From Edaphobacter paludis (lineage in GTDB: Bacteria; Acidobacteriota; Terriglobia; Terriglobales; Acidobacteriaceae): 64,000 nt of DNA. This document shows, in pieces, positions 1 through 64,000 of this stretch. The DNA lies in NCBI RefSeq assembly GCF_039993895.1, contig NZ_CP121194.1:1178001-1242000 (forward strand), written 5' to 3'. Every line of letters begins with the position of its first letter. The stretch's first letter is position 1. Position numbers and translations under genes: made by a program. Under the pieces are notes generated by a model. The model did not search any database, had not been told where the DNA came from, and saw only the letters and a list, made by a program, of their open reading frames with translations.

Positions 1-264
1 GTGGTGGCGGGCGCGGGAATGCTGCTGATGGATTTTCCGCCGCACTGGATGGATCCCGAGCCTGTGCGTGCGTATCTGCTGAATTTCTATGTCAATCCTG
101 AATTTCGTGGGCATGGACTGGCGTATCGACTGCTAAAGATTGCGGTCGCAGAGGCGCGACGGCGAGGGATCAAGGTAATTTCGCTGCATGCATCGAAGTT
201 CGGCAAGCCACTGTATGAGCGCAACGGATTCAAGGCGACGAATGAGATGTTTCTGGTGGAGTAA
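1..264 (+). CDS. GNAT-family N-acetyltransferase, C-terminal part (5' end outside window)
   Basis: The first 87 codons visible are the C-terminal half of a GNAT acyl-CoA N-acyltransferase. The segment YVNPEFRGHGLAYRLLK is the acetyl-CoA pyrophosphate-binding motif A (Q/RxxGxG/A type: RGHGLA). It is followed by the helix AVAEARRRGIK, the strand VISLHAS, and the typical end KPLYERNGFKATNEMFL. The GTG at base 1 is probably internal, because the N-terminal strands of the fold are missing, so the true start lies before the window. The substrate cannot be inferred. A perfect hairpin just after the stop separates it from the convergent catalase gene. Confidence 0.8.
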   Translation: MVAGAGMLLMDFPPHWMDPEPVRAYLLNFYVNPEFRGHGLAYRLLKIAVAEARRRGIKVISLHASKFGKPLYERNGFKATNEMFLVE

Positions 265-268
265 AGAA

Positions 269-300
269 GATGTGGCGGAGGCCGGGTATTCCGCCACATC
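269..300. terminator. Bidirectional hairpin terminator between GNAT and catalase genes
   Basis: Perfect 11-bp inverted repeat GATGTGGCGGA / TCCGCCACATC with a 10-nt loop. It lies 5 bp after the GNAT stop and 10 bp after the stop of the convergent catalase gene. On the reverse strand it is followed by TCTTCTTTACT, a partial U-tract, so it probably serves both genes. Confidence 0.7.
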
Positions 301-310
301 GGCTTTGCCG

Positions 311-1261
311 CTATTGTTCGGGGGCGCTGCGGCGGCGGCGTCCGCTGATGAGGTAGACGGCGGCGCGCAGCTCGAGCAGGGGGTCGTCTGATGGTTCGAT
401 TCCATCCACCCGCGGGATGGGATCGAAGATGATGTGCTGCTGTTCGTGGGCGTTGTCGGCGACCGGTTTGGTGAGGCTAAGAGTACCGAGTTCAAGCTGG
501 GTGCGGTCCTCGGGCCAATGGATCGTGGCGTCGTCGGTGGCGTCTCCCGCGTTGGCGAGTTGGACCAGGATGCGGAATTTGATGGGGCCTTTGGCTACTC
601 TTTCGGCGATCTCGTCGAAGAGGTAGTTGGCACTCCTCGCTGCGGCTGCTGCGTCGTCTAGGAAGTCGTTGCCTGCTTCAGGAATGATGCGATAGCGCCC
701 GTAGCGGCGAACGCCCTCCCGGTTGGTGAATCGCATGGCGCTGACGCCGAAGTAGGATTCGCGGGCGAAGCTGGAGGGGTTGGGCTTGGCTGCCTGCACA
801 AAGGCTAGGGCGGCGGGGTGGGTGCCGAGGAAGGTCTCAATGGGTGTGGGGTGCGCGGCGGAGGGCCCGCTGGCGGCGACGGCGCGAAGAAATTCCAGAA
901 ACTCCTCCCCGGTGTGAGTGGGGAAGCCGTCGGTGGAGTGACTGATGATGTCGGTATGGGTGTGCTCGGCGAGGTGGAAGCGGATGGCGAGGCCGTGCGG
1001 GCTGGCGTTGGGGTCGTTGTCGGGGATCAGCGGGAGGCCGGTGGAGTTGGAGAATCGCACGGTGATTGGGGTGGAAGAGCGCAGTATATGGGGAGCGCGG
1101 CTGAGGGAGGCGGCGCTGGATGAGGGCGTAAATGTGCCCGTCAGCATGGTGCCTTTAGCATGGGCGGGGCGGAAGCCGGGATGTTCGCCGAAGATGGTTT
1201 CAAACTGCTTGAGCAGATCGTTGCTGAGGGCTAGAAGTTTTTCGTCGTTGGGAAGCGGCAT
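311..1261 (-). CDS. Small catalase-family peroxidase (SrpA-like)
   Basis: A 316-residue heme catalase-fold protein, much shorter than the roughly 480-residue clade catalases and typical of the minimal catalase/SrpA group. Visible landmarks are the distal histidine region HAKGTMLTGTF (His34), VRFSNSTGLP, the NDPNASPHGLAIRFH strand, SYFGVSAMRF, and near the C terminus RAAVY (Arg299, Tyr303), matching the RxxxY proximal heme-ligand motif. There is no signal peptide, so it should be cytoplasmic and act on H2O2 or organic peroxides. The start has an AAGGAG ribosome-binding site 7 nt upstream. It stands alone between convergent and tandem unrelated genes. Confidence 0.85.
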   Translation of the reverse strand: MPLPNDEKLLALSNDLLKQFETIFGEHPGFRPAHAKGTMLTGTFTPSSSAASLSRAPHILRSSTPITVRFSNSTGLPLIPDNDPNASPHGLAIRFHLAEHTHTDIISHSTDGFPTHTGEEFLEFLRAVAASGPSAAHPTPIETFLGTHPAALAFVQAAKPNPSSFARESYFGVSAMRFTNREGVRRYGRYRIIPEAGNDFLDDAAAAARSANYLFDEIAERVAKGPIKFRILVQLANAGDATDDATIHWPEDRTQLELGTLSLTKPVADNAHEQQHIIFDPIPRVDGIEPSDDPLLELRAAVYLISGRRRRSAPEQ

Positions 1262-1350
1262 GATGGATCTCCTTCATGAATGTTGCTGAAGTAAAGGGAG
1301 CCCCTGGGTCTGTTCATTATGCACGCGGAACGGAAGCTGAAGTGTGAATA

Positions 1351-3171
1351 TCAGACCTTGAGGCCAATCAATCGCATTAGTTCCACTCCATTGCTTTTAG
1401 TGACGACGCCGTCGCGCAGCTTGAAGTCGAACTTCATCTTGCCGTCTTCGATCTCGTCCTGCAGGTGCATGTTTTGCAGGCGACCTTCGCCCAAATGGTG
1501 CATGTCGGTGAGGGCGAGGTCGTGCGTGCTGACGATGCCGATTGCGCCGCTGTCGATCAATTCGCGCACGACGGCCTGGGCGCCGATGAGGCGGTCTTTG
1601 GAGTTGGTGCCCTGGAGGAGTTCGTCGAGAAGGAAGAGGACGGGTGGGTGCTGCTCGGCGAGGTCGCAGATGTGGCGCAGGCGGCGGATCTCGGCGTAGA
1701 AGCGGGAACTGCCTTCCTGGAGCGAGTCGTTGACGAGGATGCTTGCGCCTACGTGGAGAGGCGTCAGTTGCAGGCGCCGAGCGCGGACGGGTGCACCCGC
1801 CATGGCGAGGACGGTGTTTATGCCGACGGTGCGCATGAGCGTGCTCTTGCCGGACATATTGGAGCCGCTGATCAGTAGCGCTCGCGTTTTTCCGCTGATG
1901 CTGACGGTATTGCGGACGCACTTTGCAGCCGGGATGAGAGGATGTCCAAGCTCTTCGGCGTGGAAGGAGGGCGACCCTTCGAGGAATTCGGGGAAGGGGT
2001 CTGTGGGGTGCTCGTAGCTGTAGGTGGCGATGGAGAGGAGTGCTTCGATTTCGCCGACGGCGCTTAGCCATGAGCCGACTGCCTTGCCGTGGGCATTGCG
2101 CCATGCTTCTGCGGCAAAGGCGACTTGCACGGAGTACATGAGAGGGACGTCGAGCAGACGGACGAAGAAGTTGTCGCGTGATTCGATGTACTGGACGATT
2201 GTTTTGAGGTGCGCGATCGCCTTTGAGCCGAAGATGGTGTGCGAGGAGAGGTCCTGTTTGAGGGCTTGCAGCCGGGGAGAGTGGAATGGTTCGCGTTCGA
2301 TACGAGCCAATAGGGAGGATAGAAGTTGCAGGTCTGCGAGGGCGCGGTCGGTTCCGCTGAAGACTTTGTTCAGTTGTGCTTTGAGCGAAAAGGCGATGAA
2401 TGCCTCGATGACGAGAACGAGGAAGAATGGCGTCTTGATTCCTGTCTCGCCCCAGACGATGGCTCCGGCGATTGCGAGTATGGCGAGTAGGAGAGCAGTC
2501 CAGCGCAGGCTTTGTTGCTTCAACTGAATTGGCTGTTCAGCCCAATGCAGAAGGGCCTTGGGGTGGACCCCGGTCTTCAGCTTTTCGCCGTCTTCACCGA
2601 GAACGGCGATGTCTTCGCGGAGATCGAGGCGGCTGCGAAGTTCGGCAATGGCGGCATGGCGCTCGCGGATTTCGCCAACCGGAGACGGAGAGAGGAGCCA
2701 ATGCGTGAGCGTGTCTTCGCCCATGCAGGTGCGGGCCTGGGAGAGAAGCTCGAACAGACTGTCTTCTCCAAAGAGATCAAGGTCAGTTGCGTAGAGGCTG
2801 GTGGCAGCTTCGGCACGGGGGGCCTGCTGGCCGGTGCCGATCCAGCGGTCTTCGATGCGCGCTATTCCCTTGCGGTAGACGTCGGCGGCGCGCTGGGCCT
2901 GCGATTGTCTGCGAAGTATCTTTGCATGATAGGCGGCGACGGCGACGAACGCTGCGGCTGGGAGGAGAAGACACCACGCGGAGACAGCGTGCCGATAGAG
3001 GGACCACCAGGCGAGAAACAGTGCGGCCATGACGAGGAGAAGACGGAGATTTCCGAGCGAGCGGTGCACCTTTTCAAAGTGCACGACGGCGGCTTCGCGG
3101 GCCTGCTGACGTTGGCTATATTCTTCTGACGGCGAGGAGGCGATGGGAGCGGGCACAGTGGTTATTATCAC
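1351..3171 (-). CDS. Membrane-anchored MutS-related ATPase lacking the mismatch-recognition domain
   Basis: 606 residues. Two hydrophobic segments lie near the N terminus (about residues 43-85), followed by a MutS core-like helical region (YATDLDLFGEDSLFELL, then TCMGEDTLTHWLL) and a C-terminal MutS ATPase domain. That domain has Walker A GSNMSGKST (about 436-444), Walker B VLFLLDE followed by LLQGTNSKDR, and the switch STHDLAL. There is no MutS domain I (the mismatch-binding Phe-x-Glu domain), so classical mismatch repair is unlikely. Proteins of this type are annotated as MutS-family but have no settled role. It is divergent from ispD with a very short gap. Confidence 0.85.
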   Translation of the reverse strand: MIITTVPAPIASSPSEEYSQRQQAREAAVVHFEKVHRSLGNLRLLLVMAALFLAWWSLYRHAVSAWCLLLPAAAFVAVAAYHAKILRRQSQAQRAADVYRKGIARIEDRWIGTGQQAPRAEAATSLYATDLDLFGEDSLFELLSQARTCMGEDTLTHWLLSPSPVGEIRERHAAIAELRSRLDLREDIAVLGEDGEKLKTGVHPKALLHWAEQPIQLKQQSLRWTALLLAILAIAGAIVWGETGIKTPFFLVLVIEAFIAFSLKAQLNKVFSGTDRALADLQLLSSLLARIEREPFHSPRLQALKQDLSSHTIFGSKAIAHLKTIVQYIESRDNFFVRLLDVPLMYSVQVAFAAEAWRNAHGKAVGSWLSAVGEIEALLSIATYSYEHPTDPFPEFLEGSPSFHAEELGHPLIPAAKCVRNTVSISGKTRALLISGSNMSGKSTLMRTVGINTVLAMAGAPVRARRLQLTPLHVGASILVNDSLQEGSSRFYAEIRRLRHICDLAEQHPPVLFLLDELLQGTNSKDRLIGAQAVVRELIDSGAIGIVSTHDLALTDMHHLGEGRLQNMHLQDEIEDGKMKFDFKLRDGVVTKSNGVELMRLIGLKV

Positions 3172-3207
3172 TTACGGGTGTGCTCTATCTTGTATACTCC
3201 GTTGGTT

Positions 3208-3933
3208 ATGCGAGTTTTTGTGATTCTTCCGGCAGCAGGTATAGGGACGCGGATGGCCGCGCATGGAGCGATGGCCGTTGCGCCGAAGCAGTTTCTCGAG
3301 ATTAGCGGCGTGCCGGTACTGGTGCGTTCGGTGCAGGCGTTTCTTGCGGTACCGAAGGTGGACGCGGTCTATGTCGCGGTGCGGGCGCAGGAGAAGGATC
3401 GCCTGGAGGCCCAGATGAAGGAGTACAAGCTGGGCGATCGGGTGCATATGGTCGAGGGTGGCAACAATCGGCAGGAGTCGGTGGGCAATGCACTGGCGGC
3501 GCTGGAGTGCGCCGAGGACGATGTGGTGCTGGTGCATGACGCGGTGCGTCCGCTGATTGATCCGGCGACGATTGAGAGGACGATTGAAGCGGTGGTGAAG
3601 CACGGCGCGGCGATTGTAGGATTGCCCGCGGTGGACACGATCAAGCAGGTAGAGCGGACGGCCGATGGGGCGATTGTGACGTCGACCATTCCTCGGGAGC
3701 GCGTGGTGCTGGCGCAGACTCCGCAGGGAGCTCGTTTTGGCCTGTTGCGCCGGGCTTTTAAGGAAGCCGAGGCGGATGGATTTGCCGGAACCGACGAGGC
3801 AAGTGTGTTGGAGCGGGCTAGGATTGAGGTCGCCGTGGTGGCTGGCTCGGCGCGGAATTTTAAAATTACGCAGCCGGGGGACATTGAGCTGGCGGAGTTT
3901 TATCTGCGCGGCCACAGTGATTTGCGTGGATAA
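3208..3933 (+). CDS. ispD: 2-C-methyl-D-erythritol 4-phosphate cytidylyltransferase
   Basis: Catalyses CTP + MEP to CDP-ME, third step of the MEP isoprenoid pathway. Typical landmarks: VILPAAGIGTRM (nucleotide-binding loop), APKQFLEISGVPVL, GGNNRQESVGNAL, VLVHDAVRPLI, VDTIKQV, TPQGARFGLL, GTDEASVLE and KITQPGDIELAE. About 241 residues from the ATG at 3208. An in-frame GTG lies 10 codons upstream at 3178, but family alignments begin at MRVFVILPAAG. A TATACT box at 3192-3197 sits only 11 bp before this ATG and no Shine-Dalgarno is visible, so a leaderless transcript is possible. ispF follows after 148 bp. Confidence 0.93.
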   Translation: MRVFVILPAAGIGTRMAAHGAMAVAPKQFLEISGVPVLVRSVQAFLAVPKVDAVYVAVRAQEKDRLEAQMKEYKLGDRVHMVEGGNNRQESVGNALAALECAEDDVVLVHDAVRPLIDPATIERTIEAVVKHGAAIVGLPAVDTIKQVERTADGAIVTSTIPRERVVLAQTPQGARFGLLRRAFKEAEADGFAGTDEASVLERARIEVAVVAGSARNFKITQPGDIELAEFYLRGHSDLRG

Positions 3934-4030
3934 AAGGCGGCATCCCTTGAATATTTGTTTGGATGCAGTGGGACTTTGAATTTGACCCCCGTTAGAGTTC
4001 AAACAGTTCATACTTGAAGATGACAAACGA

Positions 4031-4060
4031 AATCCGCATTGATTCGTGTGAATCCGTGGT
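4031..4060 (+). repeat. Degenerate intergenic repeat, copy 1
   Basis: The words AATCCGCATTGATTCGTG and TGAATCCGTGG between ispD and ispF match the pattern AATCCGTGTGATCGGTG seen at three other intergenic places in this window (4711-4741, 15367-15390, 24835-24855). Confidence 0.45.
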
Positions 4061-4081
4061 CGATGCGTCGAGGAATCGCGA

Positions 4082-4696
4082 ATGGGTATGAGAATTGGAT
4101 ATGGGTTTGACTCGCACGCGTTCAAGGCGGGCGTACCGCTTGTGATTGGCGGGTTGGCAATCGAGCATAGCGAAGGGCTGGCCGGCCACTCGGACGGTGA
4201 TGTGCTGCTTCATGCCATTACGGATGCGCTACTGGGTGCGGTTTCGGCGGGCGATATCGGAACGTTCTTTCCTCCGAGCGATCCCCGCTGGAAGGGCGCA
4301 GCTTCGAGCGTGTTTTTGAAGACTGCTCTCGAAGAGGTGGCCACGTCGGGATACCGCATCGTCAATATCGACACGGTACTGGTGATGGCGCGGCCCAAGA
4401 TTGTACCCATTGCAGGCGAGCTGCGGGAGTCCGTGGCGGGGTTGCTGGGGGTGCAGCCGGGCGAGGTGGGCATCAAGGCCAAAACTCCCGAGGGCTTGAA
4501 TCAGGACCACGTCGCCGTGGCCCATGCGATGGTTCTGCTGGAGAGCCTGTCTGTTCCTGAGCCGGTGAAGAAGTTGTCCGCTACGGCGGATGTCGATGAG
4601 GTCAATCAGGTGGTCGAGAGTCTGGTGGAGGGAGTTCGGGATACGTCCGCGCTAGGGCGGAAGAGACCCGCCTTCGATGCAGATGATCTGACTTAG
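4082..4696 (+). CDS. ispF: 2-C-methyl-D-erythritol 2,4-cyclodiphosphate synthase with C-terminal extension
   Basis: Converts CDP-ME 2-phosphate to MEcPP in the MEP pathway. Visible: GYGFDSHAF (metal-binding Asp-x-His), GLAGHSDGDVLLHAITDALLGA (metal-binding His), GDIGTFFPPSDPRWKG, NIDTVLVMARPKI and the C-terminal KAKTPEGLNQ. A GAGGA sequence lies 7 nt before the ATG. At 204 residues it is about 45 longer than usual IspF (near 158). The extra tail (from about residue 160: VPEPVKKLSATADVDEVNQ onward) has no motif I recognise. It is separate from ispD, not fused as in some bacteria. Confidence 0.93.
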   Translation: MGMRIGYGFDSHAFKAGVPLVIGGLAIEHSEGLAGHSDGDVLLHAITDALLGAVSAGDIGTFFPPSDPRWKGAASSVFLKTALEEVATSGYRIVNIDTVLVMARPKIVPIAGELRESVAGLLGVQPGEVGIKAKTPEGLNQDHVAVAHAMVLLESLSVPEPVKKLSATADVDEVNQVVESLVEGVRDTSALGRKRPAFDADDLT

Positions 4697-4710
4697 GACT
4701 GCGAGAAACT

Positions 4711-4741
4711 TAATACCGATCGGCACCGATCACACGGATTT
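4711..4741 (-). repeat. Degenerate intergenic repeat, copy 2
   Basis: On the reverse strand it reads AATCCGTGTGATCGGTG then CCGATCGGT. It lies between ispF and the M14 peptidase and ends 5 bp before that start codon. Confidence 0.45.
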
Positions 4742-4746
4742 CTAGG

Positions 4747-6642
4747 ATGGCGGATTTGTTTTCTTTCATGCGGCTGTCAGCGTTGGTTTTGTGTTTGGGA
4801 TCGGTCGGTGCTGTGGCGCAGACGGTGGCGGATAGCAGTCTTCAGCCGCGTGCGGCTACTGCCTGCGTGCCGAGTGGGGATGCGACGTGGCTGACTCCGG
4901 CGGAGAAGAGTTGCTATGCCACCACACCCGACTATGACGACACGATGGCATATCTGCGGCGGGTGCAGGCGGCGGCTCCGGGGCAGGTGAAGATCGAGGG
5001 CTTTGGTAAGACGGGTGAGGGGCGCGAGCTAAATATTGTGATCGCCTCCCGCGACGGGATTTTTGATCCGGCGGCGATTCATGCGGCGAAGCGGCCAATC
5101 GTGCTGGTGCAAAATTCGATCCATGCGGGAGAGATGGATGGCAAGGATGCCTGTCTAGCCTTGTTTCGCGATATGGTGATCAACAAGACCAAGGCCGCGC
5201 TGTTGGACCGGGCGGTCTTCGTCTTTATCCCGATGTACAACGCCGACGGGCATGAGCGGCGCAGCCCGTACAACCGTATCAATCAGGATGGTCCAGCTGA
5301 GATGGGCTGGCGCGGAAATGGGACGAACCTGAATCTGAACCGCGATTACCTGAAGGCGGATACGCCGGAGACGCGGGCGTTTATGGCGATGTTTCATCAC
5401 TGGCTGCCGGATTTTTTTGTCGATGACCATGTGACCGACGGGGCGGATTATCAATACGATGTGACCTTCACGATCGACGATGGGCCGAACCTGCCACAAG
5501 GCACGGTGACGTGGGTGGATGACGTTGCGACGCCTGCGCTGGAGAAATATGTAGACGCTCATGGTCATCTGGCTTTTCCGACCTATATCAACCTGGTGAA
5601 TGACAACGATCCCGCGCAGGGATTGGGGTTCAATGACGATCCGCCGCGCTTTTCTACCGGATACATGGTGCTGGAGGGGCGGCCAGGGATGCTGGTCGAG
5701 CTGCATATGTTGAAGGACTACAAGACGCGAGTGACAGGGAACTACGAGATTCTCGCGGGCCTGATGGAGTTGATGAACCGTGATGCCGACAAGGTGATTG
5801 CGCTGAATGCGGCGGCGGATCAACAGGCCGATAGCTTGGGTGCGCACCCGCTGAGCAATACGAAGTTTCCGCTGGCCTTGGCATGGGGTGGGCAGACGAC
5901 TCCGGTGCTGTTTCGCGGGTACAAGTACACGCGCGAGTTGAGCGCGGTCTCAGGAGCGATGTGGGTGAAGTATTCGCATGAGCCGTGGAACGTCTCTCTG
6001 CCGATGCAGACAGGGTATAAGGTGACGGCGGAGGCAGCTCCTCCGGCGGCCTATATCATTCCGGCGCAGTGGACGGACGTGATTGGTGTGCTGGCGGCTC
6101 ACCAGGTAGAGATGAAGCGCACGACCAAGGCTTGGACGGGCAACGTCGAGACGTACCAGTGCACGGGGATGACGTGGCAGGAGCCTCCGTTTGAGGGACG
6201 GCATCCGACGTTCAATGGCGAGGCCGCGCACGATCCGGGCAAATTTGGGAGCTGCGTAATGATCCAGCAGAAGATGAGTTACCCGGCTGGCTCGGCGGTG
6301 GTGCGGCTGAATCAGCGGCTGTCGAGGGTGGTGATGGAGTGGCTGGAACCTGTGGCTCCGGATTCAGCATTGCAGTGGGGATTCTTCGACTCGATCTTTG
6401 AGCAGAAGGAGTATGGCGAGGCCTATGTGCTGGAGTCGCTGGCGCGGGAGATGATGGCAAAAGATCCGAAGCTGAAAGAAGAGTTTGAGAAGAAGGTGTC
6501 GAGCGATCCGGCGTTTGCCGGAGATGCCAAGGCGCGGCTGGAGTTTTTCTATGATCGCTCGCCGTGGTTCGCATCGAACCGTGTGGGACTATATCCGGTG
6601 GGCCGATTGAATGATGTAGAACAGCTTGGGGATTTCAAATGA
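4747..6642 (+). CDS. Secreted M14-family zinc carboxypeptidase-like protein
   Basis: A 631-residue exported protein. A signal peptide is seen within MRLSALVLCLGSVGAVAQ; an internal ATG at 4771 would give a cleaner signal start. The M14 fold follows: IHAGEMDGKDA carries the HxxE zinc ligands, NADGHERRSPYNRINQDGP is the substrate-binding Arg/Asn region, LNLNRDYLKADTPE follows, VDDHVTDGADYQYD supplies the third histidine, and VELHMLKDY is probably in the catalytic-Glu region. It presumably trims peptides in the periplasm. The stop overlaps the start of the next gene by 4 bp, implying translational coupling. Confidence 0.8.
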   Translation: MADLFSFMRLSALVLCLGSVGAVAQTVADSSLQPRAATACVPSGDATWLTPAEKSCYATTPDYDDTMAYLRRVQAAAPGQVKIEGFGKTGEGRELNIVIASRDGIFDPAAIHAAKRPIVLVQNSIHAGEMDGKDACLALFRDMVINKTKAALLDRAVFVFIPMYNADGHERRSPYNRINQDGPAEMGWRGNGTNLNLNRDYLKADTPETRAFMAMFHHWLPDFFVDDHVTDGADYQYDVTFTIDDGPNLPQGTVTWVDDVATPALEKYVDAHGHLAFPTYINLVNDNDPAQGLGFNDDPPRFSTGYMVLEGRPGMLVELHMLKDYKTRVTGNYEILAGLMELMNRDADKVIALNAAADQQADSLGAHPLSNTKFPLALAWGGQTTPVLFRGYKYTRELSAVSGAMWVKYSHEPWNVSLPMQTGYKVTAEAAPPAAYIIPAQWTDVIGVLAAHQVEMKRTTKAWTGNVETYQCTGMTWQEPPFEGRHPTFNGEAAHDPGKFGSCVMIQQKMSYPAGSAVVRLNQRLSRVVMEWLEPVAPDSALQWGFFDSIFEQKEYGEAYVLESLAREMMAKDPKLKEEFEKKVSSDPAFAGDAKARLEFFYDRSPWFASNRVGLYPVGRLNDVEQLGDFK

Positions 6643-6914
6643 GTGCAGGAGTGAGCGTGGAGTTTGCGGCTGTTGTAGTGGATATTCGCGAGGAATCGCG
6701 CGTGGCGGGGCGGCAGCGGTGGCAGATGGCGCTGGACCGAACGGAATTCCGTGCGGGCGATATGGGTGCGCTCGAAGCGGTTGCCCCGAGCGGCACAAAG
6801 CTCACGGTCCCGGTGCTTGGGGTCGTGGTGGACGCTGACGGCGAGGTATGGCATGTGGTGGAAAAGCCGCTGGCAGCAGGTACTGCAGTGACAGGTCGCG
6901 TGGACACGGTTTGA
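6639..6914 (+). CDS. Hypothetical 91-residue protein coupled to the M14 peptidase
   Basis: Starts in an ATGA overlap with the stop of the M14 peptidase gene, so it is probably co-translated. It has 91 residues, no signal peptide and no membrane segment. It is rich in beta-branched residues with alternating short strands (VEFAAVVVDI, LTVPVLGVVVDADGEVWHVVEKPL, TAVTGRV), suggesting a small beta-domain. I do not recognise a family. The only functional hint is the coupling to the peptidase. Confidence 0.65.
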   Translation: MSAGVSVEFAAVVVDIREESRVAGRQRWQMALDRTEFRAGDMGALEAVAPSGTKLTVPVLGVVVDADGEVWHVVEKPLAAGTAVTGRVDTV

Positions 6915-6917
6915 GCT

Positions 6918-6946
6918 TTGAGCGGTGGGCTGCTTGCTGATACACT
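6918..6946 (+). promoter_or_regulatory. Predicted sigma-70-type promoter for the tRNA-Ala/tRNA-Gly unit
   Basis: TTGAGC (6918-6923), a 17-bp spacer, then TACACT (6941-6946). Each box matches 4 of 6 consensus positions. The expected transcription start is about 55 bp upstream of tRNA-Ala. This is inference from sequence only. Confidence 0.45.
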
Positions 6947-7007
6947 CGGAGATGTCGTTTGACAGTGCGCGCGCCCGCGAAGGCGGATTGCGATGCGCAT
7001 CTGGTGG

Positions 7008-7083
7008 GGGGCTGTAGCTCAGCTGGGAGAGCGCCTCGTTCGCAACGAGGAGGTCAGCGGTTCGATCCCGCTCAGCTCCACCA
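7008..7083 (+). tRNA. tRNA-Ala (anticodon CGC)
   Basis: 76-nt cloverleaf with encoded CCA. The acceptor GGGGCTG pairs with CAGCTCC (one G-U). D-arm GCTC/GAGC, anticodon stem CCTCG/CGAGG with loop TTCGCAA giving anticodon CGC, and T-arm AGCGG-TTCGATC-CCGCT. It is followed 21 bp later by tRNA-Gly in the same orientation. Confidence 0.95.
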
Positions 7084-7104
7084 AAATATCGCCTGGATGG
7101 ATGG

Positions 7105-7179
7105 GCGGGAGTAGTTCAGTGGCAGAACGTCAGCTTCCCAAGCTGAATGTCGCCGGTTCGATCCCGGTCTCCCGCTCCA
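7105..7179 (+). tRNA. tRNA-Gly (anticodon CCC)
   Basis: 75-nt cloverleaf with encoded CCA. The acceptor GCGGGAG pairs with CTCCCGC. Anticodon stem TCAGC/GCTGA with loop TTCCCAA giving anticodon CCC, and T-arm GCCGG-TTCGATC-CCGGT. Probably co-transcribed with the preceding tRNA-Ala. Confidence 0.95.
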
Positions 7180-7217
7180 AAGCTCGATATCCGACAAGCC
7201 TTAAAAATATGAGCACT

Positions 7218-7257
7218 AAAGCAAAATGCATCGACTGGAGTCGATGCGTTTTGCTTT
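7218..7257. terminator. Strong bidirectional terminator after tRNA genes and S41 protease
   Basis: A near-perfect 19-bp inverted repeat whose arms begin AAAGCAAAATGC and end GCGTTTTGCTTT (one G-T). It has A-tracts on one side and T-tracts on the other. It lies between the tRNA unit and the convergent protease stop at 7272, so it can terminate both transcripts. Confidence 0.85.
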
Positions 7258-7271
7258 GGATGGAACTGTTG

Positions 7272-8897
7272 CTAGCGGTTGGCCAGCGTCGTTTTTTGCG
7301 ATGCCGCAAGGTGATCTTCGAGCGCCTGTGCCTGGGGCAGGAAAGTGATTGCCTTGGCTATCTGTGGGTCCCAGTCAGCGCGCACCTTCAGGCCTTCGAG
7401 CTCCCCGAACTGCGAGGTGAAGAGTTCGCTCTTAATGCTTTCCTTCACCCAGTCCAGTACACCGTTGATGTCGGCATCGGTGTACGGGATCGGCTCAGGT
7501 TGGGACTTGAGGAAGTTCTTGAAGTCCTGCAGGACGGCGTCATCAACCACGAAGTCTTTGCTGACGGTATGCGTCGCAAGATAGTGCTTGCTGAAGTTGA
7601 AGAAGGCGTAGTGCTGGAGAAGGCTTCCCTGGAAGTCGTTCGCTTTAACATCCGGGATAGCATCGTCCGGCGTGATGCCGCCGCCGCCGTAGACGGTGCG
7701 GCCGGAGTCGGTGAGCTTGACCTCGAGATTGCTCTTGTCGGGCTTGGCAGCGTCGTCGCGGACGTAATAGTAGTCATAGAGTGAGACGCCGTTATAGTTG
7801 CGCTGAATCAAGCGGCCCGAAGGTGTGTAGTAGTGATAGGTGGTCAGCAGAAGTCCCGTGTTTTCGCTGAGTTGGAAGACCGTTTGGACGAGGCCTTTGC
7901 CGAAGGTGGTTTCACCGACGATCAGCGCGCGGTCGTGGTCCTGCAACGCGCCTGAGACAATCTCAGCCGCCGAGGCGGTGTTGCGATTAACGAGAACCAC
8001 GATGGGATACTTCTTACCCTCTTCGCCGTGGGAGACGCGATAGACCTGGTCGGGGAAGGCGCGACCCTTTTGCGAGACGACGATCTGTCCCTTTTCGAGG
8101 AACTTGTCCGCCATGCCGACAGCCTCGTTCAGCAGGCCTCCTGGATTGCCGCGCAGGTCGATGACGAGACCGTTGATGTCGCCGAGCTTATCCAGAGCAT
8201 CGCCAACCTCACGGCTGGTCGTCTCCATGAAGTTGGTGACGTGAATGTAGCCGATGCCGGGACGGATCATGAAGGCAAGATCAACCGACGGGCGTGAGAC
8301 CTCTTCGCGGACCAGGTCGAAGACGAGCGGCTTGGGGCTGCCTTCGCGGCTCATGGTGACGGAAACATGGGTGTTGCGAGGCCCTTTGAGGAGGGAAGCG
8401 ACGGCTGCCGAGTCCATGCCTTCGGTAGATTTTCCATCGACGTTCACAATCACGTCACCTGGACGAATGCCAGCTTTATAAGCTGGCGCGCCTTCGAAGG
8501 GGGCGAGAACTACGATCTTCAATCCGTTCTTCGCGGTGGGATCGGGCTGCGGCTGGATCGACATGCCGACGCCGTAATATTTTCCATGCTGGTCTTCGCG
8601 CATCTGGGCGAAGGCTTTGGGGTCCTGGAAGCTGGAGTGTGGATCAAGCGTATGCAGCATCCCCGGGATGGCGCCATCGTAAATGGCCTTGTCGATCTTG
8701 TCGGAGTCAAGATGCTCGGCGTAGTTCTGTTCGACGAGAGCATAGACATTCGTAAAGTCATGGAGGGAGTCGCGGAGCGTGGATTCGTCCGTCGCCGACT
8801 GGGCATCGACCTTCTGGTTGATAAATGTGCCGAGCACGGCGCAACTGGCCAGGAAGAGGGTGGCAATAAAGAGTGCGCGACGGGTGCGGGGAGCCAT
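7272..8897 (-). CDS. S41-family C-terminal processing peptidase
   Basis: 541 residues with one N-terminal membrane/signal segment (ALFIATLFLASCAVLGTF). A PDZ domain follows (GIRPGDVIVNVDGKSTEGM) and then the S41 protease core. The core shows LVIDLRGNPGGLLNEAVGMAD, the nucleophile serine in NTASAAEIVSGALQ, and the general-base lysine in ETTFGKGLVQTVF. Such periplasmic serine/lysine proteases (CtpA/Prc group) trim C termini of envelope proteins. After the core there is an extra helical region of about 130 residues (DVKANDFQGSLL onward). A GAGG lies 13 nt before the ATG. It is divergent from the SurA-like chaperone gene, fitting a shared envelope-quality theme. Confidence 0.88.
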   Translation of the reverse strand: MAPRTRRALFIATLFLASCAVLGTFINQKVDAQSATDESTLRDSLHDFTNVYALVEQNYAEHLDSDKIDKAIYDGAIPGMLHTLDPHSSFQDPKAFAQMREDQHGKYYGVGMSIQPQPDPTAKNGLKIVVLAPFEGAPAYKAGIRPGDVIVNVDGKSTEGMDSAAVASLLKGPRNTHVSVTMSREGSPKPLVFDLVREEVSRPSVDLAFMIRPGIGYIHVTNFMETTSREVGDALDKLGDINGLVIDLRGNPGGLLNEAVGMADKFLEKGQIVVSQKGRAFPDQVYRVSHGEEGKKYPIVVLVNRNTASAAEIVSGALQDHDRALIVGETTFGKGLVQTVFQLSENTGLLLTTYHYYTPSGRLIQRNYNGVSLYDYYYVRDDAAKPDKSNLEVKLTDSGRTVYGGGGITPDDAIPDVKANDFQGSLLQHYAFFNFSKHYLATHTVSKDFVVDDAVLQDFKNFLKSQPEPIPYTDADINGVLDWVKESIKSELFTSQFGELEGLKVRADWDPQIAKAITFLPQAQALEDHLAASQKTTLANR

Positions 8898-9156
8898 TTG
8901 CTTGATTTACCTCAAAAAAGCGGGAAACAGTGCTCAATTTCTACGCAGGAAATGCGTATCATGGGCGCGCCCTCTTTGGACGGAGTATAGCATCGGGAGG
9001 TGAGCGCTTGCTGGGGGTAGAGGGGATTCGCTAGATAAGTGCAGGGCAGTTAGAATGGTGAATCGGATACCGTCTATTGCTGCCGGCAGTCAAATAACCA
9101 GCAAGGTGGTTCCGCGCGACGGCGACCAAGTCGCAGAAGTTAATTGAAGATAACGA

Positions 9157-11022
9157 GTGACGATGACCTTTAGAATTTCGCAGTTTGCGGTGGTATTGGG
9201 ACTTAGTGTGCTGGCATTGCCGGGAGTGGCGCAGGCGCCACGGTATCAGAGTCCTTTGAACGTACCGACGGCACCTGAGCCGCAACTGTCGCTGCCGACT
9301 CCGGCTCCTATTACGCCGAACGCCACGGTGGTGGAGGATGTGGTCGCTCGCGTGAACGACCAGATCATCAACCGCAGCGACGTGGAACGCGCGCAGCAGG
9401 AACTCGCCCGCGAAGACCAGCAGTCCAACGCCACTCCGGCTGAGGCCGCCCAGCGGCAAAGAGATCTATTGCGCGACATGATTGACAAGCAGTTGCTGCT
9501 GTCCAAAGGCAAGGAACTGGGCCTGAACGCAGATGCTGAGGTCATTCGCAGGCTGGACGAGATTCGCAAGCAGAACCACCTCGATTCCATGGAGGCGCTT
9601 GAAAAGGCCGCAGCAGCGCAGGGCGTTTCGTTTGAAGATTTCAAGGCGAATATCCGTGACAGCGTCATCACCCAGCAGGTAGTGCGCGACGAAGTTGGAC
9701 GGCGCCTGCAAATGACGCAAGGGCAGGAGCAGGCCTATTACGACGCTCATAAGCAAGACTTCGCCGTTCCCGAGCAGGTTCGTCTGAGCGAGATCCTGAT
9801 TCCTACAGCCGCTGACGCAAATGACGCTGCGCTGGCGCAGGCCAAGGCGAAGGCCGACGATGTCGAAGCGAAGATCAAGGCGGGCGATAAATTCGACGAG
9901 TTGGCGAAGACCTACTCCAGTGGGTCGACGGCTGCTCAGGGCGGCGACCTGGGTCTGTACAAACGTGGCGCGTTGCCCAAAGTTCTGGAAGACCAGACCT
10001 TCGATCTACAGCCCGGCCAGGTAACTGCTCCTATCCGAACCCGTCAGGGCTTTGTCATCCTGAAGGTGACCGAGCATCAGGCTGCGGGAACTCCACCTCT
10101 CAAAGAAGTCGAGCCGCAGGTTCAGGAAGCGATGTACATGGAGCAGTTGCAGCCTGCACTGCGGGCTTATCTTACGAAGTTGCGCGAGGATGCCTTCATC
10201 GACCTTGCTCCGGGATTCGTAGACTCCGGTGCGAGCGCCAATGAGACGAAGCCCCAATTTACGGCCTATGCTCCACCCGTCTCCAAGAAAATGAAGAAGG
10301 TCCAGAAAAAGGAACGGTTCGACCGAAGCAATGGCAGTGGTCGGTTTGCGGCACAGGGCAAGCGGTCGAGTGCTCCGCCTGCAACGGCTGTCGCGACTTC
10401 GGTAGCGTCGGTTGCGCCTGCAGCCAATGGCAAGCAGAAGAAGACGAAGAAGATCAAACGCGAGAAGGTCCGCTTCGGACAGGCTCCTCGCAATCCTTTG
10501 CCCGCCGGACCGCAGGAGACAGCGGTGGGCGGCGACGTCGGTGCCGGAGCTGCATCCGCTTCGGCCATCACTGCCGCTCCGGGCGCAGCCATGACGAACA
10601 GCGAAGAGAGCGCCTCCCAGGCGGCCGATGTCAATCCGCTTACGCCAGTCGCACCCCAGCCCACCACGAAGACCCGGTTCGCCTCTCGCGAGAAGATCGT
10701 AATCGCAGAAAAGAAGGCAGCCCGAAGGCGAAAGGCCAAAGAAAAGGCGGCAGCGACGCCGGAAGGACCAACTGCCCTGGAAAGTGCGGACCGGACGACG
10801 CAGTCCGCTCCTCTAGGTCTAAATGGTGATACGGCAAAGAAGAAGAAAAAGGTGAAGGTCAAGGGAGCAAAGAAGGAACGGCTGGAGAATAAGCCGAAGC
10901 CTTCGACGGCACCCCCTCCGCCGCCCGCGCCGACGGTGAATCCGTCGCTTGGCGAAGGTCTGGGAACGGCTCCGGCGGCTGCGCAACCAAGCACGCCACC
11001 CGCGTCCACAACGCCGAACTAG
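9157..11022 (+). CDS. SurA-like periplasmic peptidyl-prolyl isomerase with lysine-rich tail
   Basis: A 621-residue exported chaperone/PPIase. Signal peptide about 1-26 (VVLGLSVLALPGVAQA). SurA N-terminal chaperone region about 60-190 (VEDVVARVNDQIINRSDVERA, ELGLNADAEVIRRLDEI). One parvulin (PPIC) domain about 208-310 (VRLSEILIP, YSSGSTAAQGGDLGLYKRG, PGQVTAPIRTRQGFVILKV). Beyond about residue 345 is a 270-residue low-complexity tail of Pro/Ala with blocks of lysine (KKMKKVQKKERF, KQKKTKKIKREK, KKKKKVKVKGAKK), which SurA itself lacks. Start is GTG 9157 or ATG 9163. It probably escorts outer-membrane proteins. Confidence 0.85.
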   Translation: MTMTFRISQFAVVLGLSVLALPGVAQAPRYQSPLNVPTAPEPQLSLPTPAPITPNATVVEDVVARVNDQIINRSDVERAQQELAREDQQSNATPAEAAQRQRDLLRDMIDKQLLLSKGKELGLNADAEVIRRLDEIRKQNHLDSMEALEKAAAAQGVSFEDFKANIRDSVITQQVVRDEVGRRLQMTQGQEQAYYDAHKQDFAVPEQVRLSEILIPTAADANDAALAQAKAKADDVEAKIKAGDKFDELAKTYSSGSTAAQGGDLGLYKRGALPKVLEDQTFDLQPGQVTAPIRTRQGFVILKVTEHQAAGTPPLKEVEPQVQEAMYMEQLQPALRAYLTKLREDAFIDLAPGFVDSGASANETKPQFTAYAPPVSKKMKKVQKKERFDRSNGSGRFAAQGKRSSAPPATAVATSVASVAPAANGKQKKTKKIKREKVRFGQAPRNPLPAGPQETAVGGDVGAGAASASAITAAPGAAMTNSEESASQAADVNPLTPVAPQPTTKTRFASREKIVIAEKKAARRRKAKEKAAATPEGPTALESADRTTQSAPLGLNGDTAKKKKKVKVKGAKKERLENKPKPSTAPPPPPAPTVNPSLGEGLGTAPAAAQPSTPPASTTPN

Positions 11023-11037
11023 CTGTAACCCAATCTG

Positions 11038-11071
11038 CAACAGCGCGAGGGCTCCGGCTCTCGCGCTGTTG
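11038..11071 (+). terminator. Hairpin terminator after the SurA-like gene
   Basis: Perfect 12-bp inverted repeat CAACAGCGCGAG / CTCGCGCTGTTG, 10-nt GC-rich loop, followed by TTTGT. It begins 15 bp after the PPIase stop and ends before the start of the HD nuclease gene. Confidence 0.75.
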
Positions 11072-11119
11072 TTTGTGGGGCAGGGTTTTATTTGGTCATG
11101 GCGCGTTATTCTGAGGTAC

Positions 11120-12097
11120 ATGAAAGACTTCTTTATTGCCGACGCGGCGAAGTTCGATAACGTCATGGTGACTTCCTATTTCGCACTGTCCTCACTGTCG
11201 GTGCGGGAGAAAAAGCAGGGCGGCCAGTATCTTGCGCTTACCCTGACCGACAAGACCGGAACGATGGAAGCCCGCATGTGGGACGAGGTTGCCGATGCGC
11301 TGGCGAGTTGCTCAGAGGGCTGCTATGTCAAGGTGCAGGGGCAGGTCAGCAAGTATCAGGGTAAGTTTCAGATCACTCTGCAGAAGATGCGTAACGCTGC
11401 TGAGAGCGAGGTTGACCCGGCTGATTACCTTCCCGCAACGCGCTTCGACGTCGATGAGATGTGGGCGGAACTCCGGGGGTATGTCTCGCAATTTACGAAC
11501 GCCGACCTCAAGCGGCTGGTCTTTTCCTTCCTCGATGACGAGGCAATCGCGGCAGCGTACCGCAGTGCGCCAGCGGCCAAGCGCCTGCACCACGCCTGGC
11601 TGGGAGGCCTGCTTGAGCACGTTGTTACATTGGTGCGTGTCTGCCTGGCCACCGCACCTTTTTATGCCGAAGTAGATCCGGACCTGCTCGTCACCGGGGC
11701 GATCCTGCATGACATCGGCAAGACCCGCGAGCTCCACTGGCAAAAGAGCTTCGGTTATACGCTCGAAGGCCAGCTGATCGGCCACATCAGCATTGCCCAG
11801 GGAATGCTGGTTGAAAAGGTGAAGGAGCTGGCACCGTTTCCCGAAAAGCTGCGCGTACTGGTAGAACACATGATTCTGAGCCACCACGGCAAGTATGAGT
11901 TCGGCTCGCCCAAACTACCCATGACTCCCGAGGCGCTGCTGCTAAACGTGCTCGACGATCTGGAAGCGAAGATGCAGGTGCTACGAAACGAATTTGCAGC
12001 CGCCACAGCGAGCGGAAGATCCAGCGAAGAGATGACGGAGTGGGTTCGCAGCATGGACCGCCCGCTGCTCGACTCACGCGGCTACCTGAACGATTGA
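11120..12097 (+). CDS. OB-fold plus HD-domain nuclease, YhaM-like
   Basis: 325 residues from the ATG at 11120. Earlier in-frame codons overlap the upstream terminator and are rejected. The N-terminal OB-fold nucleic-acid-binding domain covers about 15-95 (QYLALTLTDKTGTMEARMW, VKVQGQVSKYQGKFQITL). The C-terminal HD domain has KRLHHAWLGGLLEHVVT, ILHDIGKTREL (the HD metal pair) and ILSHHGKYEFGSP. This architecture is that of YhaM, a 3'-to-5' exoribonuclease of Gram-positive bacteria, and of related HD proteins elsewhere. An RNA/DNA 3'-exonuclease role is inferred from the family. Confidence 0.85.
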   Translation: MKDFFIADAAKFDNVMVTSYFALSSLSVREKKQGGQYLALTLTDKTGTMEARMWDEVADALASCSEGCYVKVQGQVSKYQGKFQITLQKMRNAAESEVDPADYLPATRFDVDEMWAELRGYVSQFTNADLKRLVFSFLDDEAIAAAYRSAPAAKRLHHAWLGGLLEHVVTLVRVCLATAPFYAEVDPDLLVTGAILHDIGKTRELHWQKSFGYTLEGQLIGHISIAQGMLVEKVKELAPFPEKLRVLVEHMILSHHGKYEFGSPKLPMTPEALLLNVLDDLEAKMQVLRNEFAAATASGRSSEEMTEWVRSMDRPLLDSRGYLND

Positions 12098-12200
12098 AGG
12101 CAGTCTTGCGACGTCCCTTTTCAGCATCGGGTCCAATCGAAACCGCATCGAAGTGAGTATTATTGGGTTAGTTTGGGATTTGATCATTCGGGAGGACGTT

Positions 12201-13511
12201 ATGCCGACGGCCACCAAAGCTGATGCCCTATCTCATAAACTTTATGCCGGACTGACCCATGAACTTGAGGCTTATCATGGCCCCTCGTTTGAGTTGCGGC
12301 TGTGGGACGATACCTGCGCCACCTACGGGTCCGCCCTGCCCGAGTTCACCATAATCGTCAAATCGCTGAACGTCCTCAAGGCCCTCCTGTGGAACCCCAC
12401 GGAACTCACACTAGGAGATGCCTTTGTGAAAGGCGATCTTGAAGTTGAAGGCGACATCTTCGCGATGTTCGAGTTCGCTGATTTTGTCTTTAGCGGGAAG
12501 CATAGTATAGAAAGTCCTTTATCCGCGCGTCGCATCGCTATCCTGGCAACCAAGGCCTTGAAGCGACTCCAATACGCCTTCAACGACCTCTTTGTGCATA
12601 CGCTGCGCCGCGACAGGCAAGCCATCTCGTTTCACTATGACAAGCCACCCGAGTTCTTCGCGCCCTGGCTTGGACCTACCATGGTGTATTCCTGCGCCTA
12701 CTTCTGCCGCAACTCCGAGAGCCTCGAAGAGGCGCAGCGCAACAAGCTTGACCTTATCTGCAAAAAGCTGCGCCTCCATCCCGGAGACCAGATGCTGGAC
12801 ATCGGCTGTGGCTGGGGCAGCCTCATCCTCCATGCAGCCAAGTACTACGGTGTCCACGCCACCGGCATTACGCTCAGCGAGCAGCAGTTTGCTTTCGCAC
12901 GGCGGCGTATCGCCGACGAAGGCCTGGACTCCGAATGCGAGGTCCGCCTCTGCGACTACCGGGAGCTCGACCACGGCGTTCCCACCTTCGACAAGATCGC
13001 CAGCGTCGGGATGTTCGAGCACGTCGGCTGGCAAAACCTCGGCACGTACTTCGAAACCGTCAAGAAATTGTTGAAACCTGGTGGCGCCTTCCTGAACCAT
13101 GGCATCGTCTCTTCGCTGGACGAGTATAAAAAACATGGGCCATCGTTCATTCGCAAATATGTCTTTCCCGATACGGAGTTAGCGACGCTACCTATTGTGA
13201 CGACCGAGGCGGAGCAGGCGGGCTTCGAACTCCGCGACGTCGAGTGTCTTCGCGAACATTATGAGCGCACCCTGCACGGCTGGGTCGATCGGCTGGAACA
13301 GTGCAAGCGCGATCTGCTCAACTACGCCGATCCAGAGACCTATCGCATCTGGCAGCTCTACATGGCCGGCTCCGCCGAGGCGTTCAGAAAAGCGAAGATC
13401 AGTATCTATCAGATGCTGTTCTCGAAACCTGGCAGTGAAGAATATTGTGAGCCGAGCACGCGCGCCGACTGGCTCATAGAGCCGCAGGGCCGATTTGCGG
13501 ACGCAAACTGA
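12201..13511 (+). CDS. cfa: Cyclopropane-fatty-acyl-phospholipid synthase family methyltransferase
   Basis: 436 residues from ATG 12201, which has a clear GGGAGG 6-7 nt upstream. An in-frame GTG at 12153 lacks such support. The N-terminal lipid-binding part is followed by the SAM domain with MLDIGCGWGSLILHAA (motif I). Other landmarks are VHATGITLSEQQFAFARRRI, VGMFEHVGWQNLGTYF and GAFLNHGIV. It transfers a methylene group from S-adenosylmethionine to unsaturated phospholipid acyl chains at the membrane, an acid/stationary-phase adaptation in other bacteria. Single gene, no obvious operon partner. Confidence 0.9.
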   Translation: MPTATKADALSHKLYAGLTHELEAYHGPSFELRLWDDTCATYGSALPEFTIIVKSLNVLKALLWNPTELTLGDAFVKGDLEVEGDIFAMFEFADFVFSGKHSIESPLSARRIAILATKALKRLQYAFNDLFVHTLRRDRQAISFHYDKPPEFFAPWLGPTMVYSCAYFCRNSESLEEAQRNKLDLICKKLRLHPGDQMLDIGCGWGSLILHAAKYYGVHATGITLSEQQFAFARRRIADEGLDSECEVRLCDYRELDHGVPTFDKIASVGMFEHVGWQNLGTYFETVKKLLKPGGAFLNHGIVSSLDEYKKHGPSFIRKYVFPDTELATLPIVTTEAEQAGFELRDVECLREHYERTLHGWVDRLEQCKRDLLNYADPETYRIWQLYMAGSAEAFRKAKISIYQMLFSKPGSEEYCEPSTRADWLIEPQGRFADAN

Positions 13512-13616
13512 GCGCTGTGGCGCGATGCTGAAACGTTCGCGCCCAACATCGTCAGCCGGATTGTTACAATCAGAATTACGGCGTTGGTGCGCCTCTGCGA
13601 CGCTTAAGTGAGGGAA

Positions 13617-14789
13617 ATGCTTCGATTTTCGACAGCAGGAGAGAGCCACGGCGAAAGTCTCGTGGCCATGGTCAGTGGAATGCCGGCAGGCATTCCGGTT
13701 GATCTTGAATTTGTGAATCGCGAGCTGTGGCGCCGCCAGAAGGGCTATGGCCGCGGAGGCCGCATGCGTATCGAGCGCGATACGGCGCATGTGCTCAGCG
13801 GTGTTCGCCACGGCAAGACCATCGGTTCGCCCATCGCCATGACGCTGGCGAATAACGACTGGAAGAATTGGACCGAGATTCTTCCTGTGGAAGAGGGTGA
13901 CCCGGAAAAGCACAAGGCCGTCGCCTCGCCGCGGCCGGGACATGCCGATCTCGCCGGTGCCCTCAAGTACGACTTTAAGGATGCTCGCTATGTGCTGGAG
14001 CGAGCCAGCGCCCGCGAGAGCGCAGCCCGCGTAGCCTCGGGAGCCTTTGCCAAGCTGCTGCTCAAAGAGTTCGGCGTCGGTGTTGCCAGCCACGTCATCC
14101 GCGTAGGTAAGGCTGAGCTTTCACGCCCGGCGCAATGGGAGGAAATTGTTGCGCTGCAAGCCAAGGATGAAGTTCTGCTGAACTGTGTTGACCCCGAAAG
14201 CGAAGCCGCAATGAAGGCGGAGGTAGACTCCGTTCTTCGCACCGGCGACACCATCGGCGGCGTATTCGAAGTCGTCGTTCACGGCCTCCCTCCCGGCGTT
14301 GGTACACACGCTAATTGGGACGAGCGCATGGACGGCCTGCTCGCCCAGGCAGTGATGAGCCTGCAAGCGGTAAAGGCAGTTGAAATCGGGCGTGGAGTTA
14401 CTGCGGCAGAGTCTCTTGGCTCTGCGGTGCATGATGCTATCGGCTACGAAGGCGAGAGCGGTTTTACAAAGTTTTCTCGCGAGCAGAACAACGCCGGCGG
14501 CATCGAGGGTGGCATCTCCAACGGCGAGGACATCGTGGTGCGCGGTTATCTCAAGCCCATCTCGACGTTACGCCGCCCGCTTGCTTCGGTCAGCTTCGAG
14601 ACCCGCGAACCGGTCAAGGCTGCCTACGAGCGCAGCGATGTCTGCGTCGTTCCCGCCGCTGGTGTAGCGGCAGAGGCGATGGTGGCACTGGCCATCGCGC
14701 GCCTGGTGATAGAAAAGTTTGGCGGCGATTCGTTGCGCGAGATGCAGCGAAACTTCAACGGCTATTGTGAGCAGATTCGAGCATATTAA
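13617..14789 (+). CDS. aroC: Chorismate synthase
   Basis: Final enzyme of the shikimate pathway, converting EPSP to chorismate with reduced FMN. Landmarks: LRFSTAGESHGESLVAMVSGMPAG, RRQKGYGRGGRMRIE, SGVRHGKTIGSPIAM, RPGHADLAGALKYDF, ERASARESAARVA and EQNNAGGIEGGISNGEDIV. About 390 residues from ATG 13617, or three more codons from GTG 13608. It is followed with zero spacing by def, whose GTG directly abuts this TAA. Confidence 0.95.
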   Translation: MLRFSTAGESHGESLVAMVSGMPAGIPVDLEFVNRELWRRQKGYGRGGRMRIERDTAHVLSGVRHGKTIGSPIAMTLANNDWKNWTEILPVEEGDPEKHKAVASPRPGHADLAGALKYDFKDARYVLERASARESAARVASGAFAKLLLKEFGVGVASHVIRVGKAELSRPAQWEEIVALQAKDEVLLNCVDPESEAAMKAEVDSVLRTGDTIGGVFEVVVHGLPPGVGTHANWDERMDGLLAQAVMSLQAVKAVEIGRGVTAAESLGSAVHDAIGYEGESGFTKFSREQNNAGGIEGGISNGEDIVVRGYLKPISTLRRPLASVSFETREPVKAAYERSDVCVVPAAGVAAEAMVALAIARLVIEKFGGDSLREMQRNFNGYCEQIRAY

Positions 14790-15341
14790 GTGAGCCAGAC
14801 AGCAGAAAAATCGGTGAATCAATCAGTGGGCAAAATACATGAGGTTGTAAAGTGGCCAGCGCCCGTGCTGGCAAAGCGCGGAGAAGAGGTCACGGTATTC
14901 GACGCGAAGCTGAAGAAGCTCGTCGAGGAGATGTTCGAGTCGATGTATGCGGCGCAGGGCATCGGTCTGGCCGCGCCGCAGATCAACATTTCGAAGCGCA
15001 TTACAGTCATCGATTGCAGCTTCAAAAAGAATCCTGACGAGAAGGTCATTCTCATCAATCCGGAGATTATCGAGCGCAAGGGCAAGCAGATCGAAGAAGA
15101 AGGCTGCCTCAGCCTGCCCGAAATTCGGGAGAAGGTATCGCGCGCCGCATGGGTGAAGGTGCGCGCGCAGGACGTAAACGGAGATTCCATCGAAGTCGAG
15201 GGTGAAGAACTGCTGGCCCGCGCCATGCAGCACGAGATCGATCATCTGGACGGCATCTTATTCATCGACAGGCTAAGTCGCCTGAAGCGCGACCTCATCA
15301 TCCGCAAGATCAAGAAGCTGCAAAAGAACGGCGAGTGGTAA
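14790..15341 (+). CDS. def: Peptide deformylase
   Basis: Removes the formyl group from nascent N-formylmethionine. All three family motifs are intact: GIGLAAPQI, EGCLSLPE (cysteine metal ligand) and QHEIDHLDG (HExxH). 183 residues. The GTG start immediately follows the aroC stop; another in-frame GTG at 14826 would give a length closer to the core family. fmt follows about 75 bp downstream, so the formylation and deformylation enzymes are adjacent, a common arrangement. Confidence 0.95.
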   Translation: MSQTAEKSVNQSVGKIHEVVKWPAPVLAKRGEEVTVFDAKLKKLVEEMFESMYAAQGIGLAAPQINISKRITVIDCSFKKNPDEKVILINPEIIERKGKQIEEEGCLSLPEIREKVSRAAWVKVRAQDVNGDSIEVEGEELLARAMQHEIDHLDGILFIDRLSRLKRDLIIRKIKKLQKNGEW

Positions 15342-15366
15342 TGGCTGTCTCTGTCGTCGCTTGTAT

Positions 15367-15390
15367 TTGATCGGTGCCCCTCGGTGTAAA
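15367..15390 (+). repeat. Degenerate intergenic repeat, copy 3
   Basis: TTGATCGGTG followed by CCCCTCGGTGTAAA between def and fmt; the core GATCGGTG-N4-TCGGT matches copy 2. Confidence 0.4.
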
Positions 15391-15416
15391 GCCGTCACCA
15401 GAAGTGAGAACCCACT

Positions 15417-16352
15417 TTGAAACTAGTCTTCTGCGGCACACCACAATTCGCTGTTCCTACCCTCGAAGCGGTCATCGCAGCGGACCACGACGTAGCTCTT
15501 GTGGTGACGCAGCCCGACCGCGCCGCTGGCCGGGGCATGGAGATGCAGCCTCCTCCGGTAAAGCGCGTGGCGCTGGAGCGCGGAATCCTGATAGCCCAGC
15601 CGGAGAAGATCAAGAACAACTTCGAGTTCCGCACCCAACTGGAAGATATCCGTCCCGAGGCGATTCTGGTCGTGGCCTATGGGCGCATCATTCCGCAGTG
15701 GATGCTGGACCTGCCGCCGCTCGGCTGCATCAATCTGCACGGATCGCTGCTGCCAAAGTATCGTGGAGCCGCGCCGATTCAATGGGCAATCGCCAACGGG
15801 GAAAATGTCACCGGTGTGACGACGATGCGACTTGACGCAGGGCTCGACACCGGAGACATGCTGTTGGCCAAGGTTGTTCCCATCGGACAGGAGGAGACGG
15901 CGGTCGATGTCTATGAGTGCCTCGCCGCGGTTGGAGCGGAATTGATGGTGGAGACGCTATGCGGGCTGGCCGACAAGTCTATCTTCTGCCAGCCTCAAGA
16001 TCATTCGCTGGCAACCCTGGCGCCGATTCTGAAGCGCGAGGATGGCCTCATCGACTGCACGCGAATCGCACAGAGTGTTTACGATCGCTGGCGCGGTTTT
16101 CAGCCGTGGCCGGGAGCGCACACGACTTTGCGCGGTAAAAAGTTGATCGTTCACAAGATGCATGTGACAGCACACCCGACCGGCGGCGAACCCGGAACGC
16201 TTTTTGTGCAGGACAATGCGATGCTGCTGGTCTGCGCTAACGACACCGCGGTCTGTCTGGACGAGGTGCAGATGGAAGGCAAGCGGCGAATGAGCGCAGC
16301 CGAATTTCTAAACGGCTACCAGATAAAAAGCGGCGAACGGCTGCAAATATGA
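15417..16352 (+). CDS. fmt: Methionyl-tRNA formyltransferase (TTG start)
   Basis: Formylates initiator Met-tRNA using 10-formyl-THF. MKLVFCGTPQFAVPTLEAVI aligns with the canonical Fmt N terminus. The only start codon at that point is TTG (15417), so a rare start is used. The catalytic region INLHGSLLPKYRGAAPIQWAI and GVTTMRLDAGLDTGDML are present, with the C-terminal OB-like domain ending in KSGERLQI. 311 residues, normal length. It overlaps rsmB by 4 bp (ATGA). The weak start may tune its level relative to def. Confidence 0.94.
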   Translation: MKLVFCGTPQFAVPTLEAVIAADHDVALVVTQPDRAAGRGMEMQPPPVKRVALERGILIAQPEKIKNNFEFRTQLEDIRPEAILVVAYGRIIPQWMLDLPPLGCINLHGSLLPKYRGAAPIQWAIANGENVTGVTTMRLDAGLDTGDMLLAKVVPIGQEETAVDVYECLAAVGAELMVETLCGLADKSIFCQPQDHSLATLAPILKREDGLIDCTRIAQSVYDRWRGFQPWPGAHTTLRGKKLIVHKMHVTAHPTGGEPGTLFVQDNAMLLVCANDTAVCLDEVQMEGKRRMSAAEFLNGYQIKSGERLQI

Positions 16353-17692
16353 AGAACAAACCAGTCTTACAGAAACCATCGCAGATAAATCGAGCCGCTG
16401 CCATAAAGCGGCCAGCCTCTGCCGGACCAACTGCTTCTGCCGAAGCTGCGATTGGCAAAATCGCACCAGCCAGGCTGGCGGCGTTCGAGATTCTGACGCT
16501 GGTCGGCGAAGGCAAAGGTCACAGCGACGAGCTTTTGCACTCTCCCCGTATGGAGGTACTCTCACCTGAAGATAGAAACCTCACTACGGCGCTGGTGATG
16601 GGAGTCCTGCGTTGGCAGATTGCTCTGGACGCGCGAGTGCGTGGTCTACTGCAACGGCCAGAGCAGAGACTTGCAGAGCCGGTTGCGCTGGCCTTGAGGA
16701 TAGGCGCATTTCAACTGCTGCATCTCGACCGCATTCCTGCTCATGCGGCGCTGGGCGAAAGCGTCGAGCTGTGCCGTGCCGCAGGACAGCCTCATGCAAC
16801 GGGAATGGTTAACGCCGTGCTGCGTAAACTCGCAGCGGCGCAGAAGCCCGGACAGCGAGTCTTCGAGTCCGTCGCGGCGTTCTCCGAGCGCCTCGGCCAC
16901 CCGCAATGGCTGGTAGAGCGATGGGTGGCGGCGTATGGCCGCGAGGCGGCGCTGAAGATCTGTGAGGCCGACCAGAAAGAGCCGGCCCAGGGTTCGTTGT
17001 TCCGTGAGACCGGCGGAGATCTTCCGCAAATGGACGATGGTTCGCGGCTAGTGGCGGAGCTTGCGGCAGTGGCGATGCCTGCAGCGAAGACCGTCTGGGA
17101 TTGCTGTGCCGCTCCGGGTGGCAAGACGCTGATTCTGGCCCATCGGCTGGCCTCGGCAGAGATCACGGCAACCGATATAAGCGCAAAGCGGCTGGCCCAG
17201 ACGGAAGCCCGCTTTCGGCGTTATGCCTATGCTGAGCGGATCCGCTGCGCGATCGCAGACGCCACCACGCCGTCGGGAGACCAGACCTTTGATCTGATCC
17301 TCTGCGATGTTCCTTGCAGCGGAACTGGAACGCTGGCCGGAAATCCGGAGATTCGCCACCGCCTGAAACCGGAGGAGTTTACGCGTCAGGCAGCCCGGCA
17401 GAGAGCAATCCTGAGCGCGGCGTTGAAGCGCCTCGCTCCCGGAGGGCGGCTGATCTACTCAACCTGCTCGCTGGAGCCGGAGGAGTGTGAGCGGGTGGTC
17501 GAGAATGTAATTGCAGGCACGGACACCCACCAAGTTCAGCTTGAAGATTCGCTTCTCAAGCTGGCTGCGTCTGGCACGCTAAAGGAAGGCGCAGATTTGA
17601 CGGCAGCCGTGCGCGATGGCTGCCTGCGGACGCTGCCTGGGCTTCAGAACTGCGACGGCTTCTTCGCAACTGTTCTCGAAGCAGGAAAATAA
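16349..17692 (+). CDS. rsmB: 16S rRNA (cytosine-C5)-methyltransferase, RsmB/NOP family
   Basis: 447 residues. An N-terminal NusB-like helical domain (about 30-165; ARLAAFEILTLVGEGKGHSD, RIPAHAALGESVELCR) precedes a Rossmann methyltransferase. Motifs: WDCCAAPGGKTLILA (SAM motif I), ICDVPCSGTGTLAGNPEI (Pro-Cys catalytic motif) and IYSTCSLEPEECE (second catalytic cysteine). It methylates C967-equivalent in 16S rRNA. Its start overlaps the fmt stop (ATGA), giving an aroC-def-fmt-rsmB run. About 30 extra N-terminal residues (KNKPVLQKPSQINRAAA) precede the family domain. Confidence 0.92.
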   Translation: MKNKPVLQKPSQINRAAAIKRPASAGPTASAEAAIGKIAPARLAAFEILTLVGEGKGHSDELLHSPRMEVLSPEDRNLTTALVMGVLRWQIALDARVRGLLQRPEQRLAEPVALALRIGAFQLLHLDRIPAHAALGESVELCRAAGQPHATGMVNAVLRKLAAAQKPGQRVFESVAAFSERLGHPQWLVERWVAAYGREAALKICEADQKEPAQGSLFRETGGDLPQMDDGSRLVAELAAVAMPAAKTVWDCCAAPGGKTLILAHRLASAEITATDISAKRLAQTEARFRRYAYAERIRCAIADATTPSGDQTFDLILCDVPCSGTGTLAGNPEIRHRLKPEEFTRQAARQRAILSAALKRLAPGGRLIYSTCSLEPEECERVVENVIAGTDTHQVQLEDSLLKLAASGTLKEGADLTAAVRDGCLRTLPGLQNCDGFFATVLEAGK

Positions 17693-17708
17693 ACGCCAGA
17701 AAATCCGC

Positions 17709-18482
17709 TTAGTGAGTCAGCGTAATGTGGACCGACTCGCCCTTGACGACGCGGTAGCCCGCTAGTGGACTCTGGTCAACCACTGTTCCCGGCGGCACGG
17801 CTGCTGTCGTCGGTGCAGGCGCTACGGGAGCCGCAGCGGCGCCGCCCGGCGCCGTGGGCGCTGGCAGGTTAACGTCCTCGATGCTGGCGATATGCACGCC
17901 CGCCGCAGCCGCGCGATAGGCGGCAGTGGCGAGGGTTAAGCCGGTGAGGGACGGCATCACGTACGCAGTGTAATCAGGATCTTCCGGTGCGCTGAGTAGC
18001 AGGCTGACACGCGGACGATCAATGCCGGAGGCGTTGGGAGTAGGACTCTGTGCCAGAACGACGCCCGGCTCGCCGTCCGCGGGCAGTTGCGCGACAGTAC
18101 CCCGCTCGAGCGCGAGGCGGCGCATCAGGATGGAAGCCGGACGCTCCGTTTGGCCGATGAGGTCGGGTACAGAGACCTTTTGCGGCCCGAGACTCTCAGT
18201 GACACGCACGGTCCATTCGCGACGGACAGTCGCTCCCGACGCGGGCGATTGAGCCAGAACATGGCCGGGAGCAATATCGTTCGAGTAGAAGCGGTTTTCG
18301 ACATTGAGGCTAAGACCCTTTGAACTGGCCGCGTGGCTGGCTTCCGAAATCGTGAGACCGGCGAGGTTGGGGACCTCGACCTCGCGGCCATGGATGGCGA
18401 GACGCATCGAGAGGAACGCAGAGATCAGCGCGACCGCAAGCATCGCCATGGCACCGAAGAGAATATTGAAGAAGCGCTTCAT
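17709..18482 (-). CDS. Membrane-anchored PASTA-domain protein
   Basis: 257 residues. One N-terminal transmembrane helix (FNILFGAMAMLAVALISAFLSM) is followed by three PASTA repeats: VPNLAGLTISEA...VLAQSPASGATV, VPDLIGQTERPA...VLAQSPTPNASG, and MPSLTGLTLATA...VDQSPLAGYRV. PASTA domains bind peptidoglycan fragments. Here there is no kinase or penicillin-binding domain, so it is a stand-alone extracytoplasmic binder. A Pro/Ala/Gly linker interrupts the third repeat. It is the last gene of a reverse-strand run after the CDF transporter (33-bp gap). Confidence 0.85.
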   Translation of the reverse strand: MKRFFNILFGAMAMLAVALISAFLSMRLAIHGREVEVPNLAGLTISEASHAASSKGLSLNVENRFYSNDIAPGHVLAQSPASGATVRREWTVRVTESLGPQKVSVPDLIGQTERPASILMRRLALERGTVAQLPADGEPGVVLAQSPTPNASGIDRPRVSLLLSAPEDPDYTAYVMPSLTGLTLATAAYRAAAAGVHIASIEDVNLPAPTAPGGAAAAPVAPAPTTAAVPPGTVVDQSPLAGYRVVKGESVHITLTH

Positions 18483-18515
18483 GCTCAGGTTCAGGATACA
18501 GGGTTCGAGGGTTGA

Positions 18516-19973
18516 TCAACCGCGGTTATCGGTGGCAGGTTCCGGATGGATCAGCAGGCGGCTGACCTCGGGAGCGTCGAGTTTGAAGGCTCCTTCGAGT
18601 GCGGTGATCACGGCGTGGACCTGGGCCATGGGCAGATCGTCGGGCAGAGTGCAGTGACAGCTGACCTGGAGGCGGTCGACTCCATTGGTGTGGGCGCGGG
18701 TGACGAAGACCTCGTGGATGTCGAGTATCTCGGGAAATGCTGCGGCGGCGCGGCGGAGGCGGACCTCGAGCTGGCGGTCGCGTTCGAGCGATACAGGGCG
18801 CTCAATGGTGGCAGGTTCGCTCTCGATGTGGGTGAGGATCATAGCGATGGCGGGGATCTCGCGGCGCATGTCGGCTTCGAGCCGCGTGGCCAGGGCATGA
18901 GCGTCGCGCAGAGACATGGTTTCGTCGACTTCGAGATGTTGTTCGACGTGGAGACGATGGTTGTACTCCTGCACGCTCACGTCGTGGATGGTGAGGTTGG
19001 AGCGGGCGGCTACAGCGCGGATGCGGTCGTGGACGCTCTCGGCGACGGAGGCCGTGGGGACAGAGTGGACGACGACATCGGCACCGGGAAGGTGGCGCTG
19101 GACGGCTGTGGTGGCTGCGGCGGTGATCTGTTCGGAGCGCTGGAAGGTGAGCTTGCGGGGCATGCCCAGGGTGACATCGGCAAAGTAATTTGAGCCGGAG
19201 CGGCGGGTGCGGACGCGGTCGACGGAGATTACGCCGTCGATGGCACTCAGGTCGCGGATGAGGTCGCGTCGCGTCTGAGCGCGGGTCTCGGCAGGCGTGG
19301 CGTCGAGCAGGGCGTCGATGGTGCGGCGTGCGAGCTTCCAACTGACGCGCAGGATGATGCCGGAGACGATGATGGCCGCGAGGGGGTCGGCGAGCTCGAG
19401 CAAGGGAAGGTGCCAGTGTTTGCCGGAGTAGGTTGCGGCAAGACCTAGGAGGACGGCGAAGGAGGACCAGATGTCGGTGCGGAAGTGGATGGCGTCGGCT
19501 TCGAGGGCTTCGCTGTTGTGCTGAACGGCGACGCGGTGGAGAGTACGGGAGCGGGAGTAATCGACGGTAATGGAGAGCAAAAGGACGGCGAAGGGCCAGA
19601 TGGAGAAGGTGAGTGCCAGGTCCTGATGGAAAAGAATGCGGCGAATGGCCTCGGTGAGAATCCAGACGCAGGAGGCGAGCATGAGGCCGGTCTCGACAAA
19701 GGCCGAGAGGCTTTCGATCTTTCCGTGGCCGTAGTTGTGCTCTTCGTCAGGGGGGCGGTCGGAGACTTGTACGGAGAAGAAGGTGATAGCTGCTGCAACG
19801 AGATCGATGCCAGAGTGGGCAGCTTCAGAAAGCATGCCGAGGGAACCGGTGAAGATGCCGGTGATTAACTTGAGCAGCGTGATGATAAGCGCGGCGAAGA
19901 CAGACAGGAGCGCGGCGGAACGCTTGGCGGCGTGCGTATGCGCTGCTTCTTCGGGCGTTGTAACAGGGGTCAT
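18516..19973 (-). CDS. Cation diffusion facilitator transporter with three tandem C-terminal dimer-like domains
   Basis: 485 residues, long for a CDF protein (about 300). Six membrane helices fill about 20-220. The metal-site pairs are AHSGIDLVA (HxxxD, helix 2) and HFRTDIWSS (HxxxD, helix 5), the pattern of zinc/cadmium exporters. The cytoplasmic part contains three successive segments with the strand-helix-strand plan of the CDF dimerisation (ZT_dimer) domain: about 247-310 (VISVDRVRTRRSGSNYFADV...ADVVVHSVP), 325-390 (TIHDVSVQEYNHRLHVEQHL...MILTHIES) and 408-475 (DIHEVFVTRAHTNGVDRLQV...RLLIHPEP). One such domain is usual. Confidence 0.86.
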   Translation of the reverse strand: MTPVTTPEEAAHTHAAKRSAALLSVFAALIITLLKLITGIFTGSLGMLSEAAHSGIDLVAAAITFFSVQVSDRPPDEEHNYGHGKIESLSAFVETGLMLASCVWILTEAIRRILFHQDLALTFSIWPFAVLLLSITVDYSRSRTLHRVAVQHNSEALEADAIHFRTDIWSSFAVLLGLAATYSGKHWHLPLLELADPLAAIIVSGIILRVSWKLARRTIDALLDATPAETRAQTRRDLIRDLSAIDGVISVDRVRTRRSGSNYFADVTLGMPRKLTFQRSEQITAAATTAVQRHLPGADVVVHSVPTASVAESVHDRIRAVAARSNLTIHDVSVQEYNHRLHVEQHLEVDETMSLRDAHALATRLEADMRREIPAIAMILTHIESEPATIERPVSLERDRQLEVRLRRAAAAFPEILDIHEVFVTRAHTNGVDRLQVSCHCTLPDDLPMAQVHAVITALEGAFKLDAPEVSRLLIHPEPATDNRG

Positions 19974-19992
19974 GGGAAAGATGCTACATGGT

Positions 19993-20793
19993 TTAGGGCT
20001 TGGTAGCGCGGTAGAGGCCGGCGGTGCCGAATGTGTAGCTGGTCCAGGTGGCGTTGGTGAACCCGGCCTGGGTGATGAGCTCGATCATGCGAGGTGGGCG
20101 GGGGAAGCGGGCCACGGAGTCAGGGAGATAGGTGTAGGCTGCGGGGTCTCCTGAGATAAGTCCGCCGAAGCGGGGCAGGATCTGCTTGAAGTAGAGGTTG
20201 TAGAGCGCCCCGGTGAGGCCGGTGGGCTGGTTGAAGTCGAGGATGCCGATCTGGCCGCCCGGGCGAAGGATGCGGTGGAGTTCGGCGAGGCCTGCTTCGT
20301 AGTTGCTCAGATTGCGGAAGCCGAAGGCCGAGGTGACGAGGTCGATGGAGTTGTCGGCGAGCGGGAGGTGTAGGGCATCGGCTTCGATGGGGATGATGTT
20401 GTGGGGAGCGAATTTTTCGGCTCCGCGGGAGAGCATCTGGTGGGAGAAGTCTACGGCGAGGATGGGGGCTTCATTGCCGGTCTTTGGACGGTGCTTGAGT
20501 AAAGCAAGGGTCATGTCGCCGGTGCCGCAGCAGAGGTCGAGGGCTATGGCTTCGGGGCGCTGGAGGATAGAGCGGAAGGTGCGGGCGGCGCGTGACCACC
20601 ACCAGCGGTCGATGCCGACCGAGAGGACGTGGTTGAGCAGATCGTACTTCGGCGCGATGGTGTCGAACATCTGCTGGACGTTCGCGGCGGCGTCCTGATC
20701 GGTGGTGGTACCGGTGGGACGGGCTCCGGTGGTGTGTTGGTGCTTAGGAAGGATTTTGGGGGACATGGTCAGTAGTATTTCTTGAGGTCGCAT
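19993..20793 (-). CDS. ubiE: Demethylmenaquinone/ubiquinone biosynthesis C-methyltransferase
   Basis: SAM-dependent methyltransferase of the UbiE/MenG family. Landmarks: MFDTIAPKYDLLNHVLSVGIDRWWW, LDLCCGTGDMTLAL (motif I), ADALHLPLADNSIDLVTSAFGFRNL and HRILRPGGQIGILDFNQP. It carries out the last methylation in menaquinone synthesis; which quinone is used here cannot be read from the window. Two starts are possible: ATG 20793, only 3 bp after the upstream stop, or ATG 20766. The close coupling favours 20793. CDF and PASTA genes follow in the same direction. Confidence 0.92.
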   Translation of the reverse strand: MRPQEILLTMSPKILPKHQHTTGARPTGTTTDQDAAANVQQMFDTIAPKYDLLNHVLSVGIDRWWWSRAARTFRSILQRPEAIALDLCCGTGDMTLALLKHRPKTGNEAPILAVDFSHQMLSRGAEKFAPHNIIPIEADALHLPLADNSIDLVTSAFGFRNLSNYEAGLAELHRILRPGGQIGILDFNQPTGLTGALYNLYFKQILPRFGGLISGDPAAYTYLPDSVARFPRPPRMIELITQAGFTNATWTSYTFGTAGLYRATKP

Positions 20794-20796
20794 TTT

Positions 20797-21171
20797 TCAG
20801 CTATTAGTCGCAGGACTAGGGAAAAATATGTTTCTGCAAATGACAAAGGCCAGCAGTTCGAACCACGTCGCTCCAAACCAAACTGGCCTGATCTTTTCTA
20901 AGTGCGTAAAGAGGATCATAAGTGCAGCACAATGCGTTGTTAGGAGAAAAAGCATTAAGATCCAAAATGGCCTTCTTTCCCATAACCTACGACTGTCAGC
21001 TATGAAATACCAAAAAACGAGCAAAGTTGAAACTGCAAAGTAGAGCCATTTAGAGAATCTATTCCAGTTCACACCTGCTTCGGAAACAACAACTATTACA
21101 CCTATAACAGTCGCGCTAATTACCACATACCAAATGAAATCTCTTATATGTTTATTGCGATGCATGTGCAT
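20797..21171 (-). CDS. Small AT-rich multi-pass membrane protein, unknown
   Basis: 124 residues with four hydrophobic stretches (FIWYVVISATVIGVIVVV, WLYFAVSTLLVFWYFIA, FWILMLFLLTTHCAALMILF, WFGATWFELLAFVIC) and no motif I recognise. It lies 3 bp before ubiE in the same direction. The segment 20820-21230 is visibly AT-richer than all its neighbours and uses A/T-ending codons, suggesting recent acquisition or relaxed selection. Function unknown. Confidence 0.6.
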   Translation of the reverse strand: MHMHRNKHIRDFIWYVVISATVIGVIVVVSEAGVNWNRFSKWLYFAVSTLLVFWYFIADSRRLWERRPFWILMLFLLTTHCAALMILFTHLEKIRPVWFGATWFELLAFVICRNIFFPSPATNS

Positions 21172-21264
21172 GATTGAGTCTCATCGAACTAGATTCTGTA
21201 CGTAGTTCTAGCAGTTTGGAAACTGGTATCAATACTGTCTGTCATGCCATTCAACATCGAGGAT

Positions 21265-22362
21265 TCACGGCTGTCCGGTTCCGGCACGCATGAGGGCGAG
21301 CATAGATTCGGTGGCGGCGAGGAGTTCGGGTTGGGTGACGTCGCGAACGATCTGCACGGTGCCGATCCCGGTGGGCAGGATGAAGGAGAGGGTGCCGCTG
21401 CGGTTCTTCTTGTCGCCGGAGGTTAGGGCTACCAGTTTTGCGGCTGTCGCCTTGAAGGGGGAGAGTGGGCCGTAGCGGAGGATGAGCGCGATGATGCGGT
21501 CGGACTGTGCCTGTGTGATGAGCTTCCGTGAGAGGCCGAGGTGAGTGGCGGCGATGGAGCCCCAGCCTACGGCTTCGCCGTGGAGGAGTTGCTTGTAGCT
21601 GGTGGCGGCTTCGATGGCGTGGCCGATGGTGTGGCCGTAGTTGAGGATCATGCGCAGGCCGGATTCGCGCTCGTCGTTGGCGACGACGTCGGCCTTGACG
21701 CGGACGCTGGCGGTGACGACGTGGGTGAGGGCTTTGGCGTCTCCCTTGAGGATGGCGTCGGCGTTCTGCTCCATGTATTTGAAGAGCTTTGGGTCGCGGA
21801 TGATTCCGGCTTTGATGGACTCCTGTAGTCCGGCGCGGAGCTGCTCCGGCGGCAAAGTGGCGAGGATGTCGGTGTCGGCGAGGACGGCGAGAGGATGGTT
21901 GAAGCTGCCGACGAGATTTTTTCCGGCGACGAGGTTGACTCCGGTTTTGCCGCCGATGGAGGAGTCGACCTGCGCGAGCAGTGTGGTTGGGATTTGCACG
22001 TAGGGAATGCCGCGCATGTAGATGGCGGCGAGGAAGCCGGTGACATCGCCGATGACGCCGCCGCCGAAGGCGATGAGCAGCGAGTCGCGGTCGGCCCCGG
22101 CGGTGGCGAGCTGCTGCGCGAGGGATTCAACGCTGGAGAGGCGCTTGTGGGCTTCGCCTGATGGCAGGAAGAGGACGGTGGGCGCCTGTTTGAACGACGC
22201 GAGGACTTGTTTGTGCCAGAGGCCCCAGATCTCGGGCGAGGTGACGATGAAGGGGCGGCCTTTGGCCAGTTTGTTGAGGCGCGGCGCCAGGGTGCGCAGC
22301 AGCCCGGAGGCAATGGTGATGTCGTAGGCGGCAGAGGGCGTCTTGAGAGAGATGACGGGCAC
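21265..22362 (-). CDS. aroB: 3-dehydroquinate synthase
   Basis: Second step of the shikimate pathway (DAHP to 3-dehydroquinate, NAD and metal dependent). Landmarks: [91 protein letters not shown] and [10 protein letters not shown]. 365 residues, normal length. It is divergent from nadB across about 120 bp that must hold both promoters. Confidence 0.95.
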
Positions 22363-22485
22363 GGTATCTCCATCGTATCGCAGGCAGAGTTAACTCTTGT
22401 GTGTTCTCAATAGTCAGTGGATGCGCTGGGACATCGAGAACAGAAAACTGAGAACTGGCAACTGTATTGCTAGTAGCATCGAGAG

Positions 22486-24036
22486 ATGGAACAAGTTGAT
22501 TTTCTTGTCATCGGTGCGGGAATTGCAGGCCTGAGCGCGGCGATCTGTCTGGCAGAAGTGGGCAAGGTGATGGTGGTCACCAAGGAAGAGCTGGCGGAGT
22601 CGAACACGGCTTATGCGCAGGGCGGCATCGCGGTGGCGATGGGCGGTGAGGAAGACGTTGCGCTGCATTTGGAAGACACGATGAGCGCAGGCGATGGGCT
22701 GGTGAATCGCGAGGCGGCGGCGGTGCTGGTGGAACAGGGACCGCGCCGGGTGGAAGAGTTGCTGGCGTGGGGCACGAAGTTCGATCGCGAGAATGGCGAA
22801 CTGATGCGGACGCGCGAGGGGGCGCATAGCCGGTCGCGGATTCTGCATGCGAATGGAGATGCCACTGGGAAAGAGATCGCCGTGTCGCTGCTGCGGCATG
22901 TGCGGCAGATGAATTCGATTGAGTTGATGGAGTGGACAACCGGGGTCGATCTGATGGTTGAAGACGGACGCGTGGTGGGGGCTACGCTGCTGGACGGTGA
23001 GGGTGGCGTGCGTGCGGTGCGGGCAAAGGCGGTGTTGCTGGCCAGCGGTGGTGCAGGGCAGGTTTATAGCGATACGACGAATCCGGCGGTGGCGACCGGA
23101 GACGGCATTGCGATGGCTTACCGGGCCGGCGCCGAGGTAAGCGACATGGAGTTTTATCAGTTTCACCCTACGGCGTTTAGTATGCCGGGTGCGCCACGAT
23201 TTCTGATGAGCGAGGCGTTGCGGGGCGAGGGTGCGTATCTCGTCAATGCCAAGGGTGAGCGGTTTATGGAGCGATATCATCCGCTGCTGGAACTGGCTCC
23301 GAGGGACGTAGTGGCGCGGGCGATTACGCGCGAGGGGATGGATGGCGAGGTCTATCTGGACATGCGCCATGTAAAGAAGGACCTGCATGCGCGGTTTCCG
23401 GGGATCTCGAAGTTTCTGGCAAAGTACCAGATGGATCTGGGGAGGGACTTGATCCCGGTGCGTCCCGCGGCGCACTACCTGATGGGTGGGGTGAGGACGG
23501 ATGTGCATGGGCGGACTTCGCTGCCGGGACTTTATGCGGCGGGCGAGGCTGCGTGTACAGGGGTGCATGGAGCGAACCGGCTGGCCAGCAATTCTCTGCT
23601 GGAGGGGCTGGTGTTCGGAGTGCTGGCCGCAGAAGCGATGGTTGCCGACCACAGGGAACAGGGAATTAAGATCACGGATAAAGCGGCGGATGTGGTGACT
23701 TCTGCTGGAGGTGGAACCACTGGAGAGGCGGCCACGGAACGGTGGATTGCGGAGCTGCGGGATTTGATGTGGAAGAATGCGGGACTGCTGCGGGATGCCG
23801 CGGGGTTGCGGCAGGCGCAACGGGGGCTGGATGCGCTGGCAGTGACCATGCCGAGAGGCATGTTCCGGCGAGCGCTGGAGGCTCGCAATCTACATTTGGT
23901 CGCCGGGTTGATTGTGACAGCCGCGATGGGGCGGGAGGAGAGCCGGGGAGCGCACTATCGGAATGATTTTCCGGAGCGGCAGGCGGTTGCTCGGCACTCG
24001 GTAATGGCGGCTGGGCGGTTGGAGTTTGTGCGTTAA
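22486..24036 (+). CDS. nadB: L-aspartate oxidase
   Basis: FAD enzyme converting L-aspartate to iminoaspartate, the first step of de novo NAD synthesis. Landmarks: DFLVIGAGIAGLSAAICLAE (FAD-binding), ESNTAYAQGGIAVAMG, TGGxxx-like ASGGAGQVYSDTTNP, EFYQFHPTAF, EALRGEGAYLVN, RPAAHYLMGGVRTD and LYAAGEAACTGVHGANRLASNSLLEGLVFG. 516 residues with the C-terminal helical domain (LRDLMWKNAGLLRDA). No nadA or nadC is seen nearby. Confidence 0.95.
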   Translation: MEQVDFLVIGAGIAGLSAAICLAEVGKVMVVTKEELAESNTAYAQGGIAVAMGGEEDVALHLEDTMSAGDGLVNREAAAVLVEQGPRRVEELLAWGTKFDRENGELMRTREGAHSRSRILHANGDATGKEIAVSLLRHVRQMNSIELMEWTTGVDLMVEDGRVVGATLLDGEGGVRAVRAKAVLLASGGAGQVYSDTTNPAVATGDGIAMAYRAGAEVSDMEFYQFHPTAFSMPGAPRFLMSEALRGEGAYLVNAKGERFMERYHPLLELAPRDVVARAITREGMDGEVYLDMRHVKKDLHARFPGISKFLAKYQMDLGRDLIPVRPAAHYLMGGVRTDVHGRTSLPGLYAAGEAACTGVHGANRLASNSLLEGLVFGVLAAEAMVADHREQGIKITDKAADVVTSAGGGTTGEAATERWIAELRDLMWKNAGLLRDAAGLRQAQRGLDALAVTMPRGMFRRALEARNLHLVAGLIVTAAMGREESRGAHYRNDFPERQAVARHSVMAAGRLEFVR

Positions 24037-24041
24037 AGTTT

Positions 24042-24075
24042 CCAGCCCAGCGAACGAGTGTGCTCACTGGGCTGG
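24042..24075. terminator. Bidirectional hairpin between nadB and outer-membrane protein gene
   Basis: Inverted repeat CCAGCCCAG / CTGGGCTGG (9 bp) with a 16-nt loop that itself contains GAG-TGTG-CTC. It sits between convergent genes (stops at 24036 and 24094). Confidence 0.65.
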
Positions 24076-24093
24076 GTATGGGTGGCGAGTGCG

Positions 24094-24789
24094 TTAGAAG
24101 CGGAAGTAGAAGCCGACGCCTGGCTCGAAGGTAGAGGTGTGGTGCAGAATGGTCAGGTAGTTCTGGCCGAAGTCTGGGGCGAGAAAGAAGACCTGGCGGA
24201 ACTGGGCGCGGAAGCCGAAGTGGGGTGAGATCGCGTCCTCGGCTCCGATGGAGTAGTAATACGCCGCACGAGCCTGTTCGCGGAGGGACTGACCTCCGTA
24301 GGTGGTTGGGCGGAAGGCGATGGTGCCAGCGCCGGCGGAGACGAATGGCTGCAACGTCAATAGCTTCGGGGTGTGGGCTACGTAACCCAGAGTGTACTCG
24401 GAGGCGTTGGCCTGGACGCCTGCACTTGGAAGGCCACCTGTGGTGGGCGAGCCGAAGGGCGAAAAGGTCTCCGTGTAACGCGCATAGGTGTAGTTGCCTT
24501 CAAAGCCAACGAAGGGGGACTTGATGTAACGGACCGTTACCAAGGCTCCGAGAGTGTTGCCGGTCGAGAGATGAACGGTGAGGGGATTTCCATTCTGGTC
24601 GACCGGGCCGCTCTTGGGAGTGCCGCTGCCGGTGCCATTGAATTCGCCGATGCCGTTGACGCTGAAGTCGATGCGATCAAGCTGTTTAGAGAGACCAGAA
24701 GACTGAGCTTTTGCGGTGGGCGCCGCCAGGGTTGCGAGCAGGCAAAACAAAACACTCCAGACACAGGACAGGCGGGACACATTCAACAT
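24094..24789 (-). CDS. Outer-membrane beta-barrel protein, unknown
   Basis: 231 residues from ATG 24789, chosen because AGGGAG lies about 10 nt upstream; an ATG at 24825 is also in frame. A signal peptide ends at PTAKAQ. The mature protein has alternating aromatic strands (VRYIKSPFVGFEGNYTYARY, YTLGYVAHTPKLLTLQPFVSAGAGTIAF, FGFRAQFRQVFFLAPDF) and ends VGFYFRF with a terminal phenylalanine, the usual BAM recognition signature. OmpA-like barrels of this size occur widely in acidobacteria. No function can be assigned. Confidence 0.75.
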   Translation of the reverse strand: MLNVSRLSCVWSVLFCLLATLAAPTAKAQSSGLSKQLDRIDFSVNGIGEFNGTGSGTPKSGPVDQNGNPLTVHLSTGNTLGALVTVRYIKSPFVGFEGNYTYARYTETFSPFGSPTTGGLPSAGVQANASEYTLGYVAHTPKLLTLQPFVSAGAGTIAFRPTTYGGQSLREQARAAYYYSIGAEDAISPHFGFRAQFRQVFFLAPDFGQNYLTILHHTSTFEPGVGFYFRF

Positions 24790-24834
24790 CGAGACGAGAC
24801 TCCCTTGGTTGTTACATCTAGACAATACTTAAGT

Positions 24835-24855
24835 GCGGATTGACACTGATTTCAG
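24835..24855 (-). repeat. Degenerate intergenic repeat, copy 4
   Basis: On the reverse strand CTGAAATCAGTGTCAATCCG, between the NfeD and outer-membrane protein genes. It shares ATC-GTGT-AATCCG spacing with copy 1. Confidence 0.35.
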
Positions 24856-24883
24856 TTTACCCCGGTTGCAGCGGCGGTGCGCC

Positions 24884-26203
24884 TCAGGAGGGCAGGGAAT
24901 CTCCGGCGGGTTCGACGATGAGGGTGAGGCCGTCGACGCTGCGGACGAGGACGGAAGACCCCGCCGGTAGAGAGGACTGGCCGCGGAGAGAGGCTTGCCA
25001 GAGTTCGCCACGGATCGCGACCTGACCGTTCGGCGTGAGCGGCGTTTGCGTCACCGCGATGGCGCCGAGCATGGCTTGTGGACCGGTGAGTACCTTGCCG
25101 CGGCGGGCCCGGAGAGCGATCCAGGCGAGGCCGAAAGAGATGGCTCCGAAGCCAATGCCCGCTCCGATCGCGGTGCCAGTGTGCACCTGCATCTCGGGGA
25201 CGCTGGAGTTGACCAGGGTGGCGAGGCCGAAGACCAGCGAGATGGTTCCGGCGAGGGCCAGCATACCGTGGCTGGCAAATTTAGTTTCGAGCACCATTAA
25301 AACCACGGCTGCGATAAGTAGAAGAATGGCCGTGTGACGGATCGGAAGCAGATTCAGGCCGAAGAGACTGAGTAGGATGAGAAGCGTTCCGAGGGAGCCG
25401 GGGATGATGGTGCCGGGAACATTGAATTCGAGATAGATGAGTAGACCTCCGAGGACAAGCAGGAGGACGGCAAGATTGGGGTCGGTCAGGCGAGTGAGAA
25501 GACGCTCGCGTACAGAGGGCGGGAATGCGGTGATGGCTGCTCCGTTGAGGTGCAGGGTCACGGTGCGGCCGTCGAAGCGTTTGATCTGGCGGCCATCGAG
25601 GGAGGAAAGAAGCGATTGGTCGCTGGTAGCGACGAGGTCGATCAGCTTGAGGTTGAGGGCCTCTTCGTCGCTGTAGGATTTCGAGTTGCGAACGGCGTCT
25701 TCGGCGGCCTGTACGTTGCGTCCGCGACGGGAGACGAAGGAGCGGAGGAACGCAGCGGCGTCGTTTTCGATCTTCTGCTTGAGGATGGCGTCGGGCTCGC
25801 GGCCTTCAGTGACGGGGTGGGAGGCACCGGCGTTAGTCCCCGGCGCCATGGCTGCAACGTCTGCTGATTCGAGCAGGAAGAAGCCCGCTGAACCGGCGCG
25901 GCTGCCGGTGGGGGAGATATAGACGATGACGGGGACGGGAGATTTCTCGATGGATTCGACCATGACCCGGGTTGAGTCCAGTAGCCCGCCCGGAGTGCCG
26001 AGGGAGACAATAACTGCACTGGCGTGGAGGCGGTCTGCTTCATCGAGGCCGCGCTGGAGATAGTCGGCGGTGATGGGCTGGACGGTATCGTGGATGGTCA
26101 GCTTGACGACGATGGGCTTTGCGGCGTCGGCTCGGGCGGCTTTGGACAGGAGACAGAAGAGTGCGATGAAGAGGGCGAAGACGAATTTCAGCGAGGTCTT
26201 CAT
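24884..26203 (-). CDS. NfeD-type membrane-bound ClpP-class serine protease
   Basis: 439 residues: signal peptide; N-terminal ClpP/SppA-like domain (about 30-230) with VSLGTPGGLLDSTRVMVESI, VYISPTGSRAGSAGFFLLESADVAAMAPGTNAGASHPV (nucleophile serine in the GSRAGSAG loop); four membrane helices about 245-360; and a C-terminal NfeD OB-fold (ALMLGAIAVTQTPLTPNGQVAIRGELWQA region to VEPAG). Such NfeD1b proteins are linked to stomatin partners and membrane quality control; no stomatin gene is visible here. The start overlaps the upstream TPR gene by 4 bp (ATGA). Confidence 0.88.
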   Translation of the reverse strand: MKTSLKFVFALFIALFCLLSKAARADAAKPIVVKLTIHDTVQPITADYLQRGLDEADRLHASAVIVSLGTPGGLLDSTRVMVESIEKSPVPVIVYISPTGSRAGSAGFFLLESADVAAMAPGTNAGASHPVTEGREPDAILKQKIENDAAAFLRSFVSRRGRNVQAAEDAVRNSKSYSDEEALNLKLIDLVATSDQSLLSSLDGRQIKRFDGRTVTLHLNGAAITAFPPSVRERLLTRLTDPNLAVLLLVLGGLLIYLEFNVPGTIIPGSLGTLLILLSLFGLNLLPIRHTAILLLIAAVVLMVLETKFASHGMLALAGTISLVFGLATLVNSSVPEMQVHTGTAIGAGIGFGAISFGLAWIALRARRGKVLTGPQAMLGAIAVTQTPLTPNGQVAIRGELWQASLRGQSSLPAGSSVLVRSVDGLTLIVEPAGDSLPS

Positions 26204-27879
26204 GGGATGCGTTGTCCGCGCGCCAGCAGGGCCTGCCGCATGGCCAGAGCCGAGGGATCTTTTGGATTGATCTTGAGGGCATTGCTTACATCGGAGGCTG
26301 ACGCTTCCATTTGCTTCGCCTGCAATTCGATCTTGGCCAGGACCAGATAGGCCGCGACGCTGGGATGGAGCTTGAGCGAGGTCTGCGCTTCGTTGCGAGC
26401 ATCGTCGATATTGCCGGTGTGTTCGCGCACCTGGGCGAGGCCAGTGTGGGCGTCCGCGCTGGAGGGATCGGCAGTGATGGCCGCCTCGAACTCCTGTTCG
26501 GCTTCGGGGATGAGGCCTTGCGCCAGGTAATCGTTGCCGGACTGACTGTACTCGGCGGCCTGTTTCGCGGGGGGCAGGTCGGCGAGACGCATGGCGCGCA
26601 TCTGGTCGAGTTGGAAGGCCGCTTGCCGGAAGGACGCTTCGGAATAAGTCCTGCGGATACGTTCGAGCGGTTCGAAGTCGGAGTCGTCGGCGGAGGGCGC
26701 GGCTGCTTTGGCGCCGTCGGCCTTGGGGGCGGTTGCGGGAGTGGGCTTGAGGCTTCGACCAGAGTGGATGCGGGCCTTCAGCAACACCGCCTCGTTGTCG
26801 GTGGGACGGAGTTTCAGGGTTTCATCGATCTCCCGCTCGGCTCCGGCGAAATCGCCCTGACGAAGTAGGGACACGGCGAGGTTATAGTGGTAGTCGGGAT
26901 CGTTCGGGTCGGCGGTGGAGGCGCGCTGAAAGAGAGGAACGGCGTTGTGGCCCTGACGGCTGGCGGCGACGCCCTGATTGTTGACGACCTCGGGCAGGGG
27001 AAGACGGCTGGCGACGAAGGCAAAGGCGGCCTCGGCCTCGGCATATTTGCCAGAGTTGAAACGAGCGAGGCCGAGATAGAAGCCAGCCTCAAGTGCGCGA
27101 CGGTCGCTGTGGGGGACCTTTGCGAGCGTTGCGGCGGCATGGTCGTAGTCGCGCTGGGTGAACTGCACCTTGCCTAGTGCGAGCAGAGCGGCAGGATAGT
27201 TCGGTGTTAGGCCGATGGCCATCTGCAGGCGCTTGATCTGCTCTTTCGGCGAGGCGGCGCTGATGCCGCGGATGTAATTCTCGAAGGAACTGAGGGGAAC
27301 ACCTCCGGCGGCACTGAGGAAGGTCTGCTGGGCAACGTTGAAGTGGGGATCGAGGTGCTTTGCGATGGTCCACGCGATAGAGTTTTCGACATCGAAGAGG
27401 CGTGGCAGATCGCTTGAATCGGCGAGCGGTTGCGACAGACTCAGTTTGTCGACGTTGAGCACCTGCGCCTGGACGTTGATGCGGCCCTTGGTGACGGTGT
27501 AGCTGCCGACGATGACGAAGTTGGCATCAAGGGTCTGGGCGATGCGGATCGTGGTGGCGCGGGTGGGCTTGAAGTCCACGGGGAGGCCGAGATGGTCGAG
27601 CGCAAACTGACGGTCGTCGGTGGAGATGGTAAAGAACCCGGCTGAGGTGAGGCGCTGATTCAGCGTATCGGGGAACGAGTCGCCGATCCAATCGAGATTA
27701 GGCTGGCCGGAGCGGTTGTCGAAGGGAAGGACAAGCACGACGCGGCCCATGGCCTGCGGTGGCTCGGCGCTTTGTGCCGCTTGTGCGTAGCTGGGAGTGG
27801 CCGGAAGGCAGCACAGAATGAGTGCTATGGGTAGCCATTGTTTTACGAGGATCGAGCGCAGGTTTAACGGTCTCAGCAC
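26200..27879 (-). CDS. Periplasmic TPR-repeat protein with FlgO/TolB-like N-terminal domain
   Basis: 559 residues. A signal peptide (about 1-33) is followed by a domain, about 45-170, typical of FlgO/CsgG-like or TPR-adenylate-cyclase-associated modules (VVLVLPFDNRSGQPNLDWIGDSFPDTLNQRL, LDANFVIVGSYTVTKGRINVQAQVLNV). Many tetratricopeptide repeats follow (AALLALGKVQFTQRDYDHAAATL, YHYNLAVSLLRQGDFAGAEREIDE, NDYLAQGLIPEAEQEFEAAI, DAHTGLAQVREHTGNIDDARNEA, AYLVLAKIELQAKQMEAS). Probably a periplasmic scaffold. It is translationally coupled (ATGA) to the NfeD protease, suggesting a shared complex. Confidence 0.8.
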   Translation of the reverse strand: MLRPLNLRSILVKQWLPIALILCCLPATPSYAQAAQSAEPPQAMGRVVLVLPFDNRSGQPNLDWIGDSFPDTLNQRLTSAGFFTISTDDRQFALDHLGLPVDFKPTRATTIRIAQTLDANFVIVGSYTVTKGRINVQAQVLNVDKLSLSQPLADSSDLPRLFDVENSIAWTIAKHLDPHFNVAQQTFLSAAGGVPLSSFENYIRGISAASPKEQIKRLQMAIGLTPNYPAALLALGKVQFTQRDYDHAAATLAKVPHSDRRALEAGFYLGLARFNSGKYAEAEAAFAFVASRLPLPEVVNNQGVAASRQGHNAVPLFQRASTADPNDPDYHYNLAVSLLRQGDFAGAEREIDETLKLRPTDNEAVLLKARIHSGRSLKPTPATAPKADGAKAAAPSADDSDFEPLERIRRTYSEASFRQAAFQLDQMRAMRLADLPPAKQAAEYSQSGNDYLAQGLIPEAEQEFEAAITADPSSADAHTGLAQVREHTGNIDDARNEAQTSLKLHPSVAAYLVLAKIELQAKQMEASASDVSNALKINPKDPSALAMRQALLARGQRIP

Positions 27880-27903
27880 AGCTATGAGTATAGAGCTTGA
27901 GAG

Positions 27904-29502
27904 TTAGCGCGGCAGGGCAAGTGATGCATCGACGATGCGGGGAAAGCGGAGGACGGCGACCCACTCGCCTTTGCGGTGCGCCTGCCAGACGACCTCTCCA
28001 TGCAGCAGGGCTGCGGCTGCGGCGGGGTGCATGTCTTGATGGAAGTCGAAGAATTTAGTGTCGGCTGATTCGTTTCGTTTGCCGAGATTCACCGCCCCGG
28101 GTGGCGGCTCCCACTTGGTGGAGAAGATGAAGGCGGTGTCGTAGGCTCCGGGATCGGCCGCGGCCTTTTGCATCTGCTCGGCGGAAAAGTTCGAAATTCC
28201 TATGGTTTTGATGGGGTGGTGAGTGTAGCCGATCTCGGGGCGCGACAGTTCGGATGTTGCTGGCCATGCGGTAAGGACTGTTGCCTGGGGATAATTTTGT
28301 TCGATGAAGTGGATGGCCTGCTGGTGCAGGACGATCATGTCGCGGTAGGTGAGGTTGTCTTCGGGGGCGAAGGCGTAGGGCGGATTGATCCAGATAGCTG
28401 AGAGGAAGGCCGCTGCGCTGAGCGCAGCAATGAGCCACCATCGGCGGAGATGGCGACGCCACGTCGAGACGCAGATCAGCAGGACCAGCGGATACATCGG
28501 CAGGAGATAGCGGGTGAGCAGCGCTCCACCAAGCACCGAGAAGGCCATCCAGTTGGCGAGAAGGACGACTGCGATGGCTTTGAGGGCTGACTTGCGAATG
28601 TTCTGTGGTGCGGTCGCCGACGTTACAGGTATGAGAAACACAGCTACCGTGGCGACGACAGGAACGAACATGTTCATGTGTGTCGTCAGGTGGAGGAAGC
28701 GGTGCCAGAGGCAGAGCGCGATGCGGTAGGCGCTGAGGTTTGCGGTGGCGTTGTAGCGGAGGAACTCGGGATTGCCGAAGACGAAGCCAGTGCGGTGGTA
28801 GTGATAGGCGTACCAGGCCGCGAGAGGTGCAATGGGGGAGAGGAGCGCGGCCATCCACCTTAGGGTGTCGCGCTTTTTGCGGTTCTGGAGATAGAGGACA
28901 GCCTCCCACAGCGCGAGGGCTATGGGGGTGATGATCGCAGTCTCCTTGGAGAGCGCGGAGAGCGAGAACATGATCGCTGCGAGGATCTGGTTCTTAGCGG
29001 TGCTTTGATTTGCGGCGTCGCGGTCGAAGTAAAACGCCAATCCCCAGAGGGTGAAGGCGGCGGCGAAGATATCGGCGTGGGCAAGCGTGCTCTGCGCGTA
29101 CCAGATGGGATAGACGGCGGTGAGAAAGGCGACCACCGCGGCTGCGGCGGCTCCGGCTAGAGTTCTGGTGAGTTTGTAGACGCCGAGCAGTGCCGAGGCG
29201 CTTACGATGCAGACGAGCGTGCGCGTGCCGCTGACCACGAATCCGGAGAGATGCCACCACCCTGCGAGAAGGATGGAAGGCAGCGGCGGATGGGCGTTGG
29301 TGACGGTGGTCTGCGGGATGAGACTGCCGGTGCGGAAGAAGTCCCACGCGGCAGGGATGTAGTAGCCGCCTTCGTCCCAGAAGTAGGGCAGACGAAGTAG
29401 GGTCAGGTGCGATAGATAAACGACGGCGAAGAAGAGTGGGAAGAGCATCCAGAGGGGGATGTCCCCGGATGCGGAGTTGGTAGGTTTCTCGAGGGTGCGC
29501 AC
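27904..29502 (-). CDS. GT39/ArnT-like membrane glycosyltransferase
   Basis: 532 residues with about 10-12 membrane helices, the architecture of polyprenyl-phosphate-dependent glycosyltransferases. The first periplasmic loop holds YFWDEGGYYIPAAWDFF, matching the conserved acidic DE motif, and NAHPPLPSILLAGWW fits the HPPL signature of the family. A soluble periplasmic domain forms the last 150 residues. The acceptor (protein, lipid A or polysaccharide) is unknown. The DUF3467 gene ends 4 bp before its start, so the two are one transcription unit. Confidence 0.82.
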   Translation of the reverse strand: MRTLEKPTNSASGDIPLWMLFPLFFAVVYLSHLTLLRLPYFWDEGGYYIPAAWDFFRTGSLIPQTTVTNAHPPLPSILLAGWWHLSGFVVSGTRTLVCIVSASALLGVYKLTRTLAGAAAAAVVAFLTAVYPIWYAQSTLAHADIFAAAFTLWGLAFYFDRDAANQSTAKNQILAAIMFSLSALSKETAIITPIALALWEAVLYLQNRKKRDTLRWMAALLSPIAPLAAWYAYHYHRTGFVFGNPEFLRYNATANLSAYRIALCLWHRFLHLTTHMNMFVPVVATVAVFLIPVTSATAPQNIRKSALKAIAVVLLANWMAFSVLGGALLTRYLLPMYPLVLLICVSTWRRHLRRWWLIAALSAAAFLSAIWINPPYAFAPEDNLTYRDMIVLHQQAIHFIEQNYPQATVLTAWPATSELSRPEIGYTHHPIKTIGISNFSAEQMQKAAADPGAYDTAFIFSTKWEPPPGAVNLGKRNESADTKFFDFHQDMHPAAAAALLHGEVVWQAHRKGEWVAVLRFPRIVDASLALPR

Positions 29503-29506
29503 GCTC

Positions 29507-29818
29507 TTAGTGGACGGGGCCGTTGGGCTGCGGGGGAACCTGCTCCAGTGTGATCTGGCCGAAGGCCTGCTCGTACTGAGCGAGGTTGTGGCCGAGGATG
29601 TTCCAGAGGGCTTTGGCCTGCTGCGGGCTGAGGTAGATGCCCTCGAAGTTCTTTACATGAAGTTCATCGGGGCTGTCCTGGGTCATGGTGCCGAAGACGA
29701 GAAAGAAGTCCCAGACGCTCATGCGGACCTGAACACTGTTGGCGTAGTCTTCGCGGTAGTTCTCCGTGTTGGTAAGTCGGAGTACGGGCGGTTCGGTCGG
29801 CTGGCTGGGCTGGCTCAT
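29507..29818 (-). CDS. DUF3467-family small protein
   Basis: 103 residues. The pattern NSVQVRMSVWDFFLVFGTM...VKNFEGIYLSPQQAKALWNILGHNLAQYEQAFGQI is that of DUF3467, a family of small cytoplasmic proteins of unknown role. No membrane segment. It lies between tRNA-Leu and the GT39-like gene, all on the reverse strand. Confidence 0.8.
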   Translation of the reverse strand: MSQPSQPTEPPVLRLTNTENYREDYANSVQVRMSVWDFFLVFGTMTQDSPDELHVKNFEGIYLSPQQAKALWNILGHNLAQYEQAFGQITLEQVPPQPNGPVH

Positions 29819-29864
29819 TTGGATCGCTTTCAGGCTTACATGGTGGGACGGTGGTAAAAGAATT

Positions 29865-29949
29865 TGGTGCGAAAGGGGGGACTTGAACCCCCACGGATTG
29901 CTCCGCCAGATCCTAAGTCTGGTGCGTCTGCCAATTTCGCCACTTTCGC
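29865..29949 (-). tRNA. tRNA-Leu (anticodon TAG)
   Basis: 85-nt class II tRNA with encoded CCA on the reverse strand. The acceptor GCGAAAG pairs with CTTTCGC. Anticodon stem CCAGA/TCTGG with loop CTTAGGA gives anticodon TAG. A long variable arm and T-arm GGGGG-TTCAAGT-CCCCC are present. Confidence 0.95.
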
Positions 29950-30036
29950 ATGTTGTATAGCTTGTTCATTTTTAAGTGCTGCTTTATGCCTGCGTGATTG
30001 CATGTCTCATCGTGATCGGCTCAACTATCAACCAGC

Positions 30037-30708
30037 CTACTGGTTAAGGTGGGGCGAATGCAATGGGAGCGATCGTTCAAGTTGCCAGAGTTCGGTAGTC
30101 AACAGACCGGCGAGCGAATGGTGATGGCCGATGCGAGTGAGTCCGGCTTGGATGAGAGGCGCTGCGTGGTCGGGCAGGTGAGTCGTGCGGAGGCCGGTGA
30201 GGAGACGGAAGGCGAGATACAGGGTGCGCACGATGATCCGGCCAGGGAGGCGCATGGAGCCAGATGGGATGCGGAAGTCGGAGATGAGCCAAAGGGCTCC
30301 GGGTGAGAGGGTGGGGGCGATGCGGTTGACGAGGGCTTCGAGATCGGGCTGGGCGAGGCAGTCGAGGAAGAAGTGGGTGACGACGAGGTCGTAGGGGCCA
30401 GTGGGCGCAAAGGTGAGGGCGCTGGTGTTGTGAATTTGGAGGCGGGTGGTGCTGCCTTTGCAACGTTTGCTCAGGAGTTCAAGCATGGTGGCGCTGGTGT
30501 CAACGGCGTCGACCTGGATGTGGTGATTGGCGGCCATGAGGCTGGCGAGGAAGCGGCCGTCTCCGTCTCCTATGACGAGAGCTCGCTTTTGATCGAGAAG
30601 AAGCGGGAGGAAGTGCAGGCGGCAGCGCTCGAGGGCGCGGCCCAGCGTGAGGTATTCGAGCCAGCGATAAGGACGGGCTATGGAGTTGAAGTTGGGCTCC
30701 AGGTTCAT
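30037..30708 (-). CDS. Class I SAM-dependent methyltransferase
   Basis: 223 residues from ATG 30708, which overlaps the upstream stop as ATGA. Longer in-frame options overlap the UbiA-like gene and are rejected. Motifs: RALVIGDGDGRFLASLM (motif I), IQVDAVDTSATMLELL (acidic loop), GPYDLVVTHFFLDCL and ALWLISDFRIP. Close in pattern to small-molecule/quinone methyltransferases. Coupling with a UbiA-like membrane protein hints at a lipid or quinone substrate, but this is only inference. Confidence 0.78.
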   Translation of the reverse strand: MNLEPNFNSIARPYRWLEYLTLGRALERCRLHFLPLLLDQKRALVIGDGDGRFLASLMAANHHIQVDAVDTSATMLELLSKRCKGSTTRLQIHNTSALTFAPTGPYDLVVTHFFLDCLAQPDLEALVNRIAPTLSPGALWLISDFRIPSGSMRLPGRIIVRTLYLAFRLLTGLRTTHLPDHAAPLIQAGLTRIGHHHSLAGLLTTELWQLERSLPLHSPHLNQ

Positions 30709-31634
30709 CGGTGAAGGAAGGGGATGAGGAGGAGGGGCGTAAGCAGCACGAGGTCCGCCGCGGCTCGCAGGGTGAGTGGGGCTATATAGTGGCGGCGAGC
30801 GTGCAGCAGGAGCAGCATCATGGCGGAAAGGACAGCCGCAAAGGCGATTAGCCAAGGCGCGCTGTGATCCAGAAGAGCGAGGATGGGTCCGGTGAGGATG
30901 ATGATTGTGGCCAGGCCGGGTAGATGGAGGAGAGCGAAGCGCGTGCTGGCGTGGGTCGGGTGGTCGGCAAGGACAGACGGGCGTTGCGGATCATGCTCCC
31001 AGGCATAGATAAAGAGGCAGTTGAGACTGCAAAGCGTAGCCAGGAGAAGTGCGGCCGGGAGCAGCGAGAGGCGTAGTTCGGGCTGGCGGGCGACGGTGGG
31101 GATAAAGGTGGCGGCGGCGAAGAAGATGCCGACGGCGATCTCTTTGGGGAAGCGGTGGGCGCTGCGGGTGGCGTGGATCAGGATGAAATAGCCGAAGAGA
31201 AGGCCGCCGAGGATGAGATAGAGATGGATGGCTTCGGTGGAGAGGCGCAGCAGGAGCGGGGCCAGGGCTACTGAAGCGAGCAGGATTCCTGCGAGGAATG
31301 CAGTGCGATGGCGGTGGTGGAAGTAGTGGCGGGCTTCGAGGGGTTGCTCCTGCTGGGATTGGCTGTCGAGCAGGCGAGTGTCGAGGAGGCGGTCTGCAGC
31401 GTAGAGCATCCAGACGGCGATGAACATGGCGAAGATGGACGAGAGGGGGAGTCGGATATGGTTGGCGGCAGCGATAAACCAGATCCAGAGGGAAGCTACC
31501 GTCGGTGCATCGAGAGAGAGGAGATGCCAGAGGCCGAGGAGAGAGCGGCGATCTTTGAAAGTGGACTTTGGGAAAGGGGACTTTGGGGCAGCCGTCAGTG
31601 TTGATTGGGTCGAGGTTGGCGATGCGAGAGCCAC
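30705..31634 (-). CDS. UbiA-like multi-pass membrane protein
   Basis: 309 residues with about 8-9 membrane helices. WMLYAADRLLDTRLLD contains a DxxxD-type motif (DRLLD) at the position of the first prenyl-diphosphate-binding motif of UbiA prenyltransferases. The second Asp-rich motif is not clear, so activity is uncertain. It is translationally coupled to the following methyltransferase (ATGA), an arrangement consistent with prenylation plus methylation of a lipid. Substrate unknown. Confidence 0.65.
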   Translation of the reverse strand: MALASPTSTQSTLTAAPKSPFPKSTFKDRRSLLGLWHLLSLDAPTVASLWIWFIAAANHIRLPLSSIFAMFIAVWMLYAADRLLDTRLLDSQSQQEQPLEARHYFHHRHRTAFLAGILLASVALAPLLLRLSTEAIHLYLILGGLLFGYFILIHATRSAHRFPKEIAVGIFFAAATFIPTVARQPELRLSLLPAALLLATLCSLNCLFIYAWEHDPQRPSVLADHPTHASTRFALLHLPGLATIIILTGPILALLDHSAPWLIAFAAVLSAMMLLLLHARRHYIAPLTLRAAADLVLLTPLLLIPFLHR

Positions 31635-31651
31635 AATCTTTATTTTAGGCG

Positions 31652-31692
31652 CGAAAAAGGAGCAGATCTGGAGGAGAGCTGCTCCTTTTTCG
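31652..31692. terminator. Strong terminator after the GH57 gene
   Basis: Perfect 14-bp inverted repeat CGAAAAAGGAGCAG / CTGCTCCTTTTTCG with a 13-nt loop, giving a T-run in either direction. It lies 12 bp downstream of the GH57 stop and just upstream of the UbiA-like gene start (31634). Confidence 0.85.
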
Positions 31693-31704
31693 TCACACGA
31701 CTGT

Positions 31705-33585
31705 TTATGCGGTCGCGGCGTCTATTGCTTGGGCTGTGGTTGCTTCGGCAGGGATTCTTTTCGAGTCTGTTCCACGGACCTGGTGGGCTCCGGCTACCCA
31801 GAGGCCGGGGTCGATATCAGGGAAGACGCTGTCACGGAGTTCGATCTCCGCCAGGCGCGCTTCCTGAGCCGGGGTAATCGCATTTGTGGATTCGAAGGTC
31901 TGCCAGATAGCTTTGATGTCGTTGAACTGATCGTTGTGGGTGAGGAAGCGAATCTCTGCGTAGTCGCGTGCCGCCCCGGTGGTGATGAGGAACTGCCAGT
32001 CGGAGGATTCGAGCAGGAGAAGCTCACGGCAGAGTTGCTGCATGATGCGCCTGCCCATTGCGGAGTCGCGCCATTGACCGGCGGTGCACACCTCTCGCGT
32101 ATAGAGTTCGGCGGGATAGATGTGAGTGTAGGTCCAGGAGGTATCCGGGTTCATCCAGACATGATTGTTGCCCTCCGCTCCCCAGGAGCCCTCGTGCATG
32201 GCGATGAACCCCGCGCGCGGATAGCGGTCGAGGTATTCGGCGCAACTGATGAGTTCGATGCCGGTATTGTGGTCGTGAATGGTTCGGGCCACTGCTTCGA
32301 GCCAGAGAATGCCCTCAAACCACCAGTGGCCAAAGAGTTCGGCGTCGAACGGTGAGCAGAGGATGGGCGGAATAGCGTCATTGAAGCCGGACTGCAGCGC
32401 CTCCCATACGAGGTGGACGTAGTTGGCGGCGTGCGATTTGACGCGCTCTGCGGCTTCGTGCGGATAGTAGGGTTGCTTGGCGCCCATATCGACCTTGGGT
32501 CCGGTGACGCGCCAGTAGCGATGCCCCCCTGGCCAGCGTTTTTTGTGGAAGTCTAGGTAGGCGCCGTCGCCGGGATAGCCGCTGTCGCCGGACCAGACCT
32601 GAACCCCGGTGCGAGGGTCGCGGGGAAAGATTGTGGCCGCGTGAGTTTTGGCGTAGGGACCGTCGACGTAGTAGGGCTGGTAGAGTCGGCGATAGTCGCG
32701 ACGCGTCATCTCGTCAGTCTGTTCGTCGGTAGGGACTACCCCGTTGAGCAGTTGGTAAGGAGAAGGAACGCGGTTCGACTCTTCGACGAGATGAGTATCG
32801 ACGAAGAAGAACTCGATGTCGGACTCGGCGAGCGCCTGCTCGACGCCGATGCGGTCGAACCCGGGAGGCGTTGGCGTGCCATCAGCGTTGGCGACGGGGT
32901 AGTTCCAGAATCCTGCAGGACGGTACCCGCACTCTGGGGCCCAGATGCCTTTGGGGCGCTTTCCGATGTGGCGAATATGAGTCGCAACGGCGGTACGAAT
33001 CTGGGCGCGGACACTCTCATCCGTGCCTAAGAGCGGCATATAGCCGTGGGTGGCTCCGCAGGTAATGATGTCGATCAGGCCGATGTCGTTGAAGTGACGG
33101 AACCCTTTGATGATGTTCTGGTCGAGGTGGTTGAAATCCTCCAGTGCCTGCGAAAAGAAGCGGTGCCAGAAGCGCGCAGTTTCTGCGTAGTGGGCCTCGC
33201 CGGCCTGGGTGAAATAGGCCTCGTCTTCCTGGGCGGCGACGATCTTCCGCGTCAGATAGTGGGGGAACTCTGCGATAAAAACCGGGTGCGAGAGCTGCTC
33301 CAGCAGGATCGGGGAAAGATTGAGATTGCAGTTGAAGCGGATATTGTCGCGCTCAAGATTATTGAGGACGCGGAGCAGGGGCAAATAGGTCTCAGCGGCA
33401 GCCTCGTGGAGCCACTCCATGCCATGCGGCCAGGTGCCATGATTGACGACGTAAGGCAGATGGGCGTGCAGAGTGAACGTGAGGAAGCCTTTAGGCTTGC
33501 CCTTGGGGGTTGCCGCGAATTTGGGCGATGCCTTCGTCAAGACGAGTACCTCAAAGAAATGACTTTCTTTCGGCAAAAGCAGCAT
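31705..33585 (-). CDS. GH57 1,4-alpha-glucan branching enzyme-like protein
   Basis: About 626 residues from ATG 33585. GH57 motifs: TLHAHLPYV (motif 1), GIWAPECGYRPAGFW (motif 3 with the nucleophile Glu), SPFDAELFGHWWFEG (motif 4 with the acid/base Asp), and the C-terminal helical domain ending around RDYAEIRFLTHNDQFN. This is the architecture of glycogen branching enzymes of family 57 (DUF1957). The start is uncertain: no Shine-Dalgarno precedes 33585, whereas a TTG at 33540 has GAGG 9 nt upstream and begins just before the family domain. More upstream codons run into the terminator hairpin of the preceding gene. Confidence 0.86.
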   Translation of the reverse strand: MLLLPKESHFFEVLVLTKASPKFAATPKGKPKGFLTFTLHAHLPYVVNHGTWPHGMEWLHEAAAETYLPLLRVLNNLERDNIRFNCNLNLSPILLEQLSHPVFIAEFPHYLTRKIVAAQEDEAYFTQAGEAHYAETARFWHRFFSQALEDFNHLDQNIIKGFRHFNDIGLIDIITCGATHGYMPLLGTDESVRAQIRTAVATHIRHIGKRPKGIWAPECGYRPAGFWNYPVANADGTPTPPGFDRIGVEQALAESDIEFFFVDTHLVEESNRVPSPYQLLNGVVPTDEQTDEMTRRDYRRLYQPYYVDGPYAKTHAATIFPRDPRTGVQVWSGDSGYPGDGAYLDFHKKRWPGGHRYWRVTGPKVDMGAKQPYYPHEAAERVKSHAANYVHLVWEALQSGFNDAIPPILCSPFDAELFGHWWFEGILWLEAVARTIHDHNTGIELISCAEYLDRYPRAGFIAMHEGSWGAEGNNHVWMNPDTSWTYTHIYPAELYTREVCTAGQWRDSAMGRRIMQQLCRELLLLESSDWQFLITTGAARDYAEIRFLTHNDQFNDIKAIWQTFESTNAITPAQEARLAEIELRDSVFPDIDPGLWVAGAHQVRGTDSKRIPAEATTAQAIDAATA

Positions 33586-33645
33586 CGTATACGGGTGCAA
33601 CGCCCCGTTGATACCGAGTTTACACGAGGAAAATAGGAAGATTTG

Positions 33646-33695
33646 GTCTCCGAATGCGGCGGCAGATCTGCGTGAATCTGCCGCCACCTGGAGAC
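33646..33695 (-). terminator. Composite hairpin terminator of the BON/glycine-zipper lipoprotein gene
   Basis: Inner perfect 10-bp stem GGCGGCAGAT / ATCTGCCGCC (33658-33685) with an 8-nt loop, extended by an outer GTCTCC / GGAGAC pair. It starts 35 bp after the lipoprotein stop (33731) and is followed on the reverse strand by an A/T-rich stretch with TTCCTATTTTCC. Confidence 0.65.
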
Positions 33696-33730
33696 GATGA
33701 TGGTGATGAACCTGCGGCTAGGTGCGGGCA

Positions 33731-34849
33731 CTATCTCTGCTGATTGTCGGGCCGCTGCTGCAGATTGGGATTGGCGACCGCATCCCTCGTGGTGCGTGTG
33801 GAGGTGCGAAGGGAAAGGGAGTTCGTGAGGTGGAAGCGAATGAGGCTTTCCGACGGAATCTGCACCTGCTCGCCGCGGGTGATGGCGTTCGATCCGGCTC
33901 CGAGGCCCCCTCCCGTTGCGGCTCCGATGGCAGCGCCTTTGCCGCCGCCGAAGATGCCGCCGAGGATGGCTCCCACGGCTGCCCCACCGCCTGTTTTGAT
34001 GGCCGTGTTTTTGCCGCGTCCCTTACCGGCAACGCTGTAGGGTTCAGTCGAGAGGGCCACGCTTTCGCCGTGGTGCTTCAAGCCGGTCAATTCGATGGTG
34101 AGCAGCGAATTCCCTTTGAAGTGGGCGGCTTCCTGCACAACGTCGACCCGTCCAGAGACAGGGGTGCCTTGGGGAATGACGACGAGACCGTCAATGACGA
34201 TATCGCTTGCGACTGTACCACTGAAACTTTCGCCTTGCTGTGTCGTGGCGCTGTCGAGAGTCTGGGTAATGCGGATGGGAAGCGTTGTACCCGCAGGGAC
34301 GGCAATATCTCGAAAGGCGGGAGGTGCCGGTTGCGATGGCGGCGGAGGCGGAGGTGGTGGTGTCGCCTGAGCTTGTTGCACCGGGGGCACCCGCTCGATT
34401 GGAGCGGAAGAGTGTTCAGCTTCTTCCCGTGTCTCCCGGCGCTCCCTTCTTTCCAGTTCCTTGCGGGTAGCTGCTGGTGGGGGCGCTACGGCGGTTGCGG
34501 CCAGAGGTGCGGGCTGCTGGTTCGACTGCGGAGCGGGCTGTTGAACGGTAAGGTTGTTGACCACGGTTTTGAGACCCGCAACCTGGGCGGCGTCTGCTGC
34601 GGCCAGAGACCGAGCGGCTTCGTTGCTGACCGTGCCGTTCAGCGTAGCCACACCATTCTGGACGGAGGCCTGAATTGGTTCGGATTGGAGAGCACTGTCG
34701 CCGGTGAGGCGCGCCTGCACAGCGGAGCTTAGAGCGGCGTCATCGGGTGGGGGCGTGGCCTTTTGACAGCCGGCAAAGCTGAGGGACAAAGCGAAAGCAG
34801 CTGCTAACGTCAAGGCGCGCGGAAACGGGATCGGGCGTAGAACGTACAT
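33731..34849 (-). CDS. Lipoprotein with BON domain and glycine-zipper region
   Basis: 372 residues. Lipoprotein signal with lipobox LSFAGC. BON domain about 40-105 (LSSAVQARLTGDSALQSEPIQASVQNGVATLNGTVSNEAAR, VAGLKTVVNNLTV). A charged/proline-rich linker follows, including a run of nine prolines. Then a beta-rich domain (DIAVPAGTTLPIRITQTLDSATTQQGESF...VIPQGTPVSGRVDVV) and a glycine zipper (GGGAAVGAILGGIFGGGKGAAIGAATGGGLGAG). BON domains associate with membranes; glycine zippers insert or oligomerise. Likely an envelope-stress or outer-membrane-stabilising protein. Confidence 0.8.
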   Translation of the reverse strand: MYVLRPIPFPRALTLAAAFALSLSFAGCQKATPPPDDAALSSAVQARLTGDSALQSEPIQASVQNGVATLNGTVSNEAARSLAAADAAQVAGLKTVVNNLTVQQPAPQSNQQPAPLAATAVAPPPAATRKELERRERRETREEAEHSSAPIERVPPVQQAQATPPPPPPPPSQPAPPAFRDIAVPAGTTLPIRITQTLDSATTQQGESFSGTVASDIVIDGLVVIPQGTPVSGRVDVVQEAAHFKGNSLLTIELTGLKHHGESVALSTEPYSVAGKGRGKNTAIKTGGGAAVGAILGGIFGGGKGAAIGAATGGGLGAGSNAITRGEQVQIPSESLIRFHLTNSLSLRTSTRTTRDAVANPNLQQRPDNQQR

Positions 34850-35232
34850 TCAACCTCTTTAGTGGAGAGAACTATCCAAACACTGTAACTCACTCCATCA
34901 TTATGGGATGCTTCGGCGTGGCGCTGGGCTGTATAGAAGAAACCTGTCGCCGAAGCCCAGTGTTGGTTAGACGGATGTGACGACGCGAGAGTGAGTGCCG
35001 GAGGAGGAGGGGAAGATGTAACCAGCTGCGATAGATCGCGCAACCTATTCCATGGAGAGGGCATCTTTCCCTACAAGCTACCAGCGTCTGCGACGCTTCA
35101 TTGACGAGAGAAGGTATGCTTGATGTTCGTACGAACCGGAGTTTATCCCGTCGGTCGAAGTTATGAAGGCGGGGAGCGGATTTAGCAGTTCGAAGGAACC
35201 TACTTAGAATTCAGAAAGACAGGAGAAGAATA
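34850..35232. other. 383-bp intergenic region between BON lipoprotein and YtxH-like genes
   Basis: No convincing gene. Must carry divergent promoters. It contains overlapping inverted repeats: GCTTCGGCG (34910-34918) with CGCCGAAGC (34948-34956), and CTGGGC (34924-34929) with GCCCAG (34955-34960). These pairs interleave, so they cannot form together without a pseudoknot. A perfect 12-bp palindrome GTTCGTACGAAC lies at 35125-35136, about 97 bp before the YtxH start. Confidence 0.5.
35125..35136. promoter_or_regulatory. Perfect 12-bp palindrome upstream of YtxH-like gene
   Basis: GTTCGTACGAAC reads the same on both strands and sits in the upstream region of the YtxH-like gene, a plausible dimeric-regulator operator. 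It is not the Gram-positive LexA box orientation (GAAC-N4-GTTC), so I do not assign a regulator. Confidence 0.4.
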
Positions 35233-35625
35233 ATGGCAGACAACGACAGCAGCGTAGGTGGATTGGGTTGGTTTTTGGCGGGTCTGGGCGTAGGTGCGCT
35301 GGTCGGAGTGCTGTATGCGCCGAAGGCTGGTAAGGAGACTCGCGACGATATCGTGGCAAGCGCTCTGGACGCGAAGGAAAAGGCTGCGTCCCTGGCCCAG
35401 CAAGGTAAGGAGCGGGCCGCCGATCTGGCCGCCCAGGGCAAACAGCAGGTCGGCGAATATGTCGATCGCGGCAAAGAGTATTATGACCGGGGTCGTACTC
35501 AGTTTGCTGAGTATGTCGAAAAAGGTAAGGGCCTTGTGCACGAGCAGCAGGAGAAGGTGTCGTCTGCCATCGATGCGGGCAAGGATGCATATGCGAGCGC
35601 TACAAAGGACTTGGGCAAGGCGTAG
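35233..35625 (+). CDS. YtxH-domain membrane-associated protein
   Basis: 130 residues. The N-terminal hydrophobic glycine-rich helix LGWFLAGLGVGALVGVLYAPKAGKETRD is the YtxH signature (GxxxGxxxGxLxAPxxGxETR). It is followed by a long charged amphipathic helix/coiled region with an AAxxLAxQGK-like repeat. Ribosome-binding site AGGAGA 7 nt before ATG. YtxH-type proteins are general-stress membrane-associated proteins. The next gene, also with an N-terminal membrane helix, probably belongs to the same unit. Confidence 0.85.
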   Translation: MADNDSSVGGLGWFLAGLGVGALVGVLYAPKAGKETRDDIVASALDAKEKAASLAQQGKERAADLAAQGKQQVGEYVDRGKEYYDRGRTQFAEYVEKGKGLVHEQQEKVSSAIDAGKDAYASATKDLGKA

Positions 35626-35632
35626 TCGGGGC

Positions 35633-35668
35633 CGGGACCTGATCTCTCGTTGATGGAGGTCAGGCCCG
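35633..35668 (+). terminator. Imperfect hairpin between YtxH-like and DUF948-like genes
   Basis: CGGGACCTGA / TCAGGCCCG with one bulged base, followed by AATTTTCTGG. Possible partial terminator or processing site within the two-gene unit. Confidence 0.45.
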
Positions 35669-35696
35669 AATTTTCTGGAATTGAAAGAGAGGCTGC

Positions 35697-36281
35697 ATGA
35701 TAGCGGCACAATTTATTATGTCGGGAATGTGGCTGCAGGATTCCGGTTCGATTTCGTCGGGCAACTCGACATTGCTGATGGTTTTTGTCGGCTTGGTGGC
35801 GCTCGCGTTGATCGTGCAGGCAATTGCTCTGGTCACGATAGCTATGGGCGCGGCCAAAGCCCGGAAACGCGTGCTGGTAATTGCGGAGGAGCTTCGTGCG
35901 AAGGCGATTCCGGTGCTGGATAGCACTGGCGATTTCATGAAGAGCACTGCTCCGAAGATGATAGTCCTCGCTGAGAACCTCGTAGAAACGAGCAATTTAA
36001 TTCGTCACACGGCAACGGGGCTTAACGCCACTCTTAATGATGTGAATAGCAAAGCTCGCGTGCAAGCGGCGCGTGCGGATGAAATTGTCACCACGATCCT
36101 GATGGGAACCGCAGAGGTTGTCGACTCGGTTCAAGCGGGAATTCGGGTTCCGGTGCGCGAGTTCAACGGACTGGTGAGTGGATTCAAAGCCGGGCTGGAT
36201 GTTTTGGTGGGACGCAGCAAGAGTTTCGGAAACGGCCGCAACGTGCGGAGTTACCGGGATAGCAATGATATCGATTTGTAA
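35697..36281 (+). CDS. Single-pass membrane protein, DUF948-like
   Basis: 194 residues with one N-terminal membrane helix (LMVFVGLVALALIVQAIALVTIAMGA). A long helical cytoplasmic or periplasmic part follows, with ALDxxGD-like spacing (EELRAKAIPVLDSTGDFMKSTAPKMIVLAENLVETSNLIRHTATGLNATLNDVNSKARVQAARADEIV). The pattern resembles DUF948 proteins, often found beside YtxH genes. GAGAGG lies 5 nt before the ATG. Function unknown. Confidence 0.72.
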   Translation: MIAAQFIMSGMWLQDSGSISSGNSTLLMVFVGLVALALIVQAIALVTIAMGAAKARKRVLVIAEELRAKAIPVLDSTGDFMKSTAPKMIVLAENLVETSNLIRHTATGLNATLNDVNSKARVQAARADEIVTTILMGTAEVVDSVQAGIRVPVREFNGLVSGFKAGLDVLVGRSKSFGNGRNVRSYRDSNDIDL

Positions 36282-36290
36282 ATAGGCTCT

Positions 36291-37403
36291 CTAAAAAATC
36301 CAACCACCCCCGACCACCTCGTCTTGCTGATAGAAGACGGCGGCTTGGCCGGGGGTGATTGCGCGTTGGGGCTCGTCGAAGATCGCGGTAACTGTATTGT
36401 TAGCGGCTCGGCTTAGAGTGGCCGCGGCGGGAGTGTGACGGTGGCGGATCTTGATGGTGACGCGGATGTCTTCAGTTAGCTCGGGAATGGAGATCCAGTT
36501 AAGCCGATTGGCGCGGAGATCGCGGGACATGAGTTCCGCGTCGGCGCCGACGGTGACTTGATGGCTGTCAGGGTGGATTGACAGCACGTAGAGCGGGTTG
36601 ACCGAGGTAAGTCCGAGGCCTTTGCGCTGGCCGACGGTGAAGCTCTGAATGCCTTCGTGATGGCCGACGACTTCGCCGGACGTTGTGACGAGTTCGCCGG
36701 AGGAGTCGGGAAGTTCTTCGCCCTGCTCGTCGAGGTAAGCCTTGAGGAAGGCGCTGTAATCGCCGCCGGGAATGAAGCAGATCTCCTGCGAGTCGGGTTT
36801 GGCGGCCACGTTGAGACCGGCTTCAGAAGCCATCTCGCGAACGGCTGGCTTCTGCATCTCGCCGAGCGGGAAGAGGGTGCGCGAGAGCTGTTCCTGTGTC
36901 AGGCCAAAGAGAAAATAGGTCTGATCCTTTGAGTGGTCGGCGGGGCGGGAGAGTATCCAGCGGTTGCGGGCCGGGTCGAAGTGGTTGCGGGCGTAGTGGC
37001 CGGTGGCGATGCGGTCGGCGCCGATCTGGCGGGCGGTGACGAGGAGTTGGTCGAACTTCAGGTGGTTGTTGCAGAGGGTGCACGGAATGGGAGTGCGTCC
37101 GGCGAGGTATTCGGCTACGAAGGGCTTGACTACGTCGGCCTCGAAGCGGTCCTGCTGATTCACCACGTAGTAGGGAATATCGAGCTGTTCGGCTACGTGA
37201 CGGGCATCGTAGACATCGTCGATGGAGCAGCAGCGGCCCTGAACTGCCTCGGGCATTCCTTCGTGTCCACTGAGGCGGCGCTGGTTCCAGAGCTGAAGGG
37301 TGAGGCCGACGAGCGTATGACCCTGAGCGCGCAGGAGTGCGGCGACGGCGGAGGAGTCAACTCCTCCGGACATTGCTACGGCAATGGTTTCCTGCTCGGG
37401 CAT
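36291..37403 (-). CDS. mnmA: tRNA-specific 2-thiouridylase
   Basis: Thiolates U34 of Lys/Glu/Gln tRNAs. Landmarks: AMSGGVDSSAVAALL (PP-loop ATP site), CCSIDDVYDARHVAEQLDIPYYVVN, TPIPCTLCNNHLKFDQLL (first catalytic cysteine), TGHYAR, DQTYFLFGLTQEQLSRTLFPLGEMQKPAVRE, SQEICFIPGGDY (second catalytic cysteine), VGQRKGLG and the C-terminal barrel AAVFYQQDEVVGGGWI. 370 residues, normal length. Convergent with the DUF948-like gene with a 9-bp gap. Confidence 0.95.
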   Translation of the reverse strand: MPEQETIAVAMSGGVDSSAVAALLRAQGHTLVGLTLQLWNQRRLSGHEGMPEAVQGRCCSIDDVYDARHVAEQLDIPYYVVNQQDRFEADVVKPFVAEYLAGRTPIPCTLCNNHLKFDQLLVTARQIGADRIATGHYARNHFDPARNRWILSRPADHSKDQTYFLFGLTQEQLSRTLFPLGEMQKPAVREMASEAGLNVAAKPDSQEICFIPGGDYSAFLKAYLDEQGEELPDSSGELVTTSGEVVGHHEGIQSFTVGQRKGLGLTSVNPLYVLSIHPDSHQVTVGADAELMSRDLRANRLNWISIPELTEDIRVTIKIRHRHTPAAATLSRAANNTVTAIFDEPQRAITPGQAAVFYQQDEVVGGGWIF

Positions 37404-37440
37404 ACTGCTTCTATTTTCGCAGATTTGGCGAAGATGGGGG

Positions 37441-38286
37441 TTATGACCGCTCTGCGAGGTCTTTGCGGAAGAAGCCGTCCAGCTCGGCGAAGCTCACTGC
37501 GTTGTCCAATCCTGCCATGCTGTTTTCCTGAGCCATCTCACGGGCGGCGCGGATGAATCCTGTCCAGGCGGCGCGGGCGAGGGCTGAGCCTACGCTGATG
37601 CGCCTTACGCCGATTTCAGCCAGTTCGGGAGTTTTGAGTCCGGCGCTGGAGGTGAGCAGGACGTTGACGGGTTTGGGGTGGACTGCCTTTACGATGGCCT
37701 CGATGTCCGCGCGTTTGGCTGCGCCGGGAGCGTAGAGCACGTCCGCTCCTGCTTCGGCGAAGGCTTCGAGGCGGCGGAGAGCTTCGTTCAGCGGATCGGG
37801 GTGGCCGACGAGATAGCACTCGGCTCTGGCGACCAGCAGCACATCTGCTCCGGTGGCTTTGATTGCTGCCTTTGCTGCCTTGATTCTTTCGACGGCGACG
37901 GGCAGGTCGTAGAGCGGCTCTTCGTGATCACCGGTGGCGTCTTCGATGGAGAGTCCGGCGACTCCCGTTTCGACGCAGCGGCGGACGTTTTCGGCCACTC
38001 CCTCGGGCTTATGGGAGTAGCCGGATTGGAAGTCGGCGTTGACGGGGAGGTCGATTGAGGCGACGATCTGGGCGATGTGCTCGAGGACGGTGTCGAGAGG
38101 GACGGCCGAGTCTGAGTCGGGCCGGCCGGTAGAGAAGGCAAAGCCGGCGCTGGTGCTGGCGAGCGCCTTGAAGCCGAGGCTGCGGAGATATCGCGCCGAA
38201 CCTACATCCCATGGGTTGGGGAGGAGGAAACAGCCGCTCTCGTGGAGCTTCCGGAATGCGGCTCGGCGTGCGGTGAAATCGGTCAT
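37441..38286 (-). CDS. Isocitrate lyase/PEP mutase superfamily protein
   Basis: 281-residue TIM-barrel enzyme. CFLLPNPWDVGSARYLRSLGFKALASTSAGFAFS, LPVNADFQSGYSHKPEGVAENVRRCVETGVAGLSIED (Asp/Glu metal ligands) and LLVARAECYL identify the PEP-phosphonomutase/isocitrate lyase superfamily. The KKCGH-type lyase loop is absent, so it is not a true isocitrate or methylisocitrate lyase. C-C bond hydrolase or lyase activity on an oxaloacetate-like acid is possible. It stands just downstream of an intergenic repeat cluster. Confidence 0.8.
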   Translation of the reverse strand: MTDFTARRAAFRKLHESGCFLLPNPWDVGSARYLRSLGFKALASTSAGFAFSTGRPDSDSAVPLDTVLEHIAQIVASIDLPVNADFQSGYSHKPEGVAENVRRCVETGVAGLSIEDATGDHEEPLYDLPVAVERIKAAKAAIKATGADVLLVARAECYLVGHPDPLNEALRRLEAFAEAGADVLYAPGAAKRADIEAIVKAVHPKPVNVLLTSSAGLKTPELAEIGVRRISVGSALARAAWTGFIRAAREMAQENSMAGLDNAVSFAELDGFFRKDLAERS

Positions 38287-38319
38287 CGACTAGCTCTCCC
38301 GGAGGTACCCCCCCCTGTA

Positions 38320-38377
38320 CTTTAAGTCCTAAAGTCTTCGAAAGAAAGGACCTAAGTCCGGACTTCGGTTTGGACTT
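38320..38377. repeat. AAGTCC/GGACTT repeat cluster (candidate dispersed intergenic element)
   Basis: AAGTCC (38324-38329), the perfect palindrome AAGTCCGGACTT (38354-38365) and GGACTT (38372-38377) occur within 55 bp, separated by an A/G-rich stretch. The arrangement is mirror-symmetric and can fold into several hairpins. It lies upstream of the PEP-mutase-family gene and downstream of narK. It may be a dispersed genomic repeat or a regulatory element; only a genome search can tell. Confidence 0.5.
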
Positions 38378-38384
38378 ACCCAAC

Positions 38385-38414
38385 GAGAAAGCCCGGCTTT
38401 GGGCCGGGCTTCTC
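38385..38414. terminator. Hairpin terminator downstream of the nitrate assimilation operon
   Basis: AAGCCCGGC / GCCGGGCTT stem with a short loop, flanked by GAGA and TCTC that extend the pairing. T-rich sequence follows on the forward strand (ATTCTTTCTT), and GCTTTCTC on the reverse. It is about 70 bp beyond the narK stop. Confidence 0.65.
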
Positions 38415-38482
38415 ATTCTTTCTTCTGAGTTAATTATAGCGGGGGTGTCAAGGACTGGCCGCCCTGCCGCCTTCGTTGGAGA

Positions 38483-39715
38483 CTAGTCTGCCGCTATGGC
38501 TACGGGCTCGTCGGTGAGGGCGCGGCCTCCGGCGCCGACCCATGTCCTGGTCCAGCGGCGGGAGACGATGAGCAGCATTATGAGGATTAGCGAGGCTATT
38601 GCGGCGTAGGCGATGAAGCCTGCGGCGTAAGAACCGGTGTGCTGCTTGGACTGGCCGAGGAGGTTGGGCAGGACGCCGCCGCCGAGCGCGCCGATCTCGC
38701 CGATCATGCCGCCAGCGACCGCGGTGGTGATGGGCCAGCGGAGAGGGACGAGTTGGAAGGTGGCTCCGTTGCCTGCGCCGAGGGCGGCGAAGCAGAGCAT
38801 GAAGAGCAGCGTGGTGACGAGAAGCGACGGCGATGCGATGAGGCCGAAGAGTCCGGCGATGACGATGAGGAAGACGACGGAGAGAGTGGTGATGCCGCCG
38901 ATGCGGTCGGCGAACCAGCCGCCGAGGACGCGGGTGGCGCTGCCGGTGAGGGTGGCGAGGACGGTGAGGCTTCCGGCCTGAATTTTGGTTACGTGGAATT
39001 GTTTGACAAAGAACGAAGGCAGAAAGGTGGCGAGGCCGATGAAGCCGCCGAAGGTGATGATGTAGACGAGGTTGAAGGCCCAGCCATCTTTTTCCCAGAG
39101 GCATTTGAGGTGATCGCGGAGACTCTGGTGCTCGATGTCTGGCGGTTCTTTGGCGAAGACGATCATGACGATGAGGGGGAGCAGCATCATTGCCGCCGCG
39201 AAGCCGTAGACGTGCTGCCAGCCGTAGTGGGTGGCGAGGCGTGGCGCGAAGAGCGCGGCAACGGCGGTGCCGCTGTTGCCTGCTCCGGCGATGCCCATGG
39301 CGAGGCCTTTGTATTGTTTGGGGAACCAGCCTGAGCCGAGGGAAAGTGCAACGCCGAAGCTGGCTCCGGCGATGCCGAGCAGGACGCCCATGGCGAGGAC
39401 GTCGTGAAAGGTTTTGACGAAGAAGAAGCCGTAGAGAAGCGCGATGACGATGGCCGACATCTCGATGATGGCGGCCATTTTTCTGCCGATGTACTGCGAG
39501 ACGACGCCGAGCGGGAAGCGCATGAAGGCTCCGGCGAGCGTGGGGACGGAGACCATGAGGCCGACCTGACCCTGAGAGAGGTGGAACTGCTCGGAGATGA
39601 ATGGGCCCATGGCTCCGTTGAGAACCCAGACGGCGAAGCTGAAGTCGAAGTAGAGGAAGGCCGCGAGCAGGGTTGGTGGATGTCCGGACTTCATGAATGC
39701 TTTGAGATTTGCCAT
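38483..39715 (-). CDS. narK: NarK-type nitrate/nitrite transporter (MFS, NNP family)
   Basis: 410 residues with 12 predicted helices. Both NNP nitrate-signature motifs are visible: IAGAGNSGTAVAALFAPRL (helix 5) and LGAGNGATFQLVPLRWP (helix 11). RFPLGVVSQYIGRK is the MFS loop motif. Start ATG 39715 is chosen over 39745 because GGGGAG lies 6-7 nt upstream. It moves nitrate in and/or nitrite out across the inner membrane. It is the last gene of the nirA-cysJ-like-dmsBC-nasA-narK unit. Confidence 0.92.
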   Translation of the reverse strand: MANLKAFMKSGHPPTLLAAFLYFDFSFAVWVLNGAMGPFISEQFHLSQGQVGLMVSVPTLAGAFMRFPLGVVSQYIGRKMAAIIEMSAIVIALLYGFFFVKTFHDVLAMGVLLGIAGASFGVALSLGSGWFPKQYKGLAMGIAGAGNSGTAVAALFAPRLATHYGWQHVYGFAAAMMLLPLIVMIVFAKEPPDIEHQSLRDHLKCLWEKDGWAFNLVYIITFGGFIGLATFLPSFFVKQFHVTKIQAGSLTVLATLTGSATRVLGGWFADRIGGITTLSVVFLIVIAGLFGLIASPSLLVTTLLFMLCFAALGAGNGATFQLVPLRWPITTAVAGGMIGEIGALGGGVLPNLLGQSKQHTGSYAAGFIAYAAIASLILIMLLIVSRRWTRTWVGAGGRALTDEPVAIAAD

Positions 39716-39823
39716 GGATAGCTCCCCTGAAGAGATGAGTTTCAATTTGGTTCATCTGGTGCGAGGTGAACGTCGGGGTTCGACCGTGGTATTCGTCTGG
39801 CATTCGGCGGCTTGGCCGAGTTT

Positions 39824-42001
39824 TTACTTCAATGTCTTGAAATACTTTTCTACGCGGACGGCGCACTGTTTGAAGTTGGGCTCGCGCGAAATGGGATCGA
39901 AGGCTCCCAGGGTGACGAGGTTGGAGTTGGTCTCGGCGAAGTGGAAGGGCATGAAGACCTGACCGGGTGCGACGATGCCGGTGATGCGCAGCTCGATATT
40001 GCGGACGGTGCTGCGACGGGAGAGAACGTTGACGCGGTCGTGGGGGCGGAGTTCGAGTTTGGCGGCGTCGATGGGGTTCATCTCGAGCCAGGCGTTTGGA
40101 ACCATGCTGTCGAGCATTTCAACCTCGGCGGTTTTGGTGCGAGTGTGCCAGTGTTCGACGGTGCGGCCGGTGTTGAAGATGAAGTTGTATTCTTCGTTGG
40201 GCTGCTCGACGAAGGGCAGGCAGGGGACGCTGTAGAGGACGGCTTTGCCGGTGGCGGTGGGGAAGATGCCGTCGGCGTAGAGGCGGTCGCCGCCCCATTG
40301 TGCGCCGCCTTCGTCTTCAAGCTGCTGCCATGTGAAGTTGCTGTAGTCGCACATGCGTCCTGCGGAGACGCGCTGCCATTCTTTGAAGGCGTCGTGGGTG
40401 GTTTGCCAGTTGGGGAATAGCTCGTCGCGGACGCCGAGGCGTTGGGCGATATCGAGGAAGATGTCGAAGTCGGAGCGGGCGAGACCGGGAGGCGTGACGA
40501 CGGGATTTACTTTGCTGACGCGGCGCTCGGAGTTGGTGTAGGTGCCTTCTTTTTCTCCCCAGATGGCGGCGGGGAGGACGAGGTCTGCGAATTCGCTGGT
40601 GGGCGTGGGGTGGAAGCCATCCTGCACGATGAGGAAGTCGACGCTTTCGAGGGCTTGCTTGAGCAGAGCGTAGTTGGGGAAAGAGACGGCGGGGTTGGTG
40701 GCGATGAACCAGAGAGCTTTGACTTTGCCGGCGACGGCGGCCTCGATGATGTCGGGGTAGGCGAGGCCGCGTGATGTGGGGATGCGGTCGGCGTCGATGT
40801 TCCAGATGCGGGCGAGGTCTTCGCGGTCTTGCGCCTTCTCGAATTTGCGGTAGCCGGGGAGAGCGGTGGTGAAGCTGGTTTCGCGGCTGCCCATGGCGTT
40901 GCACTGGCCGGTGATGGAGAACGGTGCGGCTCCGGCGCGACCTATGTTGCCAGTGATGAGCGCGAGATTGTTGATAGCGGTGACGGTGGCTGCGCCCTGC
41001 GTGGAGTGATTGACGCCCATGGTCCAGCCGATGAACGCGGCTTTCGCTTTGCCGTAGAGGTGGGCGGTGTTGACGATGGTTTCTTCACTGAGGCCGGTGA
41101 CTTCGGCTACGTGTTGTGGTGTGAAGTCGGCGACGAAGCTTGCGAACTCTTCGAAGCCGGTAGTGTGCTGGTGGATGTAGTCGCGGTCGATGAGGCCGTC
41201 GCGGATGAGGATGTGCGCGATGCCGTTGAGCAGGGCGATGTCGCCGCGCGGCTTGATGGGGAGATGGATGTCGGCCATCATGGCAGTCTTGGTGACGCGT
41301 GGGTCGACCACGATGACGGTGGAGTTTTGGTTGCACTGGCGATTGCGTTCAATGCGCTGGCAGAGGATGGGGTGGTTGTCGGCGATGTTGGCGCCAATGA
41401 GGAGGATGAGGTCGGCGGTCTCCATGTCGGCGTAGGAGCCGGGTGGGCCGTCGCTGCCGAAGGTGAGCTTGTAGCCGGAGACGGCGGAGGCCATGCAGAG
41501 GGTGGTGTTGCCGTCGTAGTTGCGGCTGCCGAAGCCGAGCTGGATGAGCTTGCCCAGAGTGTAGAACTCTTCGGTGACGAGTTGGCCAGTGCTGATGACG
41601 CCGAGGGAATCGCTGCCGTATTTTTGCTGGACGGCGGAGATTTTTTCGAGCATGACGGTGAGGGCTTCGTCCCAGGAGACGGGGACGAGCTTGCCATCTT
41701 TGCGTAGGAGCGGCTGCTTGGCGCGGCCGGGGGCGTTGAGGATGTGATGCTCGCTGAGACCTTTGGGGCAGAGCTTGCCAAGGTTGACGGGGTGGTCGGG
41801 ATTGCCGCGGACGGTGACGGCTTTGTTGTCTTTGACGCCGACGAGCATGCCGCAGCCGACGGAGCAGTAGCCGCAGGTGGTTTTGACCCAGGTGTCGGCT
41901 ACGCGGGCGGTGGCGATGTGACCGAAACGCGGGTCGCGCTGGAAGGTGTATTCGGATTGGCGGGTGTCGATGCCGAGAGCGCGGCGGATTCGTTTCAACA
42001 T
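39824..42001 (-). CDS. nasA: Assimilatory nitrate reductase catalytic subunit, NasA-like
   Basis: 725-residue molybdopterin oxidoreductase. An N-terminal [4Fe-4S] motif TTCGYCSVGCGMLVGV...GKLCPKGL is followed by bis-MGD binding regions (LLIGANIADNHPILCQRIERN, GWTMGVNHSTQGAATVTAINNLALITGNIGRAGAAPFSITGQCNAMGSRE, VLPAAIWGEKEGTYTNSERRVS) and the C-terminal cap (TGRTVEHWHTRTKT, MNPIDAAKLELRPHDRV). No Tat signal, so it is cytoplasmic. No C-terminal extra Fe-S domain. Its ATG overlaps the DmsBC stop as TAATG, with GGAGG in the upstream gene, so they are co-translated. Confidence 0.92.
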   Translation of the reverse strand: MLKRIRRALGIDTRQSEYTFQRDPRFGHIATARVADTWVKTTCGYCSVGCGMLVGVKDNKAVTVRGNPDHPVNLGKLCPKGLSEHHILNAPGRAKQPLLRKDGKLVPVSWDEALTVMLEKISAVQQKYGSDSLGVISTGQLVTEEFYTLGKLIQLGFGSRNYDGNTTLCMASAVSGYKLTFGSDGPPGSYADMETADLILLIGANIADNHPILCQRIERNRQCNQNSTVIVVDPRVTKTAMMADIHLPIKPRGDIALLNGIAHILIRDGLIDRDYIHQHTTGFEEFASFVADFTPQHVAEVTGLSEETIVNTAHLYGKAKAAFIGWTMGVNHSTQGAATVTAINNLALITGNIGRAGAAPFSITGQCNAMGSRETSFTTALPGYRKFEKAQDREDLARIWNIDADRIPTSRGLAYPDIIEAAVAGKVKALWFIATNPAVSFPNYALLKQALESVDFLIVQDGFHPTPTSEFADLVLPAAIWGEKEGTYTNSERRVSKVNPVVTPPGLARSDFDIFLDIAQRLGVRDELFPNWQTTHDAFKEWQRVSAGRMCDYSNFTWQQLEDEGGAQWGGDRLYADGIFPTATGKAVLYSVPCLPFVEQPNEEYNFIFNTGRTVEHWHTRTKTAEVEMLDSMVPNAWLEMNPIDAAKLELRPHDRVNVLSRRSTVRNIELRITGIVAPGQVFMPFHFAETNSNLVTLGAFDPISREPNFKQCAVRVEKYFKTLK

Positions 42002-43638
42002 TAGTATGTGCCTCCGCGAGTGAAGGTGAGCGCCATGTTGAGCGGAACGACGGAGACGAAGAAGAGATAGCGCGCGATGATAACTGCGGCGAAGGTGGCG
42101 AGCGTGGCGAAGGCGAAGGCTCCGCAGAAGGAGAGCAGGCCTGCGGCGGCGGCGAGAGCGAAGGTGACAATGACGGCGGGACGGAAGTTTTGCGTGCCGA
42201 GAAGCTCGGCGGTGGCGCGTTCTTCAAAGAGGCTGGAGCGATTGAGACGGATGAGACGGATGGCGTGGTTGGCGATCCATGGAATCGCTGCGAGGCCCGT
42301 GAGCCATGCGGGAAAGGCACTGATGGTTTGCAGATGGAGCGGTTGCAGCAGCGTGATGTGGTTGAGCGTTTTGACGATCCAGTTGAGAGTGACTGGAAGC
42401 GTGGAGCCGATGAGGAGGCTGCTGAGGAGGAAGTCGATGGGGGTGTGGACCATGTTCCATGCGGGACGCGCGGGAACGAGATAGATGAAGGCGCTGGCGA
42501 TGGTGCCGGCCACGCCGAGGATAGCGGCTGCGCAGCCGATGGTTGTGAGGAATTGTGCGACGAACGGGAGCGTTTGCATGTGCCGCAACAGTGAGCTGTG
42601 CAGGATGGATGCGGTGGATGGCGTGAGCAGCCAGGTGGCGAAGGTGAAGGTGGCGATGGCACCGAAGAAGAGGCCGAAGAGGAGAACCTCGCGGCTGAGC
42701 CAGGAGCGGCGCCACATCTTCAAGGCTCGCCATGCGTAGGCGGGACGGCCGAGATGGAAGACGGAGATGTTGAGCGCGATGCTGGTGATGACGAGCAGGA
42801 TGGTGAGCAGCATGGGCGGGGCTGCGTGGAAGAGCAGCGCGAAGATGAGTGAGCCGGTTACGGACTGGATGAGCGTCGTCATGAAGACGAGGGAGAGATG
42901 GGCGTGTTCGGGCTGGATGCGTCCTATGTCTACGCGCTCGAGTTTGGTGGTTGTGTTGGGGGGAAGCGTGATGCGCGTGGTCGAGATGGTGTGCCCCGCC
43001 GCGGGCATGCCGGGAGATTCGGCACTGGCGTAGTCGACGCGCCATGCGGTGGTGTTGACGATTTCGATCTCGATGGCGGCTTCTGGGCAGGCGTTGACGC
43101 AGGCGGGTTCGAGGCCGTCGGTGAGGCGGCCGTGGCACATGTCGCATTTGCCGACGACTCCCCGCTCGGCGTTGAACTGAGGGACGGAGTAAGGGCAGTT
43201 CCAGACGCAATACTGGCAGCCGATGCAGGCGTCGGCGGAGTGGAGGACGATGCCGGTAATGGGATCTTTGGTGTAGGCATCGACTGGGCAGCCTTTGACA
43301 CATTCGGCGTCGAGGCAGTGGTTGCAGCCCATGGAGAGGTAGTGGCGAAGCGTGTCGGGGTAGGTGCCGCCTTCGATCTCGCCGATGCGCCGCCAGCGAA
43401 TGTCGGCGGGGTTGCCGTTCTGCTCGTTGCAGGCGATCTCGCAGGAGCGGCAGCCGATGCATTTGGTCATATCGAAGTGAAAGCGGTATTGTTCTCCGGC
43501 TTCGAGCGCGCGTGTGGGGATGAGCGACGTGACGACGGTTGCCGCTGGTACGGAGGGCTGGCCGAGGTCGGCGAAGGTCATGCGCACGATGGAGTCTTCG
43601 GTGGCGGATTGTGCGAGTTCCTGTAGGGGTAGAGACAC
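42001..43638 (-). CDS. Fused DmsB-like ferredoxin and DmsC-like membrane anchor
   Basis: 545 residues, GTG start with GGAGG 6 nt upstream. Residues about 50-215 carry four cysteine clusters of the DmsB/NrfC type (CIGCRSCEIAC, CNHCLDAECVKGCP, CIGCQYCVWNCP, CDMCHGRLTDG...CVNACP) for four [4Fe-4S] centres. After a linker, about 265-545 forms eight membrane helices of the DmsC quinol-oxidising type (LSLVFMTTLIQSVTGSLIFALLF onward). A single polypeptide thus could pass electrons from the quinone pool to a molybdoenzyme. Overlap with nasA (TAATG) makes NasA the likely partner. Confidence 0.9.
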   Translation of the reverse strand: MSLPLQELAQSATEDSIVRMTFADLGQPSVPAATVVTSLIPTRALEAGEQYRFHFDMTKCIGCRSCEIACNEQNGNPADIRWRRIGEIEGGTYPDTLRHYLSMGCNHCLDAECVKGCPVDAYTKDPITGIVLHSADACIGCQYCVWNCPYSVPQFNAERGVVGKCDMCHGRLTDGLEPACVNACPEAAIEIEIVNTTAWRVDYASAESPGMPAAGHTISTTRITLPPNTTTKLERVDIGRIQPEHAHLSLVFMTTLIQSVTGSLIFALLFHAAPPMLLTILLVITSIALNISVFHLGRPAYAWRALKMWRRSWLSREVLLFGLFFGAIATFTFATWLLTPSTASILHSSLLRHMQTLPFVAQFLTTIGCAAAILGVAGTIASAFIYLVPARPAWNMVHTPIDFLLSSLLIGSTLPVTLNWIVKTLNHITLLQPLHLQTISAFPAWLTGLAAIPWIANHAIRLIRLNRSSLFEERATAELLGTQNFRPAVIVTFALAAAAGLLSFCGAFAFATLATFAAVIIARYLFFVSVVPLNMALTFTRGGTY

Positions 43639-43689
43639 TGGTGCCCTCCTTTCGTGAGGTGCTTATGGATCGATTGCCGGCGTGGGCGT

Positions 43690-45501
43690 TTAGTAAACGT
43701 CGCGGTGGTAGCGGTGATCGTCTTTCAAGGTCTGCACGTATTCGGTTGCTGCTTCGGCGTTGAGGTTGCCTTGTTTGGCGACGATGCTGTGGAGTGTGGC
43801 GTCGACATCTTTAGCCATACGGGCGGCGTCGCCGCAGACGTAGATGCTGGCTCCGTCCTCGAGCCATGACCAGAAGCGCGGGGCTTGCTCGAGCATCTTG
43901 TCCTGCACGTAGACCTTGTGCTCCTGGTCGCGGGAGAAGGCGAGATCGAGATGGGTGAGGTGCTTGTCCTTGAGCATCGATTCGAGCTCGTCGCGGTAGA
44001 GGAAGTCGGTTGCGGCACTGCGCTCACCGAAGAAGAGCCAGTTCTTTCCGGTGGCGGATAGAGCGCGGCGCTGGTGCAGGAAGGCGCGGAAGGGCGCGAT
44101 TCCAGTGCCGGGGCCGATCATGATGATGGGCGCGTCGGACTGCTGGGGCAGGCGGAATTTTTTGTTGGGCTGGATGTAGATGGCCCGGCGTTCGCCTGTG
44201 TTGGTGCGGTCGGCGAGCAGGGTGGAGCAGACGCCGCCGCGCTCGCGGTTATGGGCGCGATAGCGGACGACGGCGATGGTGGTGTGAATCTCGCCGGTGT
44301 GCGCGTAGGGGCTGGAGGAGATGGAGTAGAGGCGCGGCGCGAGTTTGGGCAGCATGGCGACAAGGTCTGCGGGATCGTGGAGGACGCCGGGGTAGTCGTG
44401 GAGGAGATCGATGAGGCCGCGGTCGTAGGTATATTTTTCGAGGTGCGCCTGCTGCTCGGGAATGAGCAGACCGAAGAGCGGCTTGCAGTTGCCGATGGTG
44501 GCGTAGGCTTCAATCATCCTGCGGGTGAGGCGGGTGATCTGCAGGTGATTTGTGAGGGCGTCGACGAGCGTTGTGGTGCCGGATTTGGGGAGCTGCACCG
44601 GGGCCTGGGCGCTGAAGTTCAGCATGGTGATGATGTCTGCGACAAGCTGGTGGTCGTTTTGCGGGACGACACCGCAAGCATCTCCGGCTTCGTACTTGAG
44701 GTTCGAGTCGGCGATAGAGAAGGCCATGTGCATGGTGAGTTTGCTGGAGACTTCGCGGGTGAGTGGGTGCTTGTCAACTACAGGCGCGAGAAAGGGATTT
44801 TCGCGCGTGTAGGAAGAGGCACCGGTGCTGCTTGCTGCAGGCTTCGCTGCAGGCGCTGCGGTTTTGATGGAGGCTGACGGCGCGTTCTTGGCCGGGCGTG
44901 TGGAGACGATGGATTCGAGGCGAGAGTAGAGGCCCTGCTTCCAGCTTGCGAAGGCATCGTCCAGATCGATATCGCAGTCGACGCGATTGTGGAGACGGAC
45001 TGCGCCGAGGGAGTCGAGCTTATTGTCGAGGTCGATGCCGAATTTGCAGAAGTGCTCGTAGTGCGAATCGCCGAGGGCGAGCACAGCGTAGGAGAGATCC
45101 TGATAGCGGGGGAAGTGTTCGATGCAGAGCTTCTCGTAGAAGGGCTTGACTGCATCGGGGGCGTCGCCGTCGCCGTAGGTGCTGGCGATGAGAATGGCGT
45201 AGCGCTCTTCGGCGAGCGCAGCGGGCGTATAGCCTTCGAGCGAGATGAGCGAGGCGATGTGTCCTTTGGATTTGAGGTCCTTCACGACTTTACGAGCGAG
45301 GCCCTCAGCGGTGCCGGACTGTGAGGCGTAGAGCACGGCGATCTTGAGCGCAGGCGGAGCTTCGGTGACTGCGGCGGGCTGCGTCGAGGAGAAGATTCCG
45401 GCGAGGAAGCCGTTGAGCCACGCGCGCTGATCATCGCTGAAGGGCGCGTTATCTGGGATGAAGGGAACGAGTGTAGGGAGGCCGGTAGTTTGCATGGTCA
45501 T
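43690..45501 (-). CDS. CysJ-like diflavin (FMN/FAD) NADPH reductase
   Basis: 603 residues. N-terminal helix motif FSDDQRAWLNGFLAGIFS (about 21-38). Flavodoxin domain with AVLYASQSGTAEGLARKV and ASTYGDGDAPDAVKPFYEKL. FAD-binding region RLYSISSSPYAHTGEIHTTIAVV and GGVCSTLL. NADP domain PIIMIGPGTGIAPFRAFLHQR, NWLFFGERSAATDFLYRDEL and YVCGDAARMAKDVDATL. This is the sulfite-reductase flavoprotein architecture. Its position directly after the NirA-like gene (ATGA overlap, AGGAG site) suggests it delivers NADPH electrons to that siroheme enzyme, here probably for nitrite. Confidence 0.92.
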   Translation of the reverse strand: MTMQTTGLPTLVPFIPDNAPFSDDQRAWLNGFLAGIFSSTQPAAVTEAPPALKIAVLYASQSGTAEGLARKVVKDLKSKGHIASLISLEGYTPAALAEERYAILIASTYGDGDAPDAVKPFYEKLCIEHFPRYQDLSYAVLALGDSHYEHFCKFGIDLDNKLDSLGAVRLHNRVDCDIDLDDAFASWKQGLYSRLESIVSTRPAKNAPSASIKTAAPAAKPAASSTGASSYTRENPFLAPVVDKHPLTREVSSKLTMHMAFSIADSNLKYEAGDACGVVPQNDHQLVADIITMLNFSAQAPVQLPKSGTTTLVDALTNHLQITRLTRRMIEAYATIGNCKPLFGLLIPEQQAHLEKYTYDRGLIDLLHDYPGVLHDPADLVAMLPKLAPRLYSISSSPYAHTGEIHTTIAVVRYRAHNRERGGVCSTLLADRTNTGERRAIYIQPNKKFRLPQQSDAPIIMIGPGTGIAPFRAFLHQRRALSATGKNWLFFGERSAATDFLYRDELESMLKDKHLTHLDLAFSRDQEHKVYVQDKMLEQAPRFWSWLEDGASIYVCGDAARMAKDVDATLHSIVAKQGNLNAEAATEYVQTLKDDHRYHRDVY

Positions 45502-47288
45502 ACGAGCTCCTGAGTTGCGCAGAAGGATTGCAGTTCGGTGATGGAGTGGCGGCGCGTGAAGTCGAGAAAGGACTCTTCCGGGTTACGTTGCGTGGTGTAG
45601 GTGCGGAAGAGCTGCTCCATGACTGGCGGCAGATCGCTGAACTTGATGGCGGGGATCAGCTCGCGAGCGATGCTTTGATCCTGGTCGGAGCCTCCGCCGA
45701 CGACGACCTGGTAGCCTTCTTCGCCGCCGACCTTGACGCCCATGAGGCCGATGTCGCCGATGTAGTGCTGGGCGCAGGAGTGGGGGCAGCCGGTGACGTG
45801 CAGATTGACGGGCTGCATGATGTTGAAGCGGCTGTCGAGCATGTTGGCGAGCGCGACGGCGTGGGCTTTCGTATCGGTTGCGGCGAAGCGGCATCCCTTG
45901 TTGCCTGTGCAGGCTACGGTGCCGCTGAGGACGGTGCCTGCTTCGAAGGCGAGACCTGCGGCGAGAATTGCTGCCTTTGCGGCTTCGAGCTTTGCCGTGG
46001 GGATGTTGGGGATGATGAGGTTCTGCCAGACAGTGAGGCGCAGTTGGCCGGTGCCGCAGGTCTCGGCGATGTTGGCGAGACCGAGCATTTGATCTACTGG
46101 CAGGCGTCCGACGGGAACGGAGACGCCGATGTAGTGCAGGCCGGGCTGCGACTGTGCATGCACGCCGATGTGTCCGGCGCGGTCGATGGGCTTGCGCGGT
46201 TCGCAGGCGGATGCGGGAACGCGGATGAGCGGGAAGGCGAGAAGCTTCTCGGTTTTGGTGATGAACTTTTCGACGCCCCATTTGTCGATGAGGTATTTGA
46301 GGCGGGCCTTCTTGCGGTCGGTGCGGTCACCGCGTTCGGCGAAGACGCGAATCATGGCGGCGGCTACGGCGACGGTCTGGTCGGGGCGAAGGAGAAGGCC
46401 GCAGTCTGTCGCGAACTGCTTGTGGCCGGTGATGCCGCAGAGCAGCACGCGGAAGTAGACGCCGGCGGGGATGCCGTGGCCTTCCTTGACCTCGACGGCG
46501 ATGAAGCCGATGTCGTTGGTGTCGGCGACGACGCTGATGGCGCCGCCGTTGTCGAAGGCGACGTTGAACTTGCGTGGCAGGCCGTACATGTCGCGAGAGT
46601 TGAGGATGTAGCGGTTGAGCGCGTCGGCGAGCGGCGCTACGTCATAAAGCTCTTCCGGGTCAATGCCGGTGATGGGCGATGCGGTGATGTTGCGGATGTT
46701 GTCGGCGCCTGATCCGCGGGAGGTCATGCCGAGGTCTTGAACTTTGCCAAGGACGCGGACGATGTCTTTAGGTTGGAACTCGCGTATCTGGAGGTTGCTG
46801 CGCGTGGTGAGGTCGGCGCGGCCGGAGCCCCAGTCGGCGGCCATCTGCGCGAGGCCGCGAAGCTGGTGCGCGCTGAGGATGCCGCCCGGCACGCGCATAC
46901 GCAGCATGAAAGAGTCCTGCGCTGGAGCGACGTAGAAGAGTCCGTGAAATTTGAAGCGGAAGAGATCGTCGGGCGCGGGGGCCTTGTCTTCGTTAGCGTG
47001 TGCGACGAGTTTGTCCCAGATGTCGAGCGCGTTTTCTTCCTGCTTCCAGCGCTCTTCTTTGCAGAGGTCGGAGAGGGGCGTGCCAAACCACATTGGCTCG
47101 GCTTCTTCGGCAGCCTGATTGACGAGGCCAGAGGCGGGATCATTGGTGATGTGGCCGCTGAAGGTTTGGCCAACGAAAGGCATGACTCCGCGCTGGGCCA
47201 CGCCGGCGAAGAAGCCTTGCAGATATTGCTGCTGCGCGATGGAGAACCCTGGAGCGTCGATGAGGGTGGTGCCGGTTTGCTGTTCCAT
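45498..47288 (-). CDS. nirA: Siroheme nitrite/sulfite reductase, NirA-like
   Basis: 596 residues. Two ferredoxin-like half-domains and two siroheme/[4Fe-4S] domains. The cluster ligands are ACTGNKGC (Cys460, Cys466) and GCPHSC (Cys501, Cys505), the Cx5C...Cx3C pattern of nitrite/sulfite reductases. RGSGADNIRNITASP and PVGRLPVDQMLGLANIAE fit NirA. Extra N terminus (about 15-30): FSIAQQQYLQGFFAGVAQ, strikingly like the N terminus of the adjacent diflavin reductase. GGAG lies 9 nt upstream of the ATG. First gene of the nitrate cluster. Sulfite as substrate cannot be excluded, but NasA and NarK neighbours favour nitrite. Confidence 0.9.
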   Translation of the reverse strand: MEQQTGTTLIDAPGFSIAQQQYLQGFFAGVAQRGVMPFVGQTFSGHITNDPASGLVNQAAEEAEPMWFGTPLSDLCKEERWKQEENALDIWDKLVAHANEDKAPAPDDLFRFKFHGLFYVAPAQDSFMLRMRVPGGILSAHQLRGLAQMAADWGSGRADLTTRSNLQIREFQPKDIVRVLGKVQDLGMTSRGSGADNIRNITASPITGIDPEELYDVAPLADALNRYILNSRDMYGLPRKFNVAFDNGGAISVVADTNDIGFIAVEVKEGHGIPAGVYFRVLLCGITGHKQFATDCGLLLRPDQTVAVAAAMIRVFAERGDRTDRKKARLKYLIDKWGVEKFITKTEKLLAFPLIRVPASACEPRKPIDRAGHIGVHAQSQPGLHYIGVSVPVGRLPVDQMLGLANIAETCGTGQLRLTVWQNLIIPNIPTAKLEAAKAAILAAGLAFEAGTVLSGTVACTGNKGCRFAATDTKAHAVALANMLDSRFNIMQPVNLHVTGCPHSCAQHYIGDIGLMGVKVGGEEGYQVVVGGGSDQDQSIARELIPAIKFSDLPPVMEQLFRTYTTQRNPEESFLDFTRRHSITELQSFCATQELV

Positions 47289-47387
47289 GCTGAATCTCCT
47301 TTACGGTTTCCGGCGGTTGAAGCCGGAAGGTCGCAGGGCGCGATCTGGATTGGGTGCAGCCAGATGCGGGGCCAGATAAACATCGCG

Positions 47388-47401
47388 TTGAGAGAACTCA
47401 A
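47388..47401. promoter_or_regulatory. Candidate Crp/Fnr-family operator upstream of nirA
   Basis: TTGAGAGAACTCAA is a perfect dyad that fits the TTGA-N6-TCAA core of FNR/DNR/NnrR-type regulators, with G/C instead of T/A at the fifth position. It lies about 100 bp before the nirA start. No such regulator is encoded in the window. Confidence 0.45.
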
Positions 47402-47456
47402 TTGCGATGATTCAAGGCTCGTCAGGGAGCATGAAAACTATGGAGGAGAGTGGGAG

Positions 47457-47516
47457 CCGGGACACAGCAGGGTGCCGGGCTGAACTTCTTCGGCTATCCA
47501 GATCGGGCTGGATAGC
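47457..47516 (+). promoter_or_regulatory. Candidate tandem hexaloop hairpins (ANTAR-target-like)
   Basis: Hairpin 1: CCGG-GA-CAC, loop AGCAGG, GTG-CCGG (47457-47478). Hairpin 2: GCTATCCAG, loop ATCGGG, CTGGATAGC (47493-47516), a perfect 9-bp stem. ANTAR-domain regulators bind paired hairpins with six-base loops having A at position 1 and G at position 4. On the forward strand loop 2 fits exactly, while loop 1 has A1 but A4. On the reverse strand (nirA direction) the loops are CCTGCT and CCCGAT: G4 but not A1. The strand that is actually used is unknown. Confidence 0.4.
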
Positions 47517-47939
47517 ATTCGATGAACTGATAGTACTGCGGGATTTGCTGCGCGGCAAGAGGGAAGCTTTGAATCGCGAGCTGTAAACAAAGATTGAATG
47601 AGGCGTAGAAGTTTTTGTTATACGGCGGCTGTTTTGTTGTTCCGCGTGCACGGCGATGTTACAAAACTGGTAACAGCTTCCATCGCCAGGACACCTTGAT
47701 GTGTCAACTCATCCTGAATCAGTTCTGATTCTTCTGCTCTACGTCTGAGCAAACCAATACCAAGCCTCGTATCAGACCACGACCATTGGGCCAATGCGCC
47801 AGTGTTTTACCGATGCATCACTGTTTTTCTAAATCGGCAAGCAATGGTTGAGGACTTGATATCTGCCACGCATTTGGTGGAAGAGGACAACGATTCACTT
47901 TGAACTAACTAACAGACCATGGCATTTACAGGAGGAGCT

Positions 47940-48779
47940 ATGAAGCGCTTAATTTTGGCGGTTCTTTTCGCGACGCAGGCGGTTTCCGGGTCGTTGATGG
48001 TTGCGCAGGATAACTTTTTTACGAAATGGGAGGACCGGGTGCAGAAGACCTCTGCCCAGCAACCGGGATGGGTGGTGCCTGTTGTGACTCCGTCATCCGG
48101 TATTGTGCAGCTGGCGCGTGTCGATGTGCTGCATCAATGGACTTCGACGCGTACTTCGACGTGGAACTATGGGAATAGCAAGGGGTTCAACTTTATTCCG
48201 TACTACAAGACGGAGATAGATGTGAATCTTCCTCCGTATGTTGAGCACAATACTCCGAAGGCGGTGGATGGCGCAGGAGACTTCTCGATGGTGGTGAAGT
48301 ATCGTCCGTTTGCTGGGGGCGCGGAGAGTGGGAATTACTCGACAGCATTTCAGATTGCGGCTACGGGCGCGACGGGAAGTTACAAGAATGGAACTGCGAG
48401 AACTACGATCAATCCGACGTTGATTCTGGGTAAGGGATTTGGACGTTTCGATGTTCAGTCGAGTCTGGGAGGCACTTTGCCGGTGGGCTCGATCCATACG
48501 ATTGGAAGAACGATCGTATGGAACACAGTCGCGCAGTACCAGGCGGGAAAGATCTTCTGGCCTGAGGTCGAGGTCAATTCGAGCTATTTTCATCTGGGAC
48601 CGAATAATGGGAAGAACCAGACCTTTGTAACTCCTGGACTGATGGCGGGCAGGATCAAGCTGCGAAATGAGCCGGGGGACAGGCTGGGACTGGTGTTTGG
48701 CGGAGGAATGCAGATAGCTACCTCGACTTATCATGCTTATAACCATGGCCTTGTGCTGACGGGGCGGCTTACTTTCTAA
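47940..48779 (+). CDS. Putative outer-membrane beta-barrel protein next to nitrate cluster
   Basis: 279 residues from ATG 47940 with a strong AGGAGGAG site 3 nt upstream. An in-frame ATG at 47919 lacks one. Signal peptide MKRLILAVLFATQAVSGSLMVAQ. The mature part has alternating strand pattern with many Tyr/Phe/Asn/Gly (FSMVVKYRPFAGGAESGNYSTAFQIAAT, RFDVQSSLGGTLPVG, GLVFGGGMQIATSTYHAYNHGLVLTGRLTF) and ends in Phe, as barrels do. No family recognised. Position between nirA and the HemD-GAF-ANTAR gene suggests, but does not prove, a role in anion uptake. Confidence 0.68.
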   Translation: MKRLILAVLFATQAVSGSLMVAQDNFFTKWEDRVQKTSAQQPGWVVPVVTPSSGIVQLARVDVLHQWTSTRTSTWNYGNSKGFNFIPYYKTEIDVNLPPYVEHNTPKAVDGAGDFSMVVKYRPFAGGAESGNYSTAFQIAATGATGSYKNGTARTTINPTLILGKGFGRFDVQSSLGGTLPVGSIHTIGRTIVWNTVAQYQAGKIFWPEVEVNSSYFHLGPNNGKNQTFVTPGLMAGRIKLRNEPGDRLGLVFGGGMQIATSTYHAYNHGLVLTGRLTF

Positions 48780-48797
48780 GTAAGAAGAAGCGATTTT

Positions 48798-48830
48798 ATC
48801 GACGGCTCTGTGATTGTCGATGCAGAGCCG
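48798..48830 (+). promoter_or_regulatory. Two mutually exclusive stems upstream of the HemD-GAF-ANTAR gene
   Basis: CGGCTCTG (48803-48810) pairs with CAGAGCCG (48823-48830). Alternatively ATCGAC (48798-48803) pairs with GTCGAT (48816-48821). The two share C48803 and are interleaved, so only one can form. No T-tract follows, so a simple terminator is less likely than an RNA switch or transcript-end stabiliser. Confidence 0.4.
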
Positions 48831-48892
48831 CTAGAATTGGGATTAACAGCCAGCCGGTTTTAATTGCATGGCGGCGTGGCTGAGGGAGATGA

Positions 48893-50569
48893 ATGACTCA
48901 CGCGAGCTTTGATGGATTGCGGGTTCTGTCGCTTGAATCGCGGCGCGCAAAAGAGGTCGCGAAGTTGATCCGCACTTACGGCGGAGAGCCCTTTGTTGTG
49001 CCCGCGATGCGCGAAGCACCGCTTGAATCGAACAAGCAGGCGCTTGAGTTCGCCGATGGGCTGCTGCGTGGGAAGTTCGATCTCGTGATCTTTCTGACCG
49101 GCGTGGGTATTCGGGCTTTGCTGGATATTGCGCAGACGAAATATAAGCGCGAAGAGTTGATTGAGGCCCTGCGCGGCGTCAAGATTGGAGCGCGCGGACC
49201 GAAACCGGCCGCCGCTTTGAGGGAACTACAGATTCCAGTTACGGCGACGGCGCCTGAACCGAATACGTGGCGCGAGATGATGCATGCGCTGGAGTCGGAG
49301 TTTGGCGACAAGTTAGGTGGGATGCGGGTGGCGGTGCAGGAGTATGGTGCGTCGAACCCCGAGTTTCTTTCCGAACTGACGGTGAAGTGCGGTGAGGTGA
49401 CGAAGGTCCCGGTTTATCAGTGGACGCTGCCTGAAGACCTGGGGCCGCTGCGGGAATGCGTGCTGGGCGTTGCGAATGGAAGTGTCGACGTGGTGCTGTT
49501 TATGACAGCGGTGCAGGTGATTCATCTCTTCCAGGTTGCCGAAGAGATGGGGCTTCGCGAAGATCTGCGCGCCGGGTTGATGTCGATGGTGGTGGTTTCG
49601 ATTGGGCCGACGACTTCGGAAGAACTGGCTCACTATGGAATCACGCCTGACTTTGAACCATCGCATCCGAAGATGGGCTTTCTGGTGAATGAGGCCGCGC
49701 AATACTCCGGCAAGATTCTGGAGCGGAAGCGGAAGCGAGGCGCAGATGCTGCTACTGCGATTGCGCCAACGGTGGACGATGGCGACAAGCCGATGCAAAA
49801 GCCGAAATCCGTGGTGCGCCGGGTTGCTGCTTCGACGCCGACGATGGCGGGGTTTCGCGACGGGCTTACGTCGATCGATTTTCTACATGAGATCAGCAGC
49901 CGGCTGGCATCGGCGGACTCGTTTCATGTGGTGCTGGGCAGCATCGTCGATTTCGTGACGACTGTAATTCCGTGCGACTCGTGCTTCATCTACGTGCTGG
50001 AGAACGAGAAGCTGGTGCTGCGGGCATCGAAGAACCCCCATGTCGATCTTGTGGACCATTTGGGCATGTCGCTGGGGCAGGGAATTACGGGCTGGGTGGC
50101 AGAGCATCGCGAGCCGGTAGCAATTGCATCTGGCGCGTCGAACGATCCGCGTTTTGTCATGTTTCGCAACCTGCCGGAAGACCATTTTGAGGCAATCCTG
50201 TGCACCCCGATTCTTTGCGCGAGCAAGGTGGTTGGGGTTATCAACCTGCAGCACCAGATGAGCTATCAGCACACGGCGAACGAGATCAGGCTGCTCTCGA
50301 TGCTTGGCTTTCTTGTGGGCGCTGAGATTGAGCGCACCCGGCTGGAGACGGAAAATCTGCAACTGGCGGGGCGGCTGGAGACGCGCAAAGCTGTGGACAG
50401 AGCAAAGGGGATTTTGCAGCGCGACCTGGGGATGAGCGAAGACGAGGCCTATAGAACGATGCAACGGGAGAGCCGCCAGCGGCGGATCTCGATGCGCGAG
50501 ATTGCGGATGCCATCGTGCTGGGGGACGACCTGAAGAAGACGCAGGCGGCTGATAGCTCTCGTGCCTAA
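48893..50569 (+). CDS. HemD-GAF-ANTAR fusion: putative RNA-binding nitrate assimilation regulator
   Basis: 558 residues; GGGAG about 5 nt before the ATG. Residues 1-275: uroporphyrinogen-III synthase (HemD) fold (GLRVLSLESRRAKEVAKLI, FDLVIFLTGVGIRALLDI, IGARGPKPAAALRELQIPV, MRVAVQEYGASNPEFLSEL, DVVLFMTAVQVIHLF, VVSIGPTTSEELAHYGITPDFEPSHPKMGFLV). A basic linker (KRKRG) and a spacer follow. GAF domain about 345-485 (CFIYVLENEKLVLRASK, GITGWVAEHREPVAIASGASNDPRF, GVINLQHQ). ANTAR domain about 495-545 (RKAVDRAKGILQRDLGMSEDEAYRTM...RRISMREIADAIV). HemD-like domains occur in the nitrate regulator NnaR; ANTAR domains in NasR/NasT. A nearby siroheme nitrite reductase supports a regulatory role; enzymatic HemD activity is not excluded. 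Confidence 0.88.
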   Translation: MTHASFDGLRVLSLESRRAKEVAKLIRTYGGEPFVVPAMREAPLESNKQALEFADGLLRGKFDLVIFLTGVGIRALLDIAQTKYKREELIEALRGVKIGARGPKPAAALRELQIPVTATAPEPNTWREMMHALESEFGDKLGGMRVAVQEYGASNPEFLSELTVKCGEVTKVPVYQWTLPEDLGPLRECVLGVANGSVDVVLFMTAVQVIHLFQVAEEMGLREDLRAGLMSMVVVSIGPTTSEELAHYGITPDFEPSHPKMGFLVNEAAQYSGKILERKRKRGADAATAIAPTVDDGDKPMQKPKSVVRRVAASTPTMAGFRDGLTSIDFLHEISSRLASADSFHVVLGSIVDFVTTVIPCDSCFIYVLENEKLVLRASKNPHVDLVDHLGMSLGQGITGWVAEHREPVAIASGASNDPRFVMFRNLPEDHFEAILCTPILCASKVVGVINLQHQMSYQHTANEIRLLSMLGFLVGAEIERTRLETENLQLAGRLETRKAVDRAKGILQRDLGMSEDEAYRTMQRESRQRRISMREIADAIVLGDDLKKTQAADSSRA

Positions 50570-50709
50570 AGCTTGTTAAGACTGTATCGGTCTATAGCGA
50601 TCAAGTAAGACACCGACGAAGGCGAAATACGAGGGTATTTTCCACAGAGGCGGCAGTGCGATGCCTTCGGTCGAGATGACGTGAGTTTTTAGCGGTTTGG
50701 GGAACGGCT

Positions 50710-51504
50710 TCAGACGATGAGTACCTGGATATGCTGACGGCGGAATTGCTCGGCCAGTTCGGGATCGATGCTGTCGTCGGTGATGATGGTGTGGATCTGA
50801 GAGGGCTCGCAGACCTTGTTGGTGCTGATCATACCGAGTTTGCTGGCATCGGCTACTGCGATAACCTGACGGGCGTGTTTGGCCATCTCGGCGAGAATCA
50901 GTGCTTCGTCTGACTCGATGACAGTCAATCCATATTCCGGGTGGATGCCGGTGGCACCCATGAAGACCTTATCAAAGTAGAGCTTCTGGATGGAGTGGAA
51001 TGCTGTGGCTCCAACCATGGAGAAGGAGCCTGGCCAGCGGATGGAGCCGCCGGTCAGGGTGACCTTTGCGTTGGGCTGGCTGGAAAGCTCCATGCCGATA
51101 TTGACCGCGCTGGTGACGAGGTGAATGCCTTCGCGGTGGCGCAGGCTGCGGGCTACCTGGGTGGTAGTGGTGCCGGGAGAGAGAGCGATGGTCTCGCCAT
51201 CCGCGACCATCGCGGCGGCGGCGATTGCGATGCGGCGCTTTTCATCGGCGAAGCGTTCTTCGCGGAGAGGGAAGGCTGCGTCGAAGCGGAAGGGCTCGTA
51301 CGTCAGTTTGCCGGCGAGTTCGACGCCCCCATGCGTGCGATGGACCAGGCCCCGGTGCTCTAGTTTGATGAGGTCCCGGCGGACGCTTGCCGAGGAAGCG
51401 TCAACCGTGGCGGCGAGGTCCTCGACGCTGCTGGTGCCCTTCTGCAGGAGCAAGTGAAGGATCTGATTAGCTCGATCATGCGTCTTTGCAGCCACTTGGA
51501 CCAA
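50710..51504 (-). CDS. DeoR/GlpR-family transcriptional regulator
   Basis: 264 residues. N-terminal winged helix-turn-helix (RANQILHLLLQKGTSSVEDLAATVDASSASVRRDLIKLEHRGLVHRTHGGVEL), the DeoR signature. C-terminal sugar-phosphate sensing domain (DGETIALSPGTTTTQVARSL, LVTSAVNIGMELSSQ, VTLTGGSIRWPG, DKVFMGATGIHPEYGLTVIESDEALILAEMAKHARQVIAVADASKLG). It normally represses a sugar-use operon and releases DNA on binding a sugar phosphate. It is divergent from the TonB receptor gene and close to the glycosidase operon, so it probably controls them. Confidence 0.9.
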   Translation of the reverse strand: MVQVAAKTHDRANQILHLLLQKGTSSVEDLAATVDASSASVRRDLIKLEHRGLVHRTHGGVELAGKLTYEPFRFDAAFPLREERFADEKRRIAIAAAAMVADGETIALSPGTTTTQVARSLRHREGIHLVTSAVNIGMELSSQPNAKVTLTGGSIRWPGSFSMVGATAFHSIQKLYFDKVFMGATGIHPEYGLTVIESDEALILAEMAKHARQVIAVADASKLGMISTNKVCEPSQIHTIITDDSIDPELAEQFRRQHIQVLIV

Positions 51505-51618
51505 TCCTTTCTAGTGCCCACCTAATGATAACGGGAATGTCGAGATTAGCTGGTGCAGTTATCGAACCAAAAAGCTGACCATTTGAATAGTTTATTTGCA
51601 TAATAATGAAAAAATTAG

Positions 51619-51648
51619 TTGACATTCATCTATCTACCTTTCTATGCT
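51619..51648 (+). promoter_or_regulatory. Strong sigma-70-type promoter of the TonB receptor gene
   Basis: TTGACA (51619-51624), 18-bp spacer, TATGCT (51643-51648). It lies in an AT-rich stretch that also has the inverted repeat TTATT-TGCAT-AATAA immediately upstream, a possible operator for the divergent DeoR-type regulator. It gives a leader of about 125 bases. Confidence 0.6.
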
Positions 51649-51782
51649 CAACGCCACAAGCCTTCGGAAGGCAAAGTTTCAAAAGAGGCGGGCACCGGAC
51701 TGAAATGGGTGCGACCGGCTCTGGTTTCTTCTTTTCCTGCATAATGCAGCTAATTTAGCCAGTACCACGGAGTGAGAATCGT

Positions 51783-54700
51783 ATGAGAACGAAAATATTT
51801 CAATACCTTGCCGGATGTGCACTGACGGCTCTGCTGTGCGTGTCTCCCGCTTTTGCGCAGACGGTGACGGGATCGATTACGGGAGTCGTGAGTGATTCCA
51901 GCGGTGCTGTTGTCCCGGGTGCTCATGTGACCGCACTGAATACCGGAACCGGCGTGAAGACAGAGGTACAGACGAACAGTTCGGGTGCGTATACGATTCG
52001 GTTTCTGCCGATCGGTCCTTATACGGTGAGCGTGACGGCTCAGGGTTTCTCGACGCAGACGGTTCCACAGTTCAGCCTGGAGATTAATCAGACGGCTAAG
52101 GTGAATGCGAGTCTGACCGTGGGTGCGAGCGATACCAAGGTAGAGGTAGAAGGCAGTGTTGCGCCGATCTTGAACACAAATGACGCTTCGCTGGGTATCA
52201 CGCTGTCAACGAATGAGATTGCGAACATTCCGCTGAACGGCAGGAATTTCTCTTCGGTGACGCTGTTTCAGCCGGGTGCGGTGGCGACTGATCCGCAGGG
52301 TATGACGGGATCGAATGCAATTGAGCGCAGCACCTATAACAATGGCATTGCTTCGATCAATGGAAACCGTAACCAGGCGAATAACTATACGTTGGATGGC
52401 GCGGATCAGAATGAGCCGCAGAACAACTTGATTGCCTATAACCCTGCGCCGGACTCGCTACAGGAAGTTCGCGTGATTTCGGCGAATGCTCCTGCTTCCT
52501 ATGGCAATGCAAATGGCGGCGCGGTGGTCTCCATTCTGAAGTCGGGCACGAACCAGTTTCATGGGTCGGCTTATGCCTATCTGGAGAATGCCAACCTCGA
52601 TGCGAACACATGGGGTAATAAGCACCAGACGCCGATTGTGCCCAGGAATCCGTATACGCAGAGTATCTTTGGCGGCACGATTGGCGGCCCGATCCTCCAC
52701 AACAAGCTGTTCTTCTTTGCCGACTACGAGGGCGTGAGACAACATACCGGCGGTCTGCAGATTGCCAGCGTTCTTCCTGCGGCAATGCGGACTGGAGATT
52801 TCAGCGCGCTGCTGAATCCGCCCAAGAACGCAGACGGCTCATTTGTCTATCAGCCGATTCAGCTCTATAACACGCAGAATAACTTCACTCCTTATGCGAA
52901 CAACCAGGTTCCGGTGGTGAATCCTGTAGCGCAGTTTCTGTTTGCGCATCCAGAGATCTATCCGTTGCCGAACGCCGCGCCTACGGATGGATTGCTGGCG
53001 AACAACTTCCAGGGGCCGCAACGCACCTTCCGCGTCAACAATCAGGGTGATGTGAAGATCGAGTGGGACCCGGGCAATGCGAACAAGTTCACTGCGTTCT
53101 ATGCACAGTCGAACGCCAATGATTCATCGTCAGTTCTTATTCCGGTATTTTTCCCTTCGGCGAATGTATATCCCACCAAGCTTGGCGGCGGCAGCTGGAT
53201 TCATACCTTCTCGTCTGCTGTCGTGAATGAAGCGCGCGTAGGATTCACGCGCGTTCGCTGGGACAATAGCATTCCTACTGACCCTTCCGGGCTGTTTGGC
53301 CTGACCGGTAATGAGAAAGTTGGCATTCCCTTTGGGAAGCAACTTTATCCTGGGTTTTCCGGCCAGAGCTTTGGTGCGAGCTATGTGGGGACAAGTGCCA
53401 ATACCCAGATTCTTCGCGACAATACCTTCAACTACTACGACAATCTCACCTGGCAGCGCGGGAAGCATCTGCTCTCGTTTGGCGTGCAGGCGACTCGCTA
53501 TCAGCAGAACTATCTGAATGCTTCCAACTTTGGCTTTCTTGGAGAATTCGATTATTCGGGTATCTTTACAAGCAATCCGAATGTGACGGCGGGCGGCGGT
53601 GGTTATAGCCCTGCGGACTTTATTCTGGATCGCGTTGCGGAGAACAAGCTTGGATCAACCCTTGGCATCGTCGGCAATCGCCAATGGCGCGTAGCCGGAT
53701 ATGTGCAGGACGACTTCAAAGCAACGTCGCGGCTGACGCTCAACTTCGGACTGCGGTATGAGTACGATCAACCGTGGTATGAGGCGCACAATAAGACTGC
53801 CAACGTGCTGCTGAGTACAGGAACGGTAGAGTATGCGGGTTCTGTTCCTGCCGACGCCGCTCCGGGCTCGATTGTTTGCAAGACGCGTGCGTGCTACAAC
53901 GCCAACTATAAGCAATTTATGCCGCGCGTTGGATTTGCATTCCAGGCTGCGCCGCGATTTGTCATTCGCGGTGGCTATGGCGCTACGAGCTTCTTTGAAG
54001 GGGATGCATTCAACCAGCGTCTGACGTCGAGTCCGCCATTTGCTCTTGGCAGCGACTTACATGCAACAACTCCGACGAATACGACTCCGGGTACGCCGTT
54101 CCGGATCGAGGATGGTTTCACACCGCAGTTCAGCGCTACGAGCCAGTACTCGGTGTGGCCGCAGAATCAACAGCCTGCCTATATTCAGCAGTACAGTCTC
54201 ACCACGGAATATGAGCTGACGAACAAGATGTCGCTGAGTGTGGGATATCTGGGTGAGACGGGGCAGCACCTTGCGGACTATCGCAATGCCAATCAGCTTA
54301 CGCTGGCGCAGGCTGCGATCGTCACCAATCTTCCCTCTGGCGCACCGATCCCTCCTTCGGCTGTAGCACCCTATACAGCGCTCGTGGGTCAGAATGGCAA
54401 CCTGCTGGTGACTGAATCCGGCGCCATGATGAATTACAACGGTGGCCAGGTTACGTTTCGCGATCGCGGTACACACAACCTTGAGTACACGATCAACTAC
54501 ACGTTTGCGAAGTCGATGACGAACTCGTCGGGCAACTATGGCCAGCCGGGCATCAATGGATCGAACGGTGCGTATCAGGATGGCTACAATGGCCATGCTG
54601 ACTATGGCCCATCGGGACAGGATATTCGCCACAATCTTAATGCCGTTGGCGTTTATACTTTGCCCTTTGGTCGCGGACAGACGTACGGCGGCCACATGAA

Positions 54701-55205
54701 CCGCTTCCTCGATCTTGTTGCCGGCGGCTGGAAGGCGTCAGGTTCGCTGATCGATTACTCGGGGCTTCCCATTACGATCAATGGGCCGGGCAGCAGCAAT
54801 ACGAACAGCTTTGGCCAGTCTCGCGCGAACCATTATCGCAAGCTGGTCATCAAGAACAGAAATATCGATCACTGGTTTGGGACTGATCCTTCCGCGGTTG
54901 GATGCTCTGCCGGTGGCGATAACGGCGTCTGCGCGTATGGCGCATCCGCTCCGCTAACGTTCGGCACCGCAGCCATCGATACGGAGCGCGCTCCGGGATA
55001 TCTGCAGATCGATGGCTCGGCTTTCAAGGACTTTCATATTACTGAGGGGCAGGCAGTAGGATTTCGCGTCGACTTCTTCAACCTCTTCAACATTGCCAGC
55101 TATGGCAATCCTGACAATAGCGTAACGGATTCCAACTTCGGTCAAATCAGCAGCGTTCGTTCTGGGCCGCGGCAGATCCAGTTGAGCGCGCATTACACGT
55201 TCTAG
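51783..55205 (+). CDS. Oar-like TonB-dependent receptor with carboxypeptidase-regulatory domain
   Basis: 1140 residues. Signal peptide ends at PAFAQ. An N-terminal Ig-like CarboxypepD_reg domain (about 27-115: GSITGVVSDSSGAVVPGAHVTALN, SSGAYTIRFLPIGPYTVSVTAQGF) precedes the plug (IPLNGRNFSSVTLFQPG, YTLDGADQNEPQNNL, YGNANGGAVVSILKSGTNQFHGSAY). The large barrel ends RQIQLSAHYTF with terminal Phe. Acidobacteria carry many such receptors, which import oligosaccharides or other large ligands using TonB energy. Alone in its unit, but flanked by a DeoR-type regulator and glycosidases, so a glycan ligand is likely. Confidence 0.92.
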   Translation: MRTKIFQYLAGCALTALLCVSPAFAQTVTGSITGVVSDSSGAVVPGAHVTALNTGTGVKTEVQTNSSGAYTIRFLPIGPYTVSVTAQGFSTQTVPQFSLEINQTAKVNASLTVGASDTKVEVEGSVAPILNTNDASLGITLSTNEIANIPLNGRNFSSVTLFQPGAVATDPQGMTGSNAIERSTYNNGIASINGNRNQANNYTLDGADQNEPQNNLIAYNPAPDSLQEVRVISANAPASYGNANGGAVVSILKSGTNQFHGSAYAYLENANLDANTWGNKHQTPIVPRNPYTQSIFGGTIGGPILHNKLFFFADYEGVRQHTGGLQIASVLPAAMRTGDFSALLNPPKNADGSFVYQPIQLYNTQNNFTPYANNQVPVVNPVAQFLFAHPEIYPLPNAAPTDGLLANNFQGPQRTFRVNNQGDVKIEWDPGNANKFTAFYAQSNANDSSSVLIPVFFPSANVYPTKLGGGSWIHTFSSAVVNEARVGFTRVRWDNSIPTDPSGLFGLTGNEKVGIPFGKQLYPGFSGQSFGASYVGTSANTQILRDNTFNYYDNLTWQRGKHLLSFGVQATRYQQNYLNASNFGFLGEFDYSGIFTSNPNVTAGGGGYSPADFILDRVAENKLGSTLGIVGNRQWRVAGYVQDDFKATSRLTLNFGLRYEYDQPWYEAHNKTANVLLSTGTVEYAGSVPADAAPGSIVCKTRACYNANYKQFMPRVGFAFQAAPRFVIRGGYGATSFFEGDAFNQRLTSSPPFALGSDLHATTPTNTTPGTPFRIEDGFTPQFSATSQYSVWPQNQQPAYIQQYSLTTEYELTNKMSLSVGYLGETGQHLADYRNANQLTLAQAAIVTNLPSGAPIPPSAVAPYTALVGQNGNLLVTESGAMMNYNGGQVTFRDRGTHNLEYTINYTFAKSMTNSSGNYGQPGINGSNGAYQDGYNGHADYGPSGQDIRHNLNAVGVYTLPFGRGQTYGGHMNRFLDLVAGGWKASGSLIDYSGLPITINGPGSSNTNSFGQSRANHYRKLVIKNRNIDHWFGTDPSAVGCSAGGDNGVCAYGASAPLTFGTAAIDTERAPGYLQIDGSAFKDFHITEGQAVGFRVDFFNLFNIASYGNPDNSVTDSNFGQISSVRSGPRQIQLSAHYTF

Positions 55206-55277
55206 TGCCTGAATGAACGGCTATCCGTTAGTCTTGTCTCATTCCACAGAGAGAAGCGGTGTGCTGTGTAGTGACTG

Positions 55278-55311
55278 CTGGCGGCGGCTCAGAGCTTTGA
55301 GTCGCTGCCAG
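55278..55311 (+). terminator. Terminator of the TonB receptor gene
   Basis: A 14-bp stem (two G-T pairs) starting CTGGCGGCGG and closing with CGCTGCCAG around a 6-nt loop, followed by CTTCTTC. It lies between the receptor stop and cutC. Confidence 0.75.
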
Positions 55312-55370
55312 CTTCTTCACTGATTTCCATAAGGAAGCGTTATGTTCATGTACGAATTGGTGTATTTCTG

Positions 55371-56114
55371 ATGCGCGAGATTGTCTTTGAATTGTGCGCC
55401 GAGAGTATCGATGCGTGCCTCGTCGCGCGTGATGGCGGAGCAGACCGCATCGAGCTTTGCAGCGCACTCAGTGAAGGCGGGTTGACGCCAAGCCATGGCC
55501 TGATTCGTGAAGCCGTGACGCGCAGTGGGTTGCCGGTGCATGTGTTGCTGCGCCCTCGCGGCGGCGACTTTGTGTATACGGACGCGGAGTTCGAAGTCAT
55601 ATGCGAGGACCTGAAACATCTGCGCCTGCTTGGGGCAAGCGGGGTAGTGCTGGGGGTGTTGTGTGCTGATGGTTCTGTCGATGTCGAGCGCACTCGCGAG
55701 CTGGTGAAACTGGCTGGGCCGCTTGAGGTGACGTTTAATCGCGCCTTCGACCATACAGCTTCGCTTGAGGCGGCGTTAGAGGATGTAATTGCAGCTGGTT
55801 GTCGACGTATTTTGACATCGGGCGGCGAGCGCGACGTTGTGAGCGGAGGAAAATCGCTTGCCCGGCTGATTGGACAGGCTGCAGGCAGAATTGATATCGC
55901 GGTGGGCGGCGGGTTGCGCGTGAAGAATGCCGCCGCCGTAGCGCGTACGACTGGAGCGCAACACTTTCATGGCTCCATACGCCGCATCGTTGCGGGGCCG
56001 CGACACTATGACGGTCACGACGTGCAGATTGAAGGCGGGGCTTCTGCTCAGTCCCGGTTTATCGTCGATAGCAACGATGTGCGCGCAATGATCAAGAATC
56101 TGACTGACGCATAA
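55371..56114 (+). CDS. cutC: CutC-family TIM-barrel protein
   Basis: 247 residues. FELCAESIDACLVARDGGADRIELCSALSEGGLTPSHGLI, VLLRPRGGDFVYTDAEFEVICEDL, VTFNRAFDHTASLEAALEDVIAAGCRRILTSGGE and IAVGGGLRVKNA are CutC hallmarks. The family was first named for copper homeostasis, but the enzymatic role is unsettled. Here it sits inside a glycan-utilisation region, which fits a sugar-related role better than copper. Confidence 0.9.
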   Translation: MREIVFELCAESIDACLVARDGGADRIELCSALSEGGLTPSHGLIREAVTRSGLPVHVLLRPRGGDFVYTDAEFEVICEDLKHLRLLGASGVVLGVLCADGSVDVERTRELVKLAGPLEVTFNRAFDHTASLEAALEDVIAAGCRRILTSGGERDVVSGGKSLARLIGQAAGRIDIAVGGGLRVKNAAAVARTTGAQHFHGSIRRIVAGPRHYDGHDVQIEGGASAQSRFIVDSNDVRAMIKNLTDA

Positions 56115-56170
56115 AGTCGCGGTTTCTGCCGCCTGAAGAAGTGGCAAGCACGTTATCCGATCAGTCGAAG

Positions 56171-57205
56171 TTATTTGCGATCTGGAAGAACGCTCCAGAT
56201 TGCGGGGTCTTCTTCGCCGAGTACCCAGGCGCAGATTCCCTGAAGGTGTTGCTCTTGGGCTAGGTTGTAGCGGTCGGCGAAGCCGCGCTTCTCGGTGTAG
56301 AAGATCCACTCCCGCATCTGGTCGCGATAGAAGTAGAACCAGGCGGTGTGGTCCTGCGGGTCCCATTGCTCTTGTCCGCCGTAGGTGTCACGAAAGAACT
56401 GGGCATTGGGGGCGCTGATGTACTCGGCGGTGATGTTGGGCTTCTGCACTTTTTCGTTGACGCCGGGATCGCCGGTGAACCAGTGATATCCATAGAGTGC
56501 GATGCCGAGGGAGAGCTTGTCTTTCGGCACTGACTTCAGTGCATCGTCGAGATTTTCATTGGTCCACATCCAGCCGCCGACGGGGCCTGGCGTCGTCCAG
56601 CGGGTGTGCTGGTCGTAGGTCATGAGGCAGAGCAGATCGACGGACTCGCCGAGGGCTTTGAGGTCGAAGGCCCCACGCCAGTCGGAGAAGATCCATTTGC
56701 TGAATGGCGTGTGTCCGGGATAGCCGGGGGCGTTGGGGACGACTGCGATCTGAAGCTGAAGATGTTGTTGGTGAAAGGCGTTGGCGATTCGTTTGACCGT
56801 GGTGGAGAGCATGTCGCGATCATTCCAACTGATGTTCTCAAAGTCGAGCTGGAAGCCGTTGTAGCCGTTTTGCTTGCAGGCAGCGATGAGAGAGTCGATC
56901 ATCGCTGTCTGAGCCTTATCGCTCGACATCAGGGTGTGAATCTTTACTTTGTCGAAGAGCGCGACGATAGGGAAGAGGGCGATGTGGCGATGCTTGACGA
57001 CGAGCATGACGTTGGGGTCAGGCTCGCCGTAGACGAGGCCGGTCTCATCTACGCTATACCAGGTGGGGACGATGATGTCGATCTTTGATGAATGCTCCAT
57101 GAAGTCGCGGACCGACTGCGGCTGATCTGTCATGTAGAAGAGAGTCTTTGTCTGGGCAAAGACAGTGCTCGCTGCAAACAGGAGACAGACGATCAGGGAC
57201 TTCAT
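56171..57205 (-). CDS. Secreted GH18-family glycoside hydrolase
   Basis: 344 residues. Signal peptide MKSLIVCLLFAASTVFAQ. GH18 barrel: YNGFQLDFENISWNDR carries the catalytic Asp-x-Glu (LDFE), with the more N-terminal Asp of DxxDxDxE replaced (NGFQLDFE). VDLLCLMTYDQH and ALYGYHW fit the active-site wall, and GICAWVLGEEDPAIW ends the barrel. It resembles YaaH/YdhD-type GH18 enzymes as well as chitobiose-cleaving endoglycosidases. GGATGAGG precedes the ATG. Last gene of the GH20-GH29-GH92-GH18 run, where cleavage of a GlcNAc-GlcNAc bond would make sense. Confidence 0.85.
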   Translation of the reverse strand: MKSLIVCLLFAASTVFAQTKTLFYMTDQPQSVRDFMEHSSKIDIIVPTWYSVDETGLVYGEPDPNVMLVVKHRHIALFPIVALFDKVKIHTLMSSDKAQTAMIDSLIAACKQNGYNGFQLDFENISWNDRDMLSTTVKRIANAFHQQHLQLQIAVVPNAPGYPGHTPFSKWIFSDWRGAFDLKALGESVDLLCLMTYDQHTRWTTPGPVGGWMWTNENLDDALKSVPKDKLSLGIALYGYHWFTGDPGVNEKVQKPNITAEYISAPNAQFFRDTYGGQEQWDPQDHTAWFYFYRDQMREWIFYTEKRGFADRYNLAQEQHLQGICAWVLGEEDPAIWSVLPDRK

Positions 57206-57229
57206 GGAGCCTCATCCTTTCTTTTTCGT

Positions 57230-59569
57230 CTACGCGCTTTCGAGCTGGAACGAGGGTGGAATGTCCTCGGCCTTGGTGCCGAATTCGAGGTTGGGCTGGC
57301 TGCCCAGCGTGAACTCGATTTTGGCCCCGTCGACGATCTCGCGGTGGTTGAACCAGGAGCGAGTGTAAGGTTTGCCATTGAAGGTGACGGACTGGATGTA
57401 CTGGTCCGAGGGTGCGCTACGATGGGCAACGATCTCAAGCTGCTTGCCCTTGCCGAGCTGCAGCGTGACGTGGTCGAACAGCGGCGTGCCGAAGATGTAA
57501 TTTCCGCTAACCGGATCGACGGGGTAGAAGCCCATGGAACTCATGATGTACCAGGATGACATCTGGCCTACGTCTTCATTACCTTGCAGACCGTCGGGAA
57601 GGGCGGCGTACATCGTCTCCATCAACATACGGATACGCTGTTGGGTCTTGTGCGGCTGGCCGGCGTAGACGTAGAGATAGGCGATATGGTGCGACGGCTC
57701 GTTGCCCTGAGCGTATTGACCGACGAGGCCGGCGATATCGGGTGGAGCATCGGGAGGCAGCGTGGAGGGTTGATCGAACAACTCATCGAGCTTGGCGAGA
57801 AATGCCTTCTGGCCGCCGAGGGTTTCGATGAGGCCCGCGGCGTCATGCTGAATGCCGAAGGTAGTCTGCCAGGAGTTCGACTCGGTGAAGTCCCGCCATT
57901 TTTTTGACGTGCCCATCGCGAGTGGATCGAAGCCAGGAGCCCATTCACCATTCGCGAGTTTAGGACGGGCGAAGTTGATCTTGCGATCGTAATAGTTGCG
58001 GTAGTTCAGCGAGCGGTCTGCAAGCATCTTTGCATCGTCTGCGTGGCCGAGCTTCTTTGCGACGTGCGCGATGGACCAGTCGTCGTAGCAATATTCGAAG
58101 CCCTTGCTGACGGACTCTTCTTCGAGGTCGCAGGGGATGTAATGCTTCGAGCGGTAATAGCCCAGGCCACGATAGTCGTCGACCATGGCGCGCTGCATCA
58201 TGCATTTGTAGGCGCGCTCGTAGTCGATGCCGGTGAAGCCCTTGTTGCAGGCTTCCGCCATGACGGCGGCGGAATGGTAGCCGGTCATGGTGCCGGTCTC
58301 CGTGCCTTGAAGCGGCCAGACGGGCATTCCGGCAGGGCTTTGCTCGGCCATCAGGATGAGAGCGTTGACGAAGTCGGGCACATGCTCGGCATTGATGAGC
58401 GTGTAGAGCGGATGGGTGGCGCGGTAGGTGTCCCAGAGGGAGAACGTTGTGTAGTTGCGCTGTCCGGGGTTGAGCTTGTGGATCTGCTTATCCATGCCGC
58501 GATAGCTGCCGTCGGCGTCGTCGAAGAGCGAAGGGCCGATGGAGGCATGGTAAAGCGCGGCGTAGAAGATGCGGCGATGCTTCTCGTTATTTGTGGTGAC
58601 GTTGATGCGAGAGAGTTGCTTGTTCCACTTTTCGCGGGCGCTGCGGCGGACGTGCTCGAAGTCCCAACCGGGCAGCTCTGCCTTCAGATTATTGGCTGCG
58701 GACTCCGCGCTGACGCCGGATATGCCCGTTTTTACGAAGATGACAGGATTCCGCGTGAGGTCGAAGAAGGCCACGCACTTGAGAGATTTGCCGGTCAGAG
58801 GCTCTGTGCCAGCCGGGACCTCGGCGTCATCTTTGTAGAAGACGATGCGCGTAGGCTTCTGCGAGAACTGCATGGTGAAGTAAGCTTCGCGGCCATCGCC
58901 CCAGGACTTGGTGGTGCGGCCTCCGGCGAGCGTGTCGGGTGCGGGGCTGTGGAGTGATGCGGAGATGACGTTCGACGGACCATAACTATGCTTTAGATCG
59001 ACGATGATGTGCCCGCTCTTTGCTGCCTTGGCGTCGCGAGGAAAGGTGTAGCGGTGCAGGCCAGTGCGCTCGGTGGCAGTCAGCTCGGCGTGAATGCCGT
59101 AGTCCTTGAGAAGGACCGAGTAATAGCCGGGCTCGGCGTGCTCGTCCTTGTGGTCGAAGCGCGATCGGTAGCCTTCGTCGGGGTTGCTGCGCGAGCCGGG
59201 TACAATCTTCGACTCGCCGGTACCGGGCATGACGAGGAAGTCGAGGAGATCGCCGCAACCGGTTCCGCTGAGATGGGTGTGGCTGAAGCCCATGATAGAG
59301 GTGTCGGAGATGTGGTAGCCGGAGCACCAGTCCCAACCATCGGTGAAGGTATCGGGGCTGAGTTGAACAGCACCGAAGGGGACGACTGCACCGGGGAAGC
59401 AATGGCCGTGGCCGCCGGTACCGATCGTGATATCGACCAGCGAGGCAGGATCATTTGCTGCACTGGATGATTCAGGGCGAGATATCATTCTAGCGAAAGC
59501 TGTGCTTCTGGTAGCGCTAACAGTGCAGGCGGCAGAGACTCCACCGAGAAAAGACCTTCTTGAAATCAT
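57230..59569 (-). CDS. GH92 exo-alpha-mannosidase, Tat-exported
   Basis: 779 residues. The N terminus MISRRSFLGGVSAACTV has the SRRxFL twin-arginine motif, so it is probably folded before export. GH92 landmarks: IGTGGHGHCFPGAVVPFGAVQLSPDT, GFSHTHLSGTGCGDLLDF, IFYAALYHASIGPSLFDDADGSYRGMD, TTFSLWDTYRATHPLYTL, GYHSAAVMAEACNKGF and GNEDVGQMSSWYIMSSMGFYPVDPVSG. GH92 enzymes are calcium-dependent alpha-mannosidases, mostly alpha-1,2, that trim high-mannose N-glycans. 24 bp upstream of the GH18 gene. Confidence 0.93.
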   Translation of the reverse strand: MISRRSFLGGVSAACTVSATRSTAFARMISRPESSSAANDPASLVDITIGTGGHGHCFPGAVVPFGAVQLSPDTFTDGWDWCSGYHISDTSIMGFSHTHLSGTGCGDLLDFLVMPGTGESKIVPGSRSNPDEGYRSRFDHKDEHAEPGYYSVLLKDYGIHAELTATERTGLHRYTFPRDAKAAKSGHIIVDLKHSYGPSNVISASLHSPAPDTLAGGRTTKSWGDGREAYFTMQFSQKPTRIVFYKDDAEVPAGTEPLTGKSLKCVAFFDLTRNPVIFVKTGISGVSAESAANNLKAELPGWDFEHVRRSAREKWNKQLSRINVTTNNEKHRRIFYAALYHASIGPSLFDDADGSYRGMDKQIHKLNPGQRNYTTFSLWDTYRATHPLYTLINAEHVPDFVNALILMAEQSPAGMPVWPLQGTETGTMTGYHSAAVMAEACNKGFTGIDYERAYKCMMQRAMVDDYRGLGYYRSKHYIPCDLEEESVSKGFEYCYDDWSIAHVAKKLGHADDAKMLADRSLNYRNYYDRKINFARPKLANGEWAPGFDPLAMGTSKKWRDFTESNSWQTTFGIQHDAAGLIETLGGQKAFLAKLDELFDQPSTLPPDAPPDIAGLVGQYAQGNEPSHHIAYLYVYAGQPHKTQQRIRMLMETMYAALPDGLQGNEDVGQMSSWYIMSSMGFYPVDPVSGNYIFGTPLFDHVTLQLGKGKQLEIVAHRSAPSDQYIQSVTFNGKPYTRSWFNHREIVDGAKIEFTLGSQPNLEFGTKAEDIPPSFQLESA

Positions 59570-59734
59570 GTGAACTCCATCAATATTGAGGTGCTGTAGG
59601 GGTAGGACGAATCTGCAATGAAAAGGGTGCTTGGAAATGCTTCTTGCCGTATCGGTTTCGAGTCTACACCGGCGGTGATTTCGCTGTCAGCGGCTTGCGT
59701 AAAAATAAGCGCGAGCGTGCGGGCCTTTTCCGCG

Positions 59735-61165
59735 TTATTGTCTCGAAGTGGATCTTCCGTCGAAGAGTTGAAACTCGCGGATCGCGGCAGTTCCAGAGGT
59801 CGATATGAGATTGAGCCGGACCCGCTGCGTCGTACAGGCAGGGAAGATGTCGATCTTTTTGTGGCCGATTGCCTGAGCGCGAGCCAAGGGTTTCCATGCG
59901 CCGTTCTGCCAGGCTTCGATGGCGTACTCCTCTACATGTTGTCCGTCGTCGAGCCTCTCCATGGTCACGGCGCGGTCGAAGGTAACGGGTTTATCGAAAT
60001 GTACCTCGAGCGTGCCGTGCAGCGGTGGCGCGACCCAGAAGGTGTCAGGGTTGTTATCGAGCGCTTCGTGCTCGGCAGTAGCACTTATGCCGACAGCGTG
60101 GCCTTGCTCCGCGGCGAGGTTGTGGCCATAGATGCGGTGGAGAGCTGCGCCGAACTCATGTAGCCGCTTGACGTCGGCTGCGGGTAGCTGACCAGTGTTG
60201 TCTGGCGCGAGGCCAAGCATGAGCTGGGCTCCGCGGCCGACTGTATTGGTGTAGATATCCAGCAGGTCGTCCACCGAGCGAAGTGTCGACTCATCGTTGG
60301 CATGCCAGAACCAATGGCCGCGATGCAGCGGAGTATCTGATTCGACTGGACGCCAACGCAAAAAACCGGAACGGTCGATGACGTTCCAGTTCTCGAAGAG
60401 AACCTTTCCGTCTTCGTTGCCGACCCAGCGGAGATCTGCGTTTTTATAGAGCGCAACGTCAGCGAAGACCATCGTGTTTGGCTGGTAGGTGCGCAGCTCG
60501 GTGATGATGCTATCGAAGTCGTAGGTGCGTCCCGTGCTGCCTGCGCCATCGAGCCAGAACTCGGTCAGCGGGCCGTAGTGTGTAGCGAGTTCGTCGAGTT
60601 GGGCGAGGTAATACTTGTCGTAGGCTTTGGGGTCCGGATAGCGTTTGTCGTGCCGGTCCCACGGAGAAAGATAGACGCCAAAGCCGAGGCCTGCTTTGTG
60701 CGCGGAGTCGGACGCCATGCGAACCAGATCCCCTTTGCTGTCGAGCCATGGGCTGTTTTTGACGCTGTAATCTGTCTGCTCCGTGGGCCAGAGAGCAAAG
60801 CCATCGTGGTGTTTTGCCACCAGGACGGCATACCTGGCGCCTGCGGATTTGGCGGCATCCATCCACTGGTCGGTATCGACGTGAGTGGGATTGAAGACCG
60901 ATGGGGAGGCGGTCCCATCGCCCCATTCGCGATTGAGGAAGGTGTTCGTACCGAAGTGAAAGATGACACCAATCTCAAGATCCTGCCATTGCACCTGAGC
61001 CGGGCTTGGTTTGAGGTCAACAAAGTTCTGTGCAATGGCAGAGGAGAGTGGAGCGAGGCAGACCAGGGCAGCGATCGTGCGATAGAGGATGGATTGGCTG
61101 CCACGCGATTTGCTGCGTTTCAGAACGCCGGGGTTGTCTATCTCAGATCGAATGGCAGCAAACAT
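59735..61165 (-). CDS. GH29 alpha-L-fucosidase
   Basis: 476 residues from ATG 61165, with AGAGGA 4 nt upstream; longer frames overlap the GH20 gene. Signal segment IAALVCLAPLSSAIAQ. Catalytic region: EIGVIFHFGTNTFLNREWGDG, ARYAVLVAKHHDGFALWPTEQTDYSV, VYLSPWDRHD and TEFWLDGAG (nucleophile Asp). The C-terminal about 130 residues form a discoidin-like beta domain (LEVHFDKPVTFDRAVTMERLDDGQHVEEYAIEAW). It removes terminal alpha-linked fucose. Starts 7 bp after the GH20 stop, so same operon. Confidence 0.92.
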   Translation of the reverse strand: MFAAIRSEIDNPGVLKRSKSRGSQSILYRTIAALVCLAPLSSAIAQNFVDLKPSPAQVQWQDLEIGVIFHFGTNTFLNREWGDGTASPSVFNPTHVDTDQWMDAAKSAGARYAVLVAKHHDGFALWPTEQTDYSVKNSPWLDSKGDLVRMASDSAHKAGLGFGVYLSPWDRHDKRYPDPKAYDKYYLAQLDELATHYGPLTEFWLDGAGSTGRTYDFDSIITELRTYQPNTMVFADVALYKNADLRWVGNEDGKVLFENWNVIDRSGFLRWRPVESDTPLHRGHWFWHANDESTLRSVDDLLDIYTNTVGRGAQLMLGLAPDNTGQLPAADVKRLHEFGAALHRIYGHNLAAEQGHAVGISATAEHEALDNNPDTFWVAPPLHGTLEVHFDKPVTFDRAVTMERLDDGQHVEEYAIEAWQNGAWKPLARAQAIGHKKIDIFPACTTQRVRLNLISTSGTAAIREFQLFDGRSTSRQ

Positions 61166-61172
61166 TGTTCCT

Positions 61173-63233
61173 CTATTCCTGTACCGCGTTGACCAACAAG
61201 TTGAGCGAATCGATGAAGGTGAAGCGAACGATAGCAGAAGGCTTTTTCGCGGCCTCGATCTGCGCCAGCTTGCTTGCCTTCCAGCCGACGGAGGCATGCG
61301 TTCCGGAGGAGATGAAGTGGATAGCGTCCATTGCAGTCTTTGCAAGGTCTGGAAGCTGCTGGGCGCGCTGCTGTACTTCGGCGAGTCGCGGGGAGTGCTG
61401 CATCTGCTTCTCGACTGTCGGAACCGAGTTGGCTACCGTCTCGAACCAGTGAGTCAGCGCAGCCTGATCTGCCGAGTCGGATTGCGGCGACTTGAGGAAG
61501 GTTTCGGTGAGGCGTGCGATCTTGTAGCGCGACGGTGGATCCGGACGGACTGCATCCACAAAACTGTTGAGGACGGTGAGCTGCGAAGTCTTCTGTTCGT
61601 GGTATCGCTCGCCAAAGCTGACCGGCTCCAATGCGGAGGCGAAGATGCGGAGCTGATCGATATTTTGCGTTCCCGCGAGTTCGCGAAGGCTGGCGTCTTC
61701 CTGGGTCAGATGATGGAGGCCGAGGCCTTCGAGCTGGATCGAGATGACGTTCAGCCGCCGATACATGTCATCTACGTCGGTGATGTTTTCCGGAGACCAG
61801 AAGCGCTCGGCGATGGCCGCCGACCGGGGCCACACGCGAGAATCGATGGTGCCTGCATAAAGCTGCTCGGCCCACATGCAGATCTCTCCGCCAAGGACAA
61901 GCTTGCGCTGCTGAGGTTGGAGGGAAGAGCTCGATGGCAGCGGGTCGGCTAGATAATGTGTGCCCGCGGGTTTCATTGCGTCCAGGTAGTACGGTGCCGA
62001 AAGGATGCCCTGATAGCCCTGCTCCGCACCTTGAGCCAGCGAAGCCTCGCCGCGCCATGACTGAATGACTACATCCTTTGGAAGTGCGGGGTTGAGAATC
62101 TCGTCCCAACCGACCATATGTTTATGGAGGCCAGTGAGAATCTTCAGCACCCGAGTGTTGAAGTAAGCCTGCAGAGCTGCGTTGTCCTTGAGATGGTGCG
62201 CATGCATGAAGGCAACGATGCGGGGATTCGTCTTCCAGTCGGGCGCGGGCGTCTCGTCGCCACCGATGTGCATGTAGGGGTCAGGAAAGATGGTGGCCAT
62301 CTCGCCAAGGAAGCGCGCGATGAACTGATAGGTCTCCTCACGCGTTGGATCGAGCTCGTAGTCCGCCACGCCGAAGTCGCGGCGGATCGAGGTGGGAGGA
62401 TTGCCGCTGGCGAGTTTGGGATAGGCAACCTGCCACGCAGTACTGTGACCCGGCATTTCAAATTCAGGGACGACGCGGATGCCGCGCGCCCGTGCATAGC
62501 TGACAAGTTCCCTGGCATCCTGTTGGGTGTAGTAGAGGCCGTCGGAACCAACAGCGGTGAGTCGCGGATAGAGCTTGCTCTCTATACGGAACCCCTGGTC
62601 CTCCGTAAGGTGCCAGTGAAAGACGTTAAGCTTGACGGCGGCCATTCCATCGAGGGTACGCTTGAGCACGTCCATCGGTTCGAAGTGACGTCCGCAGTCG
62701 ATCATTAGTCCGCGCCATGGGAAGCGAGGTGAGTCGTGGATCGAGACTAAGGGAAGGATATAGTCGCTGCCGGAAGGTTGTACAAGCTGGACCAGCGTCT
62801 CCAGGCCATGCATGGCCCCGACGACCGTAGCGGCTTCAATGTGTGCGCCGGCAGGAGTGACAGAGAGGGTGTAAGATTCGTTCTCGTCGATGGACTGTAT
62901 CGCTTCGCCCGCACCCTGCACTTCGATCGTCAAGGGAGCCTCAGCGGACGCAGTGGCCTCAAGGGACAACGGAAGGCCGGTCTTCTGCCTCAATTGCTGC
63001 ACAGTGCGGTGGATGGCGCCATCGAGCCGGGAGTTATCAAAGTGGGTTGTAACCGCACGAAACTGGGAGGTAAGCACAAAACCACCGGCAGATGCTTGCA
63101 GACTGGCCGGCTGTGGCATCAGATTATTAATGAAGATCACGCTGGACGGTACCGTTTGGCTGTACGAAATAGAAGAAGTCAGAAGTATGGTCGCAAAAAA
63201 GAGAAAAGACTTAGTCCAGAAACAGATCTTCAT
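61173..63233 (-). CDS. GH20 beta-N-acetylhexosaminidase
   Basis: 686 residues. Signal peptide (FLFFATILLTSSISYSQ). N-terminal GH20b domain about 35-155. Catalytic barrel: RFPWRGLMIDCGRHFEPMDVLKRTLDGMAAVKLNVFHWHLTEDQGFRIE, VVPEFEMPGHSTAW, MHIGGDETPAPDW (catalytic Asp-Glu pair), VGWDEILNPALP, VIQSWRG and ICMWAEQ. It removes terminal GlcNAc/GalNAc. The C-terminal region is helical. First gene of the four-glycosidase operon. Confidence 0.93.
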   Translation of the reverse strand: MKICFWTKSFLFFATILLTSSISYSQTVPSSVIFINNLMPQPASLQASAGGFVLTSQFRAVTTHFDNSRLDGAIHRTVQQLRQKTGLPLSLEATASAEAPLTIEVQGAGEAIQSIDENESYTLSVTPAGAHIEAATVVGAMHGLETLVQLVQPSGSDYILPLVSIHDSPRFPWRGLMIDCGRHFEPMDVLKRTLDGMAAVKLNVFHWHLTEDQGFRIESKLYPRLTAVGSDGLYYTQQDARELVSYARARGIRVVPEFEMPGHSTAWQVAYPKLASGNPPTSIRRDFGVADYELDPTREETYQFIARFLGEMATIFPDPYMHIGGDETPAPDWKTNPRIVAFMHAHHLKDNAALQAYFNTRVLKILTGLHKHMVGWDEILNPALPKDVVIQSWRGEASLAQGAEQGYQGILSAPYYLDAMKPAGTHYLADPLPSSSSLQPQQRKLVLGGEICMWAEQLYAGTIDSRVWPRSAAIAERFWSPENITDVDDMYRRLNVISIQLEGLGLHHLTQEDASLRELAGTQNIDQLRIFASALEPVSFGERYHEQKTSQLTVLNSFVDAVRPDPPSRYKIARLTETFLKSPQSDSADQAALTHWFETVANSVPTVEKQMQHSPRLAEVQQRAQQLPDLAKTAMDAIHFISSGTHASVGWKASKLAQIEAAKKPSAIVRFTFIDSLNLLVNAVQE

Positions 63234-63668
63234 GAATGAATCCTTTTGGAGCTCGACGCCAGGTTGTAACTCGTAGCCAAGCCTAACGTATCTTTTTAGA
63301 ACTTAATCTATCTTTTTTGAAAAATGTTCGCCAACGTCCGTCAGCTAAGCATGCTGGACATGAATGAATGAACGAAGCTCTATCGGAACGCCGCGCATTT
63401 TAAGCGCTCTGTACATCATGAGGACCACAAATTCATTTCACGGGACTTTTATATGGAGTGGCGATTAGGGCATTAAATTTCGAGGCATTGCTGTTGCGTG
63501 GCTATTCAAAGCGATCTTCGACCGATATTCGATAGATGTTTGCTTCCCCTGTTTCTTCTGGAGTATCGTGGTCTTACATAAGCTTTAAAACGCATTTAAC
63601 CCGGCAACTTAGGATGTGCGCAGGTGTTTCCATGCGCCAGTAAAAAGCAATGAGAGGACAAGACGCGC
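63234..63668. promoter_or_regulatory. 435-bp divergent intergenic region between GH20 operon and cytochrome oxidase
   Basis: No gene found. It must hold promoters for both directions. On the reverse strand TTGGCG-N18-TAGATT is a weak promoter candidate for the GH20 operon, about 75-110 bp before its ATG. The forward-strand words TATCTTTTT and TATCTTTTTT occur 20 bp apart (63290-63317), a two-turn spacing suggestive of a tandem regulator site. Confidence 0.45.
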
Positions 63669-64000
63669 GTGGCTCGCAGAGCATCACAAATCGGCTTTCT
63701 AGTCAGTAGTTGCTTTTTTATGCTGGTTCCTTCTGCGTTTGGATTATCTTCCGCTGAAGGTCCTCTTCATCGGTTCGCTGCGGCTGGGATGTTTATACAT
63801 TCTCCGTCCTATTTCGCACAAAGCTCGACCAGCATCTTCTCCCCCGCCGCAACGCCCTCGCACTGGATTTTCACGCTTTCCATGTTTGTCCTGAGCATTA
63901 CAGGGCTGATTTTTCTGATCGTCGCGGGCTTGTTGACTTATGCGCTCATCCGCTACCGGCACCGCAATCTGCTGACTTACAACGAACCGACGCAGATCTA
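63669..64000 (+). CDS. Cytochrome c oxidase subunit II, N-terminal part (3' end outside window)
   Basis: From GTG 63669 the frame stays open to the window end. GAGAGGA lies about 11 nt upstream. An in-frame ATG is at 63720. Signal/membrane segment FLVSSCFFMLVPSAFGLSSA, then SIFSPAATPSHWIFTLSMFVLSITGLIFLIVAGLLTYALIRYR and the beginning NEPTQI. This is the pattern of the first helix of CoxB (subunit II) before the second helix and Cu-A domain, which are not in view. It indicates an aerobic terminal oxidase operon continuing to the right. Confidence 0.8.
   Translation, partial: MARRASQIGFLVSSCFFMLVPSAFGLSSAEGPLHRFAAAGMFIHSPSYFAQSSTSIFSPAATPSHWIFTLSMFVLSITGLIFLIVAGLLTYALIRYRHRNLLTYNEPTQI

Follow-up and report, generated by a model that had tools for sequence, protein, structure and literature searches.

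A HEM4-GAF-ANTAR fusion protein encoded beside the nirA cluster of Edaphobacter paludis is a probable RNA-binding regulator of nitrite assimilation

The gene described here lies on the plus strand, at positions 48893..50569, of a 64,000-nucleotide stretch of Edaphobacter paludis DNA (contig NZ_CP121194.1), which is referred to below as the window. It is an open reading frame with an ATG start and no internal stops, and its product of 558 amino acids contains three Pfam domains: a uroporphyrinogen-III synthase-like HEM4 domain (PF02602; residues 21-265, 48953..49687; E-value, 3.9e-37; 128.1 bits, cut-off 27.5), a GAF domain (residues 345-479, 49925..50329; E-value, 1.3e-12; 48.8 bits, cut-off 22.4) and a C-terminal ANTAR domain (PF03861; residues 490-542, 50360..50518; E-value, 2.3e-18; 66.1 bits, cut-off 27.3). 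The original prediction, made from the bare sequence, had placed these three domains in one polypeptide, and the domain search bears it out, the C-terminus scoring well above the ANTAR cut-off. No NIT domain was matched in the protein up to an E-value of 1 in Pfam. The AlphaFold2 model (mean pLDDT 81.9, pTM 0.51) makes the folded parts visible, together with a disordered linker at residues 286-341 and a long helix (residues 462-512) that runs into the helical C-terminus. Structure comparison matched the model to Thermus HemD (1wcx; Z 24.9, 3.0 Å over 251 residues) and to two PtsP GAF domains (Z 20.7 and 20.3); the GAF domain of nlh1 was also among the closest solved structures. No ANTAR structure appears in the VIA-align listing, which is uninformative on this point, as HEM4 and GAF matches occupy it. 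A further 42 homologues, all full-length and without internal stops, were aligned with the window protein, and the fusion is therefore no assembly accident.

In NCBIfam, the HEM4 part is matched best by NF005568 (PRK07239; 133.5 bits, cut-off 273), and an ordinary HemD model scores 2.6 bits lower (130.9). We take PRK07239 to be the NnaR-type model, and the match is consistent with NnaR as a precedent for this part of the protein, as far as profile scores can indicate. In the genome, the fusion alone matches ANTAR, and HEM4 is matched by the fusion and by one other gene. The original prediction allowed that the fusion might be the only hemD of the genome; a second HEM4 gene was found at G000:C1:2378156-2378830, so the fusion is not the sole HemD candidate. 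It encodes 251 amino acids, scores 203 bits (128 for the fused domain) and is 24% identical to the fused domain.

A putative outer-membrane porin gene (47940..48779, plus strand) ends 113 bases upstream of the fusion gene and may share an operon with it. No Pfam or NCBIfam family was assigned to this porin, and an Alginate_exp-type porin stands in its place at some related loci. A terminator-like match of chance frequency in the consensus scan falls in the last part of the porin gene, ahead of the fusion (plus strand, 48748-48765), because of which a single porin-fusion operon is not certain. The nitrate assimilation cluster that had been noted beside the fusion does adjoin it, divergently, on the minus strand (38483-47288). 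It begins with nirA (45498..47288), the predicted target, whose product belongs to the siroheme nitrite reductase family (Pfam NIR_SIR; NCBIfam NF007126, 840 bits, cut-off 523). Directly 3' of nirA lies a gene for a CysJ-like flavoprotein identified by profile matches (43690..45501), and the pairing (43690-47288) suggests a flavoprotein-fed, perhaps NADPH-dependent, NirA. It is followed by a gene in which a 4Fe-4S DmsB-like domain and a DmsC-like membrane anchor are joined in one polypeptide, again by profile matches (42001..43638), by one for a NasA-like molybdopterin oxidoreductase (39824..42001), which scores below the NasA and NasC cut-offs of NCBIfam and below that of its best match, Fdh-alpha, and by an MFS permease gene (38483..39745), probably for nitrate transport, judging from its place. 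Since the DmsB-like/DmsC-like fusion stands beside the NasA-like subunit, the nitrate reductase may take electrons from quinol.

A scan of genome contigs gave 375 relatives, the best 80 of which were taken as named loci. These are 52-88% identical to the query and nearly full length, except for L195 (residues 1-410, contig end). Going by their labels, Acidobacteriota account for 77 of these best 80; two loci (L149 and L151) were binned as Rhodanobacteraceae, a label that is probably wrong for L149, and one (L140) is labelled 'bacterium'. The genera represented among them are Granulicella, Edaphobacter, Terriglobus, Acidipila, Acidicapsa, Silvibacterium and Paracidobacterium. No full-length fusion was listed in 24 genomes of other families, where HEM4 and GAF-ANTAR homologues are separate; in G046 (locus L063), stand-alone HEM4, nirB and GAF-ANTAR genes adjoin one another, and this was the only case with nitrogen genes among those neighbourhoods of stand-alone homologues outside the family that were scanned. 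No plasmid record covers 80% of the fusion. In other acidobacterial families, HEM4 and uroporphyrinogen decarboxylase (URO-D) form a single polypeptide (L064:9637-11634 and L067:8253-10307). Stand-alone GAF-ANTAR paralogues, about 57-59% identical, were seen at L074, L075, L076, L077 and L079; a glycine cleavage P-protein gene lies beside the paralogue in L075, and the same cluster is present in the other four.

In a family sample of 120 genomes, the fusion occurs in 18 (with two damaged copies counted, truncated in G077 and frame-shifted in G160) and a NirA of the window type (at least 63% identity) in 14 (including a broken copy in G100), and all 14 NirA genomes carry the fusion (hypergeometric P 5e-15, kinship ignored). 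Three of the four fusion genomes without NirA have nirB beside the fusion (G118, G127 and G139); in the fourth (G124), neither nirA nor nirB was found in the stretch read around the fusion. The association is weaker in the genus sample of 37 genomes: 18 have NirA, 26 the fusion (partial in G019) and 17 of the 18 both (P 0.002), and no nirB was found at an E-value of 1e-100. Among 28 full-length genus copies, nirA was present in the flanks read at 15 and absent at 13, some of which lie at contig ends. At the 80 named loci, the best of the 375, nirA lies within the 6-kb flanks at 49 and nirB at four; several of the remaining 27 stop at contig edges within the flanks. Of the 49 nirA loci, 37 have the divergent layout of the window, and at the other 12 nirA follows the fusion in the same orientation; across these two layouts, the neighbourhood persists down to about 54% protein identity. 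Remnants of the locus were seen at L072 (G014), as fragments of the HEM4 part of the fusion, of the porin and of the permease.

A tree of 43 fusions contains a clade of eight copies without a nitrite reductase nearby (L037, L045, L051, L052, L053, L056, L058 and L107), with support of 89/97, which is under the strict mark; seven of them group at 100/100. Several of the eight share neighbours, which at L058 are annotated as an MGH1-like glycoside hydrolase, SPFH and SPOR proteins, an acyltransferase and a Mur ligase. No hairpin motif of the kind described below was found near the genes of this clade. Around 17 fusion loci not beside nirA, a single hairpin pair was seen (L041), distant from the fusion, and was judged to be due to chance. 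Thus, of the expected link to nirA, the part that stands is that every NirA genome of the family sample carries the fusion and that many homologues adjoin nitrogen genes, but linkage is not general, as seen from the 13 genus copies and the clade of eight.

Three hairpins with six-base loops, each with C at loop position 1 (C1) and G at position 4 (G4), are found in the nirA leader on the minus strand: P1 (GCTATCCAG-CCCGAT-CTGGATAGC, 47493..47516), P2 (GGCAC-CCTGCT-GTGTC, 47461..47476) and P3 (GCTC-CCTGAC-GAGC, 47417..47430). All three appear as hexaloops in the predicted fold of the 237-base leader (47525-47289, minus strand; z-score, -4.4). A possible nirA promoter (TTGCCG-17-TACTAT, 47530..47558, minus strand), which the consensus scan did not pick up, lies 13 bases 5' of P1, and a TACTAT-like box is seen by eye in several related nirA leaders. 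P3 is the most constant element among relatives: it occurs, as GCTC-CNNGAN-GAGC or a near variant, in 26 of 27 nirA leaders of fusion-linked loci, 63-184 bases upstream of the nirA start codon (extrapolated from alignments for most leaders), and the single leader without it belongs to a broken nirA. A second C:G-closed G4 hexaloop hairpin starts 25-79 bases 5' of P3 in 18 of the 26 leaders, while none passing the rule was found in the other eight. In the 12 leaders used for a covariance model (R1), which were picked for a clear P2 (L043 was omitted for its long linker), three of the five P2 pairs are changed on both sides, and the GCTC/GAGC stem of P3 is invariant.

At the 49 named nirA loci, strict P3 is present in 34, compared with 19 occurrences elsewhere in these loci, over 1.85 million strand-bases. 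Seven of the 15 loci without it (L173, L175, L176, L177, L178, L182 and L193) show another pair, gagac-TNNGNN-gtctc or near it plus gcac-CATGCC-gtgc, of which the first alone passes in L177; five keep the GCTC/GAGC stem with a different base at loop position 5; two (L126 and L141) have weakened P3 stems, and in L184 nirA is broken. In KBS 83 (L101 and L184), nirA is split into pieces in different frames (three frames in L101), and P3 is also absent. Two further nirA leaders lack P3: that of L117 (G016), where nirA lies about 12 kb from its fusion, and that of L115 (G026), where the fusion was not found in a genome 73% complete and the first 100 residues of NirA are unaligned. In L116 (G005), P3 is present and the fusion lies on another contig. 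A longer P3 pattern has one exact match in the genome of E. paludis and one with a stem-breaking mismatch, and the reversed control pattern has one. When R1 was run on 61 whole genomes under strict filters, under which it missed many real leaders, 17 matches with E-values up to 1 were obtained. Eight of these are training leaders, two are the G046 nirB leader (E-value, 0.0016), the sole match below 0.2 outside nirA leaders, and the untrained G010 nirA leader (E-value, 0.03), and the other seven (E-values, 0.25 to 0.92) were taken as chance. No Rfam match was found over 46500-51600 up to an E-value of 5.

Canonical tandem hexaloops with A at position 1 (A1) and G4 were considered as well; three pairs occur in the window, none of them close to nirA, and loops without A1 were searched for only after the leaders had been compared. 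When read on the plus strand, the P1 segment (47493-47516) has a hexaloop with A1 and G4 (ATCGGG), which is the canonical ANTAR loop; it runs antisense to the nirA leader, some 175 bases ahead of the porin-side hairpins.

A tandem rule, designed after the motif had been seen, required two hairpins of at least 4 bp each, 25-60 bases apart, with loop length, closing pair and loop base varied. It was applied to 50 leaders, i.e., the window and the 49 named nirA loci, many from the same species as the set of 27, so that the two sets are not independent. Six-base loops with C:G closure and G4 passed in 25 leaders, including that of the window, a count inflated by kinship of the leaders, compared with a mean of 0.27 and a maximum of 2 in 200 runs of Markov controls and 5 on the reverse strand; the other half of the leaders did not pass. 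Loops of five or seven bases gave at most 2 of 50 and other closing pairs at most 1. Among 24 choices of loop base and position, G4 ranked highest and C1 second, with 19. Position 1 is C in 43 of 55 loops, T in 10 and A in 2, and no leader of the 50 has A1 in both loops.

On the porin side, the plus-strand leader contains a C1-G4 hexaloop hairpin (GACAC-CTTGAT-GTGTC, 47690..47705) and a second hairpin with a seven-base G4 loop (GCTC-TACGTCT-GAGC, 47736..47750). The transcripts from 47289-47939 had been named as candidate RNA targets, and both divergent leaders in this interval indeed bear G4 hexaloop hairpins. A G4 hexaloop hairpin of at least 5 bp is present in 20 of 23 porin-side regions (the window and 22 of the 80 named loci), against a Markov mean of 4.8 and maximum of 11; requiring C1 in place of G4 likewise gives 20 of 23. 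This suggests autoregulation, provided that porin and fusion form one operon. A sigma-54 promoter for the porin leader, judged by eye, was dropped because of wrong spacing.

The loci of nirB, whose product is distantly related to NirA and shares its NIR_SIR domains, bear on whether the hairpins go with the reductase or with the regulator. P2 and P3 are present in the nirB leader of L063, where HEM4 and GAF-ANTAR are separate flanking genes, and in that of L106, where the fusion adjoins (L166 is the same record, and the contigs of three other nirB-fusion loci stop short of the leader). No P2/P3 leader was found at L112, L113 and L114, in the stretches of which no HEM4 or ANTAR matches were found either; for L114, the region ahead of the operon's first gene was taken as the leader, with the start codon extrapolated. 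Hence, at the five testable nirB loci, the hairpin leader goes with a HEM4/ANTAR neighbour (two of two with, none of three without), small as these numbers are.

In EutV, RNA-contact residues have been described, with Met172 essential (excerpt of PMC8934654). By alignment, allowing for a difference of 2 that we infer between the numbering of the paper and that of the chain, the EutV contacts map to R498, K499, R503, K505, E516 and Y520 of the fusion, and Met172 to R528. EutV R142, K143, K149, E160 and Y164 are identical in the window protein, whereas K147 and M172 are both replaced by Arg; the latter position is Arg in every one of the 43 fusions, as well as in 12 of 14 stand-alone rows. The NasR and EutV targets have a six-base loop, a closing C:G pair and G4, and A1 of the loop matters in both (excerpts of PMC7496416 and PMC3369931). 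As for the output, no intrinsic terminator was found on the nirA strand by the consensus scan. A terminator after P3 was considered and is unsupported by that scan, and the hairpins behind P3 are near background: 31 of 43 leaders have one of 6 bp or longer, versus 64% in Markov controls, and at least four T follow the best one in 11 of 43. Since no intrinsic terminator was found, the binding site is the step to which the sequences lend support, and the output may be antitermination at a non-canonical or Rho-dependent site or control of translation.

The architecture, its recurrence, its linkage to nitrite reductase genes and the tandem-hairpin leaders are computational observations, and in our judgement they are best explained, with fairly good confidence, by a one-component RNA-binding regulator of nitrite assimilation that would bind the nirA and porin leaders and use HEM4 as its ligand sensor. 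ANTAR domains would pair through the long helix after GAF, and the dimer would recognise tandem hairpins with six-base loops in the nirA operon's 5' leader; these hairpins of fusion-linked nitrite reductase leaders are, from their sequence, the probable ANTAR target. The leader of the divergent porin-fusion genes may be bound too, which would amount to autoregulation, and binding is expected to raise expression of both transcription units. HEM4 would be a HemD fold that serves as a ligand sensor, as in NnaR, and not the HemD enzyme of the cell; by this analogy, and because HEM4 genes travel with siroheme nitrite reductases in Deinococcus, the HemD-fold ligand domain probably gates the regulator. 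Its most likely ligand would be uroporphyrinogen or an intermediate of the siroheme branch; a siroheme precursor had been suggested in the original prediction. GAF may add a second input, perhaps nitrogen status. A more specific version is conceivable, although we would sooner doubt than back it: a new class of tetrapyrrole-gated RNA regulators in which a HemD fold that has lost catalysis would respond to an intermediate of the siroheme branch. An ANTAR dimer with changed specificity (C1-G4 loops, Arg for the Met172 plug of EutV) would thereby be licensed to open the messages for nitrite reductase and nitrate porin, and would do so only if siroheme can be made.

Three other explanations were weighed. 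HEM4 might be a working uroporphyrinogen-III synthase that feeds NirA with siroheme precursor, in which case the ANTAR part would regulate and the fusion would mean co-regulation, not sensing. The residues TGVG, QEYG and IGPTT, which we take to be HemD motifs, are largely invariant in the 43 fusions, the first two have their aligned counterparts in Thermus HemD, HEM4-URO-D fusions occur in other acidobacterial families, and in Deinococcus aquaticus a HEM4 gene lies 3' of nirB-nirD. However, the second HEM4 gene of the genome has the better family score (203 versus 128 bits), and the HEM4 domain of NnaR is reported not to act as a HemD enzyme (excerpt of PMC6277429, citing a Streptomyces study), and we regard a catalytic role as unlikely. 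We give equally little credence to the possibility that the leader hairpins are read by a ribosome, a small RNA or a DNA-binding protein at inverted repeats, with the fusion acting elsewhere. The GCTC/GAGC stem is constant in 12 leaders, which goes beyond what structure alone would require, the loops start with C and not A, and one fusion clade exists without nirA; yet the scan selects precisely the six-base loops, C:G closure and G4 that make up the ANTAR signature, P2 stems covary among leaders, and at five nirB loci the motif is found only where HEM4/ANTAR genes adjoin.

It is still less probable that the fusion regulates stress or nitrogen responses broadly and stands beside nirA through inherited synteny without regulatory meaning. 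Nearly half of the full-length genus copies (13 of 28) lack nirA in the flanks read, and related sequences share leaders by descent. Against this, fusion presence tracks NirA in the 120-genome family sample, and the two genes remain neighbours to about 54% identity in two layouts; G014, which keeps fragments of fusion, porin and permease, has no nirA. An RNA-binding regulator of nitrite assimilation with HEM4 as its ligand sensor is thus the reading that we retain.

According to the original prediction, no protein of this architecture is known to have been described, and nothing relevant was among the matches listed by full-text searches of open-licence PubMed Central papers. Seventeen ANTAR architectures are stated in PMC3369931, and HEM4 and uroporphyrinogen are absent from its text (figure aside). 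The data suggest an undescribed way of controlling nitrite use. If this is true, HemD-fold regulators and ANTAR leader-RNA regulators of nitrite assimilation are united in one protein with a concrete RNA target open to testable point changes, and the reason for a HemD fold in nitrite regulators becomes testable in acidobacteria (Granulicella, Edaphobacter and Terriglobus). If loop C1 goes with Arg at the Met172 position of EutV, the ANTAR RNA code would be wider and more ANTAR regulons could be found.

Among known systems, the nirB-nirD-HEM4 arrangement of Deinococcus plasmids resembles the present one in that its HEM4 homologue is about 38-40% identical to the fused domain; it differs in that HEM4 stands alone, without ANTAR fusion, and no tandem hexaloop pair was found in the one nirB leader read. 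On the Deinococcus aquaticus plasmid (L198:630-6825), genes for a molybdopterin oxidoreductase, NirB and NirD are followed by a HEM4 gene that overlaps nirD, with about 40% identity. Six of the seven Deinococcus records listed with HEM4 matched together with nirD carry the name 'uroporphyrinogen-III synthase', and the seventh is a hypothetical protein. The fusion is unlike NasT/NasS in make-up: NasT is freed from NasS upon nitrate or nitrite sensing, whereas the fusion has sensor and ANTAR in one chain. In both, nitrate assimilation is, or would be, under RNA-binding control (excerpt of PMC3795266). EutV, the ANTAR response regulator of eut genes, shares the five identical residues named above and dual hexaloop leaders, but it has a receiver domain in place of HEM4 and GAF, A1 is missing from the leaders studied here, and the target operons are others. 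NasR of Klebsiella, the NIT-ANTAR antiterminator of nasF, is likewise, from excerpted sources, a one-component ANTAR protein of nitrate assimilation with a tandem hexaloop leader, a C:G closing pair and G4; its sensor is NIT instead of HEM4 and GAF, and the fusion system has mostly C1 instead of A1, no recognised intrinsic terminator and Arg at the Met172 position of EutV. As for NnaR, it has in common with the fusion an N-terminal HEM4 domain, a role in nitrite assimilation and a second HemD elsewhere in the genome (excerpt of PMC6277429), while its output is a DNA-binding domain, in place of which the fusion of the Acidobacteriaceae carries ANTAR plus GAF.
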